In this document: positions 1 to 40,734 of the stretch, piece by piece
Layout: every line of letters begins with the position of its first letter
Numbering within the stretch: position 1 is the first letter of the stretch
Assembly: GCA_016178305.1 (NCBI GenBank)
Contig: JACOTM010000038.1
Coordinates: forward strand, 1-40,734
DNA: 40,734 bases
Reading direction: 5' to 3'
Source: Flavobacteriia bacterium
Lineage (GTDB): Bacteria > Bacteroidota > Bacteroidia > Flavobacteriales_D > Crocinitomicaceae
Notes under the pieces: model-generated
Seen by the model: the letters and a program-made list of their open reading frames with translations, nothing else
What the model was told of the DNA's origin: nothing
Databases searched by the model: none
Position numbers and translations under genes: made by a program

Positions 1-207
1 AAATGGCTTTTCAAATTGATAACGAAAACTTTGCTCATCGCTATCTCCAAATCGTTCCAATTGTAAAAAATTAATCCGTCCTTTTATACTCAGAAACAAA
101 CTCATTGTACTGATGAAAAAATCTTTTCTGCATTTATTAAGACCAACCATTTTGTTTAATAAATTTTTAACCTGATATTTGAACTGGGATAATTCTTGAA
201 AACTCAT
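1..207 (-). CDS. Transposase, N-terminal fragment cut by the window edge
   Basis: An open frame on the minus strand runs from an ATG at 207 to the window edge, giving 69 residues that start MSFQELSQFKYQ. The fragment contains RKDFFISTMSLFLSIKGRI, INFLQLERF and SEQ-like DEQSFRYQFEKPF. This matches the N-terminal region of a Bacteroidota DDE transposase family, in which a basic K/R-rich segment is followed by a G-R-I/T-N-F motif and a region ending in F-x-K-P-F. The catalytic domain lies outside the window. I believe it is IS4-like, but the exact IS family cannot be decided from the N-terminus. No inverted repeat could be fixed upstream of the start. It is in frame to the edge, so there is no sign that it is a pseudogene. 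Confidence 0.72.
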   Translation of the reverse strand, partial: MSFQELSQFKYQVKNLLNKMVGLNKCRKDFFISTMSLFLSIKGRINFLQLERFGDSDEQSFRYQFEKPF

Positions 208-652
208 ATTTTTGCGTACCTGAGAAATATATCTAATATACTGATAATCAATGAATTACCCTATTTTTAAATCATTTATTTTACTGAATTTCAGCTATTT
301 ATATTAAAATTTAACGAAGTATTGAATAAACGAACAAATGAAAAACCGAACAGCATAAAGTTGTTGGTTTTTTATTTCAATTGGTTAAAATTGTTGGAGA
401 TTCTAGAGGGTGTGATTATGTTGTTTCGATTTGTATTTATTTTTGAATCAATTTGTTACGGTGTAAATTGTGTCGTTTGGACGAATAGCAAAATACCTGG
501 TCAGCGAATTCCAGAATAGAGTATTCAACGTGATCGGAATCTCCAATCAAGTCTAGGTGTCTAAATAATGCAATTTGTTCCGATTATCGGAAGTAGTTCT
601 AGTTTCTAAAATTCAAACCAGCAGTTAGCTTTGGAGTATAAAACACAGTCTT
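208..652. other. Gene-poor stretch between transposase and methyltransferase
   Basis: This 445-base stretch holds no convincing gene. The only long frame (322-519, plus strand) starts at TTG, shows no family resemblance and has no promoter box or conserved-looking composition. It probably contains the outer end of the insertion sequence that begins at the left edge, plus the downstream region of the methyltransferase. I could not identify a terminal inverted repeat or target duplication because the other end of the element is missing. Confidence 0.5.
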
Positions 653-1843
653 TTAACCTTCTTCCTCTGAGTTCAAATATTTTCCTTTCTTAGAACCATC
701 ATAGATGGAATATTTACGGAAACTACATTCTAAATCACCGTTAAATAATTTTATTTTTCGTTCTGGCCTTAAACCTACATTTTTAAAGCCATCTTCACTG
801 GAAGAAATAATCCAACAGGTATATCCTTTTAATTCAGCTTTCATCCAATCGCCTAATTTAGAATACAATTCTTCGATATCTTCGCCCATTCGTTCCCCAT
901 AAGGTGGATTTGTTACCATTACACCTGCTTCAACTGGGTTTTTCAATTCTTCAAACGATAAATTCTCAACTTCCACAAAACGGCCGATTGGTAAACCACC
1001 TAAATTTCTTCTTGCTTTTAAAACCATTTCCGAACTAATATCCGAACCTACTATTTTACAAGGCAAAGAAGAAGCTCTTTTAGGGGCATTTTCATAAATT
1101 TCTTCCCAAACTTTTGCATCGTAATTGGCGAAATTTTTAAAGGCGTAATGTTGTCTTTCAATATTTGAAGGAATTCCAGAAGCTAATAATGCCGCTTCAA
1201 TTAACAAAGTACCTGAACCACAAAAAGGATCAACAAACATAGATTTTCGATCCCAACCAGACATTCTGATTAATCCAGCAGCAGCTACTTCATTTAACGG
1301 AGCATCACCAACTGCTTGACGATAACCTCTTTGAAATAAAGGTGCACCACTTGTGTTCAATGAAACGATTACATTTTGTTTGTTTATATAAACGTCAAAT
1401 AATATTTGTGGTGTTTTAATATTTACATCTGGACGAATACCATCTTTATCTCTAAAAACATCGCAAATAGCATCTTTCACAACTAAAAATGGATACTGTG
1501 TATGTGAAAACAAATCAGAAAAAACGGCTCCTTTTACGGCGAATGTTTTTTGAACATCAAAATATTTTGACCAATCTATTTTCATGCATTTTTTATACAA
1601 ATCCTTTTCATCGCGAATAAAGAATTTCTCAATTTCAACCAAAATAGAAATACAACATCTACAATATAAATTCAAAAAATAAACATCTCTCCAAGTCCCA
1701 TAAATTTGAACTGCTCGATTCAATATTTTGACTTCATCATATCCCAATTCATTTAACTCTTCCTTTAAAACCTCTTCAAAACCAAATAACGTTTTCAAAG
1801 TTATTAGTATATTTTCATCTTGATTATTAGCACCGTTTATCAT
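653..1843 (-). CDS. THUMP-domain class I SAM-dependent RNA methyltransferase (RlmL-like)
   Basis: Predicted 23S rRNA guanine-N2 methyltransferase of the RlmL/YpsC type, using S-adenosylmethionine in the cytoplasm. The N-terminus (TLFGFEEVLKEELNELGY) is the ferredoxin-like/THUMP part that binds RNA. The Rossmann methyltransferase domain follows, with the SAM-binding motif DPFCGSGTLLIEAALLA beginning at Asp205 and the catalytic N-P-P-Y motif (NPPYGER) beginning at Asn312. The frame can be extended upstream to a GTG at 1906, but the family normally starts just before the TLFGFEE segment, and the ATG at 1843 fits. With that start the protein is 396 residues. The gene is divergent from the patatin gene; the extended start would overlap it. 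The exact modified nucleotide is inferred from the family, not seen. Confidence 0.9.
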   Translation of the reverse strand: MINGANNQDENILITLKTLFGFEEVLKEELNELGYDEVKILNRAVQIYGTWRDVYFLNLYCRCCISILVEIEKFFIRDEKDLYKKCMKIDWSKYFDVQKTFAVKGAVFSDLFSHTQYPFLVVKDAICDVFRDKDGIRPDVNIKTPQILFDVYINKQNVIVSLNTSGAPLFQRGYRQAVGDAPLNEVAAAGLIRMSGWDRKSMFVDPFCGSGTLLIEAALLASGIPSNIERQHYAFKNFANYDAKVWEEIYENAPKRASSLPCKIVGSDISSEMVLKARRNLGGLPIGRFVEVENLSFEELKNPVEAGVMVTNPPYGERMGEDIEELYSKLGDWMKAELKGYTCWIISSSEDGFKNVGLRPERKIKLFNGDLECSFRKYSIYDGSKKGKYLNSEEEG

Positions 1844-1873
1844 ATTCAATTGTTTATCTTTCGAAAATCTTTC

Positions 1874-1881
1874 TAATTTTG
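1874..1881 (+). promoter_or_regulatory. Bacteroidota -7 box for the patatin gene
   Basis: TAATTTTG matches the TAnnTTTG consensus. A TTG lies 21 bases upstream, near the usual -33 spacing. Transcription would start near 1888, downstream of the first possible TTG start codon (1879), which argues for the TTG at 1897 as the true start. Confidence 0.5.
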
Positions 1882-1896
1882 TACAAAAGAACGAAT

Positions 1897-4194
1897 TTGA
1901 AGCCACAATATCGATATATTGTTTTATTAATTGCTTTTTTTACTCAAATAAGCACTGCTACTTCACAACAAAAAATAGGGTTGGTGTTAAGTGGTGGCGG
2001 TGCAACCGGCTTGGCTCATATTGGCGTTTTAAAAGCTTTGGAAGAAAGAGGTATTCCAATTGATTATATAACAGGTACTTCAGCAGGAGCATTAGTTGGA
2101 GCGATGTATGCTTGTGGTTATAGTCCTGAAGAAATTGAGCAATATGTTTTAAGTGATGAATTTATTTTGATGACGAACGGAAAAGTCAAAGCCAATCAGC
2201 GTTTTTCATTAAGAGAAGATGAAAACGATGCGGACTTTGTAAATTTTACGTTTACCTATAAAGATATTTTAAAAAAATCACTCCCTACAAATTTCATTAC
2301 ATCAACATATCTTGATTTTGAAATGATGAAATTATTCGGAAGTGTAAGCGCATCTTATGGAAAAGATTATAATCAACTATTTGTCCCTTTTCGCTGTGTT
2401 GCATCAGATATAACAAACAAAAAATCAATTGTTTTTTCCAATGGGGATTTAAATCAATCTGTAAGAGCTTCAATGACTTTTCCGTTTTATTTATGTCCAA
2501 TAAGAGTTAATGGTAATCTATTATTTGATGGTGGTTTGTATAATAATTTCCCTGCAAATATCATGTATTCAGACTTCAATCCTGATTATATTATAGGTAG
2601 TAACGTTTCATACAATGCTGATCCACCAGCTGAAGATGATTTGATTAGCCAAGTAACAAATATGTTAGTTTCGTACACCACATTTGAATTGCCATGTGAA
2701 CACGGGATCATTATTCAGCCTAAAACGAATGTTACCACGTTTGATTTTAACGATGTAAAACAAGCAATACAAGATGGGTATAATTCAACTCTTTTATACT
2801 TAGATTCAATAGAACAACATGTTACACATAAAATTTCAAAAGAAGAATTAAGTGAAAAAAGAAAATTATTTCGTTCAAAGATCATTCCGTTAAACATTGA
2901 ATCAATCACAACGATTTCTAATTCAAATACTTCAATAAGATTTGCTGAAAGATCATTGTATAATCCAAAAAGAAAAAAAATTGTTTCTGAAAATAAATTT
3001 GAACGCAGATATTACCGTTTATATTCCGCTCCTCAAGTAGATTTTATGTATCCTATTTTAACTAAAAAAACGGATAGTACTTATTCGCTTAAATTAGAAA
3101 TTAGAAAATCAAAAGAATTTAAAATAGAAGGAGGAGGGCATTTTTCATCAAGACCAATCAATACAGGATATATTTCTTTATCATATCGCAGAATGGGAAA
3201 GATTGGGTTGAATTTAAAAGGAAATTCCTATTTTGGAAAGTTTTATGGTTCATTAAAAACAGAATTAACGATTGATTTTCCATCAGCTTATCCGATTTCG
3301 ATTTCCCCTTATTTTGTGATGAATCGTTGGGATTATTTCAGAAGTTTCTCTACTTTTTTTGAAATAAATAAACCATCATTTTTAATTCAAAATGAAATTT
3401 ATTATGGATTAAAACTAACGCATCCTATTGAAAATACATCTAAAAGCATTTTTGATGTTCGTTTTTTCGATTTAGAGGACGATTATTATCAAACACCTAA
3501 TTTCACCAATAAAGACACTACGGATAAAACATATTTTAATGGAATAAATACTTCATGGGAATTTATAAAAAACACTTTAAATAGAAAGCAATTCGCGTCA
3601 GAAGGTAATTTATTTTCAATAAAAGTAAAATATGTTAATGGAACAGAAAATAGTATTGGAGGCAGCACAAGTTCAAATCATTTTCATATAACAAAAACAC
3701 ATAATTGGCTGTCATTTAGTAGTGAATTAAGAACGTTTCTAATAAATAATTCAGCTTTTCATCTTGGAATTCATGCGAAAGGGGTGTTTAATACACAATC
3801 ATTATTCAATAATTACACAGCATCATTATTGGCGATGTCATCTTTTTCTCCGGTTCCTGATATTGAAACATTCTTCTTGCCTGAATATCGATCGCCACAG
3901 CATATCGGAGTTGGAACGAATGTTATCTTCACGGTTAAACGAAAAGTCGATTTAAGATTTGACACCTATTTGTATCAACCTTTTGTTTTTTTAGTAAAAA
4001 ATAATGATGGGAGTTTTGGTTATTCAAATTTGTTTAAAGGAGAAACTTATATCGCATCGGCCTCTTTGATTTACCACACTTTTCTAGGGCCTGTTCGTGC
4101 GACGTTAAATTATTTCCCCAAACAAATAACAGCACCTCTAAGTATTCAGTTTAGCTATGGTTTTGTTATATTTAATGATAGAGCTATACGCTAA
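1897..4194 (+). CDS. Patatin-like phospholipase with C-terminal outer-membrane barrel
   Basis: Secreted lipid acyl hydrolase joined to an outer-membrane beta-barrel, similar in plan to PlpD-type proteins. After a signal peptide (IVLLIAFFTQISTATSQ) comes the patatin domain. It has oxyanion-hole motif GGGATG at 33-38, nucleophile motif GTSAG with Ser62, and the catalytic Asp211 in the D-G-G motif (LLFDGGLYNNFP). So the Ser-Asp dyad is complete. From about residue 330 to the end the sequence has alternating polar/aromatic strands typical of a BamA-like surface-antigen barrel and ends FSYGFVIFNDRAIR. No ATG exists before the patatin motif; the start is TTG, either at 1879 or 1897. I chose 1897 (765 residues) because of signal-peptide length and the promoter box at 1874-1881. 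It overlaps the stop of the convergent DUF2147 gene by four bases. Substrate unknown. Confidence 0.88.
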   Translation: MKPQYRYIVLLIAFFTQISTATSQQKIGLVLSGGGATGLAHIGVLKALEERGIPIDYITGTSAGALVGAMYACGYSPEEIEQYVLSDEFILMTNGKVKANQRFSLREDENDADFVNFTFTYKDILKKSLPTNFITSTYLDFEMMKLFGSVSASYGKDYNQLFVPFRCVASDITNKKSIVFSNGDLNQSVRASMTFPFYLCPIRVNGNLLFDGGLYNNFPANIMYSDFNPDYIIGSNVSYNADPPAEDDLISQVTNMLVSYTTFELPCEHGIIIQPKTNVTTFDFNDVKQAIQDGYNSTLLYLDSIEQHVTHKISKEELSEKRKLFRSKIIPLNIESITTISNSNTSIRFAERSLYNPKRKKIVSENKFERRYYRLYSAPQVDFMYPILTKKTDSTYSLKLEIRKSKEFKIEGGGHFSSRPINTGYISLSYRRMGKIGLNLKGNSYFGKFYGSLKTELTIDFPSAYPISISPYFVMNRWDYFRSFSTFFEINKPSFLIQNEIYYGLKLTHPIENTSKSIFDVRFFDLEDDYYQTPNFTNKDTTDKTYFNGINTSWEFIKNTLNRKQFASEGNLFSIKVKYVNGTENSIGGSTSSNHFHITKTHNWLSFSSELRTFLINNSAFHLGIHAKGVFNTQSLFNNYTASLLAMSSFSPVPDIETFFLPEYRSPQHIGVGTNVIFTVKRKVDLRFDTYLYQPFVFLVKNNDGSFGYSNLFKGETYIASASLIYHTFLGPVRATLNYFPKQITAPLSIQFSYGFVIFNDRAIR

Positions 4195-4619
4195 TCTGCC
4201 CGCACCCATTTTTGGGTTCTATAAAAAATTCCTATATACCCTCTAACATTTAATTTGTTCGAGTTTTCTTTGTCCAGCCACATACTAACTGTATAGGTTT
4301 TACCATTTTCAGGGTCTAAAATAGAGCCATCTTCCCATTCAGAACCATTCCAAATCATACCACTTGCAATTTGCATTCCGACAATATGTTTGTTTTTTTT
4401 CTCTCCTGAACATTTTGTACACAATGGGTCATCTTCTCGCCCTTCCTTTGGATATAAATAAATTATTTTGCCATGAAGTTTTCCATCCACTTTATATAAT
4501 TCCACGGTTGATTTTTTCTTTCCTGTTTCATCATCAAATGTGGTCCATTTTCCAATACAAGACCCCACAGGAGGCAGAAGGTAATTTATAGTGAAAACAA
4601 GAGTTATTAACAGTTTCAT
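4191..4619 (-). CDS. Secreted DUF2147 family protein
   Basis: A 142-residue exported protein of the DUF2147 family, whose biochemical role is unknown. An N-terminal signal peptide (MKLLITLVFTINYLLPPVGS) is followed by the family start GKWTTFDDETGKKKSTVEL. The rest shows the conserved C-x-x-C-SG segment (CTKCSGEKKN), the MIWNGSEWEDGSILDPENGK region and the ending GIFYRTQKWVRAD. These segments are all in the family order, so the gene looks intact. It is convergent with the patatin gene and divergent from gyrB. No promoter with a clear -7 box was seen in the 229 bases to gyrB on this strand. Confidence 0.88.
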   Translation of the reverse strand: MKLLITLVFTINYLLPPVGSCIGKWTTFDDETGKKKSTVELYKVDGKLHGKIIYLYPKEGREDDPLCTKCSGEKKNKHIVGMQIASGMIWNGSEWEDGSILDPENGKTYTVSMWLDKENSNKLNVRGYIGIFYRTQKWVRAD

Positions 4620-4740
4620 AATCGTTTCTTTTTTTATGTCTAACTAAAATAGTGAATTATATATTTATTTCGTTTAAAACGAGGCTATTTTTTCATTAAA
4701 AAGATATAAACAAAATTCAAATTCTCAAAAATAAAGTTAA

Positions 4741-6801
<2,061 letters not shown>

Positions 6802-6822
6802 TCAATTTTTAAATTAATAATT

Positions 6823-6857
6823 AAAGCTCTTTCATTTTGGAAGAGCTTTTTTATTAT
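6823..6857 (+). terminator. Rho-independent terminator after gyrB
   Basis: A perfect 9-base-pair stem AAAGCTCTT / AAGAGCTTT with a 9-base loop, followed by a T-rich tract. It sits 21 bases after the gyrB stop. Confidence 0.85.
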
Positions 6858-6924
6858 TACATGTCCAAGAATCAACGAATCAAATCCAAAAGAAATATCT
6901 AAATTTACATTACAAAAATATTTC

Positions 6925-8751
6925 ATGGAACAACATCCTCATATTATACATCTATTAAAATGCATTGATCTTGAAATAAAAGAACAAGAGGGAAAATATA
7001 AATTAGATCAACAACACAGTTTAAAGATTTTAAAATCAATTGGTGTTGCTCTTCAGCCAATCAATATAACTCGAAAATCATTTGGTTATGCTGATTATCC
7101 TGAAATTTCATTTCGTTTGTCTTTTCCTTGTGACACTTCTAATTTTAGAGATGGAAGTGCGATTGAGTGTTTTATTGAGAATGAAGAATCTGTAAAAGGT
7201 ATTATTCTTTCCTGTGATGGTTCAAAAGGAGAGTTCAGAATATTTGCTCCTGATTTCCCTGATTGGATCGAGGATAAGGGCATTGGAATCAAATTGGCTC
7301 CTGATCATCGCACGAGTGAAATCATGCAGAAAAGTTTAGAAGAGCTAGAAAATAATAAAACCGTTTTTAATTTATTTAAGCAGGTTCAAAGCTCTCAGGC
7401 ATTTGGCGAGCAAACACTTTCAAAAGTAACCTTAGAGTTAAGGAATAATCAACTAAATGAAAGTCAGATAAATGCAGTAAGAGCAATTGAATCAAATGAT
7501 TATTTAACGATTGTTCATGGACCTCCTGGGACAGGAAAAACGACGACTTTAATCGAAGGGATTATTCAGTTAATCAATAAAGGTGAAAAAATTATCGTTT
7601 CCGCTCCTAGTAATACTGCTGTAGATAACATTGCTAAAGGATTGATTAAAGCACAAGTTAATATTTTGCGCGTTGGTAATCTATCAAAAGTTGATTCAGA
7701 GATTTTCCCTTTTACTTCTGAAGGAAAAATGATTGAAAGCAAGCAACAGAAAGAGATTAAAAATTTAAAGATTAGAGCGGAAGAATTGCGTAAAATGGCG
7801 AATCAATACAAACGTCGTTTTGGGAAAGATGAACGTGAACAACGCAATTTATTGATACGAGAAGTCAAAAATATTCGTAAAGAAATTCGAGATTTAAGAA
7901 ATTATTTTGAGGGTCAATTGTTTGAAAAAGCGCAAGTTATTTTAGGAACACCTATCGGGCTACATGATTTTATACATTCAAATCAACAATTTGATACTTT
8001 AATAATTGATGAAGCAGGGCAGTGTATAGAACCTTTAGCTTGGTGTATATTTCCCTATGCCAAAAAATGGGTTTTGGCAGGAGATCATTTACAACTTCCT
8101 CCAACAATTTTATCCAATGAAGCCAAGCGCTTAGGATTTAATATTTCAATCTTAGAACAATGTTTCAAAAATTGCCAATCCATCCATTTCTTAAATACTC
8201 AATACCGTATGCGAAAATCAATTGCTGATTTTTCAAGTCATTATTTTTATAATGGGGAATTAAAAACACCAATTGAATTGTTGGATACAGGAATTCATAT
8301 CACTTTTTTTGATACAGCGGGAACAGGTTTTGAAGAAGAAGCGGGTAAAGATGGAATGAGTTTGATGAATGAAGGTGAAATTTCAATTGTCCAAAAAATT
8401 ATAGTGCAAGAAAAATTAAATGAAAAAGATATTGCGGTTATTTCTCCCTATTCAGGACAAGTTGAATTAGCAAAATCAAATTTATCTAAAAATATACGGA
8501 TTAGTACGATAGATAGTTTTCAAGGGCAAGAGGAAGAAATTATTATTCTTTCTTTAGTTCGTTCTAATTCGGAATCAATCATTGGTTTTTTGAATGATTA
8601 TAGAAGAATGAATGTCGCGTTAACGAGAGCAAAAGAGCAATTATTTGTAATAGGTGATAGTTCTACAATTGGAACAGATGATTTTTACGCACAATTTTTG
8701 GAGTACATTGAAAAAAACAACTCTTACAGAAGTGCTTGGGAGTTGGAATAA
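6925..8751 (+). CDS. UPF1/IGHMBP2-like superfamily 1 DNA/RNA helicase
   Basis: A 608-residue SF1B helicase of the UPF1/IGHMBP2 (AAA_11/AAA_12) type, expected to unwind nucleic acid 5' to 3' using ATP. Visible motifs in order: Q-motif region NESQINAVRAIESNDYLTIV, Walker A GPPGTGKTT (199-207, Lys205), SAPSNTAVDNI (Ia), Walker B DEAGQ (362-366), GDHLQLPPT (III), TQYRM (IV), DSFQGQE (V) and NVALTRAKEQL (VI). The insert between Ia and II (about 245-335) is rich in Lys/Glu/Arg and probably a helical 1B stalk. The N-terminal 180 residues would be the RNA/DNA-binding beta-barrel. A weak -7 box (TAAATTTA, 6900-6907) lies just upstream. Physiological role unknown. The small phosphatase gene follows 24 bases later, possibly in the same transcript. 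Confidence 0.9.
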   Translation: MEQHPHIIHLLKCIDLEIKEQEGKYKLDQQHSLKILKSIGVALQPINITRKSFGYADYPEISFRLSFPCDTSNFRDGSAIECFIENEESVKGIILSCDGSKGEFRIFAPDFPDWIEDKGIGIKLAPDHRTSEIMQKSLEELENNKTVFNLFKQVQSSQAFGEQTLSKVTLELRNNQLNESQINAVRAIESNDYLTIVHGPPGTGKTTTLIEGIIQLINKGEKIIVSAPSNTAVDNIAKGLIKAQVNILRVGNLSKVDSEIFPFTSEGKMIESKQQKEIKNLKIRAEELRKMANQYKRRFGKDEREQRNLLIREVKNIRKEIRDLRNYFEGQLFEKAQVILGTPIGLHDFIHSNQQFDTLIIDEAGQCIEPLAWCIFPYAKKWVLAGDHLQLPPTILSNEAKRLGFNISILEQCFKNCQSIHFLNTQYRMRKSIADFSSHYFYNGELKTPIELLDTGIHITFFDTAGTGFEEEAGKDGMSLMNEGEISIVQKIIVQEKLNEKDIAVISPYSGQVELAKSNLSKNIRISTIDSFQGQEEEIIILSLVRSNSESIIGFLNDYRRMNVALTRAKEQLFVIGDSSTIGTDDFYAQFLEYIEKNNSYRSAWELE

Positions 8752-8775
8752 TATTTAAATTATAAATTTTGACTA

Positions 8776-9345
8776 ATGAATTTTAAATTAATTTTTACAT
8801 TTTTGTTTTTTATACTTTGTAATTGTGGTGTTAGTGTCCCAATTGCATCAAATGAACGTCCAATTTCATGGGCAAAAAAAATCGAATTGACTCCATTATA
8901 TAATTTATATCAAGTTGATGAAAATTTATACCGTTCGGAACAACCGACTAAAGAAGGTATGACAGCATTGGAATCACTTGGAATTAAGTCTGTTGTCAAT
9001 GTTCGTAATCTTCAAAATGATCAATCAGAAGGTAAAGGAACTCAACTTAATTTATATAAAAAGAGAATTAATACTTGGACAATTACTTATGATGAGGTAA
9101 TTGAAGCGTTGAAAATAATACAAAAAGCACCTAAACCAATTTTAATTCACTGTAAACATGGTTCAGATAGAACTGGTTGTATTGTTGCGGCTTATCGGAT
9201 GGCTTTTTTAAATTGGTCCAAAGAAGAAGCGATTAAAGAATTTCAATTAGGAGGATTTGGTTATCACGAAGATGTTTTTCCAAATGTATTGAAGCTTTTA
9301 AGAGAAATTGATTTTACAAAACTGAAAAAAGATTTGAATATCTAG
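8776..9345 (+). CDS. Dual-specificity/tyrosine phosphatase family lipoprotein
   Basis: A 189-residue exported phosphatase-like protein. The N-terminus is a hydrophobic signal followed by CNCG (Cys15/Cys17), which suggests a lipoprotein. The fold is the cysteine-phosphatase superfamily: LYRSEQPTKEGMTALESLGI is the usual opening of bacterial DSP-like proteins, followed by KSVVNVRNL and the P-loop HCKHGSDRTG, in which Cys126-x5-Arg132 are the catalytic pair. The general acid Asp is not clearly assignable. It starts 24 bases after the helicase gene, so co-transcription is possible. Substrate (phosphoprotein, phosphoinositide or polysaccharide phosphate) cannot be told from the sequence. Confidence 0.85.
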   Translation: MNFKLIFTFLFFILCNCGVSVPIASNERPISWAKKIELTPLYNLYQVDENLYRSEQPTKEGMTALESLGIKSVVNVRNLQNDQSEGKGTQLNLYKKRINTWTITYDEVIEALKIIQKAPKPILIHCKHGSDRTGCIVAAYRMAFLNWSKEEAIKEFQLGGFGYHEDVFPNVLKLLREIDFTKLKKDLNI

Positions 9346-9381
9346 GAAATTACGTAGTCGATTCATTTTTAAGTTTCAATG

Positions 9382-9389
9382 TAATTTTG
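9382..9389 (+). promoter_or_regulatory. -7 box for the Lys/Glu-rich secreted protein gene
   Basis: TAATTTTG matches TAnnTTTG exactly. A start site near 9396 supports the ATG at 9422 rather than the upstream in-frame TTG at 9398. Confidence 0.5.
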
Positions 9390-9421
9390 TAAATTAATTG
9401 AAACCAATAAAACGTTCGATT

Positions 9422-9760
9422 ATGAAAAAAATATTACTACTCATTTTGCTATTTTCTTTTCAATCACAACTCTTTTCTCAAGAAGCAGTTGATAAAAAAA
9501 ACTTACTCAAAGAAGACAAAGAGCTTTTAAAAAAAGATAAGGCTGAAATTAAAAAAGCAGAAGCCGAATTAAAAAAAGATGAAAAAGATATGGAAAAAGC
9601 TAAATCAGCAAAAGATAAGGAAGCTCAAGTTAAATTAAAAGAAAAAATGAAAGCTGATAAATTAGCTTTAAAAGCAGCAGAAACACAAATGAAAAAAGAT
9701 GAAGCTAAATTAAAAAAAGATGCTGCAATGAAAGAAGAAAAAGCTCCCAAAAAGCAATAA
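9422..9760 (+). CDS. Small exported Lys/Glu/Ala-rich coiled-coil protein
   Basis: A 112-residue protein with a clear signal peptide (MKKILLLILLFSFQSQLFSQ). The mature part is almost only Lys, Glu, Asp, Ala and Leu, with repeated K-K-D/A-E-x-E-L-K-K-D units that predict one long helix or coiled coil. I do not recognise a family and the composition would match many unrelated coiled coils. The ATG at 9422 is preferred over a TTG eight codons earlier because of the promoter box and the typical MKK signal start. A terminator follows, so it seems to be a single-gene unit. The periplasm or outer membrane is the likely location. Confidence 0.75.
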   Translation: MKKILLLILLFSFQSQLFSQEAVDKKNLLKEDKELLKKDKAEIKKAEAELKKDEKDMEKAKSAKDKEAQVKLKEKMKADKLALKAAETQMKKDEAKLKKDAAMKEEKAPKKQ

Positions 9761-9819
9761 TGTTTGTTTCTCAATATCCTAAAATATATAGGATAGAAGT
9801 CTCATATTTGACTTAAAAA

Positions 9820-9853
9820 AAATGCTTTCTACAAAAAGGAGAGCATTTTTTTT
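9820..9853 (+). terminator. Rho-independent terminator after the coiled-coil protein gene
   Basis: A 10-base-pair stem AAATGCTTTC / GAGAGCATTT with one G-T pair, a 9-base loop and a run of eight T. It lies 60 bases after the stop. Confidence 0.8.
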
Positions 9854-9948
9854 ACATTATCTTCATCAAAAGAAGAAATGTCTAGTAGAAGAATTTTAAC
9901 ATTTTTTTTTTTTGAAAAAAAACTGTCGTATTTATTCAAAAAATGATT

Positions 9949-9956
9949 TAGATTTG
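9949..9956 (+). promoter_or_regulatory. -7 box for the secreted gene at 9989
   Basis: TAGATTTG matches TAnnTTTG exactly, 32 bases before the ATG at 9989. No clear -33 TTG. Confidence 0.5.
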
Positions 9957-9988
9957 CAACTTTAAAAATCATTAATTTAATAATACTT

Positions 9989-10963
9989 ATGAAAAAATTA
10001 GTTTACGGATTAACATTATTAACGTCATTAAATTTATCAGCACAAAATCTTGATAATACAAAATTAACACAAACAGAATACCATAAACCACCTATGCAAA
10101 ATGTACTGAATGATGTTAAAACAATTTTTGTTGAAGGAAATGGATATAATGTCAATGAAGCTAAGAATGCTATAGAAAGTGACATTAATAAAAATATCTA
10201 CACCATTGTTGGAGATAGAGAATCAGCAGATTTAATTATTTCTGTAAACTTGAATAAAGGCATCATTTCACCGATGAGAACAACTTCTAATACAGAAACA
10301 AAAACAGATAAAAATGGAAAATCATATACAGTAACAACTTATTACGCTACAGGTTCTCAAAAATATAATATTTCAGTAAAATTCATCAAAAAAACAGGTG
10401 AAGTTGTAAATACTGAAAATATGGAAAACACTTTAAACATCACAAATGATAAGACGGCATCATCTGACAAACCTTCTGCAGAGACGAAATATTACAATGC
10501 AATTTCGACAGGTGAAAATGAAGTGATTTATTCAATAAGTCGTCAAACATTTTATAAGTTAGAGTCAAATTATTTAATTGGTTTGGAAACTTTATTGCAT
10601 GTTCCTTTAAAAATTAAATCTCGTAAATTTGATTATACAGATATTAATGAAGCTGCTGATTTATTATTAAAATGGATTGAGGCGAAAACATTTGACGCTA
10701 ATGACACTGATATTATCAAAGCTTTAGGGATTTATGAAGAAGCTTTAAAAGAATTAAATGAAGAAGAGAAAAAAGTAAGAGTTAATTCAGAAGTAGGAGC
10801 TTTATGTTATTATGAATTAGCGTATTATTATTTTGCGACTAAAAATTATTCAAAAGCAAATGAATACATTATAAAATCAGAATCGCTTGATAAAAGAATC
10901 AATTACACACAAGAACAATTAAAAGATGTATGTGCTGATTTACAAAAAAGAAAAGCATTTTAA
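9989..10963 (+). CDS. Exported protein of unknown function with a C-terminal TPR-like region
   Basis: A 324-residue protein with a signal peptide (MKKLVYGLTLLTSLNLSAQ). The first half (about 30-180) looks like a beta-rich domain in which segments such as TIVGDRESADLIISVNLNKG and KYNISVKFIKKTGEVV resemble proteins that compute a secreted, lipoprotein-like fold, but I do not recognise the family. The region 205-310 is helical with TPR-like spacing (ALGIYEEALKELNEEEKK, YELAYYYFATKNYSKANEY, IIKSESLDKRI). It has its own promoter box and terminator, so it is a one-gene unit. A role in the cell envelope is inferred only from the signal peptide. Confidence 0.75.
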   Translation: MKKLVYGLTLLTSLNLSAQNLDNTKLTQTEYHKPPMQNVLNDVKTIFVEGNGYNVNEAKNAIESDINKNIYTIVGDRESADLIISVNLNKGIISPMRTTSNTETKTDKNGKSYTVTTYYATGSQKYNISVKFIKKTGEVVNTENMENTLNITNDKTASSDKPSAETKYYNAISTGENEVIYSISRQTFYKLESNYLIGLETLLHVPLKIKSRKFDYTDINEAADLLLKWIEAKTFDANDTDIIKALGIYEEALKELNEEEKKVRVNSEVGALCYYELAYYYFATKNYSKANEYIIKSESLDKRINYTQEQLKDVCADLQKRKAF

Positions 10964-10986
10964 TAAATATATATTTGGAAAAAAAA

Positions 10987-11018
10987 ATGGCTCTCAAATT
11001 ATTGAGAGCCATTTTTTT
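10987..11018. terminator. Bidirectional terminator between the secreted gene and lpdA
   Basis: A perfect 11-base-pair stem ATGGCTCTCAA / TTGAGAGCCAT with a 4-base loop, flanked by A-run on the left and T-run on the right. It can stop transcripts from both the plus-strand gene (ends 10963) and minus-strand lpdA (ends 11031). Confidence 0.88.
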
Positions 11019-11030
11019 GTTTTTGAAATT

Positions 11031-12422
11031 TTATAAGTGAATTACTTCTCCATAAGCCGCTGCCGCCGCTTCCATAATTGCTTCTGACATCGTTGGATGT
11101 GGATGAACAGTTTTGATTAATTCATGTCCAGTTGTTTCTAATTTACGAATAGCAACGATTTCAGCAATCATTTCAGTTACATTTGCTCCAATTAAATGAG
11201 CTCCTAAAACTTCACCATATTTTGCATCGAAAATTAATTTAACAAATCCGTCTTTTGCTCCAGCTGCACTTGCTTTACCTGATGCAGAGAAAGGGAATTT
11301 ACCAATTTTGATGTCTAAGCCTTTTTCTTTAGCTGCTTTTTCAGTCAATCCAACTGATGCAACTTCAGGAGAACAATATGTACATCCTGGGATATTTCCG
11401 TAATCTAATGGCTCTGGATGGTGACCTGCAATTTTCTCAACACAAATAATTCCTTCAGCAGAAGCAACGTGTGCTAAAGCAGCAGTAGGAATGACATCAC
11501 CAATTGCATAGTAACCTGGGATATTTGTTTGGTAGTAATCGCCAACTAAAATTCTTCCTCTGTCAACAACGATTCCAACTTCTTCTAAACCTAAGTTTTC
11601 GATATTTGCTTCAATTCCAACAGCAGAAAGAACAACATCACATTCGATTTTTTCTTCTCCTTTTGCTGTTTTAACTGTAACAACACAACCTTTTCCTTTT
11701 GTATCAACTGATTCAACAGAGGCATTAGTCATGATATTAACACCTGCTTTTTTGAAAGATTTCTCTAATTGTTTAGAAACTTCTTCATCTTCGATAGGAA
11801 CAATGTTAGGTAAATATTCAACAACTGTTACCTCAGTTCCTATAGTATTATAAAAATAGGCAAATTCAACTCCAATAGCACCTGAACCAACTACAACCAT
11901 TTTTTTAGGTTGTGTTTTTAAGGTCATCGCTTCACGGTATCCAATAATTTTTTCACCATCTTGAGGTAAATTAGGTAATTGGCGAGAACGAGCACCTGTC
12001 GCAATAATAATTCCTTTATCAGCAGAATATTCAGTTACTTTTCCAGCTTCATCTGTTACAGCAACTTTTTTTCCAGTTTTAACAACTCCAGTACCTTTAA
12101 TAACATCAATTTTGTTCTTTTTCATTAAGAATTGAATACCATTACTCATTCCTGAAGCTACACCACGACTTCTTTCAACAATTGCATTAAAATCAATTTT
12201 CGCATCTTTAACACTAATTCCATAGTCATTAGCATGTGTTAAATATTCAAAGACATTTGCACTTTTTAATAATGCTTTTGTAGGAATACATCCCCAGTTT
12301 AAACAAATTCCACCTAGAGACTCTCTTTCAACTACAGCTGTTTTTAATCCTAACTGTGAAGCACGGATAGCAGTAACATAACCGCCAGGTCCACTTCCAA
12401 TAACTATAATGTCGTAATTCAT
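11031..12422 (-). CDS. lpdA: Dihydrolipoyl dehydrogenase (E3)
   Basis: Flavoprotein that reoxidises dihydrolipoamide with NAD+ in 2-oxo acid dehydrogenase complexes and the glycine cleavage system. The 463-residue length is typical. Visible are the FAD-binding GSGPGGY (9-15), the redox disulfide in GGICLNWGCIPTKALL (Cys40 and Cys45), the NAD-binding VVVGSGAIGVEFAYFY near 175-190, the second FAD motif GDV near residue 315, and the C-terminal active-site HPHPTMSE (His442 and Glu447). It ends at a bidirectional terminator. A near-match -7 box (TATCTTCG, 12444-12451 on this strand) lies 22 bases before the ATG. No E1 or E2 genes are adjacent, so it may serve several complexes. Confidence 0.96.
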   Translation of the reverse strand: MNYDIIVIGSGPGGYVTAIRASQLGLKTAVVERESLGGICLNWGCIPTKALLKSANVFEYLTHANDYGISVKDAKIDFNAIVERSRGVASGMSNGIQFLMKKNKIDVIKGTGVVKTGKKVAVTDEAGKVTEYSADKGIIIATGARSRQLPNLPQDGEKIIGYREAMTLKTQPKKMVVVGSGAIGVEFAYFYNTIGTEVTVVEYLPNIVPIEDEEVSKQLEKSFKKAGVNIMTNASVESVDTKGKGCVVTVKTAKGEEKIECDVVLSAVGIEANIENLGLEEVGIVVDRGRILVGDYYQTNIPGYYAIGDVIPTAALAHVASAEGIICVEKIAGHHPEPLDYGNIPGCTYCSPEVASVGLTEKAAKEKGLDIKIGKFPFSASGKASAAGAKDGFVKLIFDAKYGEVLGAHLIGANVTEMIAEIVAIRKLETTGHELIKTVHPHPTMSEAIMEAAAAAYGEVIHL

Positions 12423-12582
12423 TTTTTCTAATTTTAAGTAGTGCGAAGATAATTATTATTTATTTGAAAGTCGTTATGTAAAGGAAATTTTTCAAAGCGC
12501 AATAGAACTTAAATTTTATCAATAAAAGAGTAGATTAATTAGATTTTTTAATTAAATTCAAGAGTAAATTATCTTAAATAAA

Positions 12583-12954
12583 ATGGAAATAAATGACTTA
12601 ACCCAAATTATTCTAAATTGTTCTTATAAAGTTCATTCTGCTTTAGGTCCAGGATTACTAGAAAATGCCTATGAAGAATGTCTATTTTACGAATTAAAAT
12701 TAAGAGGAATAAATGTTGAAAAACAAAAAGTATTACCTTTAGTCTATCATGATGTCAAATTAGATTCTGGTTATCGATTAGATTTGTTAGTAGAAAATAA
12801 AGTTGTAGTTGAACTCAAATCTATTGAAAGCTTTAGCGAAGTTCATTTGGCACAAGTTTTGACGTATTTAAAACTCTCAAAATGCAAAGTTGGATTATTG
12901 ATTAATTTCAATGTGAAATCTTTGAAGAATGGGATAAAAAGAGTGGTTATTTAA
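12583..12954 (+). CDS. GxxExxY family protein (PD-(D/E)XK nuclease-like)
   Basis: A 123-residue protein of the GxxExxY family. The name motif is present as G24-L-L-E27-N-A-Y30, preceded by the usual HSALGPG. The core has D67 (YRLDLLV), E77 and K79 (VVVELKS), the arrangement of a PD-(D/E)XK nuclease active site, and then the HLAQVLTYL helix and GLLINFNV strand. The family has no settled function. The length is complete. It lies directly upstream of two copies of a CACAGAG/CTCTGTG palindromic repeat (12967-13171). In my recollection GxxExxY genes are often found near similar repeats in many bacteria, but I could not test it here. It has no clear promoter box and no operon partner. Confidence 0.92.
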   Translation: MEINDLTQIILNCSYKVHSALGPGLLENAYEECLFYELKLRGINVEKQKVLPLVYHDVKLDSGYRLDLLVENKVVVELKSIESFSEVHLAQVLTYLKLSKCKVGLLINFNVKSLKNGIKRVVI

Positions 12955-12966
12955 CATAGGTTTAAC

Positions 12967-13060
12967 GAATCACAGAGTAAAAGGAGTAATACACAGAGTC
13001 TCACAGAAAAAAAAAACTCAGTGATACTCAGTGACGAACTCAGTGTAACTCTGCCGTAAA
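12967..13060. repeat. CACAGAG/CTCTG palindromic repeat, copy A
   Basis: A 94-base element starting 12 bases after the GxxExxY stop. The left arm has CACAGAG at 12971 and 12992 (21 bases apart, three heptamers) and CACAGAA at 13002. The right arm has CTCAGTG at 13017, 13027 and 13039 and CTCTGCC at 13049. The two arms are roughly inverted relative to each other around an A-rich centre. It matches copy B over nearly its whole length. Confidence 0.85.
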
Positions 13061-13075
13061 AAAATAGTAGAAATT

Positions 13076-13171
13076 GAACCACAGAGTAAAAGGAGTATTT
13101 TCACAGAATCACACAGAGAAAATAAAACTCAGTGATACTCTGTGCCAAACTCAGTGCAACTCTGCGGTAAA
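13076..13171. repeat. CACAGAG/CTCTGTG palindromic repeat, copy B
   Basis: A 96-base element 15 bases after copy A and in the same orientation. Outer arms ACCACAGAGT and ACTCTGCGGT pair at 9 of 10 positions, and inner CACACAGAG faces ACTCTGTG. It ends 13 bases before the ATG of the sigma-54 activator, so it forms nearly all of that gene's 5' flank and could fold in the mRNA leader. Confidence 0.85.
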
Positions 13172-13184
13172 CAAAACAATAAAT

Positions 13185-14360
13185 ATGAGCAAAATATTAA
13201 TAATAGACGACGAAAGAGCGATTAGAAGAGCATTAAGAGAAATCTTAGAATTTGAAGATTTTGAGGTAGAAGAAGCTGAAAATGGCAAAGAAGGTTTTGA
13301 TAAAGCTTCTTCTGGGGTGTATGATATTATTTTCTGTGATATTAAAATGCCCGTCATGGATGGAATGGAGGTGCTGGAAGAATTAATTAAAGCCAAAGTA
13401 GAATCTCCAATTATCATGATAAGCGGTCATGGAAACATCGATACAGCTGTCCAAGCAATAAAAAAAGGAGCATTTGATTTTATTGAAAAACCTTTGGATT
13501 TAAATAGAATCTTGGTAACTATTCGTAATGCGAAAGATAGAACAGTCTTAGTAGAAGAAACGAAACAATTAAAAACGACAGTAAAGAAATTTAAAGGTAG
13601 TTCTATCATCGGTGAAACAGTAGGAATCATTAAGATTAAAGAGATGATTGAGAAAGTAGCTCCTTCTGATGCTCGTGTATTAATTACAGGCGGTAATGGT
13701 ACAGGAAAGGAATTAGTAGCTCGCTCCTTACACGATAATTCGAATCGAAGAAAAATGCAATTTATTGAAGTGAATTGTGCAGCAATACCTTCTGAATTAA
13801 TTGAAAGCGAATTGTTTGGGCATGAAAAAGGGGCTTTTACTTCAGCTGTTAAAGATAAAAAAGGAAAGTTTGAATTGGCAAGTGGAGGAACTTTATTTTT
13901 AGATGAAATTGGAGATATGAGTTTACCTGCTCAAGCAAAAGTTTTACGTGCGCTTCAGGAAAATGTGATTCAACGAGTAGGTGGTGAGCGAGATATTAAA
14001 GTTGATTGTCGAATTGTTGCAGCTACCAACAAAGATCTTCGTAAAGAAATTGAAGAAGGACGTTTTAGAGAAGATTTATTTCATCGATTGGCGGTTATCT
14101 TAATTCATGTTCCTTCGTTAAATGAAAGGAGAGATGATATACCTTTATTAGCAGAACATTTTTTAACGATGGTTTGTGCAGAGCATGGAATTGTTAGAAA
14201 ATCTTTTTCGGAAGAAGCTTTATTGGAATTACAAAGAGTTGATTGGACTGGAAATATCAGAGAATTAAGAAATATAATTGAGCGATTAGTAATTTTATGT
14301 GATCAAGAAATTTCAGCTTCTGATGTCGTAATGTTTGCAAACCCAAAAGTCAATAATTAA
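13185..14360 (+). CDS. NtrC-type sigma-54-dependent response regulator lacking the Fis DNA-binding domain
   Basis: A 391-residue two-component response regulator that should activate RpoN promoters. The receiver domain has the acidic pair DD at 9-10 (LIIDDERAIRR), phospho-acceptor Asp52 (FCDIKMPVMDG) and Lys in EKPLD. The AAA+ domain has Walker A GGNGTGKE (169-176), the sigma-54 contact loop GAFTSA (216-221; usual form GAFTGA) and Walker B GGTLFLDEIGDM. It ends soon after the NIRELRNIIERLVIL helix, with no Fis-type helix-turn-helix. This seems to be a recurrent form in Bacteroidota, so I do not call it truncated. The frame opens upstream at 13074, inside repeat copy B, but ATG 13185 (MSKILIIDDE) is the normal start. 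No histidine kinase is adjacent. Confidence 0.92.
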   Translation: MSKILIIDDERAIRRALREILEFEDFEVEEAENGKEGFDKASSGVYDIIFCDIKMPVMDGMEVLEELIKAKVESPIIMISGHGNIDTAVQAIKKGAFDFIEKPLDLNRILVTIRNAKDRTVLVEETKQLKTTVKKFKGSSIIGETVGIIKIKEMIEKVAPSDARVLITGGNGTGKELVARSLHDNSNRRKMQFIEVNCAAIPSELIESELFGHEKGAFTSAVKDKKGKFELASGGTLFLDEIGDMSLPAQAKVLRALQENVIQRVGGERDIKVDCRIVAATNKDLRKEIEEGRFREDLFHRLAVILIHVPSLNERRDDIPLLAEHFLTMVCAEHGIVRKSFSEEALLELQRVDWTGNIRELRNIIERLVILCDQEISASDVVMFANPKVNN

Positions 14361-14414
14361 ATTTTGGATTTTAAATTTTGGATGATGTAAAATCCAAAAT
14401 TTAAAATCTAAAAT
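14361..14414. terminator. AT-rich inverted repeat made of heptamers; likely bidirectional terminator
   Basis: Two 23-base arms (14361-14383 and 14392-14414) match as inverted copies at 22 of 23 positions, with an 8-base loop. The right side reads as four exact 7-base units AAAATCC, AAAATTT, AAAATCT, AAAATAA (14389-14416). It begins directly after the sigma-54 regulator stop and ends 6 bases before the convergent DUF4249 stop, so it can end both transcripts. Confidence 0.7.
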
Positions 14415-14419
14415 AAATA

Positions 14420-15235
14420 TCAGGGTTGCACTTCAATTTTTACTGTTTGTTTTGTTTGTGCTGAAAAATACCCTAAACATCCACCTGTAAAATTACTAAC
14501 GGGGTTGGATGGAGTAGCAGCCCCTCCAGGACTATTTAGACTTAGAGAATAAAAGTATTTATAAACATTTTTATCAATACACATCATAGTCGTTAGGCAT
14601 GAATCGCCAGGCATAAATGCACCGATTGTTCCAAAAACTGGTTGTTGAGTTACAACTCCATCTGCAAATTGGTCGTCTTGAATTATAATTGCAGAATCTC
14701 TTTCCCAGCCTTTATTAGCATTTACTCGTTTTACCCACATATCAAAGCGATAATTATTTTGGATATTTGCAGGGTCTTGCCTAATTGGAATTGCAATTTT
14801 TCCACCTTTTCCACCAAAATCATCATCAATGAAGTAAATTAAATCAAGATTTACTTGCGTAGGCATTGTTGATGTAGCTGAAAAAGTTTTTCCATCTATG
14901 CTAACATTTATTGTATAAGTTCGTCCTTCCACGCCGATTAAATTAGATGTTGCATATTTTCCTGGATTAATTTCAGTTAACGTTTCAGTATTTCCTAAAT
15001 TATCCGTAATTACAACTGTTGCACCACTAACAGAGGGAAAAGTATTGTCTTCGCTAAATTTGACCGATTTCGAAATGTAAATGTAATGTACAGTTTCATC
15101 TTTATTGATTTCACCTTCAATCACATATTTAGCTTCTGCGTCTTTTAAATCTAAAACAATGACTTTTTGACAACTTGAAAGTATGACTAATAAAGCAATA
15201 AAAGAGTAAAATAATTTGTTTTGGATTGATTTCAT
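14420..15235 (-). CDS. DUF4249 domain lipoprotein
   Basis: A 271-residue outer-membrane lipoprotein of the DUF4249 family, which is encoded next to TonB-dependent receptors in Bacteroidota and is presumed to work with them in substrate uptake. The signal peptide ends in a lipobox ILSSC, and the family opening CQKVIVLDLKDAEAKYVIEGEI follows directly. An Ig-like segment (VSGATVVITDNLGN...EINPGKYATSN) is typical. The C-terminus GGCLGYFSAQTKQTVKIEV closes the domain. It starts two bases after the receptor reading frame ends, so they form one operon. Because the receptor is disrupted, this lipoprotein may now have no partner unless the receptor is made from another locus. Confidence 0.9.
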   Translation of the reverse strand: MKSIQNKLFYSFIALLVILSSCQKVIVLDLKDAEAKYVIEGEINKDETVHYIYISKSVKFSEDNTFPSVSGATVVITDNLGNTETLTEINPGKYATSNLIGVEGRTYTINVSIDGKTFSATSTMPTQVNLDLIYFIDDDFGGKGGKIAIPIRQDPANIQNNYRFDMWVKRVNANKGWERDSAIIIQDDQFADGVVTQQPVFGTIGAFMPGDSCLTTMMCIDKNVYKYFYSLSLNSPGGAATPSNPVSNFTGGCLGYFSAQTKQTVKIEVQP

Positions 15236-15237
15236 AG

Positions 15238-17450
15238 TTATAAAAATTTAAAGTTGTAAGAAATAGCAGGAATCATTTTAAATAAACTGGTTTGCACTGC
15301 TTCCGTTTTGGTATGATCTGCATTTTCTCTAAAAGAGATGCTATATGCATTTTCATGTCCATATACATTGAAAATTGAAAAATTCCAACTACTTTCATAT
15401 TTTTCGGTTTGTTTTCTGTACCAAGTAACAGCGATATCCATTCGGTGATATGCAGGCATTCGACCACCATTTCGGTCTGAATATAACCATTGAACTTGAT
15501 TATTGATGTAATATTTTCCCGAAGGTAAAGTGATTGCGCTACCTGTATAGTAAATAAAAGTTGCTGAGATAGTAATTTTTTTATTTAAATCATAAATACC
15601 AACTATAGATAAATCATGTGTTCGATCTTGTTTCGCATTATACCATTGATCAGCATTTATTCCGTTAATTTTCTTTTCAGTTTTTGAAAGCGTGTAACTA
15701 ATCCATCCTGTAAATTTACCAGATGTTTTTTTGATATATGTTTCTAATCCATAAGCTCTTCCTATACCATAAAGTAATTCTCCTTCTAATAAATCATTCG
15801 CTAAAGTGTTTGCTCCATCGCGATAATCAATTTGGTTTTGCATACTTTTATAATAAGATTCAATACTAACTTCATATTGGTTATCCTTAAAATTTTTAAA
15901 CCAACCTAAAGAAATTTGATCGGCAATTTCTGGTTTAATGTTCTTACTACTGGGAATCCATATATCTGTAGGATTGTCCCCAGTAGTGTTAGAAATTAAG
16001 TGAACATTTTGAATGTTTCTAGAATAGCCACCTTTGATAGAAGCTGTTTTAGAATAAATAAAACTAGCGGAAACACGAGGTTCAATTTTAAAATAGGTAT
16101 TTATTAACTTATTCATCGCATAATTGTCCGTTGAAATAATATTTCCACTTGTATTGTAAATGTAAAAATCACCACCATTACCTAACAAGGAGAAGCCAGA
16201 GCCACGTAGTCCAAAATTGATGTTTATTTTTTCTGTTGCTGTCCATTCATCACAAATAAAAAGGGCGTTTTCCCAACTTAATTTAGCTCGTTGTTTTATT
16301 GTGTTAGCCCCTGAACCTTCTCCTGCTTCAATTTGACCAGGAATAATGCTATGGTGGATAGAATTTCCACCAAATTTTATTTTATGTCGTGTTGTTGCAA
16401 AATATTGAAATTCTTGTTTTAAATTATAGTCTTGAAGAGTTGAATTGATACTTATTTTTGCCCCATTCGATTTTATCCCAATGTCATAAATGTAATTACT
16501 AATGATGAAGGATGTATTTGAGAATAATTTATCATTAATAATGTGATTCCAACGAGCCGTTCCTGTTACATTTCCCCAAGTAAGTCCAAAACTAGAAACA
16601 CCTAGTTTATCCCTTCCAAAATATCCTGAAATATATAGACGATCTTTTTTACCTAGTTTATAATTCAATTTTGCATTGACATCATAGAAAAAAAGTGAAC
16701 TAGTTTTTAAATTTTCTTTTTTTGATAATTTTAAAAAGACATCTGCATAAGTTCGTCTAGCTGAAATTAACAAAGATGATTTGTCTTTAATTAATGGAAT
16801 TTCAATATTTAATTTGGAGGAAATTAAACCTAAACCACCACTGACTCTAAATTTTTTATTGTTTCCATCATTCATGCGAATATCTAAAACAGAAGCTAAT
16901 CGCCCCCCATATTGTGCAGGCTGAGTTCCTTTATAAATAGTTGCTGTTTTTATGGCATCGCTATTGAAAGTAGAGAAAAAACCCAGCAAATGAGAGGCAT
17001 TGTAAACAGGAGCCTCATCCAAAAGGATTAAATTTTTGCTAATTGCCTCGGATCTAATGTTTCAACGCCAGTTTGTGCACTTTTAACATTTTCATCTTTT
17101 TTCTTTGCTGTGATTGTAACTTCTTCAATAGCTTTTGCAGGCAAAGTTAATGCGACATCTATTTTTTTATTTTCAGTTAAATTTACTTCTTGAATTTGAG
17201 ATTCATAGCCATAATAAATGAATTCTAAAGTGTGTTTACCTTCAAATAAACTAATGGAATAAAATCCATACTCATTCGTAATTGCCCCTGTTCCAGATAA
17301 ATCTGTGATTTTTATTTGAGCGCCAATTAATGCCTCGCCAGTTGTTTTATCTGTTAATGTACCACTAATAGTGTGTTTTGTTTGAGCATTAATAGAGATA
17401 CAACTAAATAAAATTAAAAAAAATGAAATTAGATTCTTAAAACTCATCAT
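15238..17450 (-). pseudogene. TonB-dependent receptor with an internal out-of-frame deletion
   Basis: The receptor is split in two frames. The upstream part (17028-17450, 140 residues) has a signal peptide and a carboxypeptidase-like regulatory domain (HTISGTLTDKTTGEALIGAQI) ending ETLDPRQLAKI then stop. The downstream part (to 15238, no start of its own except a TTG) resumes at NLILLDEAPVYNASHLLGF, in the middle of the plug domain, and continues through the complete beta-barrel. In intact relatives a stretch of roughly 40-50 plug residues, including the V-R-G-G-x-x-x-Q segment, lies between these points, as I recall the family. Here the two are joined directly at about 17026-17040, with a frame change. 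The DUF4249 partner gene follows in the operon. A sequencing error alone would not remove the missing segment. Confidence 0.85.
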
Positions 17451-17768
17451 TTGTGTATTTTGTTAACTTATTGTTTGATGTTTTATTTTCTTAAAAGTTA
17501 CAGACTTGTTGAAAATATAATTTTTGTTTATGTCAAAATTAAAGCTTCTTGAAGTAAAAATATACTAAAAAATCATTTTTTCTATGAATGGTTGAAATTG
17601 AAGGGTGAAATGTACTTTTGTGGTTTTCAGTACTGATAAAATAAGAAAGATTTGTGAATTAACTTAAAATATCATTCTAGAATTTAGCTAAAAAAGTGAA
17701 ATTGAAAAAATACAATTTGTTGAAAAGAAACAAAAGCAGTAGATTTGTATCAAGCGAAGAAAAAATAA
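17451..17768. other. Divergent intergenic region upstream of the receptor and paaA
   Basis: 318 bases without a gene. It holds the paaA promoter (17716-17747) and a second possible plus-strand -7 box TACTTTTG at 17613-17620 with a TTG 18 bases upstream. I see no clear minus-strand promoter for the receptor and no operator palindrome, so regulation of paaA by a PaaR/PaaX-like repressor is not evident. Confidence 0.5.
17716..17747 (+). promoter_or_regulatory. Promoter of the paa cluster
   Basis: TTTG (17716-17719), 20-base spacer, TAGATTTG (17740-17747). Both boxes match the Bacteroidota sigma factor consensus TTTG-N19/20-TAnnTTTG, and the -7 box ends 21 bases before the paaA ATG. It is the best promoter in the window. 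Confidence 0.75.
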
Positions 17769-18713
17769 ATGAAAGACTTAAACATTGCAGAACTTGAAAA
17801 GCGATTTCAGGATAAGATTGATAACGATGTTAAAATTGAACCAAATGATTGGATGCCTGAAGATTATCGTCAAACATTGATACGTCAAATCTCTCAACAC
17901 GCACATTCTGAAATCGTAGGAATGTTGCCTGAAGGAAATTGGATTACTAGAGCACCAAATCTTAGAAGAAAGGCTGTATTATTAGCTAAAGTTCAAGATG
18001 AAGCAGGACATGGTTTGTATCTTTATTCAGCGGCTGAAACTTTAGGAGCTGATCGTGAGGAAACAATTGATGATTTACATACAGGTAAAGCAAAATACTC
18101 GTCTATTTTTAACTATCCTACTTTATCTTGGGCTGACATGGGTGCTGTTGGTTGGCTTGTAGATGGTGCGGCAATTATGAATCAAGTTCCGTTGTGTAGA
18201 TGTTCCTATGGACCTTATGCGCGAGCGATGGTTCGTGTTTGTAAAGAAGAATCTTTTCATCAAAGACAAGGGTTTGAAATCATTGCTCATTTAGCTCAAG
18301 GAACACCAGCTCAAAAAGAAATGGCACAAGATGCTTTGAATCGTTTTTGGTGGCCCGCATTGATGATGTTTGGACCAAATGATGCTGAATCTAAACATAC
18401 TGTTCAGTCAATGAAATGGAAAATCAAACGAATGACAAACGATGAATTACGTCAGCAATTTGTTGATGTTACAGTTCCTCAAGCGTATATGATTGGTTTA
18501 ACAATTCCTGATAAAGATTTAAAATTTAATGAAGTTACAGGACATTATGAGTCTGGCGAAATTGATTGGACTGAATTTTGGGAAGTTGTAAAAGGAAATG
18601 GACCGTGCAATAAAGAACGTGTTGACGCTCGAAGAAAAGCAAAAGAAGATGGACTATGGGTTCGTGAAGCTGCTTTGGCATTTGCAGAGAAAAGAAAAAA
18701 TAATAGACCTTAA
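17769..18713 (+). CDS. paaA: 1,2-phenylacetyl-CoA epoxidase subunit A (catalytic)
   Basis: Di-iron oxygenase subunit that adds one oxygen atom of O2 to the ring of phenylacetyl-CoA in aerobic phenylacetate degradation. The protein is 314 residues, the usual length. Two carboxylate-histidine motifs of the ferritin-like fold are visible: E78-A-G-H81 ([19 protein letters not shown]) and E161-S-F-H164 ([14 protein letters not shown]). Other typical segments are [46 protein letters not shown] and [12 protein letters not shown]. It is first in paaABCD and has a strong promoter directly upstream. A 119-base spacer with repeat structure separates it from paaB, longer than expected within such an operon. 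Confidence 0.96.
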
Positions 18714-18823
18714 GATTCAAGACATTAAGAAAAAAGAATTTTGAATATTAATAAATAAAATTAGATTTAAGTTGATAAAGGGCAAGTAGGTCTTTTATCT
18801 TGAATCTTTAAATCTTTATATCT
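18712..18823. repeat. Spacer with inverted AAGATTCAAGA / TCTTGAATCTT and tandem TCTT units
   Basis: Between paaA and paaB, AAGATTCAAGA (18712-18722) and its exact inverse TCTTGAATCTT (18798-18808) lie 75 bases apart. The right part is a run of short units starting with TCTT at 18791, 18798, 18805 and 18813, then TCTA at 18821, with 7- and 8-base periods. It overlaps the paaA stop codon by two bases. Confidence 0.65.
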
Positions 18824-18832
18824 AGTTGAGAA

Positions 18833-19120
18833 ATGAGTAAAAAAGAATGGCCTCTTTGGGAGGTGTTTATCAGAAGTAAGCAAGGATTGAATCATAAGCA
18901 TGTTGGAAGTTTAAGAGCTTCTGACTCAACAATGGCAATTGAAAATGCGCGGGATGTTTATACAAGAAGATCAGAAGGTGTGAGTATTTGGGTAGTTGAA
19001 TCAAACAATGTTTTCGCAAATGATGCCTTGGAAGCAGATGCCTTATTTACGCCTGCAGATTCAAAAATTTATCGTCACCCAACATTTTATGATGTTCCAG
19101 ACGGAATTTCGCACATGTAA
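18833..19120 (+). CDS. paaB: 1,2-phenylacetyl-CoA epoxidase subunit B
   Basis: Small subunit (95 residues) that bridges the PaaA-PaaC heterodimers in the epoxidase. The family signature is clear: WPLWEVFIRSKQGLNHKHVGSLRA at the N-terminus, ENARDVYTRRSEGVSIWVVES in the middle and the C-terminal FYDVPDGISHM. It has no catalytic residues. Its start ATG follows the repeat-bearing spacer from paaA, and a shorter spacer with GTCTT repeats follows before paaC. Confidence 0.96.
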   Translation: MSKKEWPLWEVFIRSKQGLNHKHVGSLRASDSTMAIENARDVYTRRSEGVSIWVVESNNVFANDALEADALFTPADSKIYRHPTFYDVPDGISHM

Positions 19121-19148
19121 AATATTAATAGTTAACAAAGTTGAATAA

Positions 19149-19180
19149 GTCTTCCAGTCTTATGTCTTGAAGTCTTGATT
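19149..19180. repeat. Tandem GTCTT units between paaB and paaC
   Basis: GTCTT occurs at 19149, 19157, 19164 and 19172, spaced 8, 7 and 8 bases. The units read GTCTTCCA, GTCTTAT, GTCTTGAA, GTCTTGAT. The same kind of unit fills the right part of the paaA-paaB spacer. Confidence 0.65.
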
Positions 19181-19192
19181 CTGAAAATAATT

Positions 19193-19951
19193 ATGGAAAA
19201 ACAAAAAGCTTTATACGAATATGTTTTGAGATTAGGGGATGACAGTTTAATTTTGGGACATCGCGTTTCAGAATGGTGCGGACATGGACCTATTTTAGAA
19301 GAGGATATTGCCTTAACGAATTTAGCTTTAGACTTAATAGGACAGGCTACAAGTTTGTTGAATTATGCTGGAGAATTAGAGGGGAAAGGACGTGATGGAG
19401 ATGCTTTAGCATTTTTACGTTACGAAAGAGAATATAAAAATTTACTTTTAGTTGAACAAACAAATGGTGATTTTGGAAAAACGATTTTACGTCAATTTTT
19501 ATTTGATGCCTATCGTAAACCATTATTTGAATGTTTGCAAAAGAGTTCAGATAAAACATTAGCTGCTATTGCTGAAAAGTCATTGAAAGAAACGAAATAT
19601 CACTTGAAACATACATCAGAGTGGGTAATTCGTTTAGGTGATGGAACAGAAGAATCCCATAATCGTATTCAGGATTCTTTAAATTCTATTTGGAAATATA
19701 CGCATGAAATCTTTTATAAAGATGACATAGATTCTGTTTTAATAGCTGAAAACATAATATCTTCGGGGGATGAAATAAAAGCTGAATGGACTAAGACAGT
19801 TTCAGAAGTATTAGCAGAAGCAAAACTTGAAATCCCATCCAATAACTGGATTCAAGAAGGTGGAAGAAAAGGTTTACACACCGAAGCTTTGGGCTATCTT
19901 TTGACTGAATTGCAGTATATGCAGCGTGCATACCCAAATATGACATGGTAA
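19193..19951 (+). CDS. paaC: 1,2-phenylacetyl-CoA epoxidase subunit C
   Basis: Structural ferritin-like subunit that pairs with PaaA; 252 residues with the ATG at 19193. The start MEKQKALYEYVLRLGDDSLILGHRVSEW is the family norm, whereas the six-codon upstream extension from a TTG is not. Conserved segments include EDIALTNLALDLIGQA, LAFLRYEREYKNLLLVEQ and YHLKHTSEWVIRLGDGT, plus the C-terminal GGRKGLHTEALGYLLTELQ that precedes the final MTW. The fold has lost the iron site in this family. It overlaps paaD by seven bases, so the two are translationally linked. Confidence 0.96.
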   Translation: MEKQKALYEYVLRLGDDSLILGHRVSEWCGHGPILEEDIALTNLALDLIGQATSLLNYAGELEGKGRDGDALAFLRYEREYKNLLLVEQTNGDFGKTILRQFLFDAYRKPLFECLQKSSDKTLAAIAEKSLKETKYHLKHTSEWVIRLGDGTEESHNRIQDSLNSIWKYTHEIFYKDDIDSVLIAENIISSGDEIKAEWTKTVSEVLAEAKLEIPSNNWIQEGGRKGLHTEALGYLLTELQYMQRAYPNMTW

Positions 19952-20430
19952 CAGAAAAAGAAATTTGGAATTATTTAGAAGAAGTTTTTGACCCTGAAAT
20001 CCCTGTGTTAACAGTTGTTGACTTAGGGGTTATTCGGTCTGTTGAAATGGAGAATGAAAATTGTAAAATTATCATTACTCCAACATACAGTGGTTGTCCG
20101 GCAATGAAAATGATTGAAGAGGAGATCATTGCAAAATTAAAGGAAAAAGGGGTGAATAATATTTCGGTTGATTTGACCTTATCTCCAGCTTGGAGTACTG
20201 ATTGGATTTCTGAAAACGGGCGAAATAAATTGAGAGAATATGGAATAGCTCCACCTGAAGATGAGGTCGATAAAAGTGTTTTATTTGCCGAACCAACAAA
20301 AGTTCCTTGCCCACAATGTAAGTCGATGAATTCGCGAATGATTAGTTTATTTGGTAGTACAGCTTGTAAAGCTCAATATCAATGTAAAGATTGTCTGGAA
20401 CCTTTTGATTATTTTAAATGTTTGAAATAG
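19945..20430 (+). CDS. paaD: 1,2-phenylacetyl-CoA epoxidase assembly protein PaaD
   Basis: A 161-residue protein needed for epoxidase function, thought to help Fe-S insertion. The N-terminal MIP18/DUF59 domain shows FDPEIPVLTVVDLGVI and the conserved Cys in TYSGCPAMK. The C-terminal region has metal-binding cysteines CPQC, TAC and CKDC. The ATG overlaps paaC. In E. coli the set continues with paaE, the ferredoxin-NADP-type reductase that feeds the di-iron site, and then the hydratases; none is found here. The gene is followed by a structured region and then a convergent TPR gene, so the operon ends at paaD. Confidence 0.94.
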   Translation: MVTEKEIWNYLEEVFDPEIPVLTVVDLGVIRSVEMENENCKIIITPTYSGCPAMKMIEEEIIAKLKEKGVNNISVDLTLSPAWSTDWISENGRNKLREYGIAPPEDEVDKSVLFAEPTKVPCPQCKSMNSRMISLFGSTACKAQYQCKDCLEPFDYFKCLK

Positions 20431-20530
20431 AAAGAAGAAATTACGTGTGAAATTTACAACCTAATAAATCGATTTTTTTTAGAACCTTTAGACAAAATTG
20501 GATAGATTTATCAGCTTATTGTTTGAAAAT

Positions 20531-20576
20531 TTCGAAAAGATGTTTTGTTGCACAATTTTGGTGCAAGATTTTCGAA
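20531..20576. other. Nested hairpin downstream of paaD
   Basis: An outer inverted pair TTCGAAAA (20531-20538) and TTTTCGAA (20569-20576) encloses an inner perfect hairpin TTGCAC-N7-GTGCAA (20548-20566). The left side has nine extra bases between stems, so the structure is asymmetric. It lies 100 bases after paaD and 94 bases after the TPR gene's end on the other strand. No T-run follows directly, so it is not a standard terminator. It may be an untranslated-region structure or a small RNA part. Confidence 0.4.
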
Positions 20577-20670
20577 GTATTTGTCTCAAAAACCTTGCAC
20601 TTGACTATTGTAAAAAAGTTTCAATTAATGGTATTTCAAAAGGATAGTAGTTTATCTCAGTAATCCTTAG

Positions 20671-21741
20671 TTATTTGTATTTATCAGTCCAGTTATATGC
20701 GTTCGACCAGATATAGAATTGTAAGACTTTATCTTGATTTTTTTTAATCCACTTATTTACTTTTTTATTTCCAGAAGTGGATTGTATGATATAATAAAAT
20801 GTTTCAAATAATTTTTTATCATTCATTTCTAAGAAATAAGGGACATAATATTCCCAGTAAAATCCAGTTTTTTCTTTTGTTTCAGCTAAGGATGCACATA
20901 AACTATTCATTTTTCTTTCAAATCCTTGAGAATCAGTTTCTTTTTTATTTACTTGATCAAAGTCTAGTGCTGAATTTAACATTAAGACCATTTCAGAAGT
21001 TGAAAAATTATATTCATTATGAGAACCATCACTTAAAGTGTCAGCGAAAATATCAGCATTGATATTGATGTTAATTGAATTTTTTCCCGATTTTTCTGCT
21101 CCACCATTTAAGGTTTTTTCGATGGAAGCTAAATGTATTTTAGATCTATTTGATTCGGGTTCAAGTGCTAAGAATCTCAATGAAGCAAGAAAACTTGGAA
21201 TTGATTTGTTTTTGACATTTAAAATAATTGCAATAGCATTATGTGAACTGGCATGTTTTGGATTAATACTGACAGCTTTTTTTAAATAAACTAGGGCTTC
21301 ATCGTATTTTTTTTGCCCACTATAAGTAATGGCAGCATTAAAATGAAGCATGTAAAAATCTGGAAATTTTTCAATCCCATCCTCGTACATTTTAATAGCT
21401 AAATCAGGTTTGTGTAATCCGTCTAAAGCATTGCCGTAAGTTACATATACATTTTTAAGTTCTTTTTCTTCTGGATGAAATTCGATCGCTTTTTGACAAT
21501 ATTTTATTGCTTCACTATATTTTTCAATAACCAATAAAGTATAAGCTTTTTCGGATAAAGCATAGAAATTATTTTTATCCACTTCCAATGCTTTATCGTA
21601 TTGTGACAATGCTTGCTCATAACTCCCTTTATCATGTAATTGAACTCCTTCACTTACAATGTTGTCTGCTTTTTGTTTGTCCTGTCCGAACACGAATGTC
21701 CCTAATAAAGGTAAAATTAAGGTTAAAATTAGTTTTTTCAT
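20671..21741 (-). CDS. Exported TPR protein
   Basis: A 356-residue protein with a signal peptide (MKKLILTLILPLLGTFVFGQ). TPR units are visible from residue 30: GVQLHDKGSYEQALSQYDKALEVDKNN, KAYTLLVIEKYSEAIKYCQKAIEFHPEE, YGNALDGLHKPDLAIKMYEDGIEKFPDF and NAAITYSGQKKYDEALVYLKKAVSINPKH. A non-repeat C-terminal half (about 220-356) contains no motif I recognise; a WEYYVPYFLEMNDKKLFETFYY segment looks helical. The start is 33 bases downstream of the FKBP gene on the same strand, so the two are probably one transcript, which suggests a role in the periplasm together with the isomerase. Function otherwise unknown. Confidence 0.85.
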   Translation of the reverse strand: MKKLILTLILPLLGTFVFGQDKQKADNIVSEGVQLHDKGSYEQALSQYDKALEVDKNNFYALSEKAYTLLVIEKYSEAIKYCQKAIEFHPEEKELKNVYVTYGNALDGLHKPDLAIKMYEDGIEKFPDFYMLHFNAAITYSGQKKYDEALVYLKKAVSINPKHASSHNAIAIILNVKNKSIPSFLASLRFLALEPESNRSKIHLASIEKTLNGGAEKSGKNSINININADIFADTLSDGSHNEYNFSTSEMVLMLNSALDFDQVNKKETDSQGFERKMNSLCASLAETKEKTGFYWEYYVPYFLEMNDKKLFETFYYIIQSTSGNKKVNKWIKKNQDKVLQFYIWSNAYNWTDKYK

Positions 21742-21774
21742 AGAATTGCTTTATAGATTAAAATTGTTATCAAA

Positions 21775-22224
21775 TTAATAAACATCAATTAATTTGATGT
21801 CGAAAATAAGTACTGAATTTGCAGGGATTCCGTTAGTTCCTTGAGAACCATAAGCGAGAGCAGATGGGATTAATAATTTACCAATCCCCCCTTTTTTGAA
21901 ATATGGAATTCCTTCAGTCCATCCTTTAATTACATTTTGTAAATTGAAAGTTATCCCTGAGGTATTACATTCATCAAAAGTTGATCCACTTGTAAAATAG
22001 CCTTTATAATAAACTTTAACTTGAGAAGTTGGATTTGGTTTAGCCCCTGTTCCTTGAGAGTCTATCACATAATATAGACCAGAACCGGTTGCTGTAGCTG
22101 TTAAGTTGTGATCGGAAATGTATTTTACAATAATTGATTCGTCAATTTCAGCTTGACTTTTTTGCTCTTTTTTCTTGCAAGAACAAACTAAAAAAAGTAC
22201 GAATATTGGTAAAAAATACCTCAT
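21775..22224 (-). CDS. FKBP-type peptidyl-prolyl cis-trans isomerase lipoprotein
   Basis: A 149-residue lipoprotein with a signal ending in LVCSCKKK, where the second Cys (of CSC) is the likely acylation site. The FKBP domain shows the typical strand VKVYYKGYFTSGSTFDE, the FNLQNVIKGWTEGIPYFKKGG region, and LLIPSALAYGSQGTNGIPANSVLIFDIKLIDV. Residues lining the isomerase pocket (Tyr, Phe, Asp, Val-Ile, Trp, Tyr, Phe) are kept, so it is likely active. It would help folding of periplasmic or outer-membrane proteins. It precedes the TPR gene in a likely two-gene operon. Confidence 0.93.
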   Translation of the reverse strand: MRYFLPIFVLFLVCSCKKKEQKSQAEIDESIIVKYISDHNLTATATGSGLYYVIDSQGTGAKPNPTSQVKVYYKGYFTSGSTFDECNTSGITFNLQNVIKGWTEGIPYFKKGGIGKLLIPSALAYGSQGTNGIPANSVLIFDIKLIDVY

Positions 22225-22418
22225 ATAGAATAAATTAAAATTTTAACAGAATTCTTATGTTTATAGCTTGCGAATATATCAATAAGTTTAATAGCTAACA
22301 ACATAATAATTGACTTATTTTCAAATCGAGCAAAGGTTCTAAAATTAGAAAGAAAGAATTTACAGATGTTAATTTCAAAGAACTGATAATTATCATGTGA
22401 ATTTGAAATGTTTTTATT

Positions 22419-22426
22419 TATTTTCG
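22419..22426 (+). promoter_or_regulatory. Probable -7 box (TATTTTCG) for the gene at 22447
   Basis: TATTTTCG differs from TAnnTTTG at one base. It lies downstream of the alternative ATG at 22408, which supports the start at 22447. Confidence 0.35.
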
Positions 22427-22446
22427 CAGGGTTATTAAATATTGAA

Positions 22447-22836
22447 ATGAAAAAAGTATTAGCAATTATTGGAATTAGTTTTTTGATATTAACTTCATGC
22501 AGACCAGAAGTTGTCATTAATCATAAATTAGAAGGTGAGTGGAACTTGACATCTTTAAACGATTTGCCTTTGCCTTTAAATAATTCTCAAAGTATAATAT
22601 TTGATGATTGCAAAGGAGCTAGTGGAAAATTAACTTATTCAACAACTGAAAATTCTATTTCGACAGTAGTTTCTGGAATTTATTCAGTTTATAAAAGCGC
22701 AACCATTACAATGGCATTTTCTGATGACCCCAATGTTGATACTAGAATATTTGATATTATTTCATCTTCTAAAACAGAATTGAAAATAAAACAACAAGCA
22801 GGAACTAAAGATGTTTATGTCTTTAAGAAAAAATAA
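22447..22836 (+). CDS. Small lipocalin-like lipoprotein
   Basis: A 129-residue lipoprotein: signal MKKVLAIIGISFLILTSC with a lipobox ending at Cys18. The mature part starts with LEGEWNLTSLNDLPLPLNN and has a beta-rich pattern with FDIISSSKTELKIKQ and a final strand DVYVFKKK, as in many Bacteroidota lipocalin-like/'lipocalin family' secreted proteins. No catalytic residues can be pointed to. An ATG 13 codons upstream (22408) is in frame, but it would put a hydrophobic stretch before the normal MKK signal start. Assigned to the lipocalin-like group with moderate certainty. Confidence 0.75.
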   Translation: MKKVLAIIGISFLILTSCRPEVVINHKLEGEWNLTSLNDLPLPLNNSQSIIFDDCKGASGKLTYSTTENSISTVVSGIYSVYKSATITMAFSDDPNVDTRIFDIISSSKTELKIKQQAGTKDVYVFKKK

Positions 22837-22874
22837 CCTCCCTTATTAATCCGTTTAAAAAGAGGGGGATTTGA

Positions 22875-24563
22875 TTAAATTGTTTGCAATGTCTTTACAA
22901 AAGTTTTACTGAACATCTCTCTCTGAGATGTTTTACGATAATCTTTACCAAAAAAATCTTTTGTCCAACGATCATCTTCCCATAAATAAGGAGAGAGTGT
23001 ATTCGAATTGTCAATTGATTTATCATTAGTTTTTAAAAGTCTTCCAGCAATATCCCGGAAATAAAAATGATCCCATAGCCTCATGAATTCACCAAGATAA
23101 ATGTCTGAAACCATCGTGTTTCCTTGAATTAACAGCATATTTTCATCATTGTTGATTGTGGATGCTGTACTGAAATTTGCAGAACCGCTGATTATTAGAG
23201 GATTTTCTGATAGAGGATCTTGTAATAGATATTTCGTGTGGAGGTAATTGACGAAATTGTTTAATCCAGTAAGTTTTTCTCCTAACCACCTATGAAATTC
23301 AGAATCTCCGACAGCTGATTGGTTAATAATTTCGCCTATGGAGACAAAATTATTTGAGTTTTTCATATAAATTTCATCAGCAGCTTGTTTCTTTTCAAGC
23401 ATGATATACCGTTTGTTATGAGTATTTGTTGTTAAGTATGATGCGATTGTTTTATTTACTCCAAATGCAGCAGTGAAACAGCAAAAACTTTCAGCTTTGT
23501 CGATTTGTTGTGCATACCAATTTAGTACATTTTCGGAGCTTCTGGGACTGAAGATAGGATGAATTCCTTTGGCTAATGAAGAAAGGGGATCATTTGTTTC
23601 TTTGATAGTCCATGGTCTTAACAATTTCGCATCCGTATTTTGGGATAGTATTGTCCAATAATTTAAATATTGACTTGCAATTTCAATGTCGCGAACAATA
23701 TGTACGACATTGGATTGCCCATAGATTCCCCCATCTGTAAAATTGGTTGAACCAGTTAAGACTTGAATTGGTTGATTATCTTTCAGTAAGACAATAAATT
23801 TGTTATGGGAAATGTAACTAGGGTTTGCAGATCGAGGAATCATTAAATTTCGAATTCCAACTTGATCAATCATTTGATTGCTTGTTGCTTGAGGTTCATC
23901 TTTTCGGCAATCATATACAATTTTTACATCCGCGCCATTTTCTGAAGCCGTTTTAAGTGCCGTTAAAACACCTAAATGACTAAATTCATAAGCTGCTGCT
24001 CTTATTGAAAATGAAGAATTATTCGCTAATCCAATAAAACTTAAAATAGCTTCTTCGGCACCTCTTGATAGCCACTGATAAGCCTCTTTACCAATTTCAT
24101 CAGGTCTTTTATTTCCAAATTTTCGAGCGTATGCCTGACTTCCTGCGGCTCCTCTATTGAAATAAATTGCATGTGTTTGATTATCTTCATCCTCTGTTTG
24201 AACCTCAATTTCAATACTTTCAGAATGGTTTAATTGAGAAGGTGTTCCAAAAACAGGGATAACTTTATAGACGTATGAATGGTTTGGTTTTGCAGTATAA
24301 TCTCCCCATTTGAAATCCTGAATCGGAGCAATTTCAGAAGATATCAATTCGCCAGGTTTTGGATTAGGCATTGTTGATTCAAAAGTTTTAAAACTTAATA
24401 ACCAACCTTCATTTTTTTCAGTTAAATCTTTTCTGTAAATTGAAAATCCTAATAGACCTTTTGTTGAATTTTCATCTAAATCCATTGTTAACAAAACAAC
24501 GTAAGTTCCCGCTATCGCAGTTACTTTGAATGTATTTGTAGTATTACTTTTTGAATTTCTCAT
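22875..24563 (-). CDS. Phospholipase D-like protein with two HKD motifs
   Basis: A 562-residue protein of the phospholipase D/nuclease superfamily. The N-terminal ~120 residues look like a fibronectin type III-like beta domain (AGTYVVLLTMDLDEN, GFSIYRKDLTEK, YVYKVIPVFG). Two catalytic half-sites follow: HNKFIVLLKD with His253 followed by GSTNFT, and HTKYLLQD with His442 followed by GSANFS and NNDENML. Both have the H-x-K-x4-D and G-S-x-N-F/x-S/T elements, so the dimeric-type active site is complete in one chain. There is no signal peptide, so it is likely cytoplasmic. Substrate may be phospholipid or nucleic acid. It is divergent from the DyP-glycyl radical enzyme gene and shares 232 bases of regulatory region with it, which may indicate a common function. 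Confidence 0.88.
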   Translation of the reverse strand: MRNSKSNTTNTFKVTAIAGTYVVLLTMDLDENSTKGLLGFSIYRKDLTEKNEGWLLSFKTFESTMPNPKPGELISSEIAPIQDFKWGDYTAKPNHSYVYKVIPVFGTPSQLNHSESIEIEVQTEDEDNQTHAIYFNRGAAGSQAYARKFGNKRPDEIGKEAYQWLSRGAEEAILSFIGLANNSSFSIRAAAYEFSHLGVLTALKTASENGADVKIVYDCRKDEPQATSNQMIDQVGIRNLMIPRSANPSYISHNKFIVLLKDNQPIQVLTGSTNFTDGGIYGQSNVVHIVRDIEIASQYLNYWTILSQNTDAKLLRPWTIKETNDPLSSLAKGIHPIFSPRSSENVLNWYAQQIDKAESFCCFTAAFGVNKTIASYLTTNTHNKRYIMLEKKQAADEIYMKNSNNFVSIGEIINQSAVGDSEFHRWLGEKLTGLNNFVNYLHTKYLLQDPLSENPLIISGSANFSTASTINNDENMLLIQGNTMVSDIYLGEFMRLWDHFYFRDIAGRLLKTNDKSIDNSNTLSPYLWEDDRWTKDFFGKDYRKTSQREMFSKTFVKTLQTI

Positions 24564-24727
24564 TTTTTATTTTTTGAATAGTCTGTAATTTGTGTTGCGT
24601 AATAATTACAAGTATAACTAAAATTTTGTTGATAAATAATTGAAAATATATTATTTGTTAATTACCTCCTTATTTACTGATTATTAAATAATAGTGCTAA
24701 CTAAATTATGTGTTGTAATTAATAATT

Positions 24728-24735
24728 TAATTTTG
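24728..24735 (+). promoter_or_regulatory. -7 box upstream of the DyP-glycyl radical enzyme gene
   Basis: TAATTTTG matches TAnnTTTG exactly, 60 bases before the ATG at 24796. No TTG at the -33 position, so it may need an activator or may not be used. Confidence 0.35.
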
Positions 24736-24795
24736 ATTATTGAAATATATTAGCGAACATTGTCCCGTTTGAATTTTGACTAAACATATCTACAA

Positions 24796-27700
24796 ATGGA
24801 AAAAATGAACATTGAAAAAAGATTTAAAGAAGTATGGAAACATACACAAAGAGGGTTAGTTTATCCTTCCCCACATGCAATTTTTGCTACTTTTTGGTTG
24901 AAAAATACGCCAACAAAAAACGAGTTAGCTGATCTCATGGCTACTACCAGGTTTCAAATTAATACAGATTTAGAGTTAAAAAGTAAAAATACATCTGTTA
25001 TTTTAGGGGTATCGTTTCAAAATTGGGAAATAATTTGCAAGGAAAATAAAATGACGATTCCCAAAGGTATGAGTTTGTGTTATCCCCAAGAAAATGAACC
25101 AACAAAGTCTAAAGTTTTTGAAGAATCAAATGGTGTTTTTGAAGAATCAGATGGCAGTGTTTGGTTTCATATTAAAAGTGATGATGAAATTGCTTGTGAA
25201 AAAGTATTAAAGATTATTACAGAGATCTTGAAGACAAATACGAAAGCACATTTTTCTCAAAAAGCAGCCTCTAAATCAAGTGAGAAAAGCGGTCACAATG
25301 GAAAAGTATTAGGGTGTCGATTTTCTGAAAATTTAAACAATCCTTCTGATCCAATCTCCATTGCGAAGCATTCAATTGTAGGCACAGAAGATATTTCTCA
25401 TTTTGGGGGTTCATTTGTTTTAGCGCAAAGATTTTTAATTAACTGGGATCAAATCAATATGATGACTGAAACTCAAATTGAAGATTTAATTGGTAGAAAA
25501 ACAGACGATACAATAATTCCAGATAGAGATTCACGTTCGCATATTAAATCTGCACGTTTACAAGATGAAAATGGAAATACAACTCCTGTTTTAAGATTAG
25601 GTTTGCCTTTCGGAAATGCAAAGCAATCATCAGGTGGGTTTAGAGTGCCAAAATCAGTTACGGTCTCTGATGAAGAGGGAATTTATTTTGCTGGATTTTG
25701 TAAAGATGTTAAAATTTTAGAGAATATTATTCGGAATCAAATTGGGCCTGATCAAGGATTTATGAATGATCGTTTATTTAACCATTTAAAATCTGATTTA
25801 GGTGGATTTTTCTATATTCCAAGTGTAAATGATTTAGGTTTAGATAAAATAGAAGATTATTCAAATGATTTTTCTTTTTTAGATAAAGGTGACTGGTCTC
25901 GTTTTCCAGGTGTTGATTGGTCTCGCTTAGATCGTCATTTCACGAATTCTTCAGCAAATGGTTTAATGTATTACAGCCATCAGAATTATTTGTTTAATAT
26001 GTCAACTCAAATTAATCATAAAAGTAAATTTTTTAAAACACCTTCTAATCGGATTTTAAGTTTATTAGAAAATACGTTTTCTTTATGGCAAGACAACTGG
26101 TATTTCAATAGAAAACAAGAAGAAATAAAAGGAGATATTTCAGATTATATAAAAGATTTCAAGTGTGCAGCTAAACCAACAGACATCATGAAAGAGTCAA
26201 TTATGGTTCGGAAAGGTTGGGCAATTCGATTGAGTTTAGGTCTTTTTTCTTCTTCTGAATATGGCTTTAGAGGACGACGTATCAAATTGAAAGATGGCTC
26301 TTTAGTACCTTATTCGTCCTATCTAGAAAAAGAAGGGGAAGTTATTTATGGTTCAGATACTTATCGAATTTCTCCAGAAGAAATAATTGTGGGAGCTATG
26401 CCTAATTTAACTCTTGGAGAAGGACGGTATGTGATGAAATATTTATCTGAAGCAGAAAGATTAGATGGTTTTTTAGCGAATTTAAGTGAAGCATCCGGAG
26501 TTGGACATGTCATTCCAAATTATGAAAAAGCATTAAAATTAGGATTAAATGCAATTAAAGATGAAATATTACAATATGAATCAAGAGCTGAAAATCAGGA
26601 ACTAAAAGATTTATATACTTCTTCTTTTTTGGCTATTGAAGGAATTTCAGAATATTTTTTAAATTACGCTAAATTAGCTAGAGAAACAGCTTCCAAAATG
26701 GATGTCGGACAAATTTGGGAAAAAGAAAATTTAGAATCAATCGCACACCGAATGACGAAATTATCTACCGAAAAACCAGATACATTCGTCGAAGCAGTTC
26801 AAATGATTTTTACACTTCATAACTGTTTGCATCTAAATGCTGAACCAACAGCAATAGGTCGAATGGATCAATTGCTTCAGCCTTTTTATGAAAAAGATTC
26901 AATTTCTGAAGATGAGGCACAAGAGGTTATTGATGCTTTTTACATCAAGTTGGATGAAAAAGTACAGCAAAATAGAATCTTTATGGAAGATCATCAACCT
27001 TTTGGAAATTTAGCAATGGGTGGAAGTTCAGGGCCGTATCCCCAAGGTGCTTCTCTTGGTCAATGGATTCAACAAATTACTGTGGGTGGAACAATTGCAG
27101 ATGGAACAGTTAATTTTGAAGATACAAAACCGGCATACAATGATGTAACAAAATTATTTATTCGTGCATCAGGTCGTTTACCATTAAATGCACCTTGTTT
27201 GTCTTTGAGAACTAGAAAAGATATTCCAGAAGAAATCTTAAATGAAGCTGCACATGCTGTTTTATCTGGTGGAGCTCACCCGATTTTATTGAATGATGAA
27301 AAAATCATTAAAGGGTTATATCATAGTGGAGATAAAGTAGGAGGAAGGTTAGGAGAAGAAACTAAAAGTTGGAACCCTTCTGTTACCTTAAAGTCGGCGC
27401 AAAACTATGCTTGTGATGGCTGTTATGAACCTCAATTTCCTGGCGAAAATTGGTTTTCTTTAGGCGGTTTTTCTACTTTGCAGCCTTTAGAATGTGCTTT
27501 AAATCAAGGGCGAACTTATTCTTCTGCAGGTCAAGGATATTTGTTTGGACAAACTGTCTCATTAAATTCAAAACCTGCAGATCAAATCAAGACTTTTGAG
27601 GAATTAGTAGATATTTATTTTGAACATTTTGAATTATTCAATCGAAAAGCATTCAATGGTCAAATAATGGGGTATGGAGCAAATACAAAGTTTTGTCCTT

Positions 27701-28722
27701 CGCCAATTTTGAATGTGTTAATGGATGATTGTTTAGTTAAAGGTCAAGATTTTTATAGCGGTGGTGCTAAATACAATATTTATGGACCATGTTACATTTC
27801 TTTAAGCTCTACAATTAATTCGCTTTATGCGATTAAAAAGATGGTTTTTGATGAAAAGAATGCAGTTACGACATTACCTGAATTATTAGAATGTTTATGT
27901 TGTGATTGGGGATACAAAATGACAGAACCATTTATTAGTAGTTTAGCTGGAGACACTCGAATTAATGAACGTGCGGATCGATTTAAAAGATTAAGAGAAT
28001 TTGCATTGAATCAACCAAAATATGGTAGAGGGCACTCTGAATTAGATGCTTTAGGAAATCTTATTGTAGAAAAGGTTGCTAAAATATCCGTTAAAACATT
28101 TACTGAACCTTGGCCACAAATGTATGATTCTTTAAAATCAATGGCTTTGAAATTTGGTTCAGAAGAATTCCCTTTTGGATTACAAATTCAACCAGGAGTG
28201 GGTACATTTGAAAACCATGTAGAAATGGGGTCTTGGAATGGAGCAAGTGCTGATGGTAGGAGATTAGGGACATCTGTCGCTTCTGATTTAAGTGCTGCAC
28301 CAAGTCCAGCCGATTTACCGATTGAACATCAATTAGCTGGATTTTCAGAATCATTAGCAGGTTTTGAAGGGAAAGGAACAGATTTAATGACAGATGGCGC
28401 TCCAACAGATTATAATATCGATGAAAATTTTCCAGTTGAAAAATTAGTTCAAATTATGAAACAATTTGTTCAAGGGCATTCTTCAAATATATTAACTGTT
28501 ACAGTTGCTAATTCTGAAACTTTTTCTGTTGCAGTTGATAATCCGGAACAATATGATTTATTACGTGTTCGTACAGGTGGTTGGACAAATTTCTTTACAT
28601 CTGTTTTTCCAATTATTCAAGATCAACATAGAAGAAGGCCAATTTCAACTCCTGTTGATATTGTAAAAGAAGCTGCAAAAGCTGCTGGTTGTCCTTTTCA
28701 TAATAAAATGGTAGAGAATTAA
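24796..28722 (+). CDS. DyP-type peroxidase domain fused to a PFL-like glycyl radical enzyme
   Basis: One uninterrupted 1308-residue frame with two large domains and no signal peptide. Residues 1-345 resemble class B DyP haem peroxidases (YfeX type): SVWFHIKSDDEIACEKV, GGSFVLAQRFLINWDQ, LIGRKTDD, proximal haem ligand His249 in RSHIKSA, Arg267 in VLRLGLPFG, and GGFFYIPSVNDL. The GxxDG motif that carries the distal Asp is GCRFS here (173-177), so Asp is replaced by Phe176. After an aromatic-rich linker, residues from about 430 to the end form a PFL-like glycyl radical enzyme: GHVIPNYEKALKLGL, GRMDQLLQPFYEKD, catalytic Cys876 and Glu878 in GCYEP, and the radical loop VRTGGWTNFF with Gly1262. The GCxE form resembles the dehydratase/C-N lyase branch more than true PFL. 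The tail ends with CPFH. No radical-SAM activase is in the window. Substrate unknown. Confidence 0.88.
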   Translation: MEKMNIEKRFKEVWKHTQRGLVYPSPHAIFATFWLKNTPTKNELADLMATTRFQINTDLELKSKNTSVILGVSFQNWEIICKENKMTIPKGMSLCYPQENEPTKSKVFEESNGVFEESDGSVWFHIKSDDEIACEKVLKIITEILKTNTKAHFSQKAASKSSEKSGHNGKVLGCRFSENLNNPSDPISIAKHSIVGTEDISHFGGSFVLAQRFLINWDQINMMTETQIEDLIGRKTDDTIIPDRDSRSHIKSARLQDENGNTTPVLRLGLPFGNAKQSSGGFRVPKSVTVSDEEGIYFAGFCKDVKILENIIRNQIGPDQGFMNDRLFNHLKSDLGGFFYIPSVNDLGLDKIEDYSNDFSFLDKGDWSRFPGVDWSRLDRHFTNSSANGLMYYSHQNYLFNMSTQINHKSKFFKTPSNRILSLLENTFSLWQDNWYFNRKQEEIKGDISDYIKDFKCAAKPTDIMKESIMVRKGWAIRLSLGLFSSSEYGFRGRRIKLKDGSLVPYSSYLEKEGEVIYGSDTYRISPEEIIVGAMPNLTLGEGRYVMKYLSEAERLDGFLANLSEASGVGHVIPNYEKALKLGLNAIKDEILQYESRAENQELKDLYTSSFLAIEGISEYFLNYAKLARETASKMDVGQIWEKENLESIAHRMTKLSTEKPDTFVEAVQMIFTLHNCLHLNAEPTAIGRMDQLLQPFYEKDSISEDEAQEVIDAFYIKLDEKVQQNRIFMEDHQPFGNLAMGGSSGPYPQGASLGQWIQQITVGGTIADGTVNFEDTKPAYNDVTKLFIRASGRLPLNAPCLSLRTRKDIPEEILNEAAHAVLSGGAHPILLNDEKIIKGLYHSGDKVGGRLGEETKSWNPSVTLKSAQNYACDGCYEPQFPGENWFSLGGFSTLQPLECALNQGRTYSSAGQGYLFGQTVSLNSKPADQIKTFEELVDIYFEHFELFNRKAFNGQIMGYGANTKFCPSPILNVLMDDCLVKGQDFYSGGAKYNIYGPCYISLSSTINSLYAIKKMVFDEKNAVTTLPELLECLCCDWGYKMTEPFISSLAGDTRINERADRFKRLREFALNQPKYGRGHSELDALGNLIVEKVAKISVKTFTEPWPQMYDSLKSMALKFGSEEFPFGLQIQPGVGTFENHVEMGSWNGASADGRRLGTSVASDLSAAPSPADLPIEHQLAGFSESLAGFEGKGTDLMTDGAPTDYNIDENFPVEKLVQIMKQFVQGHSSNILTVTVANSETFSVAVDNPEQYDLLRVRTGGWTNFFTSVFPIIQDQHRRRPISTPVDIVKEAAKAAGCPFHNKMVEN
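25114..25155 (+). repeat. In-frame 21-base tandem duplication in the DyP domain
   Basis: Two adjacent 21-base units (25114-25134 and 25135-25155) differ at two positions and encode VFEESNG then VFEESDG. They lie in a surface-loop region between the N-terminal DyP segment and the SVWFHIKSDD strand, and keep the frame. Confidence 0.9.
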
Positions 28723-28739
28723 TAACCATGCTGAATAAA

Positions 28740-28775
28740 AAAGAGGCTATTCATGTTGGATAGCCTCTTTCTTTT
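28740..28775. terminator. Bidirectional terminator between the fusion gene and pruA
   Basis: A perfect 11-base-pair stem AAAGAGGCTAT / ATAGCCTCTTT with a 9-base loop, an A-run on the left and a T-rich tract on the right. It serves the plus-strand fusion gene (ends 28722) and the minus-strand dehydrogenase (ends 28786). Confidence 0.88.
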
Positions 28776-28785
28776 AGTTATTTTT

Positions 28786-30414
28786 TTATCCTAAAAATGG
28801 ATATCTATAATCTGTTGCAGGAACAAATGTTTCTTTAATTGTTCGAGCAGAAACCCAACGCAATAAATTCATTGCAGCTCCAGCTTTATCATTTGTGCCT
28901 GAACCTCTAGCACCTCCAAATGGTTGTTGACCAACAACAGCACCAGTTGGTTTGTCATTAATGTAGAAGTTACCAGCGGCATTTTCTAATTTTTTTATTG
29001 CTAAATTGATAGCATATCTATCATTTGCTAAAATTGCCCCCGTTAATGCATAATCGGAAGTTTGATCTAACAATTCCATTGTTTCTTCAAATTTATCATC
29101 TTCATAAACATAAATTGTTAAAACTGGACCAAATATTTCTTCAACTATTGTTCTAAATTTTTTGTTTGTCGTAACAATCACAGTTGGTTCAATAAAATAA
29201 CCTTTAGATTTGTCAAAATTTCCACCGCAAATAATTGTCGCATCATTTTGAGATTTTACAAAATCAATGTAGCCTGCAATTTTATCAAATGATTTCTCAT
29301 CGATTACCGCATTAATGAAATTTGTAGTATCTTCTGGTGAACCCATTTTAAAAGAATTCACTTGTTCCACTAAAATTCTTTGTACTTCATTCCATGTTGA
29401 TTGTGGAACATAAGCTCTTGAAGCAGCAGAACATTTTTGTCCTTGAAATTCAAATGCTCCTCGCGAAAGTGCCGTAGCAACTTCTGAAGGTGCAGCTGAT
29501 TTGTGAACCATAACGAAATCTTTACCGCCTGTTTCGCCGACAATTCTTGGATAAGAAACATATTTCTCAATATGGTTACCAATTTCTTTCCATAAATGAC
29601 GAAATACAGCTGTTGAACCAGTAAAATGTAAACCTGCAAAATGTTTACTTTTGAAAATAACGTCCCCAGCAACTGGTCCATCAACAGAAATTAAATTAAT
29701 GACACCATCAGGTAATCCTGCAGCTTGAAATAATTCCATTAATACTTGAGCAGAATACATTTGAGAATCTGCAGGTTTCCAAACGACAACATTTCCCATC
29801 ATCGCAGGAGCAGCACATAAATTTGCCGCGATTGAAGTAAAATTAAAAGGAGTTAAAGCAAATACAAAGCCTTCCAATGGTCTGTATTCTAATCGATTCC
29901 ACATTCCAGGCAATGATTCTGGTTGCTCACGATAGATTTGAGTTAAATATTGGACATTGAATCTGAAGAAATCAATTAATTCACAAGCAGCATCGATTTC
30001 TGCTTGAAAAACATTTTTAGATTGAGCTAACATTGTTGCTGCATTTACTCTGGCTCTAAAAGGACCAGCTAATAAATCAGCAGCTTTTAAAAAAATGGAA
30101 GCTCTTTGTTCCCAAGGTAAATTTGCCCAATCATTTTTTGCTGCCATGGCCGCATCAATTGCTTGTTGAACATGTTCAGCAGTACCGTAATTGAAATGTC
30201 CCAAAGTCACTTGATGGTCGTGAGGAGGAGCCATTCTTTTTTTATCGTTTGTTCTTACTTCTTTTCCACCAATGTACATCGGAACATCGATAGGATCTTG
30301 TTGAAGCATTTTTTGGTATGTTGCAAGAAGTTCATTTTTCTCTGGAGAGTTTGGAGCATACCCTTTCACAGGTTCATTTATAGCTTTTGGAACATTAAAT
30401 AGCGCGTTTGACAT
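28786..30414 (-). CDS. pruA: L-glutamate gamma-semialdehyde dehydrogenase (1-pyrroline-5-carboxylate dehydrogenase)
   Basis: NAD-dependent aldehyde dehydrogenase for the second step of proline breakdown, making glutamate. The 542 residues match the monofunctional Bacteroidota/eukaryotic type. Visible are the N-terminal NVPKAINEPVKGYAPNSPE (family-specific), PFNFTSIAANLCAAPAMMGN, GLHFTGSTAVFRHLWKEI, the cofactor/catalytic Glu in GETGGKDFVMVH, and catalytic Cys328 in FQGQKCSAASRAYV. The C-terminal PTGAVVGQQPFGGARGSGTNDKAGA is also typical. No proline dehydrogenase gene (putA/prodh) is adjacent. A near-match -7 box (TAAATTTA, 30431-30438) lies 16 bases upstream of the start and is palindromic, so its direction is uncertain. 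Confidence 0.96.
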   Translation of the reverse strand: MSNALFNVPKAINEPVKGYAPNSPEKNELLATYQKMLQQDPIDVPMYIGGKEVRTNDKKRMAPPHDHQVTLGHFNYGTAEHVQQAIDAAMAAKNDWANLPWEQRASIFLKAADLLAGPFRARVNAATMLAQSKNVFQAEIDAACELIDFFRFNVQYLTQIYREQPESLPGMWNRLEYRPLEGFVFALTPFNFTSIAANLCAAPAMMGNVVVWKPADSQMYSAQVLMELFQAAGLPDGVINLISVDGPVAGDVIFKSKHFAGLHFTGSTAVFRHLWKEIGNHIEKYVSYPRIVGETGGKDFVMVHKSAAPSEVATALSRGAFEFQGQKCSAASRAYVPQSTWNEVQRILVEQVNSFKMGSPEDTTNFINAVIDEKSFDKIAGYIDFVKSQNDATIICGGNFDKSKGYFIEPTVIVTTNKKFRTIVEEIFGPVLTIYVYEDDKFEETMELLDQTSDYALTGAILANDRYAINLAIKKLENAAGNFYINDKPTGAVVGQQPFGGARGSGTNDKAGAAMNLLRWVSARTIKETFVPATDYRYPFLG

Positions 30415-30510
30415 ATATACTTTTTTTTGGTAAATTTAGTGAATGTAAATAGTCTGACAATAAATTTTAGTGTGAATTTAAAAAACTATTTAAAGATTTA
30501 TAATCGTATA

Positions 30511-30518
30511 TAAATTTG
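30511..30518 (+). promoter_or_regulatory. -7 box for the TPR membrane protein gene
   Basis: TAAATTTG matches TAnnTTTG exactly, 21 bases before the ATG at 30540. Confidence 0.55.
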
Positions 30519-30539
30519 TTGTAACATTGTTATTATTTT

Positions 30540-31826
30540 ATGTTTATGAAGACCTTACTGATACTTTTTTCCATTCTTTCATTTCAATTATTTTCTCAAA
30601 AAACGGTTTTTCGTTTTGAAGATTTTATTCATGAAAAGAATATGGATAAAAAGGCGAAAATCTCTTTACTTCTTTGGGAAGAATATCTGGGTAATAATTT
30701 AGATTCTTTAAATATTTTAGGTAATTTATTATTAAAAGATGCTTATGAGAAAGAAAATTTATTCGCAATAGCTGTTGGCAAAAGAACATTGGGGAGTTAT
30801 TTGATTCGTAATGGAAAAGCAGAGAAAGGAATCCGAAATTTAAAAGAAGCTCGTTTTTATTTTGAGAAAATAGGAGATTATCTTCTATTAACTGAAACGT
30901 TAAGTGAAATAGGAAATGCATATAATTTAAAAGGAGAACCTAAAAATGCACTTCTTTGGTATGAAAAATCGTTACAAGCAGGGAAACAATCTCCTGATCC
31001 AACTTCCAAATTTTTAGCTGAAATTAATATTGCAAAAGCATATACAGATTTAAATGAACTATCAAAAGCTGAAAAAATCATTTATCATTATATTGCGCAA
31101 GCCAAGAAATATAAAAAAATTATTTCAGAAGCAAATGCATGGACACGATTAGGGATTATTTATCAAATCAAAGAAGATAATTTAAAAGCTAAAAAATATT
31201 TTGAGAAAAGTAAAAATTTAAATTTGAAGGCAGATTCAAAAATTCAGGCTTCTCATGGATATAATAATATTGCTATAGTTTGTTTTACTGATGGCGATAT
31301 GGAAGGAGCTAAATTGAATTTTGATAAAGCTTTAAAACTCCGTATTCAATGTAATAATTGGAAAGCAATTGCGGAAAGCTATTTTAACTTGGGAGAATTG
31401 TATTTGGAATTAAAAGATTATAAAAAAGCATTGTTTTATTACAATGAGTCATTAAAAATCGCTTCAAAAAAACACTTAATTGTAGAGAAAATGGACGCAT
31501 TGAATGCAATTATTTTAGTCTATAAATCCAAAAAAAACTTTTTAAAAGCATTTCAACTCATGGAAGAATACTCAAAATTGAAAAGTTATTTGATGGAAAA
31601 AGACAAAGAAGAAACAATAAAGTCTGCTGAAATGGATTTGCTATTGTTTGAAAAAGAACATCAGTTTGCTCAAGATAAAAGAGAGATGGAAATGTTTGAA
31701 AAAATGAAAAAACAGCGAACCAATATGAATTTATTGATAGGAGGATTCATAACTATATTATCAGTATTTCTTTTGTTTTTATTTTTCAATAAAAAGTACA
31801 GTCAAACGACTAAAGAAAGCATTTAG
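30540..31826 (+). CDS. TPR protein with signal peptide and one C-terminal membrane segment
   Basis: A 428-residue protein. A signal peptide (MKTLLILFSILSFQLFSQ, starting at the third codon) is followed by about six TPR units, such as GNAYNLKGEPKNALLWYEKSL, LGIIYQIKEDNLKAKKYFEKSK and LGELYLELKDYKKALFYYNESL. Then there is a charged helix (MEKDKEETIKSAEMDLLLFEKEHQ) and one transmembrane segment near 398-418 (LLIGGFITILSVFLLFLFF), and the protein ends 10 residues later. This is the sensor half of Bacteroidota TPR-TM histidine kinases or TPR-TM-HTH regulators, but no output domain follows. The stop is clear and the next 158 bases contain no continuation in any frame that I recognise. It may sense with a separate partner. 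Confidence 0.85.
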   Translation: MFMKTLLILFSILSFQLFSQKTVFRFEDFIHEKNMDKKAKISLLLWEEYLGNNLDSLNILGNLLLKDAYEKENLFAIAVGKRTLGSYLIRNGKAEKGIRNLKEARFYFEKIGDYLLLTETLSEIGNAYNLKGEPKNALLWYEKSLQAGKQSPDPTSKFLAEINIAKAYTDLNELSKAEKIIYHYIAQAKKYKKIISEANAWTRLGIIYQIKEDNLKAKKYFEKSKNLNLKADSKIQASHGYNNIAIVCFTDGDMEGAKLNFDKALKLRIQCNNWKAIAESYFNLGELYLELKDYKKALFYYNESLKIASKKHLIVEKMDALNAIILVYKSKKNFLKAFQLMEEYSKLKSYLMEKDKEETIKSAEMDLLLFEKEHQFAQDKREMEMFEKMKKQRTNMNLLIGGFITILSVFLLFLFFNKKYSQTTKESI

Positions 31827-31984
31827 TAACTCTGTCTAAATTTATTATGATTTCAATATTTTAAGTCTTTTCCTCTCAAAACGCGTTAATTTTTTAAGAA
31901 ATAAAAATCCATTGTTACTAAAAATCTTGCCTTTTTTGAGTAAAAAATCCAATAAAATATTTTTATCCAATAATTTTAGAGTTA

Positions 31985-32371
31985 CTAATTTAATTTACCA
32001 GGAAAATACATTTCAAAAGTAGGAATGAAAACTTGTAAATTCTCTCCAGTTATTTGATTTTCAAAAGTATAAAATCCTTTCATGTAACCAATTTCAGATA
32101 ATAAATCGCAACCACTTGTATATGAAAAAGATTGACCAGGTTTTAGTATGGGCTGTTCGCCAACAACACCTTCTCCAGAAATTAACTTAGGCTCATTAAT
32201 TGAATCAAAAATATACCAATTACGATACATTAATTTGACATCAAAATGATTTTCATTTTTTATTTCAATTGTATAATTAAAAAAAAATTGATTTTGTATT
32301 ACATTCGATAAATCCGCTCTGTATTTTGTCCTCACAGTAATGTTAACTCCTTCAGTTGTTGCTGTTTTCAT
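31985..32371 (-). CDS. apaG: ApaG (DUF525) protein
   Basis: A 128-residue ApaG family protein with a fibronectin type III-like fold. The family signature is plain: VNITVRTKYRADLSN at the N-terminus, FNYTIEIKNENHFDVKLMYRNWYIFD, the glycine-rich GEGVVGEQPILKPGQSFSYTSG and the end GENLQVFIPTFEMYFP. In Salmonella it has been linked to Co2+/Mg2+ efflux, but the biochemical role is not settled. It lies downstream of the DEAD-box gene with a 110-base gap on the same strand. Confidence 0.95.
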   Translation of the reverse strand: MKTATTEGVNITVRTKYRADLSNVIQNQFFFNYTIEIKNENHFDVKLMYRNWYIFDSINEPKLISGEGVVGEQPILKPGQSFSYTSGCDLLSEIGYMKGFYTFENQITGENLQVFIPTFEMYFPGKLN

Positions 32372-32481
32372 GCTTTATATTTAACAAGATGCAAGGAAAT
32401 TACAAAATATTATTCTTAATTCAAAGAAAAATGTTAGAATCCGACTAAAATATGGACGTCATCATAAAATTAGACAATTTA

Positions 32482-33117
32482 TTAATCTATTTCTTCTATT
32501 TCGTCCGGTATTTCAATAATCTCCGGATTCTTCATTATTATTTCAGCAGCCTTTTCAATCCGGGAATCATATTCATTGATATACATAATTGATTGACATT
32601 TGGAAATGCTTTCATATATTCTGTTTATAGGTGTATGATAGCCTTGTTTCATGATCTCTTCAGCATCATCGATGATATATAATTTAACATTTGCAATATT
32701 AATACCGTTTTGATGATACATTTCTTGAATTCGTTTTGGCGTTCCGATAACAATGTCTGAGCCAAGGTATAAATCGATGCGTTGTCTAACTTTGATACCT
32801 TTATCATAAACTACGACCACTCTTAAATCTGTTCTTCTGGCCAATTTAAGAAACAATGCCTCCATTTCTAATGCCCGTTCTTTATCTGCAACGTAAATAA
32901 TTGCACGAGGAGCATCATCTTCAGTTGCTTTTTCTAATCTTTGAATAACTCCAGTTACGATTGATGTTGATTTTCCTGTGCCTTTTGGAGCTAAGACCAT
33001 GAAATCTGTTCCTTGTTTATATTTAGAAAAACATAAGTTTTGTATTTGTGTCGGTTTATCTAAACCTGCTAGCTTCATCGATGTTTGAAGAACTTCACTG
33101 TATTTTTTTAAAGACAT
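32482..33117 (-). CDS. Single-domain DEAD-box-like protein (RecA1 only)
   Basis: A 211-residue protein that matches only the first RecA-like domain of a DEAD-box RNA helicase. Visible are the Q motif KPTQIQNLCF, Walker A APKGTGKST, motif Ia-like YVADKERALEMEALF, motif Ib GTPKRI and motif II as DDAE (IIDDAEEIM) instead of DEAD. Motif III and the whole second domain (motifs IV-VI) are absent; the chain ends with an acidic tail EIPDEIEEID. The frame is intact with normal start and stop, and no remnant of a second domain is seen before apaG. I believe short forms like this recur in flavobacteria. It could regulate another helicase or bind RNA. A near-match -7 box (TATCTTTA) is at 33145-33152. Confidence 0.88.
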   Translation of the reverse strand: MSLKKYSEVLQTSMKLAGLDKPTQIQNLCFSKYKQGTDFMVLAPKGTGKSTSIVTGVIQRLEKATEDDAPRAIIYVADKERALEMEALFLKLARRTDLRVVVVYDKGIKVRQRIDLYLGSDIVIGTPKRIQEMYHQNGINIANVKLYIIDDAEEIMKQGYHTPINRIYESISKCQSIMYINEYDSRIEKAAEIIMKNPEIIEIPDEIEEID

Positions 33118-33184
33118 GGATTGTTACTGAATGTAATTTGACTGTAAAGATAAGGAAACTAATAGTTAATTATCCTTTTTTGTT

Positions 33185-34048
33185 TTAAATAAATTCAAAT
33201 TCAACTCTTCTATTGTGTTGTTTTCCTTCGGGAGTATTGTTGCTATCGATCGGATTTTTTTCCCCATTAAATTCTATTTTTAAACGATCAGCTTTTAAAC
33301 CATGTTGGACAAAAAAATCAGTAATTGCTTGTGCTCTTCTTCTTGATAAATCTTCATTGTATAAATCAGAACCATCGCTATCTGTATTGCCAGTAACCTT
33401 GATTCGTAAATCCGTATGCCCATTTACAACTTTAATTAATTGAATTAAAAAAGCATAATATTCTTCTTTTATTTCCGCTTTATCATAATCAAAATAGATT
33501 GGTTGAAACACAAAATTTTTACGCTCCAAAGCTCTAATTTCAGGAGCTTTTTCCCCATTTTTCAAATCATTGGCAAACTGGACAATCCAAGAATGCGATT
33601 GAATAGGGATTTCACTTTCAGAAAATTTCAATTGAGAGCGATAAAGAATAATTTTACCTGAAACACCTTTGCAATCTGTACTCGAGTATTTCCCTTCTAA
33701 ATAACCTGTACTATCAATGTAAGTTAGCTGCGCATTTATTAAACACCAATTAGCCTTAGAGGAAGTTTTTTTCTTTTCGATTAGCAGTTGTTTGAAAGAA
33801 ATGATATTGTTTTTTAGTTCAAATTTTGTCTTTTTGAGGGCGTATAAATCTGTATTGACTATTTCTTCTCGAATTTTGCCTTCGACTATTCCATTTTTCA
33901 CAGTTAAATTAAGATAGATAGGTGTAGCTTGGTCAATTTTTTTCCCATTTTGTATTACAAATCCTTGCCATAAGCCATTGTAATCAGTTTGAGAAAAACT
34001 AAAAAAGCTAAAATTTAAATATATAAATATTGATAAAATCCGCATCAT
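33185..34048 (-). CDS. OmpA-like peptidoglycan-binding protein
   Basis: A 287-residue exported protein. After a signal peptide (LSIFIYLNFSFFSFSQ) comes a beta-rich region opening YNGLWQGFVIQNGKK and including GYLEGKYSSTDCKGVSGKI, which I cannot assign. The C-terminal OmpA domain (from about 185) starts NFVFQPIYFDYDKAEIKEEYY. It contains the peptidoglycan-contacting segment TGNTDSDGSDLYNEDLSRRR and ends RRVEFEF. It is expected in the periplasm attached to the cell wall. It lies between the hybrid kinase gene and the DEAD-box gene, same strand, with gaps of 99 and 67 bases; no shared promoter can be shown. Confidence 0.9.
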   Translation of the reverse strand: MMRILSIFIYLNFSFFSFSQTDYNGLWQGFVIQNGKKIDQATPIYLNLTVKNGIVEGKIREEIVNTDLYALKKTKFELKNNIISFKQLLIEKKKTSSKANWCLINAQLTYIDSTGYLEGKYSSTDCKGVSGKIILYRSQLKFSESEIPIQSHSWIVQFANDLKNGEKAPEIRALERKNFVFQPIYFDYDKAEIKEEYYAFLIQLIKVVNGHTDLRIKVTGNTDSDGSDLYNEDLSRRRAQAITDFFVQHGLKADRLKIEFNGEKNPIDSNNTPEGKQHNRRVEFEFI

Positions 34049-34147
34049 TGTAATTGTATTCGTAAAATAGCAAAAAATGTTCCGAATACATCTATAATAT
34101 TTTATTCAGCAGTAATCACAATTTTAGAGATTGTCTAATTTAATCTT

Positions 34148-36751
34148 TTAATTTGTGAAAATATAATTCGTTATTTTTTTAATTTTATCGTATAAATCTT
34201 TTTGGTTAAAAGGTTTTGTTACGAAATCATTCATGCCCAATGACAAACATTTATTTTTTTCTCCCTCTAATGCATGTGCCGTTAATGCTATAATTGGAAT
34301 GTTTGATTTGGGAACAGCTAAATTATTGCGTATAAAAACAGTCGCATCGTAACCATCCATCACCGGCATTTGCATATCCATCAGCACAATATCATATTCG
34401 TTATTAATCAATTTTTCAATAGCAATTTTACCATTATCAGCTATGTCTAAAATACATTCCCATTTTTTAAACACTTTTTTCGCTAATAATTGATTCATTG
34501 AATTATCCTCAGCTAATAGTACTTTTAAATTTTTTAATTCTGAAAATTCATCCAAGCCATTTTTTGTATTTTCACTTTTTTCATTTTTTTCTTCTTCAGT
34601 TTTTTTCATCGTTAATATGATTGTGAAGCAAGTTCCTACACCTTCTTCACTTTCAACAAAAACAGTTCCTCCTTGTAATTCAACCAATTGTTTTACGATG
34701 GTTAAACCTAAACCTGTTCCCCCATATTTTCGTGTCGTTTCATTCGTCGCTTGGGTAAAGCTTTCAAATATTTGGTCTGTTTTTTCTTTTGGAATTCCAA
34801 TTCCAGTATCGATAACTTTAAAACCTATCTTATAATTATCATCCCTTTTTTCGAGTAGGTGAACATTAATTTCGATACGTCCTTTTTCTGTAAACTTAAT
34901 AGAGTTACTCATTAAATTTATCAGTACTTGTCTCAAACGGTGACTATCTCCCATTAAACCGATTGGTAAATTTTCATCTATTTTAGCAAGTAATTCAACC
35001 TCTTTTTTAGTTGAGTATGTAAAGATTTTTAATACACCTTCAACTGTTTCTTTTAAATTGAAAGGAGCATTTTCAAAAACAATTTTTCCAGATTCAATTT
35101 TTGAGAAATCTAAAATGTCATTGATAATCGATAATAAATTTTCTGCGGATATTTTAATTGCATTGAAACAATCTTTTTGCTCAACATTTAACGTTGTATT
35201 GGTCAATAATTCCGTCATCCCGATAATGGCATTCATAGGTGTTCGAATTTCATGACTCATGTTAGCTAAAAATTGCTCTTTCACAATTTTTGCGTTTTCT
35301 GCAATTTCTTTTTCTTTAATCAATTGATCTTCATGTTGTTTTCTTTCGGTGACATCGCGACCAACCATTTGAAAACCTGCAACTTTTCCGTTTTCAAATA
35401 TGAGGGTTGACTTTAAACCCATCCAAAATTCATCATGGTCAATACTTTTAGCAATAAATTCTACGTAACTAACTTTTCGGTTGTTAATTAATTGATCTCT
35501 AAAATGTTTCATAACACTTTTTTGAAAATCTTTGTGGATTAATATTGAAAAATGCTGTCCGATAAAATCTGTTTCAACACCTTTAAATAATCGATATGCA
35601 ATAGGATTCATGAATTCTATGATACCATCATCGCTCATTCTATAGATGATGTCACTTGCTTGTTCTACTATTTGACGATATCGTCTTTCGTTTTCTTTGA
35701 TGACCCAATCGGATTGTTTTTTTAGTATAAATTGATGAATTTGATCATTGATTACAACTAACGAATTGACTAAATCTTCATCGCTTTTTTCAATTTGATT
35801 ACTGAAAAATTCTAAAACACCTAATAAAACACCATTGTTTCCAACAGGGAAGACAATATGGTAATCAAGGTTTTTGATAGTAGTTAATTCTTGAAAATCT
35901 CCAATTATATCTGCTGAATAAAGCATTTTTTCAGAACAACTTCTATTTTCTTTAATTACTTTTTCTATTAATGTTTCATTAATAGTGTATTTTTGACTTA
36001 AAATCCATTTTTCAAAGTCAGTTTGCGCTATCTTTTCATTTTGCCAGTAAGAAAAGCATTTCAAAGAAAATACATTTTCAGTTGCTGCATCTGACTTTTC
36101 TTTTCTTCTTAAAAATTCAAAATTTGAAGACATCCAAAAAATTCCACATTTCCAATCTAATAATTCACATATTATCTTGATAATTTCTCGTATTGCTACT
36201 TCAAAATCATTGGCATTGGCTAATACTTTTGAGATTAAAAATTGAATTGAATTTAAGCGCTCTTTTTTTTCTATTTCTTCTTTTTGCTGATTTACTTTTT
36301 TCAACCTTCCTGCTACATCTAACATCATTAGTTTGTGAGATCTCATTACATGTAACATGTCTGGTGTTTTGTCATGAAAAGCAAAATCGGCCATATTTAA
36401 TCCCATTTTTTCAATGGATTCGATATCTCGTGTATAAGGAGTGCCAAGGAAAAACAATCTTTTTTCTTTTTTTAAAATAATAATTTGTTCTTTAAATAAT
36501 GATTTATCTTCTAAAGATTCGAGAACAACATCTTGATTTATGAAACTAGCAATTGCTTCAAAATGTATGTCTTCTATGTTTGGCTTATTGAATTTGAATA
36601 CCTCTGTTAATTTTTTACCTTCGATTAAAGGGAATAGTTTTTTTAGACTTTTTCCCACATGAGAAATTGTTAATGAATGATCCACTTCTATATAAAAAGG
36701 GAATATCGATTCTAATTCGTTTTGTTCCAAGTTAAAAAAAGAATAACTCAT
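34148..36751 (-). CDS. Hybrid histidine kinase with N-terminal HNOBA domain
   Basis: A cytoplasmic 867-residue sensor kinase without membrane segments. Residues about 10-165 match the haem-NO-binding-associated (HNOBA) domain of soluble guanylate cyclases: FPFYIEVDHSLTISHVGKSL, then LFKEQIIILKKEKRLFFLG, and GLNMADFAFHDKTPDML, followed by the signalling helix VAGRLKKVNQQKEEIEKKE. Next come a GAF-like region (about 180-345), a PAS domain (about 355-470, ending VGRDVTERKQ), HisKA with His500 in MSHEIRTPMNAIIG, a HATPase domain (DTGIGIP, GGTGLGLTIVKQL) and a C-terminal receiver with Asp792 (LMDMQMPVMDG). HNOBA normally works with an H-NOX haem sensor, but none is encoded here. A V4R protein is encoded upstream on the same strand, separated by a terminator. 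No output regulator is adjacent. Confidence 0.92.
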   Translation of the reverse strand: MSYSFFNLEQNELESIFPFYIEVDHSLTISHVGKSLKKLFPLIEGKKLTEVFKFNKPNIEDIHFEAIASFINQDVVLESLEDKSLFKEQIIILKKEKRLFFLGTPYTRDIESIEKMGLNMADFAFHDKTPDMLHVMRSHKLMMLDVAGRLKKVNQQKEEIEKKERLNSIQFLISKVLANANDFEVAIREIIKIICELLDWKCGIFWMSSNFEFLRRKEKSDAATENVFSLKCFSYWQNEKIAQTDFEKWILSQKYTINETLIEKVIKENRSCSEKMLYSADIIGDFQELTTIKNLDYHIVFPVGNNGVLLGVLEFFSNQIEKSDEDLVNSLVVINDQIHQFILKKQSDWVIKENERRYRQIVEQASDIIYRMSDDGIIEFMNPIAYRLFKGVETDFIGQHFSILIHKDFQKSVMKHFRDQLINNRKVSYVEFIAKSIDHDEFWMGLKSTLIFENGKVAGFQMVGRDVTERKQHEDQLIKEKEIAENAKIVKEQFLANMSHEIRTPMNAIIGMTELLTNTTLNVEQKDCFNAIKISAENLLSIINDILDFSKIESGKIVFENAPFNLKETVEGVLKIFTYSTKKEVELLAKIDENLPIGLMGDSHRLRQVLINLMSNSIKFTEKGRIEINVHLLEKRDDNYKIGFKVIDTGIGIPKEKTDQIFESFTQATNETTRKYGGTGLGLTIVKQLVELQGGTVFVESEEGVGTCFTIILTMKKTEEEKNEKSENTKNGLDEFSELKNLKVLLAEDNSMNQLLAKKVFKKWECILDIADNGKIAIEKLINNEYDIVLMDMQMPVMDGYDATVFIRNNLAVPKSNIPIIALTAHALEGEKNKCLSLGMNDFVTKPFNQKDLYDKIKKITNYIFTN

Positions 36752-37102
36752 CCTTCATAATTTTAAAAATTTATGCCTCACAAAAACAATAAATATACGT
36801 TCTGTGTAAAAGTGCTATTGTAAGATGAAAATTAAAATATTAGCGATCTCAATCCATCTTTTTACATTCTTCAATAGGATTAGTTTAACAGAAGATATAT
36901 GTATGAATATACAAATTTTGGATTAGGAAACAAAGAAAATCAACAAAAAAAGTAAAAATAGTTTCAACTGATTGTTTTATCTAATTCGTAAATTTGGAGC
37001 TCATCTTTTTTGTATGTTTTTTTTAAAAAGATTACGAAAAAATCCTAACACAATGTTTAAATTGCATTAGGATTTTAGGATTGAATTTTTTGAAAGATTT
37101 AT
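36752..37102. other. Intergenic region between the V4R gene and the hybrid kinase
   Basis: 351 bases without a gene. It holds the V4R terminator (37033-37076) and must contain the promoter of the hybrid kinase. The closest -7 match on the minus strand is TATATTTA, about 60 bases before the kinase start, and it has no -33 partner. I see no operator-like palindrome besides the terminator. Confidence 0.5.
37033..37076 (-). terminator. Terminator after the V4R gene
   Basis: Arms AAAATCCTAA (37039-37048) and TTAGGATTTT (37067-37076) pair perfectly, with an inner CAAT/ATTG stem separated by a small CA/CA mismatch and a 6-base loop. On the minus strand the stem is followed by a T-run. Confidence 0.75.
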
Positions 37103-38536
37103 TTATTCATATACAATTCGAACCTCTCCATTCAAATTGTTTGTAATAGTTGCTTTTAGCATCTCTTTCAAAAAATTAATAATTGAATGGCTTAAAATAT
37201 TTTCTTCATTACTAGTTGTAAATAAGTTGTTTAAGTCTGTTTTATTTGTGTCTGTTATTGAAATTTGATAGCCCTCATTCGAATCTTCAAATGCAATATG
37301 GATATCCGCTGAATCATCACTATTAATCATTTCTTTTTTCAAATTTAAAATGATTTCATAAATCATCAATCCAGATAAAATAGCTTTATCTACGGGAAAA
37401 TGACTCACTTCAAATCCATTAACTTCAACAGTGATAGGTGTAGATTTTGAAAATAATTCATCTGCTAACTTGATGATTGATTTGAAATAATTTGCTAATG
37501 CTATTCTTTTATTGTCCTTCGCTACATTGTTTTTTTCACGTGCTAGCATTACAATTTTTGTACGAAGAACGCCTTGTTTTAATTTTTCTTTGGTTTGTTC
37601 TTCTGTAGATGAATGTAAATATTGAAAATTCATTAATTCTGTGATAATTTTCATTTCATATTCTATCCGCTCATTGATTTCATTAATTACTTCATCTTTT
37701 TCTTTTAACATTCGAAATAATTTTTCTTCTTCTTTTTTTCGTTCAAAAAAGGTAGGAATTTCCTCTTTTAAATAAGATTTATTATCAATTGATTCTCCAA
37801 TTAAATATTCTTCAATACGATGCGGAGGAGCCATAATAAAAGTACAGTTTGCATCTCCTTTTGCACGACAGCTAATTTCTACAGCTGTTAATGGAATACC
37901 AAAACTTTCTTCGCACCAACCAGATGAATAACCAGCATTCATTATGCAAACTGGCGTATCAGATTTCATAGATTTACTAATCCAAGATTCTGACTCAAAA
38001 GAATAAGGATGATGGTATTTCAAAAAGTAATTATCATCCGGAGATGGATTGCTTTCGGGTAAAATATCTACAAAAGCCCAACCTGTATAGGCAAAATGAA
38101 TCGGTCCAGCAGAAAGTTTAGCGATTGGATCTTCAACCTTCATTTTTTTATGAAAGTTTTTGGCATCCTCTCCACCCATAACGTGAGAAATATCAAATAA
38201 AAAGTTTCGGCCAATTGAAGCTGCCATTTTTTCACCTTTATTTTCGTATAAAACTTTCATTCGATTCATAAAATCGACAGATAAAGATGATGCACGCATT
38301 AAAACGTAACGCTCATCTCCAATTTCAATTTTTCCATTTGATGGATTGGCAATAATTTTATCAAAATACTCCGCAACCAAATCTTCAGCTTTATCAAATA
38401 AAGGTTGAATTTCACTAGGAACCTTTACGGTTTTACCATCAGCTTTAAATGGATGTGAAAGCATTTTTAAATCATCTAATTCTTTTTTTAAATTAGCGAT
38501 TTCTGCCAATAAGTCTTTATTAGTATCTTTTTCCAT
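37103..38536 (-). CDS. V4R-domain protein with a degenerate histidine kinase-like C-terminus
   Basis: A 477-residue cytoplasmic protein. After a short coiled coil and HPFKADGKTVKVPSEI, residues 75-235 look like the XylR_N/V4R ligand-binding region. VLMRASSLSVDFMNRMK, FDISHVMGGEDAKNFHKKM and GPIHFAYTGWAFVDIL lead to the V4R core, where YSSGWCEESFG, CRAKGDANC and Cys208, Cys223 and Cys231 are the expected metal-site cysteines. V4R domains in XylR/DmpR bind aromatic effectors. The C-terminal half resembles HisKA_2-type kinases in spacing (EINERIEYEMKIITELMNFQ), but the phospho-acceptor His is absent and the ATP-binding N and G boxes are not recognisable, so it is probably a pseudokinase. It has its own terminator, 351 bases before the HNOBA kinase on the same strand. 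Confidence 0.82.
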   Translation of the reverse strand: MEKDTNKDLLAEIANLKKELDDLKMLSHPFKADGKTVKVPSEIQPLFDKAEDLVAEYFDKIIANPSNGKIEIGDERYVLMRASSLSVDFMNRMKVLYENKGEKMAASIGRNFLFDISHVMGGEDAKNFHKKMKVEDPIAKLSAGPIHFAYTGWAFVDILPESNPSPDDNYFLKYHHPYSFESESWISKSMKSDTPVCIMNAGYSSGWCEESFGIPLTAVEISCRAKGDANCTFIMAPPHRIEEYLIGESIDNKSYLKEEIPTFFERKKEEEKLFRMLKEKDEVINEINERIEYEMKIITELMNFQYLHSSTEEQTKEKLKQGVLRTKIVMLAREKNNVAKDNKRIALANYFKSIIKLADELFSKSTPITVEVNGFEVSHFPVDKAILSGLMIYEIILNLKKEMINSDDSADIHIAFEDSNEGYQISITDTNKTDLNNLFTTSNEENILSHSIINFLKEMLKATITNNLNGEVRIVYE

Positions 38537-38686
38537 GATGAATAGTGTTTATAAATAGTGTTAACTTTATATTCGAAATATACAAAAAAAACTTAAACGA
38601 TAAAATTAATTATAAGCACCGTGGTATGTATTTTCAATCTAAATTGTTTCAATTCATGATGCTGTTTACCATTTATCAAATTTAAG

Positions 38687-38716
38687 TTGATTAAACTATT
38701 ATTTCTCTTAAATTTG
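38687..38716 (+). promoter_or_regulatory. Promoter of the glutathione peroxidase gene
   Basis: TTG (38687-38689), 19-base spacer, TAAATTTG (38709-38716). Both match the Bacteroidota consensus; the -7 box ends 17 bases before the ATG. Confidence 0.7.
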
Positions 38717-38733
38717 AATCAAATAATACAATT

Positions 38734-39273
38734 ATGAAATTTCTATTTTTAGTATCAATTATATTACTGACAGCTATGACTACGGAGCAAAAAAAATCAA
38801 TACATACTTACAACGTAAAAGATATTTCGGGCAAAGATTTTGATTTTGCTACTTTAAAAGGGAAGAAAATAATGGTTGTGAATACAGCTTCAAAGTGCGG
38901 TTTGACACCTCAATACAAACAGCTGGAAGCAATTTATCAAAAATACAAAGATCAAAATTTTGTAATTGTTGGGTTTCCTTCAAATGATTTCATGCAGCAA
39001 GAACCGGGATCAAACGAAGAAATTGTTGAATTTTGCCAAAAAAATTATGGTGTGAGTTTTCTTATGATGGACAAAGTTGTTGTCAAAGGGAAAGATAAAT
39101 GTGAAATTTATAAATTTCTTACACAAAAATCATTGAATGGTTTAGAAGATAATTCTGTAAAATGGAACTTTCAAAAATATTTAATCGACGAAAATGGTTT
39201 TTTAATGAAAGTAATAGCTCCTACAATTGAGCCAGATGCGAAAGAAATTACAGATTGGATTGAAGGAAAGTGA
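38734..39273 (+). CDS. Exported glutathione peroxidase family protein
   Basis: A 179-residue thiol peroxidase of the glutathione peroxidase family (Cys form; bacterial members usually use thioredoxin). The N-terminus MKFLFLVSIILLTAMT is a signal peptide, so the enzyme is exported to the periplasm. The domain shows VVNTASKCGLTPQY with peroxidatic Cys55, the motif FPSNDFMQQEPGSNEEI with the catalytic Gln, FCQKNYGVSF with the likely resolving Cys, and the Trp-Asn pair in VKWNFQKYLID. All four positions of the Cys-Gln-Trp-Asn site are present. It is convergent with the glycosyltransferase gene, with only 19 bases between the stops, and has a strong promoter of its own. Confidence 0.94.
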   Translation: MKFLFLVSIILLTAMTTEQKKSIHTYNVKDISGKDFDFATLKGKKIMVVNTASKCGLTPQYKQLEAIYQKYKDQNFVIVGFPSNDFMQQEPGSNEEIVEFCQKNYGVSFLMMDKVVVKGKDKCEIYKFLTQKSLNGLEDNSVKWNFQKYLIDENGFLMKVIAPTIEPDAKEITDWIEGK

Positions 39274-39292
39274 AAAAAGATAGAATAACAAC

Positions 39293-40540
39293 TTAACTTT
39301 TATTTTTTTCCATTATCCATTTGGATAAATATTTAGTACTGGCTAGGGTGTGGTGCATTAACAATTGCCCAATAAAATTTGATTCTCTTCGGATGACTTT
39401 ATTTTTGATAATCTCAGATAGAAAAGAGTTGAAGCTTGGAATAAGTGTATCTATATTGAATCGATTGTTAATAATTTCAAATCCATTCTGTTGCGCTTTT
39501 TTCCATTTTTCTTCATTTGTATATAAAGTGTAAGCAGCATTGATTAATTCATGATAGTCATCGCTAATTCCCCCATTCCAAGGATAATTGCCATTCATAC
39601 CTTCTGAACCGATTGATGTTGTGATTGAGGGAGTTCCATAGAGCATTGCTTCAGCTAATTTCCCTTTCAATCCTGCTCCAAATCTCAAAGGTGCAATTAA
39701 TATTTTCGCATTTGAAATTATTTCTTGTGCATTTTCTGCTCGACCCAGACAAAAAAAGCGTTCTTTTGGATTGTTTAACTGAAGGACTTTTGGAGAAGAA
39801 TAAGCACCAAATATTTGTAAATTAGTATTGGGAAGTAGTTTGGAAAGTTTAGGCCAAATTTCTTTTTTTAAATATAAAACGGCATCCCAGTTGGGTTCAT
39901 GGTAAAAATTCCCAATAAAAACGAGATGTTTTCGCTCTTCAAAAGTTTTTAACTTTGTTGTCTCATTGACTGATATAGCAGGAAACATAAAAGGTAAATA
40001 ATACAAGAGCGATTCATCAATTTTGAAATGATTTTTTAATATTTCCATTTCAAACTCTGAAATAATTAAGGAGCAATCACTTCTCAGAATACTAGCAATT
40101 TCTCGTTTTGCAATTTCAGAATTTAAATCTTTGAATGTAAATTCTCTCTTTTCTTTGAATGCCAATTGTCTTGCTGCTCGTAAACAATGCAAGTCCTCGG
40201 TATCAATTATTCGAAGGGCATTTGGACAATGTTCAGCTACTCTCCAGCCGTATTGTTCTTCAATCATAAAACGATCAAAAAGAACGACTGAAGGATTGAT
40301 TTCTTTTACAAAATCATTGAAATGATCATTGTTTAATTGGATGAGTTGTTTTTTGATATTTAAATTTTCCAGCGGAAAAGAAAAAGTGCTTTCAGATGCA
40401 GAGCATGCAAAAATAATTTCGAAATCTAAATTTTTAAAAATAGAAATTAAGTTAAGCATTCGCCATCCAGCAGCGGAAGAATTTGGCTCCGGCCAAACAG
40501 TACCTATTATTAATAATTTTTGAGATCTGTTTTTTGTCAT
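39293..40540 (-). CDS. Glycosyltransferase, GT4-like
   Basis: A 415-residue GT-B fold glycosyltransferase. The N-terminal domain starts KLLIIGTVWPEPNSSAAGWRM, the usual nucleotide-sugar transferase opening with a glycine loop. The C-terminal domain shows HLVFIGNFYHEPNWDAVLYL, NLQIFGAYSSPKVL, ISNAKILIAPLRFGAGLKGK and the E-x7-E-like region LAEAMLYGTPSITTSIGSEGM typical of GT4 enzymes. No membrane segment is visible, so it is probably cytoplasmic. Substrate unknown; no sugar gene cluster is adjacent. A transposase element begins close to its 5' end, but the -7 promoter box is still intact. Confidence 0.87.
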   Translation of the reverse strand: MTKNRSQKLLIIGTVWPEPNSSAAGWRMLNLISIFKNLDFEIIFACSASESTFSFPLENLNIKKQLIQLNNDHFNDFVKEINPSVVLFDRFMIEEQYGWRVAEHCPNALRIIDTEDLHCLRAARQLAFKEKREFTFKDLNSEIAKREIASILRSDCSLIISEFEMEILKNHFKIDESLLYYLPFMFPAISVNETTKLKTFEERKHLVFIGNFYHEPNWDAVLYLKKEIWPKLSKLLPNTNLQIFGAYSSPKVLQLNNPKERFFCLGRAENAQEIISNAKILIAPLRFGAGLKGKLAEAMLYGTPSITTSIGSEGMNGNYPWNGGISDDYHELINAAYTLYTNEEKWKKAQQNGFEIINNRFNIDTLIPSFNSFLSEIIKNKVIRRESNFIGQLLMHHTLASTKYLSKWIMEKNKS

Positions 40541-40550
40541 TTTGTAACTA

Positions 40551-40558
40551 CAAAGATA
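40551..40558 (-). promoter_or_regulatory. -7 box for the glycosyltransferase gene
   Basis: TATCTTTG on the minus strand is an exact TAnnTTTG match, 10 bases before the ATG. Only about 68 bases separate it from the transposase stop, so the -33 region lies close to the likely insertion-sequence end. Confidence 0.55.
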
Positions 40559-40625
40559 CAGTTTAATCTAAAAATAGGAAGGACGATGGTTTTAAATGGG
40601 TTAAAATTATTTTGAGGTGCTGAGC

Positions 40626-40734
40626 TTAAATAATTATTGCAATCCTATAATGAAAAAAGTCCAAATCTCTTGATCCTTTATTTTGTCTAATAGCATCTTT
40701 AATTTTAGCATTAACACTTTCGGCTATAGCATTC
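40626..40734 (-). CDS. ISL3-like transposase, C-terminal fragment cut by the window edge
   Basis: A minus-strand frame entering from the window edge gives 35 residues (NAIAESVNAKIKDAIRQNKG through DLDFFHYRIAIII) and stops at 40626. The N-A-x-A-E-S-x-N-A-K-I start and R-D-x-D-F-F-x-Y-R end are the C-terminal catalytic Glu region of ISL3-family (DDE_Tnp_ISL3) transposases. The fragment is in frame to its stop. The terminal inverted repeat probably lies between 40575 and 40600, where GGACGATGG is followed by TTTTAAATGGG, but the matching end is outside the window, so this cannot be confirmed. Confidence 0.78.
   Translation of the reverse strand, partial: NAIAESVNAKIKDAIRQNKGSRDLDFFHYRIAIII

Follow-up and report, generated by a model that had tools for sequence, protein, structure and literature searches.

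One gene of the window, the whole 40,734-nucleotide stretch analysed here, encodes a DyP peroxidase and a glycyl radical enzyme (GRE) in a single protein chain. Nearly all examined carriers of this fusion yielded no matching activator, and the role of radical starter may therefore fall to the peroxidase: with a probability of roughly 45%, the DyP domain replaces the activase and makes the protein a self-contained, peroxide-driven GRE. The features of the gene and its neighbour are as follows.

24796..28722, + strand: gene for the 1308-aa fusion protein, with the DyP peroxidase at the N-terminus followed by the linker and the glycyl radical enzyme, from its frame, Pfam/NCBIfam matches and homologues
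24856..25836, + strand: DyP domain, residues 21-347, in two halves, from TIGR01413, PDB sequence matches, Foldseek and conservation
25327..25329, + strand: codon of Glu178, where the GxxDG motif of DyPs has its distal Asp, from alignment to PDB DyPs and B2 fusions
25540..25542, + strand: codon of His249, the expected proximal haem ligand, invariant
25594..25596, + strand: codon of Arg267, the expected distal arginine, invariant and aligned to LR.NMPFG of PDB DyPs
25837..25998, + strand: linker, residues 348-401, from conservation (among 25 sequences, 22 of its 54 columns do not vary)
25999..28644, + strand: GRE domain, residues 402-1283, from the PFL-like profile and structure comparison to GREs
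27421..27429, + strand: Cys876-Tyr877-Glu878 (GCYEP), expected thiyl cysteine and catalytic Glu, invariant
27907..27909, + strand: Trp1038 codon, candidate radical-path residue
28579..28584, + strand: Gly1262-Trp1263, expected glycyl radical site, invariant, with RxGGW replacing RV[AS]GY
22875..24563, - strand: PLD-like protein, divergent neighbour 233 bp from the fusion gene, possible associate

The fusion gene runs from ATG to stop as a single frame of 1308 codons, with no internal stop. Its product matches the Pfam families Dyp_perox_C (residues 181-344, E 2.7e-15, 56.9 bits against a cut-off of 20) and PFL-like (PF02901, residues 557-1103, E 5.9e-100); Gly_radical scores 19.7 bits over residues 1208-1267, just below its cut-off of 22.2. 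Among NCBIfam models, TIGR01413 (Dyp_perox_fam) scores 127.8 bits over residues 21-346, above its cut-off of 100.5, and TIGR01774 (PFL2-3) scores 207 bits, below its cut-off of 678. The unbroken frame and the profile matches bear out the sequence-only reading of the gene as a class-B-like DyP fused to a GRE, and the motifs lie where that reading had placed them (GGSFVLAQRF at 204-213, LIGRK at 231-235, H249, C876/E878 and G1262). The same domain order, which it had proposed to look for elsewhere, occurs at 25 loci in other public genomes, 24 of them full-length or nearly so (L024 is partial), with 64-78% identity and hosts in Bacteroidota and Pseudomonadota. Because these 24 copies are independent, the fusion is not an assembly error, the join that had been thought possible within the gene is excluded, and the one-chain architecture is real. 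Many hosts belong to genera that we take to be aerobic, in agreement with the aerobic setting suggested before.

The earlier impression that the architecture had no known description does not hold. A fungal genome paper of 2016 (PMC5041501) describes, for Chaetomium and its relatives, a "Dyp_B peroxidase (fusion w. PFL)" which, by that description, has the same order of an N-terminal class-B DyP and a C-terminal PFL-like domain. The paper points to a 2014 encyclopaedia article for the fusion in other genomes, infers its horizontal transfer between proteobacteria and ascomycetes, calls its significance elusive and leaves its role open. It also reports that the fungal gene is up 3-fold with H2O2 and 18.5-fold with peroxyacetic acid, and that a putative PFL activase lies elsewhere in the Chaetomium genome, conventional activation being assumed; the bacterial hosts differ in this respect, 25 of 26 being without an activase above cut-off. 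We counted the peroxide induction for a peroxidase-started radical and the fungal activase against it. No description of the fusion beyond PMC5041501, and none of the pattern of activase absence and DyP coupling around it, was found in the literature searched, a scope with most subscription journals outside it. What seems to be unreported is this genomic pattern, namely the missing activase and the probably repeated coupling; the architecture was already known.

By its family profile and its expected proximal His and distal Arg, the N-terminal domain is a DyP. Its sequence matches DyPs in the PDB, and 97 of 179 columns of its C-terminal half (residues 169-347) are invariant among 25 sequences. 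H249, whose motif we take to provide the proximal haem ligand, and R267, presumably the distal arginine, are invariant in the same 25 sequences and also present in L162, L163 and L170. The domain is predicted to bind haem. It lacks the GxxDG motif with distal Asp: alignment to PDB DyPs sets FSEN of the window against FVDG, and the residue is Glu throughout the window's own clade as well as in L170. Loss of the distal acid, as GCRFSENLNNP might suggest, is ruled out, since the alignment gives an Asp-to-Glu change at residue 178. The Asp is retained in the B2 fusions L162 (RFIDG) and L163 (RFRDA) and in the D fusion described below. With class-B DyPs (RHA1 DypB, TyrA, YfeX, encapsulated DyPs) the domain shares a profile score above cut-off, the His and Arg, and PDB sequence and fold matches; it differs from them in the Glu of the window's clade and in being fused to a GRE.

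The C-terminal part belongs, by its PFL-like barrel, thiyl Cys and glycyl loop, to the GRE superfamily. Conservation is nearly equal to that of the DyP C-terminal half, with 406 of 882 columns invariant, and the GCYEP stretch and VRTGGW show no variation in 25 sequences. Cys876, Glu878 and the RxGGW loop with Gly1262 are retained in 28 of 28 B fusions, and C876 and G1262 align with the thiyl Cys and glycyl Gly of E. coli GREs. The domain is not a PFL proper, having GC instead of adjacent Cys-Cys and scoring 22.7 bits with TIGR01255 (cut-off 994), and its scores for named GRE equivalogs (CutC, HypD, HPAD, indoleacetate decarboxylase, sulfopropanediol dehydratase) are far below cut-off. It shares the PFL-like fold, the one-Cys GCxE and the C-terminal Gly loop with glycyl radical dehydratases and lyases (glycerol/propanediol dehydratase, CutC, HypD, YbiW, PflD; TIGR01774), and is 23-25% identical to E. 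coli YbiW and PflD. It departs from this group in having RxGGW rather than RV[AS]GY, Tyr or Trp after the Cys, no activase, and no equivalog score above cut-off.

The sequence-only reading had looked to a structure model for the arrangement of the active sites: the fold was recovered, but the Cys-Gly-haem geometry lies beyond the low-confidence AF2 models (mean pLDDT 52.4 and pTM 0.58 for residues 109-1308; mean pLDDT 55.4 for residues 1-370). Because the models are too poor for a distance between the haem and Cys876 or Gly1262, they served fold searches only. On these poor-confidence models, Foldseek matches the DyP domain to RHA1 DypB (E 2.5e-11, fold only), and VIA-align places residues ~402-1274 on a GRE dehydratase with Z up to 19.2, an rmsd of 4.6 and 629 residues aligned.

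To our knowledge, all characterised GREs need both a radical-SAM activase and anoxic conditions. A census with the GRE-activase model TIGR02494 (cut-off 174 bits), which is blind to very divergent or non-radical-SAM activases and was run mostly on draft genomes, covered 26 genomes that carry the fusion, 22 of them in a first scan and the window's own genome, G299, G595 and G1013 in a second. No gene above cut-off was found in 25 of the 26, that of the window included. In the second scan, 7 of 7 genomes with unfused GREs scored above cut-off. The sole exception among fusion genomes is Shewanella abyssi (G016), where a 770-aa PFL frame (C32:48734-50509) has an activase just after it (C32:51163); a further activase-like match of 130.7 bits, below cut-off, lies in a 316-aa frame on C48 and has no assigned GRE. 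Of 25 fusion genomes, 24 contain no PFL-like gene apart from the fusion, and the same holds for the window's own genome.

Relatives of the GRE domain show other couplings. The clade includes two unfused relatives, each with an activase gene directly beside it that scores 184-185 bits; TIGR02494 thus does detect activases of this clade, which we counted in favour of a starter role for the peroxidase. In G299, where TIGR02494 scores 26 bits at best, the GRE is joined to a DyP from a different class (Pfam DyP_N, PF21105) with GFRDG intact (the D fusion). In Hymenobacter, the GRE gene lies on a plasmid and is followed by a DyP gene of its own frame; both GREs have counterparts of Cys876, Glu878 and Gly1262. 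Position 1038 is Trp in every aligned DyP-coupled member and Phe in the two activase-linked relatives, and Trp1038 is a candidate for a radical path. In a tree with long branches the D fusion groups with the activase-linked pair (support 100/96), and an AU test, whose groups were named after the tree was inspected, gives p 0.0065 against a single clade of all DyP-coupled members. DyP was thus probably coupled to this GRE clade at least twice. DyP and activase look mutually exclusive within it, an exclusivity resting on few lineages since the known set comprises only two unfused members and a single D fusion. When plasmids were searched with the D fusion (15 of 33 records listed) and with an unfused relative (15 of 22 records listed), no clade member besides those of Asticcacaulis and Hymenobacter was among the listed records. 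In the family to which the D fusion's host belongs, 320 genomes yielded two DyP-only relatives and no second D fusion.

If the DyP domain is the starter, it would bind haem and react with H2O2 or another peroxide to give a ferryl or Compound I species, which would draw an electron and a proton from the GRE barrel through aromatic residues and so leave a thiyl radical on Cys876. Downhill hydrogen transfer would pass the radical to Gly1262, and the barrel would then carry out a bond-breaking radical reaction on its substrate. This start would replace the reductive, oxygen-sensitive radical-SAM activase of other GREs. Haem binding, peroxide trigger, radical transfer and use of the glycyl radical are all inferred from sequence. 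O2 cleaves glycyl radicals, so forming one under air is odd. The wider proposal, that haem and peroxide rather than AdoMet and a radical-SAM enzyme make the glycyl radical, and that this arose at least twice via different DyPs and spread among aerobes, is tentative, with the odds somewhat against it. Its core, the making of the glycyl radical by the haem domain, was the bolder idea of the sequence-only reading; the activase absence, the apparent exclusivity of DyP and activase and the probable repeated coupling support that core indirectly. As part of the proposal, and equally tentatively, the fusion may parallel among GREs what ribonucleotide reductases did in passing from class III to class I, a likeness by analogy only. 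The available part of PMC4390871 names radical-SAM activases alone for GREs and an AdoMet activase for class III; in class I, the radical barrel enzyme gets its start from a metal centre with oxygen chemistry instead of from AdoMet. Class I differs in its separate dimetal subunit in place of haem, its lack of a glycyl radical and its unrelated starter domain. If true, the proposal would provide a second route to glycyl radicals in aerobes without an activase, show how a radical chemistry of anaerobes made its way into aerobic life, and offer biocatalysis a one-gene radical enzyme.

An unlikely alternative, the milder idea of the sequence-only reading, is that the DyP domain acts as a shield, breaking down H2O2 or organic peroxides beside an oxygen-sensitive GRE that is activated in the ordinary way. 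DyPs are peroxidases, and the probable repeated recruitment of DyP by one GRE clade would fit such protection, as would the peroxide induction of the fungal gene (PMC5041501). The missing activase is left unexplained by it, however, and O2 is not removed by a peroxidase. Moreover, plasmids of Moraxella osloensis and Acinetobacter towneri, from genera that we assume to be aerobic, carry an unfused GRE with an activase beside it.

It is more doubtful still that the GRE is activated in trans by a radical-SAM protein that is either divergent or shared, NrdG2 being an example of the latter. Candidates exist: the window's genome encodes NrdG2, an activase relative, together with two radical-SAM proteins (L083, L085) scoring below the cut-off of every named family, as do three of the six scanned in G299 (L126, L130, L138), and PMC5041501 gives the fusion-bearing fungus its putative activase. 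We counted NrdG2 and the 130.7-bit match of G016 against a DyP starter. NrdG2 itself is an unlikely GRE activase, as its gene directly follows those of NrdD, and the unassigned proteins of both genomes resemble SPASM or B12-type enzymes where they match anything. No activase-like protein was found among the 14 radical-SAM proteins of Acinetobacter nosocomialis (complete chromosome), 13 of which score above the cut-off of another named family; the fourteenth (469 aa, below cut-off) is HemN/HutW-like. Trinickia retains a C-terminal activase scrap alone, with no CxxxCxxC in the ~700 bases before it.

Two further explanations appear quite improbable. In one, DyP and GRE act in turn on the same substrate or pathway, fused for channeling. 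Among genes within three of the fusion at 23 loci (117 of 136 scanned; two L170 entries on annotated coordinates), we found Phosphoesterase (3), Metallophos (3), S1-P1 nuclease (2), PLDc_2 (2), Sulfatase (2), FGE-sulfatase (2) and DUF2608 (2), some matches coming from sister genomes (L004/L026, L005/L010). A distal control that covered 117 of 139 genes, with L026 omitted and most singletons outside the list, has none of them among its families of at least two members. This phospho- and sulfo-ester hydrolase theme is suggestive only, a hint of shared catabolic context. Against channeling, no neighbour gene is constant, the activase absence is unexplained, and at least two kinds of DyP on one GRE clade suggest that what was selected is the chemistry common to DyPs and not a substrate pocket. 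In the other, the GRE domain is a radical-free scaffold or binding domain beside an active DyP, as the activase absence and the low Gly_radical score would allow, but the retained Cys876, Glu878 and RxGGW loop and the conservation of the GRE domain, nearly equal to that of the DyP C-terminal half, speak against it.

No universal partner gene was found around the fusion loci (E 1e-10, 60% coverage). The widest neighbour family occurs at 6 loci, all Pedobacter, and the next at 5 (Pedobacter, Flavobacterium and three Acinetobacter), both several kb away. Because identity is high across phyla and no neighbour family exceeds 6 loci, the pattern suggests a one-gene unit working alone. The PLD-like protein of the window is a possible associate: it shares 43% identity over 590 aa with a PLD-like gene beside the Hymenobacter GRE-DyP genes.

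The gene that the sequence-only reading had singled out, a DyP peroxidase joined to a glycyl radical enzyme (GRE), is indeed one unbroken frame:

24796-28722, + strand: DyP-GRE fusion gene, single frame, 1308 codons

The first 347 residues are a DyP peroxidase (NCBIfam TIGR01413, 127.8 bits against a cut-off of 100.5; Pfam Dyp_perox_C, E 2.7e-15), followed by a PFL-like domain (Pfam, E 5.9e-100) and, at the C-terminal end, a weak Gly_radical match (Pfam, 19.7 bits against a cut-off of 22.2). The protein falls below the cut-off of every named GRE equivalog among the NCBIfam profiles, and its PDB matches by sequence search are glycerol/propanediol dehydratases and DyPs. The landmark residues proposed earlier are present and conserved: His249, like Arg267, is invariant in 25 of 25 sequences, and Cys876, Glu878 and Gly1262 are kept in 28 of 28 fusions with a class-B-like DyP part (B fusions). 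Their counterparts are also kept in a fusion with another DyP class, labelled D (D fusion), and on a Hymenobacter plasmid. At the GxxDG Asp position, the alignment has Glu in the window's clade (Glu178) and in an Asticcacaulis plasmid copy (L170), and Asp in the D fusion and two divergent B fusions (L162, L163). GC[YW]E and RxGGW distinguish the fusion's GRE clade: E. coli PflD and YbiW as well as CutC read GC[VI]E and RV[AS]GY instead, whereas PflB has CCVS at the first motif.

The same two-domain order recurs in other genomes. One scan of genome contigs returned 25 loci with 64-78% identity to the window fusion, 24 of them full-length or nearly so and one (L024) partial at a contig end. The hosts include Pedobacter, Taibaiella, Flavobacterium, Trinickia, Burkholderia, Acinetobacter, Rheinheimera, Shewanella, Marinomonas, Hahella and a gammaproteobacterial MAG. 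Across 25 sequences 559 of 1308 positions are invariant, including 97/179 in the C-terminal half of the DyP part, 22/54 in the linker and 406/882 in the GRE part. More distant B fusions share 41% (L162, 1210 aa), 39% (L163, 1209 aa) and 44% (L170) identity in the GRE part. The fusion is rare: B fusions were found only in the window's own genome among 395 genomes sampled from its phylum, and in 2 of 369 sampled Gammaproteobacteria, one being the query centre. In the tree, Acinetobacter and Burkholderiaceae copies branch with those of Bacteroidota and not with those of Rheinheimera, Shewanella, Marinomonas and Hahella, which suggests that the fusion moved between phyla.

Characterised GREs are known to depend on radical-SAM activases, and we searched for these in the fusion genomes with profile TIGR02494. 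It exceeded its cut-off in 1 of the 22 genomes scanned (of the 25 behind the fusion loci, all except MAG records L023, L024 and L025). The exception is Shewanella abyssi, where the activase adjoins another PFL-like gene, 770 aa long, and an additional match of 130.7 bits lies below cut-off; of the 25 fusion genomes searched for PFL-like genes, the remaining 24 have none besides the fusion. A further run put none of the window's genome, G299 (the D fusion genome), G595 and G1013 above the cut-off (0 of 4), whereas all 7 genomes with an unfused GRE exceeded it. In the first run, matches below cut-off occurred in 17 of the 21 genomes other than S. abyssi, many at about 20-38 bits; the best (73.6 bits) was in Trinickia, where a 136-aa frame (L109:1297-1707) is a C-terminal scrap of a PFL-type activase, with no CxxxCxxC motif in the ~700 bases before it, in line with activase loss in a fusion-bearing genome. 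A local activase HMM matched none of 31 coupled loci (GRE with a fused or separate DyP) and all 10 loci with an unfused GRE, 8 of them used in building the model.

The radical-SAM proteins of three genomes were surveyed individually. Acinetobacter nosocomialis has 14, of which 13 score above cut-off for other named families (MoaA, HemW, MiaB, PqqE, RimO, BioB, two LipA, RlmN, QueE, YgiQ, UDG-linked, EpmB); the last, of 469 aa, is HemN/HutW-like and below cut-off. The window's genome has 17, 16 scanned with NCBIfam and L087 recognised by motif alone; L083, L085 and L086, the last QueE-like, stay below every cut-off, and the sole named activase is NrdG2, directly after NrdD. The class III ribonucleotide reductase there looks split (contig C95, L110:4000-7025): the NrdD frame of 705 aa stops beyond the zinc site without the glycyl loop (RVMGYHRP...), which a small frame of its own carries immediately ahead of NrdG2. 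G299 has 14, eight recognised by motif only and six scanned, of which L126, L130 and L138 reach no cut-off; its top TIGR02494 score is 26 bits. Aerobic life alone does not account for the loss of the activase, since in Moraxella osloensis and Acinetobacter towneri, both of aerobic genera, plasmids carry an unfused GRE with an activase adjoining.

The 395-genome sample also held weaker matches in three genomes beyond the window's own. G299 carries the D fusion (L105/L141), whose DyP part matches PF21105 DyP_N and keeps GFRDG; in G260 (907 aa) and G143 (827 aa) the GRE is unfused and directly adjoined by a radical-SAM activase (L142, L143). On the Hymenobacter plasmid, two consecutive GRE pieces precede a separate DyP gene; GRE and DyP each contain one frame change in that record, possibly from sequence errors or decay. 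An IQ-TREE phylogeny of 31 GRE domains (42 rows less 11 near-copies) unites DyP-linked and activase-linked forms in one clade (support 100/100), within which the Hymenobacter GRE branches with the B fusions (100/100) and the D fusion with the two activase-linked GREs (100/96). Constraining B and D fusions to one clade was rejected with Hymenobacter (p-AU 0.0065) and without it (p-AU 7.7e-9), for groups picked after a tree with long branches had been seen.

The missing activase, the retained Cys and Gly, the conserved linker and the probably repeated capture of a DyP make it the simplest reading that the DyP domain would supply the oxidising equivalent for the GRE radical. A ferryl haem is an oxidant strong enough to act on Tyr/Trp and Cys, and the thiyl radical can in turn abstract hydrogen from the weaker C-H bond of glycine. 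All aligned coupled members share Trp1038, where the two activase-linked relatives have Phe. Trp431 and Trp757 are shared by all B fusions and Hymenobacter but absent from the D fusion and from both activase-linked GREs, a pattern confounded with phylogeny. The residue aligned with the Asp behind the Cys of glycerol dehydratase is Ser, so a plain diol substrate is not favoured.

The architecture itself is already known. The sequence-only reading knew of no description, yet a 2016 fungal (Chaetomium) genome paper already has a DyP at the N terminus joined to a PFL domain at the C terminus (PMC5041501). That paper points to a 2014 source for further genomes with the fusion, mentions a putative PFL activase of the fungus, finds the fusion gene induced 3-fold by H2O2 and 18.5-fold with peroxyacetic acid, and calls the fusion's significance elusive. 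Literature searches on the fusion itself listed no other paper seen to describe it. A new category of activation route is a bold reading, to which we assign a probability of about 0.4.

Predicted models of the fusion have low confidence (mean pLDDT 52.4 for residues 109-1308 and 55.4 for 1-370) and give fold-level matches, to GREs over ~402-1274 (Z up to 19.2, rmsd 4.6, 629 aligned) and to DyPs (RHA1 DypB, E 2.5e-11), with the haem not placed relative to Cys876 and Gly1262.

Of the paaABCD genes read earlier, paaA, paaC and paaD are confirmed by NCBIfam (17769-20430); for paaB, visual inspection alone shows a similar frame separating paaA from paaC. PLD-like genes adjoin the window fusion (22875-24563) and the Hymenobacter GRE-DyP genes (L171:11776-13704), their products sharing 43% identity over 590 aa. 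In Marinomonas and Hahella (L018:6446-12848, L019:2782-9104), the fusion is flanked by two genes whose motifs suggest a 5'-nucleotidase/metallophosphatase type for one and an S1/P1 nuclease for the other, families that occur in the pooled neighbour tally. A DUF2608 gene, presumably HAD-like, follows both divergent B fusions (L162:2045-3034, L163:10473-11423; 48% identity). FGE-sulfatase domain genes lie upstream of the D fusion, with an XendoU endoribonuclease gene (L141:2688-4759), and immediately upstream of the B fusion in Asticcacaulis (L170:6903-7904).
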